49,434 nt of DNA from the NCBI GenBank assembly GCA_016207665.1, contig JACQPG010000043.1, positions 1-49,434 of the forward strand, read 5' to 3'. Of this stretch, positions 1 through 49,434 are shown in pieces. Each line of letters opens with the position of its first letter. The first letter of the stretch is position 1. A program made the translations under genes and the position numbers. A model generated the notes under the pieces. That model searched no databases. It had not been told where the DNA came from and saw only the letters and a program-made list of their open reading frames with translations. The DNA is from Elusimicrobiota bacterium. GTDB lineage: Bacteria > Elusimicrobiota > Elusimicrobia > UBA1565 > UBA9628.

Positions 1-354
1 CCCCTGCGAGCTTACGGTATTGCCCTGGCGCGTGGCTGAGCCGGAGGTGTTGACGCTTTGGCCGCCGGCTCCGGTGTAGGTGGCTTCATGAGCCATCCCC
101 TCGTCGGTCTTGGTCGTCGAGCCGGAGCGGGTGGCCGTTTTGCCGCCCGGCCCGGTCACGGACCCCTGCGAGCTTACGGTATTGCCCTGGCGCGTGGTTG
201 AGCCGGAGGTGTTGACGCTTTGGCCGCCGGCTCCGGTGTAGGTGGCCTCATGAGCCACCCCCTCATCGGTCTTGGTCGTCGAGCCGGAGCGGGTGGCCGT
301 TTTGCCGCCCGGCCCGGTCACGGACCCCTGCGAGCTTACGGTATTGCCCTGGCG
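1..354. repeat. 162-bp tandem repeat, about 2.2 copies in window
   Basis: The unit starting at position 1 recurs at 163 and again at 325, a period of exactly 162 bp (54 codons). The first two copies differ at only a handful of bases; the third is cut off near 354, where unique sequence of the same gene begins. The array continues beyond the left edge. It lies inside a coding region and keeps frame, so it encodes 54-residue protein repeats rather than a non-coding array. Confidence 0.95.
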
Positions 355-564
355 CGTTCTCAGGCTGGAACTTGTCGTTGTTCGACCGGAAAACCCCGTT
401 CGGGAGCCGCTACGGCCGACGGCGCCTGCTGAGCGGCTCCGGGAAGAGCTTCGCGAGGCTGTTGAGCTCCTAGAGCGCGCCAGCGCGGATGCGGCAACGG
501 TGACGATCAGTCCGATCGCCGCCAGGGAAATCAAGGTCTTTCTTCCACGCTTTATATCGTCCAT
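1..564 (-). CDS. Secreted repeat protein, C-terminus beyond window edge
   Basis: This minus-strand gene starts at ATG 564, 6 nt after a perfect AGGAGG ribosome binding site, and stays open for 188 codons to the left edge. Residues 1 to about 30 form a signal peptide: a basic start (DDIKRGRK), a hydrophobic core and an ALA-type cleavage region. A Ser/Arg-rich linker follows (residues 31-70). From there come 54-residue repeats rich in Thr, Ser and Gly, each made of two related halves with cores like TGPGGKTATRSGS and TGAGGQSVNTSGS. This looks like an extended surface or periplasmic repeat protein of the TGPxGxT type seen in assorted Gram-negative genomes. I know no function for it. HtrA lies 84 bp upstream on the same strand, but this gene's own strong binding site suggests separate initiation. 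The total repeat number is unknown. Confidence 0.85.
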   Translation of the reverse strand, partial: MDDIKRGRKTLISLAAIGLIVTVAASALARSRSSTASRSSSRSRSAGAVGRSGSRTGFSGRTTTSSSLRTRQGNTVSSQGSVTGPGGKTATRSGSTTKTDEGVAHEATYTGAGGQSVNTSGSTTRQGNTVSSQGSVTGPGGKTATRSGSTTKTDEGMAHEATYTGAGGQSVNTSGSATRQGNTVSSQG

Positions 565-648
565 GCGCTTCCTCCTAAATTTATCGATCGATAATAACAT
601 AAATGCTCTGACGTTTATGGCGTCTTGGAAGGATGGCCGGCCAATGGG

Positions 649-1713
649 CTAGTGCAAAGGCGCTTCGACCAGCAGCGTGCTTTCTCCCCGTCTGATCCGC
701 AGCCTTATGCGCTCTCCCGGGACTTTGGAGCTCAGCGCTTCGTAGAGCTTGAGTATGGGATCAGGGGATTGGCTCAGGTCGACCTCGTCGGCCTGGATGA
801 TGATATCGCCGGTCATGAGCCCTCCGGCGCCTTCAGAGCCAGTCATGACCTTCACTCCGGGAGCTTCGTTGGGCCCGGGTAGGTCGATCTTGATCCCGAT
901 CTGCGCTCGCGCCAGCGCCCCCGACTTGGCGTAGCGCCCCAGCGCTTTTTTCACGTTGTTAGAGGGTATGGCGAAGCCCACGCCGTCGGCCGTCGCCGCG
1001 ACCGCGGTATTGATCCCTATCATATGGCCTTCCATGTCGATGAGAGGGCCGCCGGAATTTCCGGGGTTGATCGGGGTATCGGTCTGTATCAGGGTGGAAA
1101 GGTTCAGACCGGGTTGGTTGAGGGTCTGCTTGGCGTTGCTGATGATGCCGGCCGTTTTGGTGTTCCTCAGGCCGAAGGGATGGCCGATAGCGATCACGTC
1201 GTCGCCGTCCTCGACCAGATCCGAGTCGCCTAAAGGCAGGCTGGCCAGGCCGCCGGCCTGGATGCGCAACAAGGCGATATCCTCCTTGGGCTCGAGATCG
1301 ATGACCGTGCCTTTGATCTTCCTGCCGTCGAGCAGGACCACATCGACGCCCCCGCCTTTCCCGGCGTTTTCGACCACGTGGGCGTTGGTCACGACGAGAC
1401 CGCTGTAAGAGTCGAGTATGACCCCCGAGCCCAGCCCGCCGCGCTTCTTGGGATTCTTCTTGCCCATCCCGTCCTCGACCGGCGCGCGCTCCTGGCCGAC
1501 ACGGATCAAGACCACGGCCGGCTGGGCCTGCTTGATGACTCGCTTCCGGTTGCGCATCGCGGCCGTCTCGATCGGGGTCTGGCGAGGGCCATGCGCGGCC
1601 GGCAGCACGCTCAGGCCCGGGGAAACCGCGTCCCACACCGCTTTATAGGTCCGGCCGTCGAATCCATCGGCCATGGCCAGGGAGACGCTGAAAAGGATCA
1701 AGGTATGCAGCAT
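649..1713 (-). CDS. HtrA/DegP-family serine protease with one PDZ domain
   Basis: A 354-residue periplasmic serine protease of the trypsin-like HtrA family, which degrades or refolds damaged envelope proteins. A short signal peptide (about residues 1-15, ending AMA) is followed by a roughly 45-residue linker. The protease domain shows the complete triad: His112 in TNAHVV, Asp145 in KEDIALLRI and Ser220 in NPGNSGGPL. The C-terminus (about 265-354) matches one PDZ domain, beginning around GIKIDLPG and including the LMTGDIIIQAD segment. It therefore resembles DegS or single-PDZ HtrA in size rather than two-PDZ DegP, but the cleavable-looking leader argues against a DegS-type anchor. The start has no Shine-Dalgarno sequence; a TATATT hexamer lies 6 nt upstream, suggesting a leaderless message. 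The exact paralogue name (degP, degQ, degS) cannot be settled here. Confidence 0.95.
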   Translation of the reverse strand: MLHTLILFSVSLAMADGFDGRTYKAVWDAVSPGLSVLPAAHGPRQTPIETAAMRNRKRVIKQAQPAVVLIRVGQERAPVEDGMGKKNPKKRGGLGSGVILDSYSGLVVTNAHVVENAGKGGGVDVVLLDGRKIKGTVIDLEPKEDIALLRIQAGGLASLPLGDSDLVEDGDDVIAIGHPFGLRNTKTAGIISNAKQTLNQPGLNLSTLIQTDTPINPGNSGGPLIDMEGHMIGINTAVAATADGVGFAIPSNNVKKALGRYAKSGALARAQIGIKIDLPGPNEAPGVKVMTGSEGAGGLMTGDIIIQADEVDLSQSPDPILKLYEALSSKVPGERIRLRIRRGESTLLVEAPLH

Positions 1714-1719
1714 AAAGGC

Positions 1720-1725
1720 AATATA
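1720..1725 (-). promoter_or_regulatory. Putative -10 box of the htrA-like gene
   Basis: On the minus strand TATATT ends 6 nt before the ATG at 1713. No convincing -35 is visible at the expected distance. Initiation about 7 nt downstream would put the start codon at or next to the 5' end of the mRNA. Confidence 0.4.
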
Positions 1726-1812
1726 ACGGAATGCTCTCGTTCTAGCCTGGGCCTTAAAGGGAGGCTGGGAACGGCTTTTGGGCCCCGCGTGGATTAGGAC
1801 AAAGGACCTAGA

Positions 1813-2478
1813 TCAGCGACGCCGGCCTTTAGGGAGGACAAGGCCCAACAGGGAGATGCCTCCGATGAAGCCGCCGATATGGGCCCACCAGGCCACGCCG
1901 CCGGCCTGGCTGCCGGAAAGGGCCAGGCTGCCCGCGTAAAACTGGGACCAGAGCCAAAGGAGGAGAAACAGGAATGCCGGCACCTCCACGGTCTGGAGGA
2001 ATATGAAGATCGGGACCAGCGTCAACACGCGCGCGCGTGGAAACAGAATGAAATAGGCGCCCATCACTCCGGCGATGGCTCCCGAGGCGCCGATCATGGG
2101 CACGGACGAGCCCCAGGAGGCCAGCAGCTGCGCCATGGCCGCCGAGATGCCCGAGAGCAGATAGAAGAGCAGGAAACGCAGATGGCCCAGGCGGTCTTCT
2201 ACGTTATCGCCGAATATATAAAGGATCCAGAGATTGGAGAGCACATGGGCCCAACCGCCATGCAGGAATTGCGAGCTCAAAAAGGGCAGCCAGGAGTCCG
2301 CTTGGGAGAGGCCGTGGGCGTAGCGTATAGGCACGAGACCGTACTCCCGTACCAGGGCCTCGAGCCCGCTCGGGCTCAACGACAGCTCGAAGAAGAACAC
2401 CGCGGCGTTGGCCGCGATCAGCCCCAGGTTGACGATCGGGAAGGAGCGGCTGGGAACATTGTCTCGCAGGGGGAACAT
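1813..2478 (-). CDS. Rhomboid-family intramembrane serine protease
   Basis: A 221-residue polytopic membrane protein of the rhomboid family, which cleaves transmembrane segments of other membrane proteins. The conserved features are present: the HGGWAHVLSNLW segment (His73, His78, Asn82) in the second transmembrane region, the catalytic Ser132 in GASGA, and the catalytic His200 in WWAHIGG. About six membrane segments can be read. The MFPLRDN start is typical of a widespread bacterial subgroup. It is divergent from cysS with only 26 bp between start codons. An in-frame ATG at 2491 is possible but would fall on the putative -10. A second, unrelated-looking rhomboid lies at 45005-45817. Substrate unknown. 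Confidence 0.93.
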   Translation of the reverse strand: MFPLRDNVPSRSFPIVNLGLIAANAAVFFFELSLSPSGLEALVREYGLVPIRYAHGLSQADSWLPFLSSQFLHGGWAHVLSNLWILYIFGDNVEDRLGHLRFLLFYLLSGISAAMAQLLASWGSSVPMIGASGAIAGVMGAYFILFPRARVLTLVPIFIFLQTVEVPAFLFLLLWLWSQFYAGSLALSGSQAGGVAWWAHIGGFIGGISLLGLVLPKGRRR

Positions 2479-2489
2479 ACCCGTCGCGC

Positions 2490-2499
2490 ATTATATCCT
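2490..2499. promoter_or_regulatory. Overlapping divergent -10 boxes of rhomboid and cysS
   Basis: The 26-bp gap between the divergent start codons 2478 and 2505 holds TATAAT on the minus strand (2490-2495, 11 nt before the rhomboid ATG) and TATCCT on the plus strand (2494-2499, 5 nt before ATG 2505). No ribosome binding site fits in the gap. The two promoters would have to exclude each other. No clear -35 boxes are seen. Confidence 0.4.
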
Positions 2500-2504
2500 A
2501 GAAT

Positions 2505-3893
2505 ATGGCCATGGCGCTCAAACTCTATAATACCCTGACTCGCGTCGAGGAGGAGTTCAAGCCGCTTTCTGCGGTGGTCGGGCTCTATACCTGCGGTCCC
2601 ACGGTGTACAACTATCAGCACGTGGGCAATTACCGCACCTATATCTTCGAGGATCTGCTCAAACGCACCCTCAAGCTGCTGGGTTTCTCGGTCCGGCACG
2701 TGATGAATATCACCGATGTCGGCCATCTCGTCAGCGACGCGGACGAGGGCGAGGACAAGATGGAGGTCGGCTCGGCCAGGGAGGGCAAGACCGCCTGGGA
2801 CATCGCCAAGACCTATACCGAGGCCTTTCTCGAGGATGGCGTCCGGTTGAGGCTCGAGCCTCCCGACGTGCTTTGCAAGGCCACGGATCACGTGCCGGAG
2901 CAGATCGAGCTGGTCAGGCGCCTGGAGGCTAAGGGATTCATCTATAGGACCGGGGATGGACTGTATTTCGACACCGCGCGCTTTCCGGACTACGGGAAGC
3001 TGGCGGGAGGTTCTCAACGCCTGGCCGGGCTTCAGGCCGGCGCCCGGGTCGAGGCCAACCCGGAGAAACGCAATCCGTCCGATTTCGCGGTTTGGAAATT
3101 CTCGCCGAAGGGGAAAAAGCGCCATATGGAGTGGGATTCCCCCTGGGGACGCGGTTTCCCGGGCTGGCATATCGAATGCTCGGCCATGGCGATGAAATAC
3201 CTGGGCGAGTCTTTCGACATCCACTGCGGCGGCATCGATCATGTGCCGATCCACCATACCAACGAGATCGCCCAATCCGAGGGCGCGACGGGCAAGCCCT
3301 TCGTGCGCTATTGGCTGCACGGCGAGTTCCTGTTGATGAATACCGCCAAGATGGCCAAGTCCAAGGGCGGCTTCATCACCTTGCGCCATCTCATGGAAAA
3401 GGGCTTCGACCCGCTGGATTATCGCTATCATTGCCTGACGGCCCATTATCGCAAACAACTCGATTTCAGCTGGGAAGCCCTGGAGTCCTCCAAGACGGCC
3501 CGGCGCCGGTTGAGGGAGCTCGCGCTCGCGTTCAAGAAGGAGCCGGCCAAGCCGGCTTGCGCCGACGACGAAACGGCGTTCCGGCGCGCCTTGGAGGACG
3601 ATCTGAACGTTCCCGGGGCTCTGGCCTCGGTATGGGAGGGCTTGAGGCGACAGGACATCCCCGCCGGGGCTAAGGCGGCGCTTTTGCGCATGGCCGAGGA
3701 TTTGTTCCGCCTCGGCCTCTTCGATGAGGCGGAACAGGCGCTCGACGGCGAGCTTGAGCGCCTGCTCCACGAAAGGGAGCAGGCGCGCCGCAGCAAGGAT
3801 TTTTCCCGCTCGGACGAATTGCGCCGCGAACTGGAGCGTAGAGGCTTGCTCGTCGAGGATACGGCGCAGGGCCAGCGATGGCGGCGCAAGTGA
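2505..3893 (+). CDS. cysS: Cysteinyl-tRNA synthetase
   Basis: Class I aminoacyl-tRNA synthetase that charges tRNA(Cys); 462 residues, the usual family length. The zinc site is complete: Cys30 in YTCGPTVY, Cys225 in HIECSAMA, His250 and Glu254 in the HHTNEIAQSE segment. The HIGH-type signature appears as HVGN (residues 39-42). The KMSKS loop reads KMAKS (282-286), a substitution at the third position of the motif. The C-terminal helical domain ends with the usual LLVEDTAQGQRWR-type tail. A second ATG at 2511 gives the MALKLYNT start more typical of the family, so the true start may be two codons later. It is the first gene of a run with rlmB, the CDF exporter and thiamine pyrophosphokinase. 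Confidence 0.97.
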   Translation: MAMALKLYNTLTRVEEEFKPLSAVVGLYTCGPTVYNYQHVGNYRTYIFEDLLKRTLKLLGFSVRHVMNITDVGHLVSDADEGEDKMEVGSAREGKTAWDIAKTYTEAFLEDGVRLRLEPPDVLCKATDHVPEQIELVRRLEAKGFIYRTGDGLYFDTARFPDYGKLAGGSQRLAGLQAGARVEANPEKRNPSDFAVWKFSPKGKKRHMEWDSPWGRGFPGWHIECSAMAMKYLGESFDIHCGGIDHVPIHHTNEIAQSEGATGKPFVRYWLHGEFLLMNTAKMAKSKGGFITLRHLMEKGFDPLDYRYHCLTAHYRKQLDFSWEALESSKTARRRLRELALAFKKEPAKPACADDETAFRRALEDDLNVPGALASVWEGLRRQDIPAGAKAALLRMAEDLFRLGLFDEAEQALDGELERLLHEREQARRSKDFSRSDELRRELERRGLLVEDTAQGQRWRRK

Positions 3894-3894
3894 C

Positions 3895-4635
3895 ATGAAG
3901 TGGATCGCCGGCCGGCATTCGGTCGAGGAGACCCTGAGGGCCAAGCCCGACTGCGTGCGGGAGCTTTGGGTGCAGCACGAGATGAAGAATCCGGCGGTGT
4001 CCGATCTCGTGCGCCTGGCGCGCTCGGCCGGAGTCCGGGTCCAGTTCCGGCCCGGACACGAGCTGGATCGGGTCACGGGCGGCGCCAAGCATCAAGGTTT
4101 CGCCATCAAGGTCGAGGACCGGGTCACGCGCGACTTTTTCTCGTTCCTCAAGGGATTGAACGATGAGTCGAAGAAGGGGTTGGTGCTGGTGGCGTTGGAC
4201 CAGATCCAGGATCCTCACAATCTCGGAGCGATCGCCAGATCGGCGGCCAATTTGGGCGCCCGCGGGCTCATACTTCCCGAGAGGCGGGCCGCGCCCGTCA
4301 CCCCTACCTCCGTGCAGGCCTCCGCGGGCGCGATCCAAAAGATAGAGGTGTTCACGGTGGTCAACGTGTCCCAGGCCCTGGATCGGGCGAAGGGGTCCGG
4401 GTTTTGGATCTACGGGGCCGACGCCTCGGGTCGCGCGGCCTGGGACACGGTCATCAACATTCCCCTGATCCTGGTCATCGGGTCCGAGGGCCGGGGGCTG
4501 CGGCCTTTGGTGCGCGCCAGTTGCGACGAACTGTTGAGCGTCCCCCAGTCCAAGGCCGGGGTCGAGAGCCTGAATGCTTCTTGCGCCGCGACGGCCTTGC
4601 TCTACGAGATCGCCCGGCAGGCTGCCCATGCTTGA
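3895..4635 (+). CDS. rlmB: SpoU-family 23S rRNA 2'-O-ribose methyltransferase (RlmB-like)
   Basis: A 246-residue SPOUT/TrmH-family methyltransferase. Beginning at ATG 3895, one base after the cysS stop codon, the protein opens with the RlmB substrate-binding domain (WIAGRHSVEETLRA). The catalytic domain carries the three SpoU motifs: LDQIQDPHNLGAIARSA (motif 1, with Asn and Arg), LVIGSEGRGL (motif 2) and SLNASCAATALLYE (motif 3), which form the trefoil knot that binds S-adenosylmethionine. E. coli RlmB methylates G2251 of 23S rRNA; the N-terminal domain supports that assignment over TrmH, but related paralogues act on other sites. Adjacency to cysS is a common bacterial arrangement. The in-frame extension upstream to 3724 lies inside cysS and is not used. 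Confidence 0.92.
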   Translation: MKWIAGRHSVEETLRAKPDCVRELWVQHEMKNPAVSDLVRLARSAGVRVQFRPGHELDRVTGGAKHQGFAIKVEDRVTRDFFSFLKGLNDESKKGLVLVALDQIQDPHNLGAIARSAANLGARGLILPERRAAPVTPTSVQASAGAIQKIEVFTVVNVSQALDRAKGSGFWIYGADASGRAAWDTVINIPLILVIGSEGRGLRPLVRASCDELLSVPQSKAGVESLNASCAATALLYEIARQAAHA

Positions 4636-5512
4636 GCTCAACGCCGGGCGATCGCGCTGCGAACATCCCCCGGCTCCCGGAAGCTCCATGCGCGCCGCCG
4701 GGTTGGCCTTCGTCCTGACCGGCATCTTCTTCATCGTCGAGCTGATCGGAGGCTGGTGGACAGGGAGCCTGGCCCTGATCTCCGACGCCATGCACATGGG
4801 CGTCGACATGATCGCCTTGGGAATGACGCTGTTCGCGGCCGTCATGAGCCAGAAGCCTCCGGACGCCAAGCGCACTTTCGGCTACAAGAGGGTCGAGGTT
4901 CTGGCCGCCCTCGGCAACGGCGTCGGCCTGTGGATCGCGACGGGCGTGATCTTGCGCGAAGCCTATGGACGTTTCGTCTTTCCGCTTCCCGTGGCCGCCC
5001 CGCAGATGCTCCTGATCGCGGGCATAGGGTTGGTATGCAATATCATCTCGGGTTCGATCCTATACCGCTCCAGCAGGGACAACATCAATCTGAGGGGCGC
5101 CTTTCTTCATGTCTGGGCCGATGCCATGGGTTCGTTGGTGGCCATTGGAGCCGGGTTCATCATACTCAAGACGCGCTGGTATCAAGCCGACGCGATCGCC
5201 AGCGTCTTGATCTGCCTGGGCATCGTCGGCACGTCCTTTTGGCTGCTGCGCGACTCCATCCACATCCTTCTCGAAGGGGCGCCTCCCCATCTGGATCTGG
5301 AGGAGATACGCTCGGCCTTGTCCGGCTTGGCCGGCGTGCGCGAGGTACACGACCTCCATCTTTGGTCCCTGAGCCAAGGCAGCGAATCGATGAGCGGACA
5401 TCTCGTAGTCGAGCCGGGGAGCGATCCGGCCGAGGTGCTCAAGGCGGGCACGCAGTTGCTCAAGGAGCGCTTCTCGCTCTCGCATATCACCCTTCAGATC
5501 GAGCGCCCGTGA
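4628..5512 (+). CDS. Cation diffusion facilitator (CzcD/ZitB-type) metal exporter
   Basis: A 294-residue inner-membrane antiporter that expels Zn(II) or related divalent metals in exchange for protons. About six transmembrane segments occupy residues 22-215. The intramembrane site is visible in the second helix (Asp53, His56 and Asp60 in SDAMHMGVD) and in the fifth (His161 and Asp165 in HVWAD). The soluble C-terminal domain contains the HDLHLWSLSQG segment characteristic of the CzcD/ZitB branch. I chose ATG 4628, which overlaps the rlmB stop by 8 bp and implies translational coupling. The hydrophilic N-terminus (HPPAPGSS) is less His-rich than in many zinc exporters. The metal specificity cannot be read from sequence alone. 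Confidence 0.93.
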   Translation: MLELNAGRSRCEHPPAPGSSMRAAGLAFVLTGIFFIVELIGGWWTGSLALISDAMHMGVDMIALGMTLFAAVMSQKPPDAKRTFGYKRVEVLAALGNGVGLWIATGVILREAYGRFVFPLPVAAPQMLLIAGIGLVCNIISGSILYRSSRDNINLRGAFLHVWADAMGSLVAIGAGFIILKTRWYQADAIASVLICLGIVGTSFWLLRDSIHILLEGAPPHLDLEEIRSALSGLAGVREVHDLHLWSLSQGSESMSGHLVVEPGSDPAEVLKAGTQLLKERFSLSHITLQIERP

Positions 5513-6156
5513 CCAAGCGCGGCGGCGGCTTGCTCCTGCTCAACGGTGAGATGCCCGATCCCGCCTTGGTGCGATGGGCCGCCAAGCGATGCCGGGTCAT
5601 TCTTTGCGCTGACGGCGGGCTTCGGCATGCCATGGACCTGGGCCTGCGGCCGGACCTCGTCGTGGGAGATATGGACTCGCTGCCTCGCCCGCTGCCTCGG
5701 ACTCAGGCCACCTTTCTCTGCGATTTCGATTCCGACCGCTCCGATTTCGAGAAGGCCCTCGAGCTCTGCTCCGAGCTGCGCCTGGATCCGCTTTACGTGG
5801 CCGGAGCCGGGGGGGGACGCATGGACCATCTCATGGTCAATCTCGCTCTCTGCGAGAAATACGGCCGCGCCAACCGGCTCGTGCTGCTGGATCGCGGCTA
5901 TGGCTTATGGTTGGGAAAGGGCCGCCACGCGCTAGACATTCCCAAGGGCTCGTTGTTCTCCCTGCTGGCCAGCCCGCGGGCCGTGGTGACTCTTTCAGGA
6001 GCGCGCTACCCGCTCAAACGCCAGGCTTTGAGCGCGGGAAGCCGAGGCTTGAGCAATGTCTCCACGGGAAGAGTGCGATTTCAAGTCCATCAAGGGCGGA
6101 TATGGGTTTTCCTCTTCCACTGGCGGCGCTATCATGGTCGCGTCAAAAGAAATTGA
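5509..6156 (+). CDS. thiN: Thiamine pyrophosphokinase
   Basis: A 215-residue cytoplasmic enzyme that converts thiamine and ATP into thiamine diphosphate (EC 2.7.6.2). The N-terminal catalytic domain shows the family pattern in order: CADGGLRHAMDLGLRPDLVVGDMDS, quoted in part (CADGG, then GDMDS), the acidic SDRSDFEKAL segment, and GAGGGRMDHLMVNL. The C-terminal thiamine-binding beta domain contains PKGSLFSLLA and GARYPLKRQAL. The start is the GTG at 5509, whose last two bases open the TGA stop of the CDF gene (5510-5512), a tight coupling. It ends the cysS run. The length agrees with bacterial ThiN rather than the longer eukaryotic enzymes. Confidence 0.93.
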   Translation: MTKRGGGLLLLNGEMPDPALVRWAAKRCRVILCADGGLRHAMDLGLRPDLVVGDMDSLPRPLPRTQATFLCDFDSDRSDFEKALELCSELRLDPLYVAGAGGGRMDHLMVNLALCEKYGRANRLVLLDRGYGLWLGKGRHALDIPKGSLFSLLASPRAVVTLSGARYPLKRQALSAGSRGLSNVSTGRVRFQVHQGRIWVFLFHWRRYHGRVKRN

Positions 6157-6221
6157 CTTGATCTCGACCAGGGCGCTGTTCGGGCCGCAATGTCGAGTTC
6201 TGCTTCCCGAGAGTGTCGTCA

Positions 6222-6250
6222 TTGACAGGCCTTGGAGCGCGAGCTAAACT
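6222..6250 (+). promoter_or_regulatory. Sigma-70 promoter of the Ycf46-like operon
   Basis: TTGACA (6222-6227), a 17-bp spacer and TAAACT (6245-6250): a consensus -35 and a good -10 at ideal spacing. The expected start of transcription, near 6257, is only 2-4 nt before the ATG at 6260, and no ribosome binding site exists. This is the clearest leaderless arrangement in the window. Confidence 0.8.
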
Positions 6251-6259
6251 GAGGGCCTG

Positions 6260-7786
6260 ATGGGCCCCCTCAAGCAGGAGATAGAGCTCGAAGTGCTCAT
6301 CCGGGCTCGCTTCCCTCTCATCTATCTGGTCTCCTGGGAGGAGCAGCGAGCCTTGGCCATGATCGAGGGCATCTCCCAGAGACAGCGCAAGAAGCTGCTC
6401 TCCTGGAGCATCACCGAGGGATTCGGCCAAGATCTCGGCCAGTCCGCCGCCAAGGACCCTCAGGCCGCTTTGTGCCAGATCGGCGAGCTCCGGGAGCCCG
6501 CGCTCATCGTCTTGAAGGATTTCCATGCCTGCATGCAGGATCCGGGCATCATACGCAGGCTGAGGGATCTGGTCGCCAGCTTCAAGTCCAGCTTCAAGAC
6601 TTTGATCATACTGTCCCCGACCTTGACCGTTCCCGTGGAGCTGGAAAAGGACTTGATGGTGATCGATTATGACCTGCCGGGACAAGAGGAGCTCAAATCC
6701 CTGCTGGAGCGGGTGATCGCCGCCTCCCAGGCGGGGAATAAATTCGCCGTCGACCTCTCCGGCGCGCAGAAGGATCGTTTGATCCAATCGCTGCAGGGAT
6801 TGACCTTGTCGGAGGCCGAGAACGCCCTGGCCCATGCCGTGGTCAAGAACGACAAGTTGGACATCTCCGCCGTGGACGTGGTCCTTGAGGACATCAAGCA
6901 GATCATCCGCAAGTCCAAGCTCTTGGAATATTTCGAGGCGAAGGAGGAATTCGCCCAGGTGGGCGGGCTCGAGCCGCTCAAGAACTGGATTGAAAAGCGG
7001 GGGAAGGCCTTTTCGGCGCAAGCCCGAGATTTCGGCCTGCCCCAGCCCAAGGGCTTGCTGCTCTTGGGGGTCCAAGGATGCGGCAAGTCCTTGGTATGCA
7101 AGACCGTGGCGTCGCTGTGGAAGTTCCCGCTCCTGCGCCTCGACATGGGGGCGATCTTCGGGGGCTTCGTGGGTCAATCCGAGGAGAATATGAGGCGGGC
7201 CATAAAGACCGCTGAGGCCGTGGCGCCGTGCGTGCTATGGCTCGATGAGATCGAGAAAGGCCTTTCCGGGACTCAGTCGTCCCATGTTTCGGACGCCGGC
7301 ACTACCGCGCGCGTCTTCTCGACCTTTCTCACCTGGCTGCAGGAAAAGACCAAGCCGGTGTTCATCGCCGCTACTGCCAACAACATCTCCCTCCTTCCCC
7401 CCGAGCTGCTTCGCAAGGGCAGGCTTGACGATATTTTTTTCGTCGATCTTCCGAACGAACAGGAGAGAAAGGAGATATTCTCGATTCACATCGCCAGGCG
7501 CAGGCGTGATCCGGGGCGTTTCGACCTGGAGCGCCTGGCCCAGTCTTCCGGCGGATATTCCGGCGCCGAGATAGAGCAGGCCGTGATCGAGGCCTTGTCC
7601 GAGGCCTTTTCTCAGGGCAAAGAGTTGTCCCAGGACCATATCATCAAGGCTCTCGCGGCCCAGATCCCTCTTTCCAGGACGATGAGCGAGGAGATCGACA
7701 AGCTGAGGCAGTGGGCTTCCACTCGAGCCCGGCCGGCATCGGCGACAAGCCCGATGGCGGCGCAAAATGGCGCCTCCCGTGGCTGA
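6260..7786 (+). CDS. AAA+ ATPase related to cyanobacterial/plastid Ycf46
   Basis: A 508-residue protein with the architecture of Ycf46: an N-terminal non-catalytic domain (about 1-230) followed by a classical AAA+ module. Walker A is GVQGCGKS (270-277). Walker B ends LDEIEK (Asp329, Glu330), and the arginine-finger region reads [10 protein letters not shown] helical lid domain ([17 protein letters not shown]) and a disordered Ala/Ser-rich tail follow. Ycf46 is linked to inorganic carbon use and photosynthesis in cyanobacteria. Homologues are widespread in non-photosynthetic bacteria, where the role is unknown. The next gene overlaps it by 20 bp, so a joint function is likely. It is driven by the promoter at 6222-6250. 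Confidence 0.85.
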
Positions 7787-8639
7787 CCGTTTCGACTGGA
7801 TCGAATCCAAGGCGCTGCCCGAGCAGCTCAAGGCCGCGGTATCCCATCTGCCTCGCTTCGATCACCTGGAGATCGGCCAGCTGCCGCCCCGGCCGGAACC
7901 ATCCCGAGACGCGCCGTCGGACCGGACTCCCTGCGCGCATTGCGGTCAGCTCAATGAGGCAGAACGGCAGATTTGTTGGGCTTGCTTTAAATACGTGCGC
8001 GCCCCAAGTCCCGCGAGCTTACCGAAGAACGAGGAGCTCACCATCGTGATCGATGGGAAGACCTATCGCGCGGGAGACCCTTCGACCCCTCATGACATCA
8101 AGATGCTCATGGATCGTATCCAGAAGGAGGGGTATTCGACCGAGCTGCTGGCCCAATGGCGATCTTGGCGCGCCACCCGCAACGTCGAGTTTGGAAAGGG
8201 CGACGCCCGGCGCAGCGACTCGGACGTGAACGTCTTCAGGGGCCAGAGGGTGACGGTGATCCGGATCGACGGGCGCATGTTCAAATCCGATGACCCCAAT
8301 CTTTCGCCGGAGCTCAAGCAGGTCTTCCAATACATCGACCAGCATGGGGTGACTCAGAGCCTCATGGATTGCCTGAGGCGATACGGCGATAAGGTGAAGT
8401 TCAGGCCGGCCGACACCCCCGATCCTTCCGATGGGGAGCTCGATTTCTGGAGACAGGTCAACGATAAGATGAGCGCGCAAGCTCAGGCGGCCTTGGCGTT
8501 GGGCCAAGCCGCGTTGGAAGCAAGGGCTGGTTTTTGGCGGTGGTTGGATTGGAATTCCCGCCGGTGGCTATTGGTCGGCGTAGTTCTCTACTTGCTGTGG
8601 CTTCTCTTGAGCGCGACCAGGGCCGACCGGATCGGATAG
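7767..8639 (+). CDS. Zinc-ribbon protein with C-terminal membrane anchor, unknown function
   Basis: A 290-residue protein I do not recognise as a named family. A four-cysteine zinc ribbon lies at about residues 56-74 (CAHC, then CWAC). The middle contains two similar segments, each opening with a short strand (TIVIDGKTYRAGDPSTP near residue 92 and TVIRIDGRMFKSDDPNLS near 164) and followed by a helix. This looks like an internal duplication of a roughly 70-residue module. The C-terminus has a single hydrophobic segment (WLLVGVVLYLLWLLLS, about 270-285), so the bulk should be cytoplasmic and tail-anchored. It overlaps the Ycf46-like gene by 20 bp and is convergent with the next gene only 1 bp away. 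Confidence 0.75.
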   Translation: MAPPVADRFDWIESKALPEQLKAAVSHLPRFDHLEIGQLPPRPEPSRDAPSDRTPCAHCGQLNEAERQICWACFKYVRAPSPASLPKNEELTIVIDGKTYRAGDPSTPHDIKMLMDRIQKEGYSTELLAQWRSWRATRNVEFGKGDARRSDSDVNVFRGQRVTVIRIDGRMFKSDDPNLSPELKQVFQYIDQHGVTQSLMDCLRRYGDKVKFRPADTPDPSDGELDFWRQVNDKMSAQAQAALALGQAALEARAGFWRWLDWNSRRWLLVGVVLYLLWLLLSATRADRIG

Positions 8640-8640
8640 C

Positions 8641-10428
8641 TTATCTGAAGAGCTTGGGCAGTTGAATGGACCGCCCCAGGGCCTTCGAAGCGGCGTCCTT
8701 AAGAGCTCGCTCAAGAGCGTCCTGCTGCTTGTTGAGCGGAGCCAGCAATCGAGATTCCAACTCCTTGGACCTTTGGGCGAGGGCTTGCGCCTTGGGCGCG
8801 TAGAGAGCGCTGAGCTTGGCTTCCAGCGCCTTTCGCTGCGCGGCCAGCTCGTCCGAAAAAGCCCTTTGCAGGCCCTGGGCTACGGCCGAGCCGAGATCCG
8901 AACTGAGCGAAAAGCTCAGATCATCGGGCTTTCCGGCGAAACCCACGCGCGCGCTGAAGCGATCGACCGAGCCCAAGGCCGCGGCCGCGTAGCGGTTGGC
9001 CTGTCCCTCGAGCTTGAGCCTGGGCTGCAAGGAGACGGCGCGGGCCTGGATCAACACCTGGCCCTTCCAGTCCTCCCCCGCCACGCGTATGGTCCCGTTG
9101 AGATCCGCCACTCCCTTCTTGACGGCGGCGCCGAGCTCCGAATCGCCCAGCGTGGCGCCCGCCAATGAGAGTCCCTTGTAGCTGAAAGAGAGCTCGGTGG
9201 GTCCTCCCGGCCGGGTCTGATCCAAGAGGCCCTCCAGCCCCATGGAAGGCCCGCCCCCTGAGCTCGATGCCCTGAGGCTGATCTTAAGCGGTTTTCCGTA
9301 GAGAGGCGGATTGGAGGTCGCCCCCGAGACCGTTCCCTCCAGGCGCATATCCTGACCCTGGAAAAGGGAATTCAAGGTGCCGGAAAGCGAAGCCTTGGCG
9401 AGAAGGAAATCGGGGAATGTCTTTTCCAAGGGGAATTCGAAGTTCACGCCCCGCCGCCGCGGCGGCTTCTGTGAGGCTCGGGAGGCGGGAGAAGCGTTTT
9501 TCTTGCGAGCCCAATCGATCCAATAGAGCGCGGTCGAAAGCTTCTGATAGGCCGCGGGTCCCAATAGCCGCCGGGTCAGGCTCTCGGGGTCGAGCGAGGG
9601 CAGGCCGGCGGCGGAGAGCAGTTGGCCCAGGTCTTTGTTCTTGAGATCCTGCGCCTTCTGTATTCCTCCGCGGATGAGGTCGAATTCCTCATCCAGCGCC
9701 TTCTTCGATGACTGCACCTCGGCGAGCAAGGACCTGATCCGCTCCTGAGTCTGCCGGGTCAATTCCACCTTCCGCGCGATCTCGGCCGGTGAATTGCCTC
9801 CCTTTTGAAGCTCCTGGATCCGGGTCTGCACCTGGCGTATCTCTCCCTCGATCTTGGAGGCCTGAAGCCTCTCCTTCCAGCGGTCCGCGGTCTGGCTCAG
9901 CTTGGAATCGGATTCCTCGAGGGATTTGAGGCTGGCGAGCTGTCGAGGGTCCAGCTCGACGGCGACGTTCTTGGCCTTGCCGATATTGCCGATGGCTGAT
10001 TCCTTCAGCGTGCTGAACTCCTTCTGCACGGCCTTTTCGATGAACGAGGGAGGGCGCCGGGAGGCCGGCAGGGCCCCGCTGGTCTTTCTTTCGGTGGAAA
10101 AGCGCAGGCCCGAAAGCGAAGCTTCGGGTATGACTATCTTTCCCCGGAGGCCGGCGCTTGGATCGAGCTGGAACACGGCCCTCTCGAACTCGAGAAGGTT
10201 TTTCATGGGTTCGCTCTTGTTGGCCGCGGCGAAGCTCTCGATCGAAAGCCGGCCCCGCAAGAGGCTCAAATCCACCGCTGCGATCTCCACCTTGGCTCCG
10301 GCGGCGATCTGCCCCGCTCGGATAAGAGCCCATTTGAGCCATGGATCCAGGAACAGGGCGACGAAGAGAAAGAGGAGGAGCAGAGCGAGCGCCGTCGCGA
10401 CCAGATTTCCCTTCTTGAGCCAGCCCAT
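8641..10428 (-). CDS. TIGR03545-type protein, AsmA-like envelope protein
   Basis: A 595-residue protein beginning MGWLKKGN at ATG 10428, which overlaps the stop of the upstream gene as ATGA. One transmembrane segment (about residues 9-30) is followed by a stretch resembling the start of AsmA/TamB-type proteins (LLRGRLSIESFAAANK). A long charged coiled-coil region lies at roughly 165-275, then repeated beta-rich segments, and a second coiled coil near the C-terminus (FSDELAAQRKALEAKLSAL). The pairing with the next gene matches the uncharacterised TIGR03545/TIGR03546 pair that I recall from marine gammaproteobacteria and spirochaetes. A role in envelope lipid or outer-membrane upkeep is plausible from the AsmA-like start but not shown. 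The in-frame extension to 10662 lies inside the neighbouring gene. Confidence 0.75.
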   Translation of the reverse strand: MGWLKKGNLVATALALLLLFLFVALFLDPWLKWALIRAGQIAAGAKVEIAAVDLSLLRGRLSIESFAAANKSEPMKNLLEFERAVFQLDPSAGLRGKIVIPEASLSGLRFSTERKTSGALPASRRPPSFIEKAVQKEFSTLKESAIGNIGKAKNVAVELDPRQLASLKSLEESDSKLSQTADRWKERLQASKIEGEIRQVQTRIQELQKGGNSPAEIARKVELTRQTQERIRSLLAEVQSSKKALDEEFDLIRGGIQKAQDLKNKDLGQLLSAAGLPSLDPESLTRRLLGPAAYQKLSTALYWIDWARKKNASPASRASQKPPRRRGVNFEFPLEKTFPDFLLAKASLSGTLNSLFQGQDMRLEGTVSGATSNPPLYGKPLKISLRASSSGGGPSMGLEGLLDQTRPGGPTELSFSYKGLSLAGATLGDSELGAAVKKGVADLNGTIRVAGEDWKGQVLIQARAVSLQPRLKLEGQANRYAAAALGSVDRFSARVGFAGKPDDLSFSLSSDLGSAVAQGLQRAFSDELAAQRKALEAKLSALYAPKAQALAQRSKELESRLLAPLNKQQDALERALKDAASKALGRSIQLPKLFR

Positions 10429-10943
10429 CAATCCCTCGTCCAGCGCAGATAGAGATCGACCAGGTAAAAGCTCTTGACCGCCTTGACCACATGCCACTGA
10501 TTGACCCGGTCGCGCCAGCGATGGCGATAGGCCAGGACGGCTTTCTTGAATCCCAGGTAAAGGGGGAAGAAGAATAGGATTGCCAGAACCACATTGCCCA
10601 GCACGACGGTGTTGTTGAAACGAGTCCACGGGACCACGGGCAGATTGTAAAGCCAGGTCCAAAGCGGATGCAGGAATTTCGCGGAAAGCAGGGCCAGTCC
10701 GATAGCATGTGCCGGGCCGTCCAAGGCGTAGCCGACCGGCGTGAAGATGAGGGCGCAGAGAAAGGCCATCTGCTTATCGACCCTGAATAGGAAGAACAGC
10801 AGGAAAAACAGCACTGCGAACAGATTCCCTTTTGGGATGAGGCCCAGGGCCGCTCCCAAGGCGAAGCCGGCCGCGATATGCGAGGGATCCGCGCCGCCCT
10901 GGAGCGAGACGATGAGATTCTTAAGGAGCTTCAATGGATTCAT
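10428..10943 (-). CDS. TIGR03546-type small membrane protein
   Basis: A 171-residue membrane protein with about four hydrophobic segments. The N-terminus (NLIVSLQGGADPSHIAAGFALGAALGLIPKGN) matches, as I remember it, the conserved core of the TIGR03546 family, which resembles DUF2062-type small membrane proteins. Its stop codon overlaps the start of the TIGR03545-type partner by 4 bp, so the two are almost certainly co-translated and probably form one membrane complex. A TAGAAT hexamer lies 11 nt before the ATG, with no obvious Shine-Dalgarno sequence. Function unknown. Confidence 0.8.
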   Translation of the reverse strand: MNPLKLLKNLIVSLQGGADPSHIAAGFALGAALGLIPKGNLFAVLFFLLFFLFRVDKQMAFLCALIFTPVGYALDGPAHAIGLALLSAKFLHPLWTWLYNLPVVPWTRFNNTVVLGNVVLAILFFFPLYLGFKKAVLAYRHRWRDRVNQWHVVKAVKSFYLVDLYLRWTRD

Positions 10944-10954
10944 GATTCATTGAG

Positions 10955-10960
10955 ATTCTA
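10955..10960 (-). promoter_or_regulatory. Putative -10 box of the TIGR03546/TIGR03545 pair
   Basis: TAGAAT on the minus strand, 11 nt before ATG 10943. No -35 is evident. The leader would be about 4-5 nt. The remainder of 10961-11008 shows nothing I can name. Confidence 0.35.
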
Positions 10961-11008
10961 CCTAGAGGATATGATCCCGGCAAGTCACGGAAATGAGGCT
11001 AGCGTGTC

Positions 11009-11362
11009 TCAATAGGGTTCGCTTGGATCATGAGCCAGCGCGGCGCGGATGTCGGAGACGAACGAGGCGCCAGCCGTCCCGAGCGCAGCCTCGGTCCTTG
11101 AGATCTTATCCAGTCCTTTGGCGATGAGCTCACGGCCGCCGGGAGAACGGGGACCCTCCGTCCTGAACTTGTGGAACGCGGCGCATATCTGTATAAGGCC
11201 TTGCAGGCAAAGCTTCCGTTCCCCGGAGGCCTGATGCCAAGCGCTCTCGAGGAACTCATGGGCCTCGAAATAGAGGCCTCGGCCGAACAGGGCCCGGCCT
11301 TGCCGAACGATCTCGTCCCAGTTCAGATCTTCAGGTAGATCTTGCGCCGATGGAGAAGCCAC
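11009..11362 (-). CDS. DUF309 family protein
   Basis: A small helical protein of the DUF309 family. The diagnostic segments are GLYFEAHEFLESAW and LCLQGLIQICAAFHK, with the conserved HE and the Gln/His positions. There is no ATG at the expected N-terminus. The only plausible start I see is the GTG at 11362, giving 117 residues and a 40-bp overlap with the 3' end of the NagX-like gene. No good ribosome binding site accompanies it, so translation probably depends on coupling to that gene. DUF309 function is unknown. The in-frame extension up to 11887 runs through the overlapping gene and is not real. Confidence 0.75.
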   Translation of the reverse strand: MASPSAQDLPEDLNWDEIVRQGRALFGRGLYFEAHEFLESAWHQASGERKLCLQGLIQICAAFHKFRTEGPRSPGGRELIAKGLDKISRTEAALGTAGASFVSDIRAALAHDPSEPY

Positions 11363-12432
11363 ATGAGCCCGTAAAGTAGAGTGAGAAAGGCCAAGGCATA
11401 ACCGAGCGAGCCGTTGATCGGCCCCAGCCAGGAGGCGAAGGCATTCTCGTAGATGATCTGTTTGACGGCTATCGCCTTGCCGGCGACTTCCCAGGGCTTG
11501 ATCACGGTCAGGGTCTTGGCCAGCACTCCGGAGAGCACATACACCGCGATCGCGTTGCGGCCGAAGGCCACGAAAGGAGCCGTCCCGAAACGCCAGCCTC
11601 GCAGCTCCATGGCCCAGTAGAGCGCGGCCAGGAAGAGCGCGGCCCAGCCTCCCATGAAGATCGCGTATGAGCTGGTCCACAGATTCTTGTTGATAGGGAA
11701 TAAACAGCCCCAGGCGGCGCCCAGGCACAGACCGGCGATCCCCGCGCCGAGCAGCCCCGATACCTTGCGTCCGGGACCGGCGGGCGCGGCGAGCCAATGG
11801 CCGGTGAGCACCCCCATGAGAGTGGTGGCCACGGCGGGAACGGTGCTGAGCAAGCCCTCGGGATCCCAGGTCTTGGTCACGCTCCACATATGCCCGTCCA
11901 GGAACAAGGAGTCGAAATAGGCGGCCAGGTTCTTGCCCTTGTCCAGCGATCCCGCGCCCAACTCAGGGACGGGGATCAAGGCCATGGCGGCCCAATAGCC
12001 GAGCAGCAGCGCGCCCGCGCAAAAAGCCTGGCCGCGCCAGCCGGTTTCGCGGTGCAGTATCGCGGCGCAGAAATAGCATAGTGCGATCCTCTGGAGCACC
12101 CCCATGATCCGCAGGGTGGATAGCTCGAAAAACGGAAAGCCGTTGAGGAACAATCCAAGGCCGAAGAGTATCAGCGTCCTCCGCGCGATCTTGGAATAAA
12201 GCTCGGCGCGCGGCGCCCCGTCCCTTTGCGACAAGGTGATCGCCACACCGACGATATAAAGGAAGAAGGGAAAGATGAAGTCCGTGGGGGTCCAGCCGTG
12301 CCAGTCCGCGTGGCGCAGGGGGCCATAGATGTGGCTCCAACTTCCGGGATTGTTGACCAATATCATGGCCGCGACGGTCGCGCCGCGAAAGACGTCGAGC
12401 GACTCGAGACGAGCCCCGGCGGAGTTATTCAT
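11323..12432 (-). CDS. NagX-like membrane acyltransferase (COG4299 / HGSNAT-related)
   Basis: A 369-residue polytopic membrane protein with about 10 hydrophobic segments. The N-terminus (RLESLDVFRGATVAAMILVNNPG, quoted in part) and the following HADWHGWTPTDFIFPFFLYIVGVAI region are hallmarks of COG4299 (DUF5009), related to heparan-alpha-glucosaminide N-acetyltransferase. The conserved histidine probably corresponds to the active-site region of the human enzyme. In bacteria the family often accompanies N-acetylglucosamine or muropeptide use. Here the start overlaps the end of the NamZ-type muramidase gene by 8 bp, supporting a joint role in handling amino sugars released from cell wall. The actual substrate is not known. 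Confidence 0.88.
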   Translation of the reverse strand: MNNSAGARLESLDVFRGATVAAMILVNNPGSWSHIYGPLRHADWHGWTPTDFIFPFFLYIVGVAITLSQRDGAPRAELYSKIARRTLILFGLGLFLNGFPFFELSTLRIMGVLQRIALCYFCAAILHRETGWRGQAFCAGALLLGYWAAMALIPVPELGAGSLDKGKNLAAYFDSLFLDGHMWSVTKTWDPEGLLSTVPAVATTLMGVLTGHWLAAPAGPGRKVSGLLGAGIAGLCLGAAWGCLFPINKNLWTSSYAIFMGGWAALFLAALYWAMELRGWRFGTAPFVAFGRNAIAVYVLSGVLAKTLTVIKPWEVAGKAIAVKQIIYENAFASWLGPINGSLGYALAFLTLLYGLMWLLHRRKIYLKI

Positions 12433-13666
12433 AGAGCAGATATTTGCGCCGCGCCCGGCGGAAGGCGGCGGCCTCTCTTTCCCATTCGGCGCGCAGCTCG
12501 GCCACGGTCCTGCCGTTCTCGATTTCCTCCCGCAGGCGCGGAGTTCCCATCACTCGATCGAAGGCGTGCCGATGAGGCTCCGCGGCCTCCGAGAAGATCG
12601 GATGCTCGGGGTAAAGACGGCGCAGCGCCTCAAGGGCCTGGAATTGGATCTCGAACCAGGGCGCCCGTTCCGGCCGGGTGAAATGAAGCTGCACCCCGCC
12701 GCAAAGGGCGCCTTTATGGGTGGCGTAGAAGGGCTTGAACGAGGCCGGTTGGAAACGGACTCCCTCCAGGCTCAAGGAGTTGAGCTCTTGGGCGAGCCTT
12801 TCCCCGTCGATCCAGGGCGCGCCGAGCATCTCGAAGGGAAGGGTATAGCCCACGCCGTTGTTGAGCACCTGCAGCTCGCCGGGGATGCCGGTCGCCGCCG
12901 CGAAATAGGGGCTTTCCTGTCGCGGAACGTGCGGCGAGGGCGGCACCCACGGCAGGCCGGTATGGGCGAAGAGCATGCCGCGCTTCCATCCCTTGAGGGG
13001 CACGACGGTCAACTTCGCCTTGCGCCCTTGGCCAAGCCAGTTTTCGCCGTTGATCATGCGGGCCAGCTCGCCCGGGGTCAGGCCGTAGACATAGGGCAGG
13101 CGCAACCAGCACACGGGGGAGCGTTCGAAGTCTTCCGGAGGAACCTGGCCCTCGACGCGGAGCCCGCCGAGCGGATTGGGACGGTCCAGGACATAGAGGG
13201 GCTTTCCTGATTCCGCCGCCGCCTCCATGGCCAGCGCGAGAGTGGCGACGTAGGTGTACGATCTCAATCCGATATCCTGCACGTCATAGATGAGCGCGTC
13301 GAGCTCCGCCAATATCTCGGGAGAGGGCTTGAGGGTCTTGCCGTAAAGCGAATGGACGGGAACGCCGGTCTTGGGGTCCTTGGATTTCCCGACCGATTCG
13401 CCGGCCCATGCCGCGCCGCGAAGGCCGTGCTCGGGCGCCAGCAGCGCGCGCAGACTGACGTCGGGATGCCGGGCCAAGGCATCGATCGAGGGCTCGAGCC
13501 GCGAGCTGATCGCGGCCGCGTGAGTGATGAGCCCGAGCCTTTTTCCCCTGAGCGCGGGCCACCGGCGCTCCATGAACACATCGATGCCGGGACTGGTGAC
13601 TGAAACAGCTCGGGCCGCTTGCGCCAGCGGCGCTATCAACAGACAGCACAGTGCCAGAGCGCGCAC
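12425..13666 (-). CDS. namZ: NamZ-type exo-beta-N-acetylmuramidase (DUF1343)
   Basis: A DUF1343 protein, the family now typified by NamZ, which removes N-acetylmuramic acid from the non-reducing end of peptidoglycan fragments. I prefer the GTG at 13666, which gives 413 residues with a clean signal peptide (RALALCCLLIAPLAQAARA). Family segments include GIDVFMERRWPALRGKRLGL, LLAPEHGLRG, YDVQDIGLRSYTYV and the YVLDRPNPLGG loop. An in-frame ATG at 13759 would add 31 residues but would bury the signal peptide and overlap the divergent gene. TATACT ends 6 nt before the GTG. Co-transcription with the NagX-like gene suggests a wall-recycling or scavenging operon. Confidence 0.9.
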   Translation of the reverse strand: MRALALCCLLIAPLAQAARAVSVTSPGIDVFMERRWPALRGKRLGLITHAAAISSRLEPSIDALARHPDVSLRALLAPEHGLRGAAWAGESVGKSKDPKTGVPVHSLYGKTLKPSPEILAELDALIYDVQDIGLRSYTYVATLALAMEAAAESGKPLYVLDRPNPLGGLRVEGQVPPEDFERSPVCWLRLPYVYGLTPGELARMINGENWLGQGRKAKLTVVPLKGWKRGMLFAHTGLPWVPPSPHVPRQESPYFAAATGIPGELQVLNNGVGYTLPFEMLGAPWIDGERLAQELNSLSLEGVRFQPASFKPFYATHKGALCGGVQLHFTRPERAPWFEIQFQALEALRRLYPEHPIFSEAAEPHRHAFDRVMGTPRLREEIENGRTVAELRAEWEREAAAFRRARRKYLLYE

Positions 13667-13672
13667 GCCGCC

Positions 13673-13678
13673 AGTATA
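13673..13678 (-). promoter_or_regulatory. Putative -10 box of the namZ operon
   Basis: TATACT on the minus strand, separated by exactly 6 nt (ggcggc) from the GTG at 13666. No Shine-Dalgarno sequence intervenes, consistent with a leaderless mRNA. The -35 region is not recognisable. Confidence 0.45.
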
Positions 13679-13979
13679 CCTAATCCAAACTATTACCTGC
13701 TGGCCATAGGCGCGCAAATTCAGGCTCATTATACTGAACGGCACGGAGGCCGCTCCCATGATCCTGGCAGCGCATCAGCCCAATTTCCTGCCGTGGCTCG
13801 GCTATTTCGGACGCATGATACAGGCGGATCGCTTCATATTCCTAGACCATGTCCAGTTCGAGCGCCAGAATTATCAGAATCGGACCCTGATCAAAACCAC
13901 CCAAGGTCCCCGTTGGATCACCGTGCCCGTGGCGCAGCGCAGCTGGGAAGAGAGCATCTTGGAGAAGAGAATATGCGAG

Positions 13980-13993
13980 TTTGGGGCCCCAAA
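13980..13993. other. Perfect 14-bp palindrome TTTGGGGCCCCAAA
   Basis: A perfect inverted repeat located exactly where the WbqC-like reading frame loses its family similarity and 6 bp before the smc -35 box. Its GGGCCC core recurs in several other intergenic spaces of the window. Confidence 0.7.
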
Positions 13994-13999
13994 CGGCCC

Positions 14000-14028
14000 T
14001 TGTCTTGCCGTCGGGAAACTGCTATACT
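14000..14028 (+). promoter_or_regulatory. Putative smc promoter
   Basis: TTGTCT (14000-14005), a 17-bp spacer and TATACT (14023-14028). Transcription near 14035 would give smc a leader of about 65 nt. It lies inside the WbqC-like remnant. Confidence 0.6.
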
Positions 14029-14099
14029 GGCTGAACTGGCTTAATCGACATTATTTGATACTAAATAACAGAATATGGACTCATTAGCGCCTTCCGGCC

Positions 14100-17000
14100 A
14101 TGCATCTTAAATCAATCGACATACTGGGCTATAAATCCTTCGCCAACAAGACCCATCTGGATCTTGAGCCCGGCATCACCGGAATCATCGGTCCCAACGG
14201 TTGCGGCAAGTCCAATATCATGGAGGCGGTCCGGTGGTGCCTGGGCGAAATGTCCTGGAAGTCCTTGCGCGCCGATTCCATGGTCGATGTGATCTTCTCG
14301 GGGACGGCCAAGAGGCCGGCCCTTTCCATGACCGAAGTCATGCTGACATTCGACAATTCGAAGGGTTTGCTCCCCATCCCCTTCTCGGAAGTCACCGTGA
14401 TGCGGCGCATCTTCCGCTCGGGCGAGTCGGCCTATTTCCTCAATAAGACGCAGTGCCGTCTCAAGGATATCCGGGAGCTTTTCCTGGACACGGGCTTGGG
14501 CGGGGACGGCTACGCCATCATCGATCAGGGCGGAGTCGATTTCATCCTCAACTCCAAGCCCGAGGACCGCCGCTCCATATTCGAAGAGGCCGCGGGAGTC
14601 TCCAAGTACAAGGCCAAGCGCGAGGAGGCTCTTCGAAAGCTGGAGAAGGTGGAAGTCGATCTGTCTCGCCTGCAAGACTCCGTCACCTTGATCAGCGAGC
14701 AGGTCAGAAAGCTCGACAACGACGCCAAGCGGGCTAGGCTTTATACCAAGTACAAGGAAGAGCTCGCGGGACTCGAGGCCGCCCATATCCTGCAGGAGGC
14801 CAGCCGCATCGGCCTCGAGCTGGAGGCTTTGGCCGCGGCCATGGTGCCCGTGGAGGAGGCTCTCGGCACCCGCCGCGTCGAGATGGACGCGGAGGGGGCC
14901 AACCTGGCGGCGCTCAATCTTCAGAAGGCCGACCAGCAGGGACAGGTCATGGCCTGCAGCCAGAGGATCGCCCAAGTCAAGTCGGAGATAGGCCGGCTGG
15001 AGGAGCGCATACAGGCGGCCGAGAGATCGGCCGCCGAGTCCGAGGCGAGGTCATCGGCGGCCCAGGCGGAGCGAGAGGCTACGACGCTCCGTCTGGAGGC
15101 GATCGGTCCGGAGATCGATAAGGCGAGCGCGGCGGCCGAGCAGGCCGCGGCCGCGGTCGCCGCCGCCGAATCCGAGGCCGCGACAGTCGGCGAGCAGCTC
15201 CGCGCCCTGGAAGCCCAGGTGAGCCAGGCCCAGGCTGCCTTGGACCGTTTCCGGCAGGAGATGGTTTCCGCCGCCGAGCAAGCCTTGACCGAGCGGCGCC
15301 GGCTTTCGGAGACCGAATCTTCCTTGACCCGGCAGGAGACCCAATTGCGGCACAGCCTGCGCGAGCTGGAGAAGGATATCGCGCAGGCGGAGATGATCGG
15401 CGCGGAGATCGGCTCCGCCGAATCGCTCTTGGCCCAGCGGCAGGCCGCCGCGGCCGAGGCGCGCGCCGTCTCCGAGAGCGCTCAACTCGAAATAGTCCAT
15501 CTGAGGCAGCGCCAAGAGGACATCTCCCGGTCGATCATGGAGGCTCATTCCGAGCTCGCCCATGCCCGCGCCAGGCAGGAGGCCCTCGAGAGCCAAGGCG
15601 GCCATAATCCATATTGGACCGGCGCTCAGGCGGTGATCAACGCCGGCATTGAGGGGGTGCTGGGAACCGTCAGGCAGATGTTCCGGGTCGAGGAGAGTTG
15701 GCGCCAGTACTTGGAGGACGCTCTGGGCGAACGGCTCTACGCCGTGGTCTGCGAGGATTCGACGGCGGCGCGGACCGCGATCGAGCTTCTCGATGCATCG
15801 GGGAAGGGCCGGGCCCGTTTCCTGGTGCTTAGCTCCCTGCCCGCCTATTTGGGCGAGCGCGCTTATCCCGAGCAGGCGCGGCCCATTCTCAGGCATCTCG
15901 ATTTCGATCCTCGGCACGAACGGGCGCTCCGTTTCCTTCTTCAGGAGGCCTACGAGCTGGATAAGGCGCTCTTCAGCGATCATTGGGTCTATGGAGGCGC
16001 GGTTCCCGGCTCGTCCGAGCGGTTGAGCCTTGCCGACATCGACGAGGTCCGCCAGACGGTCGTCTCTCTTCAAGAGCGGGTCCGGGGTCTTGAGCAGGAT
16101 CGGGCCTTATGCGCGGAGGAGATCGGCCAGGCCGAGCTGCGGCGTTCGGAGCGAGCCGAGGCCTTGGCCCGCGCCATGGCCGAGGAGAAGGCCGGAGTGG
16201 CTCAGCTCGAGGAGAAGCGCTCCAGTCTGGAAGTCGTTTCGCGCAATATAGAGCTGTCGAACAACGAGTCGGCGGAGCTTCTATCCGAGATGGCCCTTAT
16301 CATGGAGCGCCATCGCGAACTGAGGCAGGGCATAAAGGCCTTGGAGGATTCGGAGAAGGCGGCTCGGCTCAAGGAGAGCGACGCGCAGGAGGCCCTGGCG
16401 GTGCTCCGCGAGGAATTGGCGCGCTCCAGGGCCCAGGAGTCTCTTTCCGAGTCGCATCGCCGCAATTTGCAGGAGCGCCTGGTCCTGTTCACCGGCCAAT
16501 ACGAGAGATTAGAGCAGGAGAAGACCGCTCTTCAATCCTCCGCCGAGCGCCGGCGGCAGGAGATAGAGGAGCTGGCGCGGAGAAAGGAGGAAGAGCTGCG
16601 CCAAGCCGTTGCGGCCAGGGAGGCCCTGGGCGGGCTCCATGGCGAGCTGGCCTCTCTCGAGAATGAAAGCAAGGCTCTTTTCGATAGGCTCCAGGAGCTC
16701 GAGTCCCAGATCTCGGCCCGGGAGCAGAACCTCAGGGCTCTTCAGCAGGCCGCTCAAGAGGCCCAAGAGAAGCTTCACGGTTACGAGATACAGGCCAGCG
16801 CGCTGCGAAGCACCCAGGACTCGCTCAAGCGCCGGCTTTGGGACGACTGGCAACTGGCTTACGATGAGGCTAAGAATAAGTTCCAGGGCCAGGAAGTCGA
16901 TCCCGGCCGGATAGAGCATCTGCGCAAAAGGCTGTCTTCGATGGGCAATATCAATCTCGCCGCGCCGGAAGAGTACGAGGCCTTGGCGCAACGCCAGGGT

Positions 17001-17606
17001 TTCTTGACCTCGCAGATCGCCGATCTTAACGCGGCCAAGGAAGATCTTCGCAACGCCATTCAAAAGATCAACGGGGCCACGCGAGAGAACTTCCGCCAGA
17101 CCTTCACCGAAGTGCGCGAGCATTTCCGCAGGCTTTACGGGGTGCTCTTCGAGGGAGGGGAAGCGGACCTGATACTGACCGACCCGGAAAATCTCTTGGA
17201 AACCGGGGTCGAGATAGTCGCCCAGCCTCCCGGCAAGCGGCTTCAGCAGCTTTCGTTGCTTTCAGGGGGCGAGAAGGCCTTGACCGCGGCGGCGCTTCTC
17301 TTCGCCTTCTTCATGGTCAAGCCTTCGCCGTTTTGCATGCTCGACGAGGCTGACGCCGCCTTGGATGACGCCAACGTCCAGCGCTTCGTTTCCTTGTTGA
17401 GGGAATTCCAGAACCGGACCCAATTCTTGATCGTCAGCCACAATAAGCGCACGATGGAGGCGGCCGACGTGATTTACGGCGTCACCATGGAGGAGATGGG
17501 GATCAGCCAGCTCGTCTCGGTGGATTTCCGGAAGAAGTCCTCGCCGGCCCCGAGCTCCGCCCAGCCATTGTTTTCGCCGCCACCTCTCGCCGAGCCGGCA
17601 TCCTGA
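14100..17606 (+). CDS. smc: Chromosome segregation protein SMC
   Basis: A 1168-residue SMC, the standard bacterial length. The head domain is split: Walker A GPNGCGKS at residues 31-38, and the C-terminal half with the LSGGEKAL signature (1054-1061) and Walker B MLDEADAALDD (from 1080). Two long coiled-coil arms (about 170-500 and 680-930) flank a hinge around 510-660 that includes GVLGTVRQMFRV and GKGRARFLVL. SMC forms rings with ScpA and ScpB and organises the origin region. Neither scp gene is in this window. The start lacks a clear ribosome binding site. The next gene begins with TTG immediately after the smc stop codon, implying one transcript. Confidence 0.98.
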   Translation: MHLKSIDILGYKSFANKTHLDLEPGITGIIGPNGCGKSNIMEAVRWCLGEMSWKSLRADSMVDVIFSGTAKRPALSMTEVMLTFDNSKGLLPIPFSEVTVMRRIFRSGESAYFLNKTQCRLKDIRELFLDTGLGGDGYAIIDQGGVDFILNSKPEDRRSIFEEAAGVSKYKAKREEALRKLEKVEVDLSRLQDSVTLISEQVRKLDNDAKRARLYTKYKEELAGLEAAHILQEASRIGLELEALAAAMVPVEEALGTRRVEMDAEGANLAALNLQKADQQGQVMACSQRIAQVKSEIGRLEERIQAAERSAAESEARSSAAQAEREATTLRLEAIGPEIDKASAAAEQAAAAVAAAESEAATVGEQLRALEAQVSQAQAALDRFRQEMVSAAEQALTERRRLSETESSLTRQETQLRHSLRELEKDIAQAEMIGAEIGSAESLLAQRQAAAAEARAVSESAQLEIVHLRQRQEDISRSIMEAHSELAHARARQEALESQGGHNPYWTGAQAVINAGIEGVLGTVRQMFRVEESWRQYLEDALGERLYAVVCEDSTAARTAIELLDASGKGRARFLVLSSLPAYLGERAYPEQARPILRHLDFDPRHERALRFLLQEAYELDKALFSDHWVYGGAVPGSSERLSLADIDEVRQTVVSLQERVRGLEQDRALCAEEIGQAELRRSERAEALARAMAEEKAGVAQLEEKRSSLEVVSRNIELSNNESAELLSEMALIMERHRELRQGIKALEDSEKAARLKESDAQEALAVLREELARSRAQESLSESHRRNLQERLVLFTGQYERLEQEKTALQSSAERRRQEIEELARRKEEELRQAVAAREALGGLHGELASLENESKALFDRLQELESQISAREQNLRALQQAAQEAQEKLHGYEIQASALRSTQDSLKRRLWDDWQLAYDEAKNKFQGQEVDPGRIEHLRKRLSSMGNINLAAPEEYEALAQRQGFLTSQIADLNAAKEDLRNAIQKINGATRENFRQTFTEVREHFRRLYGVLFEGGEADLILTDPENLLETGVEIVAQPPGKRLQQLSLLSGGEKALTAAALLFAFFMVKPSPFCMLDEADAALDDANVQRFVSLLREFQNRTQFLIVSHNKRTMEAADVIYGVTMEEMGISQLVSVDFRKKSSPAPSSAQPLFSPPPLAEPAS

Positions 17607-18350
17607 TTGCGTTACGGGGTATTTTCGGACGTCCATGGAAACCTTGAGGCCCTCAAGGCCGTGCTCGGCCATTTCGAGAGCGAAGGGGTCGACGCCCATC
17701 TTTGCTGCGGCGACCTGGTCGGCTATGGGCCTGATCCCGAGGCCTGCCTAGGGCTCATCCGTTCCCTCAAGGGCTTGTCCGTGGTGGGCGGCAACCATGA
17801 TCTGGCTGTGGCGGGTCGCATGGATCTGGAGTGGTTCAATCCCTATGCGAGAACCGCGGCGATATGGACTCGGGCGCATCTATCGCGGCAGGCCCTCGAT
17901 TTCTTGGAGGGACTTCCGCTCCGAGTCGAGACCTCGGATTGGACCATGGTCCACGGCAGTCCCAGGAAGCCTCCCGAGGAATATCTGCTCAGTCCCGCTC
18001 AATTCCAAGATTGTCGTTCCTATGTCAAGGCTTGGCCCCTGTTCATGGGTCACAGCCACATGCCGTTGGCCTTCCGGAGCTCGGCCGCGGGCACGGATGT
18101 CGTGTTCTTAGGGGATCGAGAGGAATCGGCCGCCATGGAGGGCGGAGTTCCGGCCCCAGCCGCCTTCAATCCAGGCTCCGTGGGTCAGCCCAGGGATCAC
18201 GACCCGAGGGCCTCCTGCGGTGTTTATGACACTAAGACCAGGGTTTTTCGCATCGCCCGGCTCTCCTATGATTACCGTCTGGTCCAAGGAAAGATCCGAG
18301 AGGCGGGCTTGCCGGAATATCTGGCCCTGCGATTGGAATACGGTCAATAG
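17607..18350 (+). CDS. Calcineurin-like metallophosphoesterase (YfcE/MJ0936-type)
   Basis: A 247-residue cytoplasmic phosphoesterase. The metal-binding motifs occur in family order: FSDVHGNLEAL (Asp8, His10), CGDLVGYGPDP, VGGNHD, a histidine in MVHGSPR, and GHSHMP. The Asn-Pro-Gly-Ser-Val segment near the end (FNPGSVGQPRD) is typical of the YfcE-like branch of the COG0639/COG0622 group. The start is TTG at 17607, directly adjoining the smc stop codon (17604-17606). Such proteins hydrolyse phosphodiesters or nucleotides; no specific substrate can be inferred. Co-transcription with smc is likely but a functional link is not established. Confidence 0.92.
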   Translation: MRYGVFSDVHGNLEALKAVLGHFESEGVDAHLCCGDLVGYGPDPEACLGLIRSLKGLSVVGGNHDLAVAGRMDLEWFNPYARTAAIWTRAHLSRQALDFLEGLPLRVETSDWTMVHGSPRKPPEEYLLSPAQFQDCRSYVKAWPLFMGHSHMPLAFRSSAAGTDVVFLGDREESAAMEGGVPAPAAFNPGSVGQPRDHDPRASCGVYDTKTRVFRIARLSYDYRLVQGKIREAGLPEYLALRLEYGQ

Positions 18351-18363
18351 GGGCCCTCTTATA

Positions 18364-18390
18364 CTAGGCCTTTTGTCCGAAAAGGCTTAG
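18364..18390. other. 11-bp hairpin CTAGGCCTTTT / AAAAGGCTTAG
   Basis: An 11-bp stem with one G-T wobble and a 5-base loop (gtccg), 13 bp after the metallophosphoesterase stop. It could end that transcript, although no T-run follows. The left arm CTAGGCCTTTT occurs again, identically, at 33526-33536. Confidence 0.6.
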
Positions 18391-18401
18391 GCCCTAGGGC
18401 C
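18390..18401. other. 12-bp perfect palindrome GGCCCTAGGGCC
   Basis: A perfect palindrome touching the hairpin at 18364-18390. Possible protein-binding site or second hairpin; role unknown. Confidence 0.5.
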
Positions 18402-18436
18402 CTATCCCCTCGGCGAGGCCGGTGTTATGATTGCCG

Positions 18437-18442
18437 TATAGG
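18437..18442 (+). promoter_or_regulatory. Putative -10 box before the small basic protein
   Basis: TATAGG ends 7 nt before ATG 18450, without a Shine-Dalgarno sequence and without a clear -35. Confidence 0.3.
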
Positions 18443-18449
18443 ATCAACG

Positions 18450-18653
18450 ATGATTTCTTTCAAGAGAGCTATATTCAGGAAGCACGGCTACAAGGCTCGT
18501 CTGGCTCGTTTGCAGGTCAATCTAGACCAGGATCTCCGGCCCAGCCCGCTCGGCAATCAGAGGCTTAAGACGGCGCTGACCTTCCAGAGCCATAGCCAGA
18601 CCTATCTCTGGACCACAGATCGTGGCCGTTCACGCCTGGTCATAAAGCATTGA
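18450..18653 (+). CDS. Small basic protein of unknown function
   Basis: A 67-residue frame with no family I recognise. It is strongly basic, starting MISFKRAIFRKHGYKARLAR, with no membrane segment and no cysteines. The C-terminal half is Ser/Thr-rich (TFQSHSQTYLWTTDRGRSR). It starts 7 nt after a -10-like hexamer and stops 9 bp before the beta-barrel-like gene, so it could be a leading small gene of that transcript. Because it is short and unmatched, it may instead be non-coding leader sequence. Confidence 0.4.
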   Translation: MISFKRAIFRKHGYKARLARLQVNLDQDLRPSPLGNQRLKTALTFQSHSQTYLWTTDRGRSRLVIKH

Positions 18654-18662
18654 TGGCGAGGA

Positions 18663-19733
18663 ATGGCGCGAAAAACCGCCCTCTTCCTTAGCGCGACCGC
18701 GGCGCTCCACTTCTCCCTTTCTCTCCCCGCCCTTTCCCAAGACGCTCCCAGTATGTCGGATGATTTCGAGAAGATCACGGAGTGGCTCAGCCATGAGATC
18801 GTCGAGGGCTTGGCCTTCAACGCCGGCTCGACCTTCGATCCGCCTCGAGAGGTGAAGGGCTTGCGCTTGCAGCCGGACCTCAGCTTGGGCGTGGGGATGA
18901 TCCCGCTCGACAAGTCGAAATTCCCGGAGATGGCGACTCACGCCTTGCGCGAGATAGAGCCCGCCGGCATCTTCTCATCGAAGGTGCTCATACCCAATCT
19001 AGCCATGCACCTGAGGCTGGGCCTTCCGGCGCGCTTCGACCTGGCCATCAGGGGCGCCAATATGACGACGCCGCCCCGCTACCGGATCTCTCCCAAGGCG
19101 ACGGGAAAGGGCCAGAGCAATTCGATCGGTTTTTCGCTGCGCAAGCACATGATCGGAGGCGAGAGGCCGCTCTTGACCGTGGGGGCCAATTACAATCACG
19201 TTTTCGGGCGATTCGATTTCAACAGCCGCTTCGATCTGGATGAGATCGAGGGCTTTTCGGCCAGCTCGGATATCGACGGGCTTATCGCATGGGACGTGCG
19301 CAGCTATGGGCTCAACGCGGTCTTGAGCCAGACCTTCGGGGCCTGGACGCCCTTCGCCGGGCTGGGCTACAACCATGCCCGCGGCTCGGTGCGTTCCCGT
19401 ATCGAGGCCCTCTCCGAGACGCCGCTTTTCCTGCCCGTGGTGGGCGAGTCGAGTCAAAGACCCGAGACGAACTCGGCTCGGGTGATACTCGGGGCGCAGC
19501 TTAACTATTCATGGGTGAATTTTTTCACCAATGGAGAGGTCAAGGCGATCGGCGTCGGCAAGGGCAAGACCTTCATCGTGCATGCGGGACTCTCTTTGCC
19601 CTTTGAGATAGGCCGTCACGGCTTCTATTCGGCCTCCGGCCGGCGCGTCGACAAGTCCCAGCCGCTGACGGCCCGCACGCCGAGGCGCGGGAATCGAAGG
19701 GAGGCTGAGTCGGATCTTTTCTTTATTCAGTAG
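18663..19733 (+). CDS. Exported protein, probable outer-membrane beta-barrel
   Basis: A 356-residue protein with a signal peptide (MARKTALFLSATAALHFSLS, cleaved near ALSQ, about residue 26). The mature part has many short alternating amphipathic stretches with aromatic residues, such as LLTVGANYNHVFGRFDF, AWTPFAGLGYNHARG and VILGAQLNYSWVNFF, as in outer-membrane beta-barrels of the OmpW or porin kind. I recognise no specific family. The C-terminus adds about 40 basic, Arg-rich residues before ending DLFFIQ, so a terminal-Phe barrel signature is only approximate. It is followed 50 bp later by the 2535-residue exported fusion. Confidence 0.7.
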   Translation: MARKTALFLSATAALHFSLSLPALSQDAPSMSDDFEKITEWLSHEIVEGLAFNAGSTFDPPREVKGLRLQPDLSLGVGMIPLDKSKFPEMATHALREIEPAGIFSSKVLIPNLAMHLRLGLPARFDLAIRGANMTTPPRYRISPKATGKGQSNSIGFSLRKHMIGGERPLLTVGANYNHVFGRFDFNSRFDLDEIEGFSASSDIDGLIAWDVRSYGLNAVLSQTFGAWTPFAGLGYNHARGSVRSRIEALSETPLFLPVVGESSQRPETNSARVILGAQLNYSWVNFFTNGEVKAIGVGKGKTFIVHAGLSLPFEIGRHGFYSASGRRVDKSQPLTARTPRRGNRREAESDLFFIQ

Positions 19734-19783
19734 CGGGTTAGACCTAATAGCCGAACACAAGGCCAGGCGATGGGAAAGACAGC

Positions 19784-22700
19784 ATGAAAAAGGCGGCAGC
19801 CGCGGGACTTTCGCTGCTCTTGGTCGTTTTTTCCTGGGGCCCGGCCACTCTCGGCGTGATGGCGTCGGCCGGCAAGGCCTCGGGCCGAAGAATCGCGCCG
19901 CTATCGTCTCGGTTCTCGCAACGGTTCTTAGGTTCCGCTTCGGTTGACCGGCTCGCGCGCCCTCCCCGGTCTCCCGGGACCCGGCGTCCCGGCCTAGAGC
20001 TTTCCGACCCGAGCCTGCCCCGATCCGCCAATCCTTCCGCGCAGCGCCGCTTGGCCGAGTCTTTGGCGGCCTTGGAGCGGGAAACCCCCCTGGACGCGCT
20101 GCCAGCCGACGCCTCGGACTCGGAGCGTTCCCAGGCGGCGGAATCGAGCTTTCTGGCGAAGATGGGAGCTCGAATTTCTCCCGGCGGAGCTCGCGCGGTC
20201 TCGGCGAACCCGCCGCCTTCCAGATACCCTTTGGCCTTGTTGCGCCGCGCGGGCCGGACCGTGAAGGCGGGAGTGTGGACCACAGCCATCAGCCTCATGG
20301 GTTCGCCCGCTCTCGCGGCCACTCCGGCGGCCACCCCGGGTTGGAGCGATCCCATGGCCTATGTGTTGGCGGGCGCCGCGATCATGGCGGTCGGCTTCGT
20401 CTCCGTGTTGTTCCTGTCGGCGGCGATCCGGTATTTCGTTTATCGCCTCATTCTTTTCAAGGGTCGCGGCATCACGGAGGAGCAGTTCCAAGCGGTGCTC
20501 AAGAGCGAGATAGGCCGCGACCCGCTCATGTCCTGGGTGGCGGATCTGGTCAGTTCCAGTCGCGAGCTGCGAGGTCCGGTGTTCAGTATGGTCAGGAACG
20601 GCCGTATCCATCTGAGACCGGAGCTCGCTTCATCGCCGTATCTGCTTCGTCTTATCCTGGTGCAGAGATTCCTCTATTCGCGCTCGATCAAATCGCGGGC
20701 GCCGATGAGCTGGAGACCCCTCGAGCTGTCGCGATGGTTCATCGCCGAGACCAAGGCGCGAGGAGGCGTGGCGCTCGAGATGTTGGGCTTCAGATTCCTG
20801 GAACGGGCTTTGCGCCAATCGCAGCTCTCGCTCAAGCTTGACCTTCCCTTCGAGATGCTGGTGCTCAACGCTTCGGAGAAGACCAGGGACCCGGGTATCT
20901 ACGAGCGGCTTTCGGGCGGGCAGGCCCAGGTTTCCTATGCCAGCGCGGCCGATCCCGCTTCGGAGCTTGATAAGCCGCAGAACGCCGCGCGCTATCAGGC
21001 CGTGGTCATTGATCAGTCTTGGACGCTGCTGTCCGTTCAGGAGGGGTCAAAGTCGCAGCTGCGTCGCATCGAGCGTTCCCTGGACCAGCTGGACAATCTC
21101 CATTGGACCGCCGAGGGCCGCCGGGCCCAGGGCCAAGGCAAGGCGCTATCTTCTCCTCGCTATCAGGAGCTGGCCGATGAGGCCAGTGGAAGCGTGTTCC
21201 AGGAGGGGCTGAAGGATCTGGTCGCCATAAGGCTGATCGCAGCCCTGTACCGCAGCCTCACCGATGAGGGTTTCGCCTTCCTTCCTTTCGGCTCGGACGA
21301 TCCCGGCGTTGAAATTTGGGAAAAGCTGTTCCGGTATTGGAGGACTCAGGACGGCGGTCAATTCAGCGTGGTGCGCGTCGATTACGAGAACGGCGGCCAC
21401 GTGCTCATGGTTCGCAAGGCCGAGGCCAAGGAAGGCCTGTTGATCGTCCTCAAAGACGCTCCCGTAGCCGCTTCCATTCCTCTTATACGGACCGACGAGG
21501 AGCTGAGACAGGCTCGCCTGGCCTTGGCCGAGGCCGGCCAGGCGGCGCTGCTGGGACAGCTCGACAGAGTCGGCGCCCGGATCGAGCACGTCTGGGGAGT
21601 GGACGGGCATGCGCCCCAATCCTCCGATGATCCCGAAAGCGAGCCTCTAATCGGCCTGTACGTGACCGTCCCGCGAAGCCGGGCGGGCGAGCTGCGCGAC
21701 GTGGCCCTGAGGTCGTCGGCCGCGCAGGGCCACTGGTCGAGCGGCCGGGCTCCCCCGGGAGTCGACATAGTCGCCATCCACAACCTGGGGCCGGTCCTCG
21801 AGCAGGGCATCTCGGGTCAAGGGAGCAAGATCGTCGCCGTGGGCACGGGCAAGGGCCATTCCGTGGAGAGCATCGACATCACCCGGCGGGGCCACGAGGA
21901 CTGGGACGGCCATGAGACGTGGACCCTCAGCCTCTTGAAGCGTCTGGCCAAAGGGGCCGTGGGCGCCGTGGTGAAGGTGTTTCCCTCGAGCGGCCGGGGC
22001 GCTTTCAGCGGACCTATCATGGCGGCCGGCACGATCGGTTGGCAGCGCGGGGACACGATTTATCTGGCGCTCGGAAGCTCGGACCAGGTCCTTTCGGATT
22101 TCTTCTCGCGCCTGACGCTCAAGAGAAATCCCAACGGGCAATTCGTAACCGTGCTGGCCAGCGCCGGCAACGCCGGCTTCCAGGCCCCGCCCGCCTCGCC
22201 GGCCCGTGGCCGCAGGGTTTTCGCGGTGGGCGCTTATAGCCAGGGGTCGATCCCCCATTTCGCGGTGCCGGGACCCAGCCTGGATCCGAACTATTTCTTC
22301 CCGCGCCGCTATTGGTTCCCTCACGTCGTGGCCGAGAGCGGAAGCAGCGAGAGGAACGGTTCTTCGCCGGGACCCAACTCTCACGCGATCTACTCCGGCC
22401 GCTCTCCCTTCGCGCCCAAGACGCTCGACGATTCTAGCGATGGCAGCCAAACGGGCAAGGTGGGCAGCTCGGGCAGTGTGGCCATCGCCGCCGCGATCGA
22501 GGCGTTGGTGAAGGAGGCGCTGGACCGCAAGAAGGCCATACACGGTTTCGTGGCGGATAATCTCCCCGTAGTGAGGAACGCGCTTCTGATGCTCACGGCC
22601 CGGGATCAGGCCTTGCCGGTATGGCATCAAGGAGCGGGCCTGCTCGACGGGGGCGCCGCGGTCCAGTGGGTCTTGTCCCAGGATTGGAGCGCTCATCCTG

Positions 22701-25700
22701 GGTGGATCGAGGATCTTAGGGAAATACAGTCGCTGGAAGACCGGGTCTATCGTCCCGCCCGCCATTCTTCGCCTAGGCCCGTGGTGCGATTCAGCCATGT
22801 CTCCGAAACGGCGCTGACCCAGGCCGTGGCCCCGGAGGCGCGCGACAAGGCCTTGGCGGCCCTGCGCCGGGAGAGACTGGATGTTCTGCCCCGGCTTCTC
22901 GATTTAATGGACCACAAGGTCTGGCTGGTGCGCAGACAGGCGGCGCTCGCGCTCTGGAACGTGATGGCGATTCGCCAGACCTTGCCCGAAGAGCAAGAGC
23001 GGGCCTTATCCGCCGAGGAGAGCAATGGATTGACCCGGGCAGCGCAGGCCTTGCTGAGGCGGGCTCTCGACGATCCGGAGCCGCGAGTCAGCGAGATATG
23101 CTTCTTGGCTCTCGCGGAGTTCCCGGCGGGCCCCGAGGATGCATTGATCGGGCTGGCCGCATCGAGCTCGCGCTTGCGCATCGGGCTCTATGCCGCCTAT
23201 GCCGCGGTCCGCCGCGGCAACGCTTCCGCGATCGCCCGTCTCAAGCAGCACGCGACTTACGGCGAGGCTTCCGCCCGCTTCACCGCGGTGTGGCTCGCGG
23301 GAGAGCTGGGAGGATTGGCGGATACAGAGATGGCGGAGATATTGGCCGCTCAGGTGTCGGATCGATCCGGAAGCCAGGAGCTCAGGCATCTGGCCTTGGC
23401 GAGCCTGGCGAAGATCGCGCGCGCGGCCCCAGGCTCGTTGCGCGAGGGCGAGACCGGGAGAATCCGCGAGATCGCCGATCCAGGCGCGCTCAGCGACAAG
23501 GCGATAGCGCTCATTTTGTCCGGCATAGACGCCGACAATCCGGCGTTGGCTTCGGACGCGCTCCAGTTCTTCCAGACCGTTTTGAGCCCTGCCGTGGCCG
23601 TCCGCATGCGCCGGGAGCCATTGCGAGGCGCTGTCTCTGATTTCGTCACCGGGCAGCGCCTGGCCGCCACCCGATACGAGGTCTATGCGCGCTTGCTGGA
23701 GCTGCTCGCTCCCGCGGCGCAGATACCGATGGCTTCATGGCCCGGTCTGCCGCAGCCGGGAGGACGGGGGGTACCGGGGGTGGACAGAGCCCTGGGCTAC
23801 CTGGACATCCTTGTCGAGCCGCCGCAATCACCGGCGCGCTGGCCCCGCTATTGGAGGAGCTATCCGGAACTCTCCGATTGCGGCGACGAGCAGGCCCTGA
23901 AGGCGCTCGGTTTGGATAGCGGATGGCTGGATCGCTTCGCGGCTCGCCTCAACGCGGTATTGCCTCTATCGGGGGCGATTTGGCTGAGGGTACCGGAGCA
24001 CAAGGCGCATGCGCTCGGCAGTCAACTGGAAAGCCGCGGTTATCGTTTGAAGCCGGCCCTCGCCCAATATCCCGCGTTGGGCCTTTCTCGCGCTTCCTCC
24101 GAGAAGGACGCGATCATACTGTCCCAGGAGGCCCTTCCAAGCCTGCCGTCCGGGCCGTCCCCAATCTTGGTCAAGATATCGGCGCGAGCCCCGGTCTCGG
24201 AGGCGGTGAGCATGGCTACGATGGAGGCGCTCTACGCCAAACAGGCCGCCCATCCCGGGCGGCCCCTGATCATACACTCCGATCTGTTTTCCCACCCGTC
24301 CGAGGCCAAGGAACAGCTCTCCAACGAGCTTCAGGATCAGCTGATGCTCAATGGGGTCCTGGTGATCGCTCCCGCGGGGGACGCAGGTCCCTCCGAAGAG
24401 AGTCTCGGCAACGGGTCGCGTTTGGCCCTTCTCGTAGGGGCCTCTGGACCGGTCTCCGGCTTGCAGGGCTATTCGTCCCGGGACCGGGACGGACGCGTGG
24501 CGTGGAGCGAGCCGGTGTCCGACTCGGATATAGACCTAGCCCGACATGCGAGGCGCGTGTTTTCGCGGCCCTCTTCCGCGGTCGATGCCTCGGCCTTGGC
24601 CTTGCTCGAGTCTCTATCGGCCTCCACTCCTCTGCTGGCCGAGGTGACCGGCGAGCTTCTGCCCGGAGTCTTGGCCTCTTTGAGTCCGCAGGCTCGCGAG
24701 GAGCTGCGCCAGCCGCTATGGGACTTGGCCCGCCGCCTTATGCCGGGTCCGCCATTTGTGGTTCGCGTGGCCCAGCAGATGGCAGATTGGGTCGGAGCTT
24801 TGATGATCGAGGCCGCTCCCGAGCGCAACCTTTCCCCTCCCCGCCGGTTCGGCACAGGCGCCGCCGCGGCGGCCAGCGCCGTCAAGCTGGGCGAGCTGGC
24901 CCAGAGGCTGGCCGACGCCTTCAAGGCTAGAGGTCGTCCCCTGCCCCCGGAATGGCATCTATATCTCCTCTGGCTGGCGCATCGCGCCCTGAGCTCGCCT
25001 TCCGACCCATCCGGACCCGGTTTGTTCGATAACCTTGAGCGGGCTATGGCCATGTTGGAGGCCGACCTAGCCAAGCCCGAGCGCATCGAGCGCTTGTCCT
25101 CCCGGATGATGGCGGATCTCAAGTCGAAGCAGACTCATAGGCCTGGCACCCAGCGCCGGCGGCCATGGTCTTGGCGGCCCTGGAGAAGGCAGCCCAGCCC
25201 TTCGGTCGCGGTTTCCGAGGCCCTGCCCCAGAGCCGGCGCTCGGTAGAGGAGGGGGGGCGGGGCGACCCGGCGTCGAGGCCCACGGTCTCCGAGCTCAAA
25301 CAGGTCCTGGGCGACGGGGCTATCGTGCTCGACGAGGGTCTCACGGGACGAAGCAGCGCGTTCTCCTTTCTCGAGCGCTACGTGGCTCGAGGAGTCGGGC
25401 TTGAGGGATTCTATTACAGCAAGCGGGAGCTCGAACGAGAGTTGGGCGAAGAGGCCTTGCTCGGCCAATGGGATCACTTTTTCCGCTATCTCGACAATCT
25501 GCTGGCGCCCTTCCCCTGGGCCGGGAATCTTAGGCGCCAATTGAGCCAGATACAGAAGGGTTCCGAACCTTTGCCGCGACGCAATCAGAGGCTCAATGCC
25601 TTGCTCGAGGAGACGCTCGATGAGCTCAGGGAGGAGGCGCTGCGCGCGGACGAGTCGAGTTGGGATCAATTCCATGGCTATATGATGTTCGCGCGCGCCT

Positions 25701-27391
25701 ATGGCCGCGGTCCGAGATTCTTCGACAGCGTCGATGACGAGGAGCTCGACCGTATCGCCCGCGCCACGGGCGCCAACGCCCTTTACGCCATCGATGTGTT
25801 CAAGATCAGCCCCGTCAACCTCTGGGGAACGGGCGGGGGTTCGCCTTTCGCCCTTCACAGCTACACCGTCAAGGATGAGCATGGCGGCAACGAGGCCGCT
25901 CGGCGCTTCGTCGAACGGGCCCATCGCAAGGGGTTCAAGGTCGCTTTCGACGAGATACCCAACCACGCCGGGCTCGGCAGCGAGGAGGTGGAGCTCTCGC
26001 CTCAAAATTTCATCCATATCCCTGCGCCCGAGCAGCCCAAGCTCGGAGAGGATCCCGAACAGTACAAGAGGCGGATTCTTGCGCAGGTGCCGCATGCCAC
26101 GGCCGAGCGCTACTCTCCCGCCTATCATCTGCTCAGCACCACTCATTATCCGGGCCACGAGGGCAAGCCGTTTTGGATATTGGTCCACCATCCGCTGAGT
26201 GTTTATCCGAACTACGTCGAGATGTGGATCGACATGGCTCAAAGGGATTTCTCCAGGGCGGCTACCCGTCAGTGGATTATCGACAAGCTCATCGAGAGGC
26301 ATGATTCTCTTGGCCACGACCTTGATCGTTTCGACATGGCCTCATATCTGATCAACGCGCGCTATTATTCGCATTGGGTGGCCCAATTGGAGGCGGAAAT
26401 CCGCGTCAGCCGGGGCAAGGTGAGAGAGGAGATCGAGAAATTCCTCAATGGTTTCAAGGAGCGCTGGAAGCAAACGGGCAAGGTCGAGATACTCAAGGAA
26501 GTCATCGCCGGCGTGCGCCAGCGAAGGCCGAGGCTCGGAGTGTTTCCCGAGGGTTATGGGCGCTTCCATGAGCTGTCCGGCATCGGAGCCAACTCCATCT
26601 ACAACAAGGTGGGATTATACGATGCCATGGTCCGGGCGGCCGAGAAAGGCCTGGTGGACAAGCTGGAGGAGGCGATCGACGACCTGGCTTATCGGACCTG
26701 GCAACTAGGCGGAGCCAGTTGGACCAATTTCGCCGGGACCTTCGATGGCGGGGAGGGCAACCCCTATGACAAGTTCGGCGATGCGGCTCGGCCCATGATC
26801 GCCACCGCTCTCTTGCAGTCGCATACGCTGATCAACAACGGGCTTGAGCTGGGCACGCGTCAAGCCGACCGGCTGATCGGCGATCTTCGGGCCTCCGGCG
26901 ACCTGGCCAAGGATATTCCCTTCGACATCCCGGTTTCCATCAACTGGCCGAAAATAGATCCCGAGAACGCGGATTTCTTTCGCAGGGTGATCGCCGTCCG
27001 CAGGGCTCGTCATGATTTTTTCTCCCGCCAAGCCGTCATCACCCGGCTCCAGGCCGACGCCAAGGAGCGCAAGCCCATCGTGGCTTGGACCCGAGCCTAT
27101 CGCGACCCCCAATCCGGTTCGCAAAAGACGCTTCTTTTCGCCGTCAATTACGGGCGTCACGAAAGCTGGCAGCGCTTCCGCTTTCCCAAGCCGGTGCTGG
27201 CTTCGTTCGGAGCTTTTTCGCTCAGGGCCGACCGCCATTATGTCTTGAAAGAGCTTTTCGAGCAGGGCGGGCAAGCGCGGGATCACGGCCTGCGCACCGG
27301 CGCGGAGCTGTCTGAGCAGGGCATCGTCCTGGGGGTGAAAGCCTTCGACCTGCAGGTGTTCGAGCTCGAGGAAGTCGCCCCGAATCGCTGA
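19784..27391 (+). CDS. 2535-residue exported fusion: subtilase-like segments, HEAT-like repeats, C-terminal GH13 domain
   Basis: The start (ATG 19784) follows a GGGAAAG ribosome binding site and encodes a signal peptide, a disordered stretch and a transmembrane segment at about 190-225. Residues 670-930 resemble a subtilase. The His motif is DWDGHETW (His710), the oxyanion Asn is in AGNAG (Asn796), and Ser896 lies in GSSGSVA. The expected Asp motif reads AVGTGKG without Asp, so this protease is probably inactive. Helical HEAT-like repeats cover about 1020-1265. A second partial subtilase-like core (GVLVIAPAGDAGP, near 1530) has Asp in place of Asn. From about 1865 the protein is an alpha-amylase-family GH13 enzyme: DEIPNH (Asp2056, Asn2060, His2061), nucleophile Asp2184 in DRFDMA, acid Glu2256 in FPEGYG, and Asp2321 in GTFDGG. 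The sugar importer genes start two genes downstream, suggesting action on alpha-glucans at the cell surface or in the periplasm. Confidence 0.85.
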   Translation: MKKAAAAGLSLLLVVFSWGPATLGVMASAGKASGRRIAPLSSRFSQRFLGSASVDRLARPPRSPGTRRPGLELSDPSLPRSANPSAQRRLAESLAALERETPLDALPADASDSERSQAAESSFLAKMGARISPGGARAVSANPPPSRYPLALLRRAGRTVKAGVWTTAISLMGSPALAATPAATPGWSDPMAYVLAGAAIMAVGFVSVLFLSAAIRYFVYRLILFKGRGITEEQFQAVLKSEIGRDPLMSWVADLVSSSRELRGPVFSMVRNGRIHLRPELASSPYLLRLILVQRFLYSRSIKSRAPMSWRPLELSRWFIAETKARGGVALEMLGFRFLERALRQSQLSLKLDLPFEMLVLNASEKTRDPGIYERLSGGQAQVSYASAADPASELDKPQNAARYQAVVIDQSWTLLSVQEGSKSQLRRIERSLDQLDNLHWTAEGRRAQGQGKALSSPRYQELADEASGSVFQEGLKDLVAIRLIAALYRSLTDEGFAFLPFGSDDPGVEIWEKLFRYWRTQDGGQFSVVRVDYENGGHVLMVRKAEAKEGLLIVLKDAPVAASIPLIRTDEELRQARLALAEAGQAALLGQLDRVGARIEHVWGVDGHAPQSSDDPESEPLIGLYVTVPRSRAGELRDVALRSSAAQGHWSSGRAPPGVDIVAIHNLGPVLEQGISGQGSKIVAVGTGKGHSVESIDITRRGHEDWDGHETWTLSLLKRLAKGAVGAVVKVFPSSGRGAFSGPIMAAGTIGWQRGDTIYLALGSSDQVLSDFFSRLTLKRNPNGQFVTVLASAGNAGFQAPPASPARGRRVFAVGAYSQGSIPHFAVPGPSLDPNYFFPRRYWFPHVVAESGSSERNGSSPGPNSHAIYSGRSPFAPKTLDDSSDGSQTGKVGSSGSVAIAAAIEALVKEALDRKKAIHGFVADNLPVVRNALLMLTARDQALPVWHQGAGLLDGGAAVQWVLSQDWSAHPGWIEDLREIQSLEDRVYRPARHSSPRPVVRFSHVSETALTQAVAPEARDKALAALRRERLDVLPRLLDLMDHKVWLVRRQAALALWNVMAIRQTLPEEQERALSAEESNGLTRAAQALLRRALDDPEPRVSEICFLALAEFPAGPEDALIGLAASSSRLRIGLYAAYAAVRRGNASAIARLKQHATYGEASARFTAVWLAGELGGLADTEMAEILAAQVSDRSGSQELRHLALASLAKIARAAPGSLREGETGRIREIADPGALSDKAIALILSGIDADNPALASDALQFFQTVLSPAVAVRMRREPLRGAVSDFVTGQRLAATRYEVYARLLELLAPAAQIPMASWPGLPQPGGRGVPGVDRALGYLDILVEPPQSPARWPRYWRSYPELSDCGDEQALKALGLDSGWLDRFAARLNAVLPLSGAIWLRVPEHKAHALGSQLESRGYRLKPALAQYPALGLSRASSEKDAIILSQEALPSLPSGPSPILVKISARAPVSEAVSMATMEALYAKQAAHPGRPLIIHSDLFSHPSEAKEQLSNELQDQLMLNGVLVIAPAGDAGPSEESLGNGSRLALLVGASGPVSGLQGYSSRDRDGRVAWSEPVSDSDIDLARHARRVFSRPSSAVDASALALLESLSASTPLLAEVTGELLPGVLASLSPQAREELRQPLWDLARRLMPGPPFVVRVAQQMADWVGALMIEAAPERNLSPPRRFGTGAAAAASAVKLGELAQRLADAFKARGRPLPPEWHLYLLWLAHRALSSPSDPSGPGLFDNLERAMAMLEADLAKPERIERLSSRMMADLKSKQTHRPGTQRRRPWSWRPWRRQPSPSVAVSEALPQSRRSVEEGGRGDPASRPTVSELKQVLGDGAIVLDEGLTGRSSAFSFLERYVARGVGLEGFYYSKRELERELGEEALLGQWDHFFRYLDNLLAPFPWAGNLRRQLSQIQKGSEPLPRRNQRLNALLEETLDELREEALRADESSWDQFHGYMMFARAYGRGPRFFDSVDDEELDRIARATGANALYAIDVFKISPVNLWGTGGGSPFALHSYTVKDEHGGNEAARRFVERAHRKGFKVAFDEIPNHAGLGSEEVELSPQNFIHIPAPEQPKLGEDPEQYKRRILAQVPHATAERYSPAYHLLSTTHYPGHEGKPFWILVHHPLSVYPNYVEMWIDMAQRDFSRAATRQWIIDKLIERHDSLGHDLDRFDMASYLINARYYSHWVAQLEAEIRVSRGKVREEIEKFLNGFKERWKQTGKVEILKEVIAGVRQRRPRLGVFPEGYGRFHELSGIGANSIYNKVGLYDAMVRAAEKGLVDKLEEAIDDLAYRTWQLGGASWTNFAGTFDGGEGNPYDKFGDAARPMIATALLQSHTLINNGLELGTRQADRLIGDLRASGDLAKDIPFDIPVSINWPKIDPENADFFRRVIAVRRARHDFFSRQAVITRLQADAKERKPIVAWTRAYRDPQSGSQKTLLFAVNYGRHESWQRFRFPKPVLASFGAFSLRADRHYVLKELFEQGGQARDHGLRTGAELSEQGIVLGVKAFDLQVFELEEVAPNR

Positions 27392-27409
27392 TCCAGCTGT
27401 GGGTCCGAG

Positions 27410-27429
27410 GGCCTAGAAGGGGCTAGGCC
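27410..27429. other. 7-bp hairpin GGCCTAG / CTAGGCC
   Basis: A perfect 7-bp inverted repeat with a 6-base loop (aagggg), 19 bp after the stop of the giant gene. It combines the two orientations of the CTAGGCC motif. It may be a terminator or regulatory structure; there is no T-run. Confidence 0.5.
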
Positions 27430-27448
27430 TAAGGTTCTGGCCGCCGAG

Positions 27449-27461
27449 GGACTTAAAGTCC
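27449..27461. other. Palindrome GGACTTAAAGTCC
   Basis: Two perfect 6-bp arms around a single central A, located 24 bp upstream of the putative -10 at 27485. The position fits an operator or activator site. No regulator is identified. Confidence 0.4.
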
Positions 27462-27484
27462 TTCCCGGCTCATCGGCGAAAGCC

Positions 27485-27490
27485 TATACT
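27485..27490 (+). promoter_or_regulatory. Putative -10 box of the transporter operon
   Basis: TATACT, 4 nt before ATG 27495 and 10 nt before ATG 27501. No consensus -35 at 17 bp. An activator bound at 27449-27461 could substitute for it. Confidence 0.4.
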
Positions 27491-27494
27491 GGTG

Positions 27495-29009
27495 ATGGCG
27501 ATGAGTTCCCGCGTCCTAGCTTCACTTCAGATCGTCATACTGCTCTTCGTCCAGCTTTTTGCCCAGCCCGCCCAGGCTGGCCTTCGTTGGAAACTCGGCA
27601 GGGAAAAACACGCCAGGCCCGCCAGGCTTACCGGCCCTTTCCGAATATTCCGATCCCAGCCGCCCCGGGTCGACCCTCTTGGGGTTTCGGGGTCCAAGGA
27701 AGGCTCATCCGCAGCCTTGCCCCAGATCGATGGATCCTCCTCCCAAGAACGGGCGATGGCCGACCCCGCGGCCTCTTACCGGCCAGAGCGGTCTTCGGTC
27801 CAGGAGCTCGCTCGAGTCGAGGACAAAGACGCTCCGGCGGCTAGGGCCCTGGTTTTTCTGGCCCTCCAGGGGAGAGCGGTCCAGGAATCGACCTGGGATG
27901 GCCTTATTCGACGGATAAGCCAGGAGCCTGAGCTGGCTCGTGAGCTCAGCGGCAAGGCTCGGGTCAGATTGGTGTTGGCCGGCAATAATCCCCGCGCCGG
28001 GGCTCTATCCGAGGCCGACAAGCCGGAGCTGGCGCAGGCGTTGGCTGCTTCGGGCATCGCGATTCCAATCGAGGTCGAGAAGGTTCCCATCGACTGGTCG
28101 AAGCCCGAGAGAGGAGGGAGGGACTCGGGACAAGCGGCCCTTTCCGCCAAGGCTTCGCGCGCGCGCTTTACCATCGCTTCCCTGATCGCCGAGCCGGCGT
28201 TTTTGGCCAGGACTTTCTGGGTCTCCGTCACCCGTCCGACTTTATCGGAAATATTAGGCGGGATCGCGACCAAGGCCGTTCCCTTCGTCATTTCAGTGGG
28301 GGTATGGACCCATGATATCGGGACGGGAAAGCCGTTGGCTCTGGCGGCGGCGATCGGCCTTTCTTTCGCCCTGGATACTTTTCATGGTATTTGGATCAAC
28401 ACCTGGAATAATTTTCAGCATAATGTCTACAAACTGAGAGGCTCCGATTATCAATTCCTATTCAACTGGGGTTATGGCCAATTGTGGAACGTCACGTTCC
28501 GGAGCATCATTTGGTCGTCCAAGCCTGGGATCATCGCGCCTTGGGCTTTCGCTTATTGGGGGGACGTGATAAAGTCGAGCGTCCCAGGAACGGTGTTCGG
28601 AACATTGGGTTATCGAGGTTTGAACAACCTTTACGGGCATGGTCGGATCAAGCGCTGGCAAAGATCGGCCCTCCAGCAGCTCAGGGATATTTTCTTTCTC
28701 GTATCATCGACCTTTTTCATGGCCGGTTCCATGGGCCGTTTTTGGGCGGTATTCTGGGCGCAGCAGTCGATCGACTTTGCCATCTACGTATTGAGCGTGA
28801 TCCTCAAGAAAAGGGATATCCTTTATGTGGTGGATCCCGAGATCGCCCGGACGCCGGAATTCAAGGCTCTCTATCCTTTCGACCAACACCTCGAGCCGGC
28901 TTGGCGCCAGGCCTTGGAGGAAGTGCTGAAGAATCCCATGATATGGCCGCTGGTTCGGGCCTATCAGTGGTTACGGGGCGGATCGCCGGGTTCCAACCCG
29001 CATGTCTGA
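27495..29009 (+). CDS. Exported multi-pass membrane protein, unknown function
   Basis: About 504 residues, starting MAMSSRVLASLQIVILLF. That start closely resembles the start of the exported HAD-like protein at 33705 (MKRMSSRIIASLLAVALF), hinting at a shared export-leader module. A signal peptide (to about residue 28) is followed by a disordered Arg/Pro/Ser linker and a small alpha/beta-looking domain (about 105-200, with RVRLVLAGNNP). Then come several hydrophobic segments between about 245 and 430 with many tryptophans (HGIWINTWNNFQHN, FNWGYGQLWNV). I recognise no family. GTG 27492, ATG 27495 and ATG 27501 are all possible starts. The stop overlaps the next gene, the transporter ATPase, by 8 bp, so it probably belongs to the sugar-uptake operon. 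Confidence 0.75.
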   Translation: MAMSSRVLASLQIVILLFVQLFAQPAQAGLRWKLGREKHARPARLTGPFRIFRSQPPRVDPLGVSGSKEGSSAALPQIDGSSSQERAMADPAASYRPERSSVQELARVEDKDAPAARALVFLALQGRAVQESTWDGLIRRISQEPELARELSGKARVRLVLAGNNPRAGALSEADKPELAQALAASGIAIPIEVEKVPIDWSKPERGGRDSGQAALSAKASRARFTIASLIAEPAFLARTFWVSVTRPTLSEILGGIATKAVPFVISVGVWTHDIGTGKPLALAAAIGLSFALDTFHGIWINTWNNFQHNVYKLRGSDYQFLFNWGYGQLWNVTFRSIIWSSKPGIIAPWAFAYWGDVIKSSVPGTVFGTLGYRGLNNLYGHGRIKRWQRSALQQLRDIFFLVSSTFFMAGSMGRFWAVFWAQQSIDFAIYVLSVILKKRDILYVVDPEIARTPEFKALYPFDQHLEPAWRQALEEVLKNPMIWPLVRAYQWLRGGSPGSNPHV

Positions 29010-30096
29010 AGTCATACTCTCCGGCGTCAAGAAATCCTTCGGCGATCGCTCGGTGATCAAGGGAGTGGATCTCGAGATCCGCTCGGGCGAGCTTCTCGTC
29101 ATGGTGGGGCCTTCCGGCTGCGGCAAGACCACCCTGCTGCGGCTGATCGCGGGACTCGAGGCCATGGAGGAGGGGGATATCTACATTGGCGGCCGCAAGG
29201 TCAACGAGCTGGTCCCCCGGGATCGCGATATCTCCATGGTGTTCCAATCCTACGCGCTCTATCCTCACATGTCGGTGCGGGAAAACATGGCTTTCGGCTT
29301 GACGCTGCGCCGGCTCCCCGCCGGGGAGATCGACGAGCGGGTGGCCGAAGCCGCGGAGCTCTTGGGCATCGCGGGCTTGCTCGAGCGCAGGCCGGCCGCG
29401 CTTTCGGGAGGGCAGCGCCAGCGGGTGGCCATGGGCCGGGCCATCGTGCGCCGTCCCAAGCTCTTTCTCTTCGATGAGCCGCTCTCGAACCTGGACGCGG
29501 GCCTGCGGGTGCAGATGCGCGGCGAAATAGCCCGATTGCATCGGCGGCTCGGGGCCACGATGATCTATGTTACCCATGACCAGGTCGAGGCCATGACCCT
29601 GGCCAGCCGCCTGGCCGTCTTCGACTCCGGAAGGCTGCTGCAGTCCGGCCCGCCGCTGGAGCTCTATCATCGCCCGGCCAACCGCTTCGTGGCGCAATTC
29701 CTCGGCTCGCCCGCGATGAACATGCTCGAGGCCCGTTTGGAGAGCGGGCGGTTGAGCGGGCGGGGCTTTTCCTTGACCGCCCCGGCGGATCTGTCCGCGG
29801 CGTCGGGTCCGGTGCTCGTGGGTCTTCGGCCCCAGGACCTGCATTTGGCCGATCAAGGGCCGATACGGGGCTGCATCGAGGCGATCGAGAGGCTGGGATC
29901 CGACGGGTACGCCTTCCTCTCCACGGAGGCCGGTCCCGTGGCCGCCCGCTTCGATCCCGATTCTCCGGTCTCAGTGGGCGCCCAGGCCCAGGTCGCGCCA
30001 TGGGGCGACAGCCTCTACGTTTTCAGCCCGGATGGCCAGAGAGCCTTGCGCCATCCGGGGCGCGACGCCGTCCGTCAGACCGCCGCCCAGCCGTGA
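29002..30096 (+). CDS. Sugar ABC transporter ATP-binding protein (MalK/UgpC type)
   Basis: A 364-residue ATPase subunit for carbohydrate uptake. Walker A GPSGCGKTT lies at 36-44, the Q-loop is in VFQSYALYPHMSV, the ABC signature is LSGGQRQRVAMGRA from residue 134, and Walker B is LFLFDEPLSNLD. The H-loop histidine is in YVTHDQ. The C-terminal third (about 240-364) is the TOBE regulatory region of the MalK/UgpC/MsmK group. It overlaps the preceding membrane protein by 8 bp and the following binding-protein/permease fusion by 4 bp. The latter is specific enough to show that these subunits work together. Sugar specificity cannot be read here; the linked GH13 domain suggests maltodextrins. Confidence 0.95.
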   Translation: MSEVILSGVKKSFGDRSVIKGVDLEIRSGELLVMVGPSGCGKTTLLRLIAGLEAMEEGDIYIGGRKVNELVPRDRDISMVFQSYALYPHMSVRENMAFGLTLRRLPAGEIDERVAEAAELLGIAGLLERRPAALSGGQRQRVAMGRAIVRRPKLFLFDEPLSNLDAGLRVQMRGEIARLHRRLGATMIYVTHDQVEAMTLASRLAVFDSGRLLQSGPPLELYHRPANRFVAQFLGSPAMNMLEARLESGRLSGRGFSLTAPADLSAASGPVLVGLRPQDLHLADQGPIRGCIEAIERLGSDGYAFLSTEAGPVAARFDPDSPVSVGAQAQVAPWGDSLYVFSPDGQRALRHPGRDAVRQTAAQP

Positions 30097-32240
30097 TATT
30101 CTCGTCGCTGTTGTTCTTGATCCTGGCGGCTGAGGCTCAACCGCTTAAGCTCTGGCATGCCTATCGCGGCGGCGAGGAGAAGGCCCTGGAAAGGGTGTTG
30201 GCGGCCTACTCCCGGCAAACGGGCCGCCCGGTCGAGCTTCTGGCGGTTCCGTACGACGTTTTCTCCTCCAAGCTCACCGCCGCCATTCCGCATGGCCATG
30301 GCCCTGACGTTTTCATCTATTCGCATGAGAATGTCGGCATGTTCCAGAGATTGGGTCTGGTCGCCCCCTTGGATGGATCGATCCGGCTGGAGGACTATTT
30401 CCCCAACGCGGTGGATGCCCTTCGCATCGAGGGGAGGACCTACGGCTATCCCTTGTCCTTCAAATGCCTGGCTCTCTACCTTAATAACGCCTTGGCGTCC
30501 AAGCCGCCCGAGAACACGCAGCAATGGCTGGCACAGCTTCGCGCCTTGAGCCGGCCCGCCGATAACCGTTTCGGCTTGGCGTATGAGTCCGGAAACTTCT
30601 ATTTTCATGCCCCTTTTCTCTTCGGCTACGGCGGAGAGCTGTTCGATCGCGCGGGACGGGCCCGCTTCGACGGCGAGAGCCTGCCCCGCTCCTTCGCCTT
30701 CGTCAAGAGGCTCCAAGACGAGGGCCTGATACCCCAGGAAACCTCCGGAGCCCTGATCAAATCGCTGTTCAACGAGGGGCGCGCGGCCATGGTGATCAGC
30801 GGTCCCTGGTTCGCGGGGGAGATATCCCCTGGAATCCGCTATTCCATCGCTCCGCTTCCCCGCAACAGCGAGACGGGTCTTCCGCTGAGCCCTTTCCTGG
30901 GAGTCGAGGCGGCCCTGGTTTCATCGCGCTCGGGGGACCAGAGCGGGGCGCGGGGATTGGCTCGCTTCCTGTCTCTGGGGGAGGCCTCGGCGATACGAGC
31001 CACGCTCGGCCGCCAGGTTCCGGCCGATGTGGCGGCTTATCGCAGGCCCGAGCTGCGTTCGGATCCCTTCATCTCCGCTTTCGGCCGCGCCGCGGTCCAT
31101 GCCGCGCCTATGCCCAATACTCCGGAACTGGCCCGGGTTTGGGAGCCGATGAAATTGGCTCTGCGCGGCGTATTGCAAGGCCAGTCTTCCCCGGAGCAAG
31201 GAGCGGCCCTGGCGAGCCGGCGCTATCGCGCGCTCTACCGCGAGCGTCCCCCGGAAGCCTCCCCTCGGCCCTATCTCCTCCTCTTGTTCTTGCTCGGCGT
31301 GGCGATCTCCTTTTGGGCCTGGCGGAGGGCGCGATCGGGCCAGCCCTCGCGTTATCGCCGCCTTGGGAGGGCGATGGCTTATATGGCGCCCGCCGCGGCC
31401 GGGGTCTTCGTCTTGATCGTGTTCCCGCTGCTCATCGGCATGGGGCTGGCCTTTTTCCACCATGAGGCGGGGCGTTTCTCTTTCGTGGGCTTGGCTAATT
31501 TCGTCGACATACTCCGTTCCAGGGGTTATTATGTCAGCGAACCCCTGTCGTTCTACTTCACGCTGGCGGTCACTGTGCTTTGGACCGTGGTCAATGTCGC
31601 GCTGCATGTCGGCATCGGCCTGGCCTTGGCCCTGGCCTTGCGCAGCCCGTTGCTGCGGCTGCGCGGGGTATTCCGCGTGTTGCTCATCGTTCCCTGGGCC
31701 GTTCCCAATTACATCACGGCCCTCATTTGGAAGGGGATGTTCCACCGCCAGTTCGGCGCCATCAACGCCTTGCTGGAGTCGCTCGGAGTCGAGCCCATCA
31801 GCTGGTTCGCGCGTTTTTCCACCGCTTTCGCGGCCAATGTGGCGACCAATACCTGGCTCGGGTTCCCTTTCATGATGGTGGTTTGCTTGGGAGCCCTGCA
31901 GTCCATCCCCTCGGAGCTTTACGAGGCGGCGGAGGTCGACGGCGCCTCGCGTTGGCATCGGTTCCGCCATATCACGCTGCCGCTCTTGCGCCCGGCGCTG
32001 GGTCCGGCCGTGGTTTTGGGCACGATCTGGACTTTCAACATGTTCAACATCGTCTACCTGGTCTCCGGCGGCGAGCCTGGCGGCGGCACGGATATCCTGG
32101 TTTCCGAGGCCTATCGCTGGGCCTTCCAACGCAATGAGCAATACGGCTTCGCGGCCGCTTACTCGGTGCTGATATTCCTGTTCTTGGTCGCCTACACCGC
32201 GTTCCTGAGGAGGATCGCGGGCCGGGCCGAGGCGGCATGA
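30093..32240 (+). CDS. Fused sugar-binding protein and MalF-type permease
   Basis: A 715-residue fusion. The GTG start at 30093 overlaps the ATPase stop codon and encodes a very short signal peptide (IFSSLLFLILAAEA). Residues about 17-385 form an extracellular sugar-binding domain of the MalE type (LKLWHAYRGGEEKALERVL, GPDVFIYSHENVG, MVISGPWFAGE). An extra transmembrane segment (YLLLLFLLGVAISFWAW, about 394-412) then returns the chain to the cytoplasm. The MalF/UgpA-type permease core follows from about 428, with six further segments and the EAA loop (EAAEVDGASRWHRF, from about 611) that contacts the ATPase. The topology is consistent: a periplasmic binding domain tethered to its own channel. 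No separate binding-protein gene is found in the operon. Confidence 0.92.
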   Translation: MIFSSLLFLILAAEAQPLKLWHAYRGGEEKALERVLAAYSRQTGRPVELLAVPYDVFSSKLTAAIPHGHGPDVFIYSHENVGMFQRLGLVAPLDGSIRLEDYFPNAVDALRIEGRTYGYPLSFKCLALYLNNALASKPPENTQQWLAQLRALSRPADNRFGLAYESGNFYFHAPFLFGYGGELFDRAGRARFDGESLPRSFAFVKRLQDEGLIPQETSGALIKSLFNEGRAAMVISGPWFAGEISPGIRYSIAPLPRNSETGLPLSPFLGVEAALVSSRSGDQSGARGLARFLSLGEASAIRATLGRQVPADVAAYRRPELRSDPFISAFGRAAVHAAPMPNTPELARVWEPMKLALRGVLQGQSSPEQGAALASRRYRALYRERPPEASPRPYLLLLFLLGVAISFWAWRRARSGQPSRYRRLGRAMAYMAPAAAGVFVLIVFPLLIGMGLAFFHHEAGRFSFVGLANFVDILRSRGYYVSEPLSFYFTLAVTVLWTVVNVALHVGIGLALALALRSPLLRLRGVFRVLLIVPWAVPNYITALIWKGMFHRQFGAINALLESLGVEPISWFARFSTAFAANVATNTWLGFPFMMVVCLGALQSIPSELYEAAEVDGASRWHRFRHITLPLLRPALGPAVVLGTIWTFNMFNIVYLVSGGEPGGGTDILVSEAYRWAFQRNEQYGFAAAYSVLIFLFLVAYTAFLRRIAGRAEAA

Positions 32241-33082
32241 AAAGTCTTCCCTGGAGAGTGCTGCTGCTCCATGCCGGGCTGGTCATAGCCTGCCTGATCG
32301 CGCTCTATCCGGTGTTGTGGGTGCTGCGTCTGGCCTTTTCCGAGGACGGGACGCTGTCTCTTACGTTGAGCCTGATCCCGGATAAGCCGAGCTGGAGGCA
32401 TTTCTCCGCCATATTGGGAGAGGTGGACGCTCAAGGCCGGTGGATATTCGGCCGGCAATTGCTGGCGAGCTGCCTCGTCTCCACCGCGACCACGATGGTG
32501 GGCCTGGCATTGTCCGTCACTTCCGCCTACGCCCTGTCCCGTTTCTCCTTTCCGGGGCGGCAGGGTTTCATGGGCCTGTTGCTGATCACCCAGATGCTTC
32601 CCGGGACGCTGATGTTGATTCCGCTCTATTCGATACTGGAGAAGCTTGGGCTTCTCGACAGCCTTTCGGGGCTGGCTCTCGTCTACGCCACGACCAGCCT
32701 TCCCTTCTGCGTCTGGATGCTGAAGGGCTATTTCGACACCATCCCCAAGGATCTCGAGGAAGCCGCCGCTATCGACGGAGCCAATGACTGGCAGATCTTT
32801 TGGCGCGTGATTCTTCCCCTGGCGCGCCCGGCCTTGGCCGTGACCGCCCTATTTTCCTTCCTGACGGCTTGGAACGAATTCATCCTCGCCGCCACTCTTC
32901 TCAACGACGCCTCGCGCTTCACCCTTCCCGTGGCCTTGCAGCGCCACGTCGGCGAGTACACCACGGAATGGGGGCTTTTCGCGGCAGGCGCGATCGTCGT
33001 CTCGATCCCCGTCATGGCCCTGTTCTTTTATTTGCAGAAGCACCTGGTGGGGGGACTGACCGCCGGAAGCATCAAGGGCTAG
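32237..33082 (+). CDS. MalG-type sugar ABC transporter permease
   Basis: A 281-residue inner-membrane permease, the usual MalG/UgpE length, with six transmembrane segments. The EAA loop is EEAAAIDGANDWQIFWRVILPL (quoted in part: EEAAAIDGAND), which docks onto the ATPase. It ends with the GGLTAGSIKG tail typical of the family. The start overlaps the stop of the fusion gene by 4 bp (ATGA). With the MalK-type ATPase and the fused binding protein/MalF it completes an importer. The operon seems to end here, because the next gene has its own promoter. Confidence 0.95.
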   Translation: MKSLPWRVLLLHAGLVIACLIALYPVLWVLRLAFSEDGTLSLTLSLIPDKPSWRHFSAILGEVDAQGRWIFGRQLLASCLVSTATTMVGLALSVTSAYALSRFSFPGRQGFMGLLLITQMLPGTLMLIPLYSILEKLGLLDSLSGLALVYATTSLPFCVWMLKGYFDTIPKDLEEAAAIDGANDWQIFWRVILPLARPALAVTALFSFLTAWNEFILAATLLNDASRFTLPVALQRHVGEYTTEWGLFAAGAIVVSIPVMALFFYLQKHLVGGLTAGSIKG

Positions 33083-33095
33083 GGTCCGGTTCCCC

Positions 33096-33124
33096 TTGTG
33101 TATGATCTCCGATTGTGTTAATTT
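33096..33124 (+). promoter_or_regulatory. Putative promoter of the receiver gene
   Basis: TTGTGT (33096-33101), a 17-bp spacer and TAATTT (33119-33124), in an AT-rich stretch unlike the surrounding sequence. It gives a leader of about 17 nt with GAGG 7 nt before the TTG start. Confidence 0.45.
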
Positions 33125-33147
33125 ATTTTTTGTATCGAGGTATCGCC

Positions 33148-33513
33148 TTGCGCATAGTCATTGTTGACGATAGCCCCATCACGCGGACCATGATCCTGGA
33201 GATGCTCCAGGATATCGGCCATCAAGTCGTCGCCGAGGTGGAGGATCTCGCACAGGCCCTCGAAGCGCATCGCAGCCATAAACCGGATCTCATCACGCTG
33301 GACCTGTCCCTGGCCCGCGAGCGAGAAGACGGCTTGGCGGTATTGAAGGCGATACGCCAGATCGACAAGCGCGTCAAGGTGCTGGTCGTGACGGGGAACT
33401 CCTCGAAGAAGGTGTACGACCAGCTCATGGCCGCCGGGGCCACGGGCTATCTCTCCAAGCCCTTCAACTCCGCCGAGCTCCAGAACGCGATTGACCAGGC
33501 CTTCGCCCTCTAG
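33148..33513 (+). CDS. Stand-alone response-regulator receiver (CheY-like)
   Basis: A 121-residue single receiver domain with no output domain. The acidic pair is Asp7-Asp8 (VDDSP), the phosphorylation site is Asp52 (LDLSL), the switch Thr is Thr82 (VTGNS) and the conserved Lys is Lys104 (SKPF). I chose TTG 33148, which has GAGG 7 nt upstream and begins LRIVIVDDS, the usual start of the fold. A longer frame from GTG 33115 would add 11 residues. The IVIVDDSPITRTMILEML opening is typical of chemotaxis-type regulators. The partner kinase is not in the window. Confidence 0.92.
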   Translation: MRIVIVDDSPITRTMILEMLQDIGHQVVAEVEDLAQALEAHRSHKPDLITLDLSLAREREDGLAVLKAIRQIDKRVKVLVVTGNSSKKVYDQLMAAGATGYLSKPFNSAELQNAIDQAFAL

Positions 33514-33525
33514 CGATATCCCCAG

Positions 33526-33626
33526 CTAGGCCTTTTCAGCAGTAAACAGTAAAAAATAATACTTAATACCACTTAAGCCCTATGGGCCCAATGGGTTCTG
33601 GGCCCAATAACTTTCGCAAACTAGGC
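33526..33626. other. Intergenic GGGCC-palindrome cluster with AT-rich core
   Basis: The 33514-33704 gap contains CTAGGCCTTTT (33526-33536, identical to 18364-18374), then an AT-rich run (33541-33570). Two direct copies of TGGGCCCAAT follow (33583-33592 and 33599-33608, spaced 16 bp), and CTAGGCCC at 33621. A TAGAAT hexamer at 33660-33665 may be the -10 for the gene at 33705. The spacing of the two palindromes suggests a protein-binding array. Confidence 0.5.
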
Positions 33627-33704
33627 CCTTGGACCCTCTTGGGCGCTATGGGACATTCGTAGAATCGGCTGGCCATTGAGGACAGCAACATCATGGAGCG
33701 TCCA

Positions 33705-35888
33705 ATGAAACGAATGTCATCGCGAATCATCGCATCGCTGCTCGCCGTCGCCTTGTTCGTTTCCCATTTACCGCAGGAGGCGGCCGCATCCGTTGCGCGA
33801 GCCGCTGGGTCCGGGCGTGTCGTGCGTGCCGCTGTTCCCGCCCGCGGCGCGCGATCGGCGGGCCGGCCGCTCGAGTCGCCCCGCTCGGTGATCGCGCAGA
33901 GCGAGACGCCGGGCTCGGCGGCGGGTTCGCCTTCGGCTCACGGTTCTCCCGCCCCGGCGGAGGATCCGCAAGCTCCGCCCACGCCTCAGGTTGTTCCCGT
34001 GGAGGCGCCGGCCGCGGCCAGCGAGAGCGGGCTGCCCTTGGACAAGCTCTATCCCAAGGTGGTCTATATCCAAGACGTGTTCATTCAAGGAGCCCAGCCG
34101 TCCGAGCAGACGATCGCTTCCATTAATAAGCTGCTCGACACGGGAGTCCATGTCGTGTTGTTGACTTGGCGGCCGCACACCGGGCCGAATTCCGCCAAGG
34201 AGGTCATACTCTCCCGCGTCAAGGCGAGCCTCGATAACCCTCTCATCGTGGTCTCCTACAACGGAGGGCGCATCGCCGCGCACACCCGCGAGAATCAGCC
34301 GCCGGCCTTGATCGAGGATTCCGGGGCTTTCGCGCCCAATCATCTGGCGACCTTCGCTCAGATCAACGTCCGCATGGCCCGCGCCCTGAAATTGCCGGCC
34401 TTGGAGCTCGCCAACGAGTCCTTGCCCGGCCCGGACAACGCCTTCAGCTATCGGGTGGAGCTGCCCGAGGGGTTGGCTGACGTCGAGCTGCTCCGCGAGA
34501 GATTTCTCAAGCGCTACAACAAGGCCTTGCAGTCGGAAGGCCTGCCCTTTCGCATGGCGGCGCATCCCGACAACCCGCGCGCCATCATCATGCATTCCAT
34601 GCCCTTGAGATTCCAGCTCGATCGCATCCGCGAGGCTCTTCGGACCCGTTTCTATCCGGACCAGCCGGAGCTTCCGATCAAGCCTTCCGAGGTCCTGGTC
34701 CTGGCGGATTCCAAGCGCTCCCCGCGATTGAGCCATGCCTTCCCCAAGCTCGCCGAGTTCCATGTGGTGCAGACCCCGGCCGAGCTGGAGGCCACGCTGG
34801 GCAGCGTCTTCGGCGCGGAGCTCAGCCCCGTCAACATCCATTTGCGCAAGCTCAAGCAGTTCGTGGAATATTGGCAGCCGTATCGGAGGAGAGTGCCCAG
34901 CCCGGGCGCGGGGCCGCGGGCCGGCTCGGGCATGGTCGAGGGCGGCGGCGACGCGATGCGCCAATTGCAGGCCTTCAAGGGCACCGTGCTCAACGAGCTG
35001 ATTCCCTACATCTATAAGGCGATTTGGAAAGGAGAGGACCGCTACGGCCAATTCCCCGAGATCGAGGCGCTGCTCGTGCGCATGTGGAAGAACCCCATGG
35101 CTTTCCGGATTTGGATGACGGCGCAGATGGCCCAGGCCATGAAAGCCGAGGCTTGGAAGAAGTTGAGCCCGGGAGTGATGAGGCAGGCCATCGCCTTCGC
35201 CTTCAACTGGTGGAATGCCGAGTTCGGCGGCAGGCAATATCCCGAGGCGGCGTGGAATGTGCGCCTCAATCGAGTCAGCTCGCGCGGAGACATGAATAAT
35301 TCGATCACCCTGACCCTGCCCTCTCGCTTCACGCGCAAGGTCTATCAGATACACACGCGGCTTCCTCTGGTCATGAAGGCGCATACGGCCAAGGGCGTGG
35401 AGTTGATCGTCAAGGTGTTACGCACGGGCCAGGACTACGGCACGGACGAGTTCTTCGCCCGGATCTTCGCGGCCGCGGCGGCCAGCACCAGCGGTTTCGG
35501 CCATATCGGGCAGGACGGGCAATGGCATTATATGTCCGAGATCGAGCCCAAGCTCGGCGGGGTCCGGGTCCAGGTGGTCTATAACCGTGGAAGCAAGGTG
35601 TTCAACTATAGCCCGGAGGAGCTTTTCACGCTGGAAAAGAATCCCATGTCCGCCGAGGGTTGGGCCAGGGCTTCGGCCGTCCAAAGATATCGGGTGCGCA
35701 CCGGGCCCAAGACCGACGACGTGATGAGCGTCATCGACATCCAAGAAGCCGACGCCGAATTCCAGGAGTATTGGAAAGAGAACGATAAGCCCGCCTCGAA
35801 GTCGGATTTCAAGAAAGAAAAGAAATCCAAGGGCAAGAAGGCATCGCGCAAGCCCAAGGCAAAATCCAGCCGTCGGGGCCGCAAATGA
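33705..35888 (+). CDS. Exported protein with degenerate HAD-phosphatase-like domain (paralogue A)
   Basis: About 727 residues. ATG 33705 has GGAG 6 nt upstream, although ATG 33693 is also possible. A signal peptide (about 1-28, ending EAAA) is followed by a Pro/Ala/Ser-rich linker to residue 110. Residues 118-370 follow the order of Cof/sucrose-phosphatase-type HAD enzymes: KVVYIQDVFIQG where the nucleophile motif should be, GVHVVLLTWRP (motif II), VVSYNGGRIA (the usual NG loop) and VLVLADSKRS (motif IV). The nucleophile Asp is replaced by Gln, so catalysis is unlikely. The C-terminal half (FNWWNAEFGG, RVSSRGDMNNSITLTLPSRF) is unknown and ends in a Lys/Arg-rich tail. The next gene overlaps by 4 bp and is a paralogue with the same HAD-like core. 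Confidence 0.75.
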   Translation: MKRMSSRIIASLLAVALFVSHLPQEAAASVARAAGSGRVVRAAVPARGARSAGRPLESPRSVIAQSETPGSAAGSPSAHGSPAPAEDPQAPPTPQVVPVEAPAAASESGLPLDKLYPKVVYIQDVFIQGAQPSEQTIASINKLLDTGVHVVLLTWRPHTGPNSAKEVILSRVKASLDNPLIVVSYNGGRIAAHTRENQPPALIEDSGAFAPNHLATFAQINVRMARALKLPALELANESLPGPDNAFSYRVELPEGLADVELLRERFLKRYNKALQSEGLPFRMAAHPDNPRAIIMHSMPLRFQLDRIREALRTRFYPDQPELPIKPSEVLVLADSKRSPRLSHAFPKLAEFHVVQTPAELEATLGSVFGAELSPVNIHLRKLKQFVEYWQPYRRRVPSPGAGPRAGSGMVEGGGDAMRQLQAFKGTVLNELIPYIYKAIWKGEDRYGQFPEIEALLVRMWKNPMAFRIWMTAQMAQAMKAEAWKKLSPGVMRQAIAFAFNWWNAEFGGRQYPEAAWNVRLNRVSSRGDMNNSITLTLPSRFTRKVYQIHTRLPLVMKAHTAKGVELIVKVLRTGQDYGTDEFFARIFAAAAASTSGFGHIGQDGQWHYMSEIEPKLGGVRVQVVYNRGSKVFNYSPEELFTLEKNPMSAEGWARASAVQRYRVRTGPKTDDVMSVIDIQEADAEFQEYWKENDKPASKSDFKKEKKSKGKKASRKPKAKSSRRGRK

Positions 35889-38629
35889 GCTTGTTAAGGG
35901 TGGCTCTGGCGGCAGCCCTCTTGCTGGGACCCGGCTCCGCCGGGGCCGCGACGCGGCCCGCGCAGGCTCCACGCGGCCCCATCCGTTCCCTCTCTGCTCG
36001 GCCGGCGGCTTCGGCCGCTTCCATGGCCCGGCCGCGTCTTTGGACTCCGGCCCAGCCCGCTGCCCCGCGGCCGGTTTCCGCCATGGCCGCGGCCCAAAGC
36101 CTTTCGGAAAAGGGCGGACAAGCTCCGCGAGCCTCGTCCGCGGAGCAGCTTTCCGATATAGGACGCGAATTCGACGAGGGGTCCACGGAGCCCGGATCCG
36201 CGACGGAGGGCAAGCCGGAAAAGATCATCGAAGACATACGCTTTTCGCGCTCCGCGACCCGCCCGTTGCGCTCGGGCCGCATCTACGGCACGGCCCGGCT
36301 CATACGCAATCCCGGCAGCGCCAAATATTGGGGCAAGTACAAGAAGGGGACCTTGATCCGCCTGGCTATGGGCCACCACACCCTCGCCGTGTCCAAGATC
36401 ACCGACGCCAAGACCAAGCGCGTCGATCAAATGACGCTGAAGGATTTCCAAGGGTTGCTCGAGTCCAAGGACATCGAGAAGGCCATGATCCAGCGCCGGG
36501 GCCGGCCCCGGCGAATCAGCCTGTCGCTTTTGAGGCGCCAGTTCCTCGGGGCTCTCTCGGCCTTCCATAGGCATGAGCTTATCCATGGCGGCAGCTTGGT
36601 CCGTGTCATCCATTTCCTTCCCTTTCGCCAAGCCTTGACCCTTCCCGAGAACGGGTTCCTGGAGGATCCGGAGATCTGGTACAAGCCTCGCCCGCGCGGC
36701 GAGGTTGCGATCCCGGAGGGGCTCAAGCGCCTCCATAAAGTATTGCCCAAGGTTGTTTTGCTCGATCTAAGGCTTTTCAACGGCCCCATGAGCTTGGACT
36801 GGATCGAGGACATGGACAAGCTGATGAAGGCGGGCGTGCACATCGTGCTGATCTCCGAGAAGCCGGTGCAAGGTCCCGGATCCATCGAGGAAGTGTTGAC
36901 GGGAGGGCTGGGCCCCCGGCACAAGGACAGATTCGCCCGCTACAAGCTGGTCAGCCTGGGCGAGAACGGCAATTCCCTGGCTCAATACCAGGGAAGCTTC
37001 CCTTCGTTCCTGCCCTCGCCCCGCTTCTCGCCGGAGCACATAGAGCTGATGGAGTATCTCGCTCAGGCGGAGGGCCTCGAACTGCTCGAAAAGGGGGGCG
37101 GGAGATTTTCCGTGGCCGTGCTGGCGGGAGAAGACGCGGCCGCGGCCGCCGAGCGTTTGGCGGGCCGTCTGCGATCTCATGGAGGCCCGGTCCAGTACGA
37201 TCTCAAGGTGGAGCCTCGCGGCAGGGGCAACGCCTTGATCCTGCGCCCGACCGGTCTCATGGGCGCCATCCCCCATCTTCTCGGCGTCATGCGCGATGAG
37301 CTTGACGTCTTCGTCCATCCCTCGGACATGATGATCATAAGCGGCGATGCTCAACTCAAGGAGGCGCTGCCCGGGGCGATCTGGACCCAGGATCACGCGC
37401 CGGCTTTGGGAGGCGATTCGCTCATCGAGATGTCGCTCGCCGCCTTGCTGGGCCCCTATCGGATCAATAAATCCCGTGACGTGGTCGGCTCGGCCTCCAT
37501 GCTCAACTCCTTCATGAACAAGAAGGACTGGGGCGAAGGGGTCAGCGTCGATCAATTGATGGGCACCTCGGTGCACGTGGCCTTCAACTGGGCTTTGTGG
37601 GTATATCGGGCTGCCGGCGCGCTCCCGCCGGTGGAGGAAGTGATCGAAAAGGCGAAACGTCGATGGGAGCGAGAGCAGGAGCGGAAAGATATATCGATCT
37701 CCATGATGCCTGGGGCCGACGCCGGCGGGTATCGGGACGTGATGATAGACCGGCTCAGGAGCATGTACGCTTCCATCGGCCGGCTCCTGGCCGAATTCCC
37801 GATCGTGCAGGGCACCGAGCTGCCCAACCTTCATGTCTTCGACTGGTACAGGAGAGGGAACTGGGACCATCGCGATATCGCCCGCATCATCCATGACCTG
37901 GTGGTCGCGCAAGAGATCCCGGGAGGCATCAAGCAAAAGATAGTCGATCTGAAGGCCGGTCAGACCCCGACTCGCAAGGGTAATGGTCAGAAGCTTCAGG
38001 TCCAGCTATACGACCTGGTCGCGCAAGAGATATCGGAAGCGCCTATTCCGCATAAGTCGGACGGTGAATGGCGTCGGGTCATGGAAAACAGCATCGCCTT
38101 GTTGACGCCGGCAGGGATGCAGGAGCCGACCCTGCACGATTGGTCCCGCGCGAAATTCAAGAGATATCTGCGCAACAAGTTCAATGCGGTCAGGTGCGAG
38201 TGGTTCCAAGGCAAGGATGAGCTGAAGGCAGCCGCCAAGGGAGCGGCCGTCGCCGGCGCCGCTGCGAATTTCCCGGCCGGAGAGCTGCGCCTGCCGCGCA
38301 AGGTGCCGGGCCTGAAGATCAAGGCCAAATACGTCCGCATGATCGTCTCGGGTCGTAAGAAGACCGAGTTTAGGACCATGCCCGCCACCCCGCAGCCCTA
38401 TATCGCGATCATACAGACGTTCACAGACGAGGAGCCCGGCCGGCCGGCCGAGGTGGTGGCCTTCGCGCGGCTCGAGAAGGTCACGGGCAGCCGCGAGAGC
38501 GGTTTTGCCTGGCATTTGACCCACATTACCCCGGTCAAGCCTTATGCGGCGCCGCCGCGCCCCGGAGCTATTACCTGGCTGAGGGACGTGCCGGTCACGG
38601 GGGCCAAGCGCCTGGGGAAGGCGCCGTGA
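35885..38629 (+). CDS. Exported protein with degenerate HAD-like domain and C-terminal ASCH-like domain (paralogue B)
   Basis: A 914-residue protein with a signal peptide (SLLRVALAAALLLGPGSAGA) and an Ala/Pro/Arg-rich linker to about residue 115. Residues 289-490 repeat the HAD-like order of paralogue A: KVVLLDLRLFNG (nucleophile position Asp kept, second Asp replaced by Arg), GVHIVLISEKP, LGENGNSLAQ and MMIISGDAQ. Near 813-830 a segment (IKAKYVRMIVSGRKKTEFR) and the following PYIAIIQTF resemble the ASCH fold, which binds RNA or modified nucleotides in other proteins. That would be unusual in an exported protein. The start overlaps paralogue A by 4 bp and the exporter gene's GTG overlaps its stop, so all three are co-translated. 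Function unknown. Confidence 0.72.
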   Translation: MSLLRVALAAALLLGPGSAGAATRPAQAPRGPIRSLSARPAASAASMARPRLWTPAQPAAPRPVSAMAAAQSLSEKGGQAPRASSAEQLSDIGREFDEGSTEPGSATEGKPEKIIEDIRFSRSATRPLRSGRIYGTARLIRNPGSAKYWGKYKKGTLIRLAMGHHTLAVSKITDAKTKRVDQMTLKDFQGLLESKDIEKAMIQRRGRPRRISLSLLRRQFLGALSAFHRHELIHGGSLVRVIHFLPFRQALTLPENGFLEDPEIWYKPRPRGEVAIPEGLKRLHKVLPKVVLLDLRLFNGPMSLDWIEDMDKLMKAGVHIVLISEKPVQGPGSIEEVLTGGLGPRHKDRFARYKLVSLGENGNSLAQYQGSFPSFLPSPRFSPEHIELMEYLAQAEGLELLEKGGGRFSVAVLAGEDAAAAAERLAGRLRSHGGPVQYDLKVEPRGRGNALILRPTGLMGAIPHLLGVMRDELDVFVHPSDMMIISGDAQLKEALPGAIWTQDHAPALGGDSLIEMSLAALLGPYRINKSRDVVGSASMLNSFMNKKDWGEGVSVDQLMGTSVHVAFNWALWVYRAAGALPPVEEVIEKAKRRWEREQERKDISISMMPGADAGGYRDVMIDRLRSMYASIGRLLAEFPIVQGTELPNLHVFDWYRRGNWDHRDIARIIHDLVVAQEIPGGIKQKIVDLKAGQTPTRKGNGQKLQVQLYDLVAQEISEAPIPHKSDGEWRRVMENSIALLTPAGMQEPTLHDWSRAKFKRYLRNKFNAVRCEWFQGKDELKAAAKGAAVAGAAANFPAGELRLPRKVPGLKIKAKYVRMIVSGRKKTEFRTMPATPQPYIAIIQTFTDEEPGRPAEVVAFARLEKVTGSRESGFAWHLTHITPVKPYAAPPRPGAITWLRDVPVTGAKRLGKAP

Positions 38630-41547
38630 GGATCGCGAACAAAGAAAGCCGGCTAAAAGGGCTCATGGCCGCGGCGATCGCCGCCACCCTTATCATCCTT
38701 TCGCCCGGCTTGGGATTCTATGAAGCTTCGGCCGCGATGCTGAAGGGAAGGTTCGCGGCGGGGGCTAAACCGCTGCGCTTGGGATTGCGGCGCCTGCCGG
38801 GGAGGGAGGCTTTATCCGTTTCCCGCCCGCCATCGGCGGCCTCGGGAAATCCGGTGATGGTTGGAGGTGCGGCTTCCATCCTGCCCAAGATAGAGCGGGA
38901 AGAACCGGTTGTTCCGACCCAGGATCTGGCGAGCCGGCTGTCGGAGCGCGTTGGAATGCTTGCGGGGCGGGAGAGCGACGGCCATACGGAGGTTTTGGAC
39001 TCGGTTTATCTAGGCTCGCGGCCTCGGGAGCGATCCCAGATCGAGTTGCCCGGAAAATCTGGGACCCCCGCGCCTGCTTTGTCCGCGGCGAGCTCTTCGC
39101 GCGCTGGGCGGTTTGAAACGAGCCTGCGCGGCGCGGGCGCTTTCGCGGCCATGGCTCCGTTGGCCGTCAGTCCGGCTTTGCCCGAGGGGCTCATCTCCTG
39201 GATTTCTCAGGCCTGGCCCTTTGTCGCGCCCGCGCTCGGGGCGGCGGTCGGCATTTGGCTTTCCTCCTTCGACCCTCTCAAGACGTGGATCAGGACCCCG
39301 CGATTCCAATTGCGTCACACGGCTTTGATCACGGCTTCTCTTGGGCTCTTGGCCGCGGCCATGACGGTCTCAGGCCCCTTGGGTTGGGCCGCTGCTCCGG
39401 CCGCCGGCTTGACCGTAGTCGCGGGCGTCTATCCCTTGTGGAGCATGGGGAACGAGGCCGTCCGGGTGATCAAGGCCAGGGCCGCCTGGTTTCGCAAGTT
39501 CTGGAAAGGAGTGGACTCGGCCGGCATCAAGGTCAAGGGCGATTTCCGGGTGGCCGCCGGCCTGGCGTTATTCATGGTGGGCATGAAATTCCTGGAGGTC
39601 TATATCTATGGAAAGGCCTTCAAGCTTTTCGTCACCAGCTTGCCGGCCGTCAGGCTGAACGAGCCGGCCGCCTGGCATAATATGCTCGAGCCCCTTTTCC
39701 AGGTGCCCGTGGTCAGCCAGTTCGTCCTGCTCATCTCTTCCTGGATCGCGGTGCAGGCCATGGAATCCTGGACCTATAAGTTCTATTCGCGGCGCATGTT
39801 CACCATCGGCAACAAGATCATGACGGGCCTCAATCACCAATTCATCAAACACGTGATGATGCTTCCCATGCAATGGCATAACAAGAACTCGGTGGGCACC
39901 GTGGTTTCGACCGCGACCGACGCCATTTATCAGGCGCAGAAGATCTCCACGGACATGATCATCACCATGGTGCGCAGCGGTCCTATGGTGCTGGGCAGCT
40001 TGGCCGGCATGCTTTGGATAGCCTGGTGGATGTCGGCCTGGGTGGTCCCGGCCTTCGGGATACTCCTGTCCATTCCGGTGGTGCTCTACAGCCATAAGAC
40101 CCAGGAAGTCTACCGGGAGTTCTTCTCCAGGGCCAAGCCAAGGCTCGCCGGCGGCATCAAGGAGATCAAGGACGCGGTCGAGACCATCAAGGCCTCCGGA
40201 CGAGAGGAGCAGGAGATCGAGCGGGTCAGCCGGATGGGCCATGACGCCTACATGGTCAAGGGAGGCGAGATCGCGCGGGTGACGGCGCCCGCCTACGCCT
40301 TGGAGTCATTTGTGCCCAGATTCGCCGATTTCACGCTATTGATGGCTTCGGGCTATTTTTTCGTGATCCGCTGGATCGAGCTGGAGACCGCCACCATCTT
40401 CTACAACCTGAGCCGGTATTTCCGGGATCATATGCAGAACCTGATCGGCCTCTATTTGAAGGTGAGCCAGATGATCGGGACGGCCGACCGCTACGATAAG
40501 GTCATGGACTCGGTGACCGAGAATCTCAATCTTTCGGGCCATAAGCTGGCGAGCACGGGCCTGGGCTGGTCGGCTCGATTGGACGGCGTGACCTTCGGCT
40601 ATAAAAATGACGAGCCCGTGTTGCATGACGTCAGCTTGGACATCGAGCGCGGCAAGAGGGTGGCCTTCGTAGGCACCAGCGGCTCCGGCAAATCCACCGT
40701 GGCGCGGCTGCTCTTAGGCCTCCATAAGACCCAGCGAGGGAAGGTCTTGATCGAGGGCCGGGACCTGGATTCGCTCAGCCTCCTTCATCTGCGGCAGCGG
40801 ACCGGGACCATATTGCAGAACCCCATCCCTTTCGGCATGAGCATCGCGGAGAACATCGCCTGGCTCGACCCCGGGGCCAGCGAGGAGTCGATCTGGAGCG
40901 CGGCGGCCAAGGTGGGCTTGCACGACGATATCGCCTTGATCGGTTTCCGGAGGTCTTTATCCCTGGAGAAGGATGCCCGTCCGGACGAGGTCGAGCTGAT
41001 GTCGGAGATCAAAAGGGGCATAATGGCTCTGCGCATGCGCTTGGAAGGCCCTGAGGCCGCGCTGGAACTGCGTGAGAACAAGACCATCCTGGAAAACTTG
41101 CCGCCGCGGGGCTCTTCCGTCTACGCCCAGGCGCCTGAATGGGAGGCGCTGGAGAAGAACATCATCCGTTTGGGTTATCGCACGCAGGTCGACGAGCGCG
41201 GCACCAATCTCTCCGGGGGCCAGGTGCAGCGATTGCTGCTGTCCCGGTTCTTCATCAACCCGCAGGTCCCCTGGGACATGCTGATCCTAGATGAGCCTAC
41301 GGCGGCCTTGGATAGCACCAACCAAGCCATATTCCAACGCGCGATCGACGAGATCCGGGGCAAGACCACGGTCATCATGATCGCCCATCGATTGAGTACC
41401 GTGCAGGACGCGGATAAGATCGTGGTGTTTCATCAGGGGAGGATCATGGAGCAGGGTTTCCACGCGGAGCTCATGGCCAAAGAGGAGGGCGTTTACCGCA
41501 AGCTGTGGGAAAAGCAGCGCCTGGACGAGGAGTTGGGCGGCCGATGA
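38626..41547 (+). CDS. ABC exporter with signal-like N-terminal extension and ATPase-domain insertion
   Basis: A 973-residue half-transporter of the type I exporter family. The GTG start (38626) overlaps the previous stop. Unlike normal exporters it begins with a signal-peptide-like segment (LMAAAIAATLIILSPGLGF) and about 160 further residues of disordered linker before extra hydrophobic segments (about 185-290). The exporter membrane domain then runs to about 640. The ATPase domain shows Walker A GTSGSGKST (683-691), LSGGQ (862-866), Walker B LILDEPTAAL and the H-loop AHRLS. Between the helical subdomain (about 764) and the signature there are about 75 additional residues (from GFRRSLSLEKD to LEKNIIRLGY) not found in typical family members. 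It probably acts with the two exported HAD-like proteins or exports their substrate. Confidence 0.88.
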   Translation: MRIANKESRLKGLMAAAIAATLIILSPGLGFYEASAAMLKGRFAAGAKPLRLGLRRLPGREALSVSRPPSAASGNPVMVGGAASILPKIEREEPVVPTQDLASRLSERVGMLAGRESDGHTEVLDSVYLGSRPRERSQIELPGKSGTPAPALSAASSSRAGRFETSLRGAGAFAAMAPLAVSPALPEGLISWISQAWPFVAPALGAAVGIWLSSFDPLKTWIRTPRFQLRHTALITASLGLLAAAMTVSGPLGWAAAPAAGLTVVAGVYPLWSMGNEAVRVIKARAAWFRKFWKGVDSAGIKVKGDFRVAAGLALFMVGMKFLEVYIYGKAFKLFVTSLPAVRLNEPAAWHNMLEPLFQVPVVSQFVLLISSWIAVQAMESWTYKFYSRRMFTIGNKIMTGLNHQFIKHVMMLPMQWHNKNSVGTVVSTATDAIYQAQKISTDMIITMVRSGPMVLGSLAGMLWIAWWMSAWVVPAFGILLSIPVVLYSHKTQEVYREFFSRAKPRLAGGIKEIKDAVETIKASGREEQEIERVSRMGHDAYMVKGGEIARVTAPAYALESFVPRFADFTLLMASGYFFVIRWIELETATIFYNLSRYFRDHMQNLIGLYLKVSQMIGTADRYDKVMDSVTENLNLSGHKLASTGLGWSARLDGVTFGYKNDEPVLHDVSLDIERGKRVAFVGTSGSGKSTVARLLLGLHKTQRGKVLIEGRDLDSLSLLHLRQRTGTILQNPIPFGMSIAENIAWLDPGASEESIWSAAAKVGLHDDIALIGFRRSLSLEKDARPDEVELMSEIKRGIMALRMRLEGPEAALELRENKTILENLPPRGSSVYAQAPEWEALEKNIIRLGYRTQVDERGTNLSGGQVQRLLLSRFFINPQVPWDMLILDEPTAALDSTNQAIFQRAIDEIRGKTTVIMIAHRLSTVQDADKIVVFHQGRIMEQGFHAELMAKEEGVYRKLWEKQRLDEELGGR

Positions 41548-41939
41548 GATCGACGGCGGAGATATCCATCTTCATCATCGAGGACGACCCCCATTTCCGG
41601 GAGACGTTTATCGACGTGATGGCTTTGAGGGGCATCCAGGTCAACGGCGCCGGGTCGGGCCGGGAGGGCCTGCAGGGCCTCATGGGGCAGCGCCCGTCCG
41701 CCATCATCCTGGATGTGCAGCTGCCCGACATTCATGGCTTCGAGCTCTGCCGGCGCATCAAGAAGCTCGAGGCCTTTAGGCATACCCCGGTCATTTTCAT
41801 CTCGGCTTCCGCCCAATATAACGATCCTCGAGACCGGGTGGAGGGGGTGTTGGCGGGGGCGGCGTTGTTCCTCCCCAAGCCCATCACCATGGAGCGACTT
41901 TGGACCGAGATCGAGCCGCTGCTCAGAAGCAGACCTTAG
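41544..41939 (+). CDS. Stand-alone response-regulator receiver
   Basis: A 131-residue single receiver domain. Acidic residues Glu13, Asp14 and Asp15 (IIEDDPHF) precede the phosphorylation site Asp57 (LDVQLPD), the switch residue Ser87 (FISAS) and Lys112 (LPKPIT). ATG 41544 overlaps the exporter stop codon (ATGA), so the receiver is the last gene of the HAD-like/exporter unit. No output domain is present, so it must act by protein contact. Its coupling to an exporter operon is unusual and suggests control of, or by, that system. A longer in-frame start at 41505 lies inside the exporter gene. Confidence 0.9.
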   Translation: MRSTAEISIFIIEDDPHFRETFIDVMALRGIQVNGAGSGREGLQGLMGQRPSAIILDVQLPDIHGFELCRRIKKLEAFRHTPVIFISASAQYNDPRDRVEGVLAGAALFLPKPITMERLWTEIEPLLRSRP

Positions 41940-41940
41940 C

Positions 41941-41969
41941 TTGACAGCTCCTGGTTCTCCTGCTATTAT
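41941..41969 (+). promoter_or_regulatory. Strong sigma-70 promoter of trxA
   Basis: TTGACA (41941-41946), a 17-bp spacer and TATTAT (41964-41969), beginning 1 bp after the receiver stop codon. The trxA leader would be about 66 nt and contains CGGGAG shortly before the ATG at 42042. Confidence 0.8.
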
Positions 41970-42041
41970 TAATAAGCCTCAGCAAAATTCCTTCGCAATC
42001 CTCGGCGTGATAAACCTGACTATTAACCAGCGGGAGAAAGC

Positions 42042-42365
42042 ATGGGCGAAATTCATTTGACCGACGACACTTTCGATAAGGACGTGATCAACAGCGCGCA
42101 GCCGGTTTTGGTCGATTTTTGGGCTCCCTGGTGCGGTCCGTGCCGGATGTTGGCTCCCGTGATAGAGGAGCTATCGAAGGAGTATTCTGGCAAGATCAAG
42201 GTGGCCAAGATGAATACCGACGAGTACCCCAACGCGGCCAGCCGCTATAAGATATCGGCCATACCCACCTTGTTGTTTTTCAAGGGGGGCAAGGTCGTAG
42301 AACAGCTGGTAGGCGTGCATTCCAAGGCGGAGATCAAGAAAACCCTCGACACCTTGGTCGCCTAG
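42042..42365 (+). CDS. trxA: Thioredoxin
   Basis: A 107-residue thioredoxin, the standard length, which reduces protein disulfides in the cytoplasm. The active site is WCGPC (Trp30, Cys31, Cys34) after VDFWAP, with the buried Asp in LVDFW and the cis-proline in AIPTLL. A GGGAG-type ribosome binding site lies about 7 nt before ATG 42042. It has its own strong promoter and is separated from polA by 27 bp containing a hairpin, so it may be expressed more strongly than the genes downstream. Confidence 0.97.
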   Translation: MGEIHLTDDTFDKDVINSAQPVLVDFWAPWCGPCRMLAPVIEELSKEYSGKIKVAKMNTDEYPNAASRYKISAIPTLLFFKGGKVVEQLVGVHSKAEIKKTLDTLVA

Positions 42366-42371
42366 CGGCAA

Positions 42372-42387
42372 GCGTGCGGTCGCACGC
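42372..42387 (+). terminator. Hairpin with T-run between trxA and polA
   Basis: GCGTGCG and CGCACGC form a 6- to 7-bp stem around a GGTC/GT loop, followed after AGA by TTTT (42391-42394). It looks like a rho-independent terminator or attenuator. The T-run runs directly into the TTG start of polA, so the same structure could also mask polA initiation. Confidence 0.55.
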
Positions 42388-42392
42388 AGATT

Positions 42393-45008
42393 TTGAAGCC
42401 TCGTCTTTATCTCGTTGACGCCCATGCCTACCTGCATAGGGCCTATCATGCCCTGCCGCCCCTCAATAATTCCAAGGGCGAGCCGGTGGGAGCCCTTTTC
42501 GGCTTCGCCCGCATGCTGCTCAACCTCCTCAAGAAGGAGAAACCGGACCGGGTGGCCGTTTGTTTCGATCACCCGGATCCCACGTTCAGGCACAAGGCTT
42601 ATGAGGCCTATAAGGCGACCCGCAAGGAGACCGACGGCGATCTGAGCCGCCAACTGGCGCGGGCTCCCGACCTGGCTAGAGCCATGGGCTTTTCCACCGT
42701 CGAGCTTCCGGGTTATGAAGCGGACGATGTCATGGCGACCTTGGCCCGCGGCGCGGTCAAGGAGGGGATTGAGGCCGTGCTGGTGACCGGGGATAAGGAC
42801 GCGCTTCAATTGATCAGCCCTGGGATACGGGTGCTCAGGGACGTGGCTCAAGGGCTTTGGATGGACGCCGAGCAGGTCCGGGAGAAATTCGGCGTCTCTC
42901 CATCCGGCATCGTGGATTATCTGACCTTGATCGGCGACTCGACGGATAACATACCCGGGATCAAGGGGATAGGCCCGGTGAGCGCCGCCAAGTTGCTCAA
43001 CGAGTTCGGCGGCGTGGCGGAGCTGATGCGGGCGGCCAAGGCCGGGGATTCCAGGATACCGGCCAAGACGGCTAAGGCGCTCGTGGAAGGCGAAAAGGAT
43101 GCCTTGAGCGCGACCGCCTTGCTCAAATTAGAGGAGAACGCCCCTCTTAAAATAGGGCCGAAGGATTGCGTCTTCCCAAGGCCTGATGCCGCCAAGTTGG
43201 CCGCCATGCTGGAGGCGCTGGAATTCCACTCCTTGTTGAAGGAAATGATCCCAGAGACAGCGAGCTCTCTGCCGGCCCCATCGCAGGTTTCCGAGGGGCC
43301 GTCATGGAGAGAGCTGCCGCCGGAGAAGGTCTTGCCGGAGATGGAGAAAGCTAGCACCATCCTGGTGGCGGCGCTGCGGCATGAGGGCAATCTCGTGGAC
43401 TCCTCGCCGGCCCACCTTGCCTTGGCTTTGGAGGATGGGAAAGCCTGTTTCCTGGATCAATCCCAGGCCCAGCGATTCCGCAGGGCCATAGCGAAAGTGC
43501 TCGAGGGCCGGGCGCTCAAGGCCACCTACGGCCTTAAAGAGGCGTTCGGCGGGCTCTCCGCCCTGGGTTTCGAGCTCTCAGCGCCCTGGTTTGACGCGAA
43601 GATAGCCGCTTATTGCCTGAGTCCGATCAGGCCCAAGGCCGATCCCGTGTCCGACGGCGACTGGAAGGGCGCGCTTAAGGCGAGGCTTTCCCGTTGCCAT
43701 TCGCATCGGGAGCTGCGCCGGCGCATGGACGAAGCCCAGGTGCTCAAGCTTTACGACGACGTGGAGCTGCCTTTGGTCCGGATATTGAAGGAGATGGAGG
43801 ATCACGGCGTGTGCGTCGATGAGCCCTATCTCCAAGCCCTTTCCAAGGAATTCCAAGGGGATATCGAGGCGCTCAAGACCGAGCTCGACGAGCTGGCGGG
43901 CCAGTCCATCAACGTGAATTCCCCCAAGCAGCTCTCCGAGCTGCTCTTCGACAAGCTCAAGCTTCCGGTGGTGCACAAGACCGCCAAGGGCGGGCGTTCC
44001 ACGGATGAGGATTGCCTCAAGGAATTGTCCAAACAGCACCCGATCCCGGCCAAGGTCCTGGAATATAGGGAACTGGCCAAGCTTAAGTCGACCTATATAG
44101 ACGGATTGCTCGACCGTATCGATCGAAACAGCGGGCGAGTGCACACCAGCTTCGACCAGACCGGCACCGAAACCGGGCGGTTTTCCAGCTCGAACCCCAA
44201 TCTCCAAAACATCCCCGTGCGATCCAAGGCTGGTCAAAGGATCCGACGCGCCTTCGTCTCCGCCAAGGGCTGGAGGCTCTTATCGGCGGATTACTCCCAG
44301 ATCGACCTGCGCGTGCTGGCCCATATGTCGGCCGATCCCGTGCTCAAGGAATCGTTCATCAACGGCGAGGACGTGCACTTGCGCACCGCTTGCGAGATAT
44401 TCCGAGTCTCGCCGGATGCGGTCGACTCGGAGATGCGGCGCAGGGCCAAGGCGGTCAATTTCGGGATCGTTTACGGTCAGACGCCCTTCGGTCTGGCGGC
44501 GGAGCTCGGGATCGCGCAGCGAGAGGCGCAGGAGATCATCCACAAGTATTTCGAGCGCTATCGCGGCGTGGCTCGTTGGATGGAAGAGAACATCATCGAG
44601 GCCAGGCGCGTGGGCTACGCGCGCACGTTTTTAGGCCGCATCAGGCATCTCCCCGAGCTCGAGGCCAAGAACACGGCCGTGCGCCAGTTCGGCGAAAGGG
44701 CCGCCCGCAATACCCCTATACAGGGCGGATCGGCCGACGTGATCAAGCTGGCCATGTTGAAGGTCCACGAGGGCCTTTCCGGGAGCCATGCCCGCTTCAA
44801 GGCCAAGATGCTGCTCCAGATCCATGACGAGCTTCTTTTCGAGGTGCCGAGGGCCGAGCTCGAGGAGTTCGCGGGTTGGGCTCGCAAGACCATGGAGCAG
44901 GCCGTGGCCTTGAGCGTTCCGCTGGTGGTCGACGTCAAGGCGGGCGCCAATTGGCAGGACATGGAAAAGATCCCCGAGGCGGTCGCCAGGGAAAGGGTAC
45001 GCCCATGA
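42393..45008 (+). CDS. polA: DNA polymerase I, proofreading domain apparently inactive
   Basis: An 871-residue family A polymerase starting at TTG 42393 (KPRLYLVDAHAYLHRAYHAL). The N-terminal 5' nuclease domain has the acidic motifs and the helix-hairpin-helix region (GIKGIGPVSAAKLL). The middle domain (about 295-460) keeps the fold-like pattern but lacks the exonuclease acidic residues: where DxE is expected the sequence reads VAALRHEG, so 3'-5' proofreading is probably absent, as in Taq. The polymerase domain is intact: motif A DYSQIDLR (Asp633), motif B RRRAKAVNFGIVYG, and motif C HDE (811-813). It replaces RNA primers and fills repair gaps. The stop overlaps the rhomboid start by 4 bp. 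Confidence 0.96.
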   Translation: MKPRLYLVDAHAYLHRAYHALPPLNNSKGEPVGALFGFARMLLNLLKKEKPDRVAVCFDHPDPTFRHKAYEAYKATRKETDGDLSRQLARAPDLARAMGFSTVELPGYEADDVMATLARGAVKEGIEAVLVTGDKDALQLISPGIRVLRDVAQGLWMDAEQVREKFGVSPSGIVDYLTLIGDSTDNIPGIKGIGPVSAAKLLNEFGGVAELMRAAKAGDSRIPAKTAKALVEGEKDALSATALLKLEENAPLKIGPKDCVFPRPDAAKLAAMLEALEFHSLLKEMIPETASSLPAPSQVSEGPSWRELPPEKVLPEMEKASTILVAALRHEGNLVDSSPAHLALALEDGKACFLDQSQAQRFRRAIAKVLEGRALKATYGLKEAFGGLSALGFELSAPWFDAKIAAYCLSPIRPKADPVSDGDWKGALKARLSRCHSHRELRRRMDEAQVLKLYDDVELPLVRILKEMEDHGVCVDEPYLQALSKEFQGDIEALKTELDELAGQSINVNSPKQLSELLFDKLKLPVVHKTAKGGRSTDEDCLKELSKQHPIPAKVLEYRELAKLKSTYIDGLLDRIDRNSGRVHTSFDQTGTETGRFSSSNPNLQNIPVRSKAGQRIRRAFVSAKGWRLLSADYSQIDLRVLAHMSADPVLKESFINGEDVHLRTACEIFRVSPDAVDSEMRRRAKAVNFGIVYGQTPFGLAAELGIAQREAQEIIHKYFERYRGVARWMEENIIEARRVGYARTFLGRIRHLPELEAKNTAVRQFGERAARNTPIQGGSADVIKLAMLKVHEGLSGSHARFKAKMLLQIHDELLFEVPRAELEEFAGWARKTMEQAVALSVPLVVDVKAGANWQDMEKIPEAVARERVRP

Positions 45009-45817
45009 GTCCGAGGAGTTTCGCTCATGAGCCCTTGAACCTCAGGTATCTGCCGCCGGGCTGCCGCTTCCTGATCATCGCCTGTGGCGTGGTTTTTGCC
45101 CTCAACTATCTCGTGGGGGCCAAGTTCAACGAGCTGTTCGGCTTGGTCCCCGTACGCGTGGTCGAGGACCGGTGGCTTTGGCAGCCCTTCAGCTATCTGT
45201 TCTTGCACGGCGGCCTGATGCATCTGCTCTTCAACCTCTTCGGGATCTGGATGTTCGGGGCCCCGGTGGAGTCCGAGTGGGGGCAGAAGGAGTTCCTCAA
45301 GTATGTCTTTCTCTGCGCTTTGGGCGGGGCGGCGGCCCAGATCGCCTTGAATCCCGCCTCCCACTTCCCCGTCATCGGCGCCTCCGCGGCGGTTTTCGGC
45401 CTCCTGGTGGCTTTCGCCATGCTCTATCCGGACGCCGTGGTCTATCTCTATTTTCTCATCCCGGTCAAGGCCTCCCATATGGCGATACTTTACGGACTCA
45501 TCGAATTATTCGCCGGCATCTCCGAGACCAACTCCGCCGTGGCCCGCTTCGCCCATCTGGGCGGGATGGTGACCGGCTATCTCTATATACGATGGTGGTG
45601 GGTGCTTAAGATCCGCGCCAAGGGCTTGTGGGCCGGGGTCAGGATCGAGCGCTCCAGGCCGGTCCGGCGCATCCCCCTGCGGCCCAAGGAGTCCAGGCCG
45701 GAAATGGCCGAGATAGACCGCATCCTCGATAAGATACTCGTCAGCGGCATCGAATCTCTGACCGAGGAAGAGCGGCAGATCATGAAGCGCTATTCGGACA
45801 AGAGCTTATCGGAATGA
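45005..45817 (+). CDS. Rhomboid-family intramembrane protease with cytoplasmic tail
   Basis: A 270-residue rhomboid. The conserved residues are present: HGGLMHLLFNLFG (His68, His73, Asn77), catalytic Ser127 in GASAAV and catalytic His184 in RFAHLGG. After the membrane core (to about 200) there is a basic linker and a helical C-terminal domain (ESRPEMAEIDRILDKI to the end) of the type common in bacterial rhomboids of this subgroup. The ATG at 45005 overlaps the polA stop by 4 bp, and its own stop overlaps coaE by 4 bp. It differs clearly from the 221-residue rhomboid at 1813-2478. Substrates are unknown. Confidence 0.93.
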   Translation: MSPRSFAHEPLNLRYLPPGCRFLIIACGVVFALNYLVGAKFNELFGLVPVRVVEDRWLWQPFSYLFLHGGLMHLLFNLFGIWMFGAPVESEWGQKEFLKYVFLCALGGAAAQIALNPASHFPVIGASAAVFGLLVAFAMLYPDAVVYLYFLIPVKASHMAILYGLIELFAGISETNSAVARFAHLGGMVTGYLYIRWWWVLKIRAKGLWAGVRIERSRPVRRIPLRPKESRPEMAEIDRILDKILVSGIESLTEEERQIMKRYSDKSLSE

Positions 45818-46413
45818 AGCGAAGCTTGAGGATCGGCCTGACCGGGGGCATCGGCACCGGCAAGAGCACCGCGCTGCGGAGATTGTCCGCTCTCGGTTGC
45901 AGGACGATCTCGCTCGACGAGATCGCGCGCCGCCAGGCTCGGCCCGGGGGGAGCGCCTATGGTAAACTGGTGCGTTCCTTCGGACGCGGGATATTGGGGC
46001 GAGGCAAGGCCATCGACCGGGCCAGGCTCGGCCGCTTGGTATTCAGGAATGAACGAGCGCTTCGCAGGCTCGAGCGTCTGACGCATCCGGCGATATTGGC
46101 GGAGATGAGGCGGCGGCTGCGCGAGACTTCCGGCGTCGTCGTGGCGGACGTGCCCCTTCTTTTCGAGAAGAGGCTCCAGGGCGAATTCGACGCGACCGTC
46201 ATGATCGCGGCACGCCCCTCGTCGCAGTCGAGAAGGATAATGGCCCGAGACGGGCTGGGAAAGGCCGAAGCGCGCCGGAGGATGTCGGCTCAGAGGCCGG
46301 TGTCCGAGAAGGCGGAATTGGCCGACGTTGTCATCTGGAACGAGGGCGGCTTGAAAGATTTCGAGAGCAGAATAGACCAGTACTACCGGGCGTTCCGGCT
46401 TATGAGGAGCTAA
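45814..46413 (+). CDS. coaE: Dephospho-CoA kinase
   Basis: A 199-residue P-loop kinase that performs the last step of coenzyme A synthesis, phosphorylating the 3'-hydroxyl of dephospho-CoA. The P-loop is GGIGTGKST (residues 11-19). DEIAR near residue 34 and [10 protein letters not shown] (around 110-120) match the substrate-binding and lid regions of the family. The Arg-rich lid sequence ([18 protein letters not shown]) is normal. It sits in a tight run between the rhomboid (4-bp overlap) and rho (2-bp gap). A polA-coaE-rho order is recurrent in several bacterial phyla. Confidence 0.95.
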
Positions 46414-46415
46414 TC

Positions 46416-47756
46416 ATGGAAAGCACGACCCAACCCAAACAACCGACCCAGCCGGCTCAACCGAGCCAGCCCGCTCCCGCGGGAAGACAGCTCGACGTCA
46501 CCCAGTTGTCCAAGATGACCATCGCCGAGCTCAATGGGATCGCGCGCGATCTCAAGCTTGAGGGAGTGTCGGGCCTGCGCAAGCAGGAGATGATCGCCAA
46601 GATCCTCGAAGGCCAGCTCAAGGCCAATGGGATGATCTACGATGAAGGCACCCTTGAGATATTGCCGGATGGCTTCGGCTTCTTGAGGTCTCCGGATTAC
46701 AGCTATCTTCCGGGTCCCGATGACATCTACATCTCGCCTTCCCAGATCAAGAAATTCGGCCTGCGCAAGGGAGACACGGTGGCGGGATTCGTCCGTCCTC
46801 CCAAGGACGGGGAACGGTTTTTCGCCCTGCTTCAGGTCAAGAAGGTCAACGGGGTCGAGGTGGAGCAGCTCAAGGACCGGACCTTCTTCGACAACCTGAC
46901 GCCGCTGCATCCCAATCAGCGCTATACCCTGGAGACGGAGAGGGCCGAGCTCACGACGCGGCTGCTCGATTTTATCGCGCCTATCGGAAAGGGCCAGCGC
47001 GGTCTTATCGTGGCCGCTCCCAAGACCGGCAAGACGGTGATCCTTCAAAAGATCGCCAATGCCATAGCCAAGAACCACCCCGGGGTGGTCATGATGGTGC
47101 TCTTGATCGACGAGCGCCCGGAGGAAGTCACGGAGATGCAGCGCGGGGTCAAGGGCGAAGTCATATCCTCGACCTTCGACGAGCCGGCGGACCGCCATGT
47201 CCAGGTGGCCGAGATGGTGCTCGAGAAGGCCAAGCGCCACGTGGAGTTGGGCAAGGACGTCGTGATACTTCTCGACTCAATCACCCGATTGGCGAGGGCC
47301 TATAATACGATCACCCCCTCCAGCGGACGGGTGCTCTCCGGAGGACTGGAGGCCACCTCGCTACAGCGCCCGAAGCGCTTCCTGGGCGCGGCTCGCAATA
47401 TCGAGGAAGGCGGCAGTCTGACCATCATCGCGACGGCCTTGGTCGACACGGGCAGCCGCATGGACGAGGTCATCTTCGAGGAGTTCAAGGGCACGGGCAA
47501 CATGGAAGTCTATCTCGATCGCAAGCTGGCCGACCGCCGGGTATTCCCGTCTTTCGAGATCAATCGCTCGGGTACGCGCAAGGAGGAGCTTCTGCTCTCC
47601 GAGGATGAGATCAATAAGATGTGGATACTGCGCAAGGTGCTGGCGCCGCTCTCCTCCGTCGAGGCGATGGAGCTGCTTCGCGACAAGCTCTTGGCGACCA
47701 AGTCCAACAAGGACTTTCTCAAGTCCATGGAGCTTTCCAACCTGGCTGGCGGATGA
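46416..47756 (+). CDS. rho: Transcription termination factor Rho
   Basis: A 446-residue hexameric RNA-dependent ATPase that terminates transcription. The N-terminus has a Gln/Pro/Thr-rich disordered extension (about 1-25), then the Rho N domain ([20 protein letters not shown], quoted in part) and an RNA-binding OB fold ([30 protein letters not shown]). The ATPase core has Walker A AAPKTGKT (200-207), the catalytic and Walker B regions ([32 protein letters not shown]) and the Q- and R-loop segments ([24 protein letters not shown]). Spacing of 2 bp after coaE and a 4-bp overlap with the next gene indicate co-transcription. Confidence 0.98.
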
Positions 47757-48697
47757 GAGCGAGCTGGATCGCGGCGGCCTTTTCTATCAGCCTGGTCCTG
47801 GTCTGCGCCAAGGGCCTTCATGCCGGGCTCGGGACGACGAGCCAGTGGGAGAGATATTCGGTGCTCACTTCCGCGGGCCCAGACAAGCCCTCGGCGCAGG
47901 TGTTGAGCCGTCTCAAACGCCTGGCTTATACCCAGCATAAGATAGAGAAAGGGGAGTACAGCGCTTCAGCCTTGGCCAAGGCTTATGGCACCAGCCTGGA
48001 GAGCCTGCAAGCGACCAACGATGACCAACTTTTGTTCCTTTACCCCGGTCGCAAGATCACGGTCCAGAACAAGGAGGGCATGCTTTACGAGGTTAAGAGG
48101 GCCAGCGAGACCCTGGAGCGAGTCGTGCGCCAACTGACGGGCGACGGCCAGCAGCGCGAAAGGTTGAAGGAAAAGATCGCGTACGCCAATAGGCTTCCCG
48201 GTAGCGCCCTGCTTTGGGACTACGAGTTCAAGCGGGGAGACAGGGTATTGATCCCGGGCGCGAGGAGGACTTTCGACTCCTTTACTATCCCCGTGCAGGG
48301 CGGGTGGCGCATCAGCTCTCGCTTCGGCAGGCGGTTTCATCCCGTCTTGAAGAGGCGCAAGCTCCACGAGGGCGTCGATATCGCCAAGCCTTGGGGGTCG
48401 CCGGTGATCTCCTCTCGAGACGGGACGGTGATCGAGGCTGGCTGGCGGGAAGGCTATGGCATGATCGTGGTCATACGCCATGCGGACGGCTCCACCACGC
48501 GCTATGGACATCTCTCCGCGATCGACGTCCAGGTGGGCGATCGGGTCAAGGGCCGCAAGCGCATCGGCAAGGTCGGTTCCAGCGGCCTCTCGACCGGGCC
48601 CCATCTTCACTTCGAAGTGCGCGACCGCAAAGGGCGAGCCGTCAATCCTTCCGGTCAGATGGGCCGCGGGCACTCCCAGATCAGGCTAGGAAAGTAA
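47753..48697 (+). CDS. M23-family peptidoglycan endopeptidase with LysM-like segments
   Basis: A 314-residue exported protein with a signal peptide ([20 protein letters not shown], cleaved near HAG). The middle (about 60-165) contains LysM-like stretches ([27 protein letters not shown] in short: [16 protein letters not shown]) that may bind peptidoglycan. The C-terminal M23 (LytM) domain has the full metal site: His205 and Asp209 in HEGVD, catalytic His284 and ligand His286 in HLH. It cleaves peptide cross-links in the wall, or activates amidases if used as a regulator. The metal ligands being present favour real activity. ATG 47753 overlaps the rho stop by 4 bp, and its end overlaps the convergent receiver gene by 12 bp. 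Confidence 0.93.
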
Positions 48698-49063
48698 TTC
48701 CTGGATTTTGGACAGCAGGGTCCTCCGGGTGATGGGCTTGGTCAGGAAGGCCGTCCCTCCCACCTCGATATTGCGGAAAAAGTCGATATCGCTATGCGAG
48801 GCGGTCAAGAATAATATCGGCAGCCGGTCGAATCGGCGATTGGATCGGATCTGCCGGCAAAGCTCGAGCCCGTCCGCGCCTGGCAGGCGTATATCGAGGA
48901 CGAGCAGATCGGGCTCAAGGGCGTCGATCTGCTCGGGGAGGTCCGACCCGTCCATGAGCGTCGTGACCTCGTAGCGGCGCGATAGCCAATTCCTCGCAAT
49001 CGCGAGAAAATCCGGCTCATCGTCTACCATCAATATCTTGGCGATCCGTTGGGTGGTTTTCAT
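48686..49063 (-). CDS. Stand-alone response-regulator receiver
   Basis: A 125-residue receiver domain with Asp14-Asp15 (MVDDEPDF), phosphorylation site Asp57 (LDIRLPG), Thr87 (FLTAS) and Lys109 (LTKPIT). There is no output domain. A GGAGCATCCC sequence precedes the ATG at 49063, and the upstream receiver gene's stop overlaps it by 4 bp. The two therefore form a receiver-receiver operon that probably serves a phosphorelay encoded to the right of the window. The 3' end overlaps the convergent peptidase gene by 12 bp. Confidence 0.93.
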   Translation of the reverse strand: MKTTQRIAKILMVDDEPDFLAIARNWLSRRYEVTTLMDGSDLPEQIDALEPDLLVLDIRLPGADGLELCRQIRSNRRFDRLPILFLTASHSDIDFFRNIEVGGTAFLTKPITRRTLLSKIQELLS

Positions 49064-49434
49064 GGGATGCTCCTCGTTTTGCGTGAGGCATTTTCGAGTA
49101 CTTGGATGATCTCCGTGTAGTCATATGGCTTGAAGATGATATCCTCGACCCCTATCTTCCTGGAGCGCTCCCGGGAGGCCTCGGGAGACCCCGCGGTCAT
49201 GATGACGATAGGTATGTCCTTGGTTTGAGGGTCCTGCCTCAGCCGCTGGCACACGTCCCAACCCGAGAGTCCCCGGCATCACCGAGTCGAGAAGAAGCAC
49301 CTGGGGTTTGAAGGCGGAGACCTTTTGAAGCCCCGAGGCGCCGTCATAGGCGCGCTCCACCGTGAATCCAGCGGCCTCCAGTCTCAACACCAGCATCTCC
49401 ACCAGGTCCTCCTCGTCGTCGACCACCAGAACGC
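49060..49434 (-). pseudogene. Response-regulator receiver with single-base frameshift, 5' end outside window
   Basis: Reading leftward from the right edge, one frame encodes VLVVDDEEDLVEML through LLLDSVMPG, with the acidic pair and the phosphorylation Asp. At position 49270 one extra base (T on the plus strand) shifts the frame. The other frame resumes exactly in register with the expected LSGWDVCQRLRQDPQTKD continuation and ends with IMTAGSPEA and IFKPYDY, supplying the switch Thr and conserved Lys. The removal of one base restores a normal receiver of about 120 residues. It is either a real inactivating mutation or a sequencing error. The start codon lies beyond the window; the stop overlaps the next receiver gene by 4 bp. 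Confidence 0.85.

Follow-up and report, generated by a model that had tools for sequence, protein, structure and literature searches.

RecB-type nucleases are core cytosolic enzymes of repair and defence. In RecBCD and AddAB, an inactive nuclease-like or helicase-like domain is paired with an active subunit. A secreted member of the PD-(D/E)XK group is the toxin PoNe (PMC6688995). We analysed a gene pair in a 49,434-nucleotide stretch of DNA, here called the window (Elusimicrobiota bacterium, GCA_016207665.1, contig JACQPG010000043.1, positions 1 to 49,434). A preliminary description had placed tandem exported pseudo-phosphatases of the HAD fold at 33705-38629. We observed two adjacent ORFs there, on the same strand and with a 4-nt overlap, and found nothing on the pair in the literature. 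The anatomy of the two proteins, A and B, points to what is probably an undescribed, exported, two-part nuclease. The features of the locus are as follows.

33693 to 35888, + strand: protein A, 731 aa, probably starting at ATG 33705 (residue 5) and built of a putative signal peptide, linker, HAD-IIB-like domain and catalytically dead RecB-like domain
33705 to 33788, + strand: signal-peptide-like segment of A, residues 5-32, MKRMSSRIIASLLAVALFVSHLPQEAAA (sequence, crude detector)
33789 to 34025, + strand: Ala/Pro/Ser-rich linker of A, residues 33-111, which aligns poorly among homologues
34026 to 34847, + strand: HAD-IIB-like domain of A, residues 112-385 (AF2 model, Foldseek, conservation)
34848 to 35762, + strand: pseudonuclease domain of A, residues 386-690 (hhalign to the B domain)
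35763 to 35885, + strand: Lys/Arg-rich C-terminal tail of A (sequence), basic in most family members
35885 to 38629, + strand: protein B, 914 aa, sharing 4 nt (ATGA) with the end of A
35885 to 35947, + strand: signal-peptide-like segment of B, residues 1-21 (sequence, crude detector)
35948 to 36217, + strand: linker of B, residues 22-111, with an xFDG box in most homologues and REFDEG in the window
36218 to 36670, + strand: N-terminal ASCH/YqfB-like domain of B, residues 112-262 (strand-helix order in the model, Foldseek)
36722 to 37444, + strand: HAD-IIB-like domain of B, residues 280-520, with D294 kept, Arg296 at the second position, S/T and the DG loop kept, and motif IV degenerate
37445 to 38209, + strand: RecB-type PD-(D/E)XK nuclease domain of B, residues 521-775, with H564, E645, D671, D688, K690, Q705 and Y709
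38267 to 38599, + strand: C-terminal ASCH domain of B, residues 795-905, present in just two further homologues
38626 to 41547, + strand: downstream ABC exporter, 973 aa (Pfam), sharing its first 4 nt with the end of B; a cassette member by position

We observed that A and B are paralogous along most of their length, as had been proposed (BLASTP, 29% over 108 aa, E = 1e-7; profile-profile comparison, probability 99.9, E = 1.5e-33, 488 columns). Each has a signal-peptide-like start, a long linker, a HAD-IIB domain (Cof/PMM/IMP-nucleotidase-like) and then a second domain; the HAD domain makes up only about one third of each protein. AlphaFold models, run on sequences of the window and of related loci only and built with homologue alignments, covered residues 105-731 of A (pLDDT 83.5, pTM 0.79) and 106-914 of B (pLDDT 78.6, pTM 0.73). 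This anatomy, comprising the paralogy, the folds and an intact versus a decayed nuclease site, is well supported. Neither window protein alone gave a confident Pfam match (best for A: Hydrolase_3, E = 0.1). No Pfam or NCBIfam model covers A, and B fell below the curated PDDEXK_1 cut-off (E = 0.0044), so it is fair to call the pair the least described system in the window, as had been suggested. Sequence-profile searches of the PDB with A and B returned no convincing relative.

The B domain at residues 521-775 shows the RecB-family pattern GHVxH, GTE(L/I)PN, RDIxRxxFDF, DFKTG and QVxLY. All seven nuclease residues listed above were 100% invariant (31/31 homologues covering them) while the second motif I position of the HAD domain varied, and this site is the most strictly conserved residue set of the family. 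The motifs of the window copy have drifted (GHVxH to GTSVH, FDF to HDL, DFKTG to DLKAG), and the catalytic positions stay. PDDEXK_1 matched 13 of 17 members of the B family (best, 6.6e-11), and Foldseek matched the B model to a phage PD-(D/E)XK nuclease (8.2e-8) and to AddB (7.8e-3). A Pfam search at E up to 10 found no helicase family in A or B, and no conserved Cys occurred among the invariant or nearly invariant alignment columns of B. PDDEXK_1 also matches other proteins of the same genome more strongly, two large ORFs on contig C92 among them; B is therefore not its only RecB-type nuclease.

The second domain of A aligned with the B nuclease domain (hhalign, probability 93, E = 3.4e-7; cross-domain controls, <3%). 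The DFKTG motif of B reads VLRTG in window A and xYRTG in most A homologues, in which R577 and G579 are invariant. Equivalents of the H, D and DxK residues were absent from the aligned A homologues.

Two further regions of B resemble ASCH domains. Foldseek matched the B model to YqfB (9kyf, TMt 0.73) and to a viral ASCH protein (TMt 0.75), in output that is silent on which of the two ASCH regions matched. Residues 112-262 had no match in Pfam or PDB sequence profiles. The region of locus L062 homologous to the C-terminal domain scored 23.8 bits (Pfam cut-off, 21.2), and the window copy gave E = 0.08.

Structure prediction bore out the HAD fold (Foldseek, both HAD-IIB: A, 4bnd, E = 8.7e-9, TMt 0.67; B, 6rmd, E = 1.3e-8). 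The closest folds of the HAD parts included IMP nucleotidases and phosphomannomutases, and also sugar phosphatases. The motif II Thr/Ser and the NG/DG loop were kept in both proteins, as described, and D128, T158, N190-G191 and R311 of A were invariant or nearly so. The acidic motif IV (GDxxND) was absent (SGDAQ in B, ADSKRS in A) and is degenerate across the family. The reported losses of catalytic Asp held in part. The Arg at the second motif I position of B is present in the window, and most homologues have R, S, A or K there; the nucleophile D294, however, was kept in 32/32 homologues, and Asp stood at the second position (DxD present) in 10/32, which form one clade, L063 and L061 among them, with a single change on the tree. 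The DxD motif was thus lost in part of the family only, and phosphatase or nucleotidase activity may persist in this clade. For A, strand register sets Q127 opposite D294 of B, in agreement with the Gln reported at the nucleophile position, but the A-B profile alignment puts D294 opposite a gap and places D128 of A on the second position. D128 was invariant (31/31, with F130 at +2), and residue 127 varied among homologues (Q/L/E/P/H/F). Loss of the nucleophile in A is plausible, and the motifs suggest that the window pair are likely pseudo-phosphatases.

A was found in 32 and B in 33 of 147 related genomes searched. The two genes were side by side on the same strand wherever a contig spanned both, usually with a spacing of -4 to +10 nt; in the window, A, B and the ABC exporter are linked by consecutive 4-nt overlaps. 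Across the phylum, 36/341 genomes had A-B profile matches, a few of them weak and partial, and all belonged to the window's class of Elusimicrobiota. The co-translation layout, the recurring neighbours described below and the taxonomic restriction are direct results of computation. A profile scan of genome contigs with a narrower alignment gave 21 loci, most titled Elusimicrobia/Elusimicrobiota; a pattern scan of genome contigs with B alone gave no match. Named relatives were mostly Elusimicrobia or Elusimicrobiota metagenome assemblies, with one complete chromosome (CP096137). No A-B homologues were found in plasmid, phage and IMG/VR collections. Further paralogues, which had been thought worth seeking, did not turn up in the same genome (incomplete, 88%), where searches with A and B each returned only the other pair member. 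Its PF08282 matches on contigs C27 and C135 were rejected as A-B paralogues; judged by sequence, these matches cover the HAD region in a KdsC-like protein and in a metal P-type ATPase. On a quick B tree, each of the families f2, f3 and f11 formed one group and f1 appeared in more than one place; the tree largely tracks host families. In f2, two complete A copies adjoin B and in several genomes form a single fused ORF (upstream of B in L053 9821-14095 and L057 8940-13262), which suggests several A per B.

Both window proteins have the signal-peptide-like starts that had been noted. Their homologues open with what look like textbook signal peptides, such as MKTVPLFLSLSLLINSVSPAMAQ, and many A presequences have a textbook AxA-Q end. 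A crude detector found a signal-peptide-like start in 21/28 A and 17/26 B homologues versus 34/352 background ORFs (ORFs of at least 300 aa from 800 kb of the related genome G037). We observed no later TM-like segment in window A or B. The presequences moderately support the view that A and B act outside the cytosol. The xFDG box occurred in 8/24 proteins with a signal and an Ala/Pro-rich linker versus 7/195 other signal-like proteins (Fisher p = 2.5e-5, with criteria chosen after the motif had been seen). As a genome-wide export tag it was rejected, being enriched and not universal.

A signal-like start, Ala/Pro-rich linker and xFDG box also stood before unrelated domains, at L045 4819-7185, L046 11627-12853, L150 4274-7480, L151 1044-5300 and L170 6545-8476. 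Domains behind such presequences were MFS, M28 peptidase, a protein resembling 4-alpha-glucanotransferase, a double ABC exporter (L151) and a LOG-type protein. Transporters and some ligases near A-B (L045-L078; window 38626-41547) had a signal-like start ending in [S/A]PGLxxY[E/Q]AxA, which reads SPGLGFYEASA in the window exporter; this ending spans unrelated families (MFS, ABC, ATP-grasp fusion). In the sequence examined, 23/24 matches to SPGLxxYxAxA lay in a loosely defined signal-like context, many of them being mutual homologues. Among the L-amino-acid-ligase-type ATP-grasp proteins, L063 13287-16682 lacks any TM segment beyond its signal peptide, and L049 238-4992 has a signal peptide with the ligase behind a membrane-transporter-like region. 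ATP is normally not available in the periplasm, so either the presequences of these neighbours do not direct ordinary export or the mode of action of the enzymes has gone unrecognised. Such presequences on ATP-dependent proteins near A-B make us less sure where A and B themselves reside, and simple export is not to be assumed. It is improbable, in our estimate, that a lineage-specific Elusimicrobia presequence directs normally cytosolic enzymes to a single place beyond the cytosol, to function there jointly as a cassette. Such a presequence would consist of a signal-like helix and an Ala/Pro-rich linker, often with an xFDG box or SPGLxxYxAxA end, and its cargo would include the RecB-type nuclease pair, the ATP-dependent peptide ligase and transporters.

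Other genes at and around these loci also drew our attention. A 1336-aa protein with a signal-like start (L154 168-4178) adjoins a protein matching the N-terminal region of B; by eye it contains DEDD exonuclease-like and HAD-like parts, TM segments and a beta-lactamase-type serine hydrolase. Upstream in the window, one ORF (30000-32240) apparently joins an extracellular solute-binding protein to an ABC permease, and a second permease lies at 32237-33082.

We propose that A and B are two subunits of a lineage-specific Elusimicrobia nuclease acting outside the cytosol, B being catalytic and A dead, a reading to which we give an even chance of being right. The PD-(D/E)XK domain of B would hydrolyse nucleic acid in a metal-dependent manner via D671, D688 and K690, with H564 and the QxxxY motif. 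A would have arisen by duplication, lost its nuclease site through decay and been retained as a partner subunit. The degenerate HAD-IIB domains of both proteins would probably serve in phosphate or nucleotide-end binding, or in assembly, and not as phosphatases, and the ASCH-type domains of B would probably contact bases or modified bases. With putative Sec-type signal peptides on both proteins, the complex would most likely reside in the periplasm or outside the cell, where it may degrade or process foreign or environmental nucleic acid beside a membrane transporter. The heteromer, its export, its substrate and its biological role are what we infer. All RecB-family nucleases that we know of are cytosolic, which counts against an exported one. 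So does the catalogue of secreted nucleases, which lists the HNH, NUC, SNase and endonuclease types (PMC11495043).

We consider it distinctly improbable that A and B are, as the preliminary description had it, exported pseudo-phosphatases with a main job in sugar-phosphate binding or structure. The HAD fold, the degenerate motifs I and IV of both proteins and the signal peptides agree with such a role, but it leaves out the intact, invariant nuclease site and the ASCH domains of B, and the nearest folds also include enzymes other than sugar-phosphate phosphatases. The earlier observation is largely right and its interpretation incomplete, with one domain taken for the whole. It is doubtful that A and B are instead cytosolic or membrane-tethered, with a presequence that is a lineage-specific N-terminal extension and no ordinary Sec export. 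Similar presequences, in some cases of the shared SPGLxxYxAxA variant, on MFS and ABC proteins and on an ATP-dependent ligase argue for this, as does the L151 double ABC exporter, whose presequence brings no obvious extra membrane segment ahead of the first TM. The A and B presequences, however, have the look of cleavable signal peptides of the textbook kind, and no TM-like segment follows them in the window copies.

The neighbours bear on what the proposed nuclease might serve. An L-amino-acid-ligase-type ATP-grasp gene occurred in 14 A-B loci, an M28 peptidase gene directly upstream of A in 12 and an MFS transporter gene in about 18, mostly downstream of B; the ligase matched the L-amino-acid ligase BL00235 (PDB, E = 7.5e-13) and also BacD, and has a LAL_C2 domain. 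These neighbours are no less compatible with a peptide-metabolite pathway than with nucleic-acid scavenging, and may fit it better. A and B might then be a maturation or self-protection part of a cassette in which ligase, M28 and transporter make and export a small peptide, by a bacilysin-like logic (BacD ligase plus BacE MFS), and would have as substrate either a nucleotide-linked intermediate or nucleic acid that the product targets. We regard this as unlikely: the window pair has none of the three next to it, a ligase homologue (65%) lying on another contig (C77), and we know of no chemistry that ties a RecB nuclease to a peptide-metabolite pathway. We think it quite unlikely that A-B is a nuclease for defence which encounters incoming phage or plasmid DNA at the envelope, its ASCH domains sensing modified bases. 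The patchy presence of the pair (36/341 genomes) would fit. Conflict systems include ASCH-REase fusions (PMC10853773), and fusing PUA-superfamily readers to nucleases is an established design for modification dependence (PMC7897488). A PADLOC search of A-B, however, gave weak partial matches only (best E = 0.0037; none convincing), no defence-island neighbours were seen at A-B loci, and the pair is single copy in a recurring, metabolic-looking neighbourhood, with a B tree that largely follows the host.

If the exported two-subunit nuclease is real, a conserved RecB-type nuclease with a signal peptide, a dead paralogue, a pseudo-phosphatase and ASCH modules would widen where and how this fold is used. 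The pair offers a testable entry point into the poorly known biology of free-living Elusimicrobiota, and the presequences on its ATP-dependent neighbours raise a concrete question of cell biology.

Compared with RecB-family nucleases (PDDEXK_1; COG2887; AddB C-terminal domain; phage RecB-like exonucleases), B is alike in its fold and in the GxxxH, D, DxK and QxxxY motifs. It differs in lacking a helicase domain and the conserved Cys of an Fe-S cluster, and in its putative signal peptide, HAD-IIB and ASCH fusion and dead paralogue partner. The four conserved Cys of the Cas4/AddB Fe-S nucleases are missing from the invariant columns of the B alignment. The HAD domains share their fold, motif II T/S and NG loop with HAD-IIB proteins (Cof, sucrose/trehalose-P phosphatases, phosphomannomutase) and the IMP-specific 5'-nucleotidase ISN1, whereas DxD is broken in A and most B, motif IV is degenerate, a putative signal peptide is present and the HAD domain of B is lodged between ASCH and nuclease. 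The pairing of active and inactive related subunits recalls RecBCD/AddAB by analogy only; A-B has no helicase, carries unrelated accessory domains and occurs in one Elusimicrobiota class only. PoNe-type secreted toxins, likened here by description only, carry a PD-(D/E)XK domain that acts outside the producer cytosol, as that of B would if export is right; in contrast to them, A-B shows no delivery marker domain or immunity gene and has RecB-type motifs.
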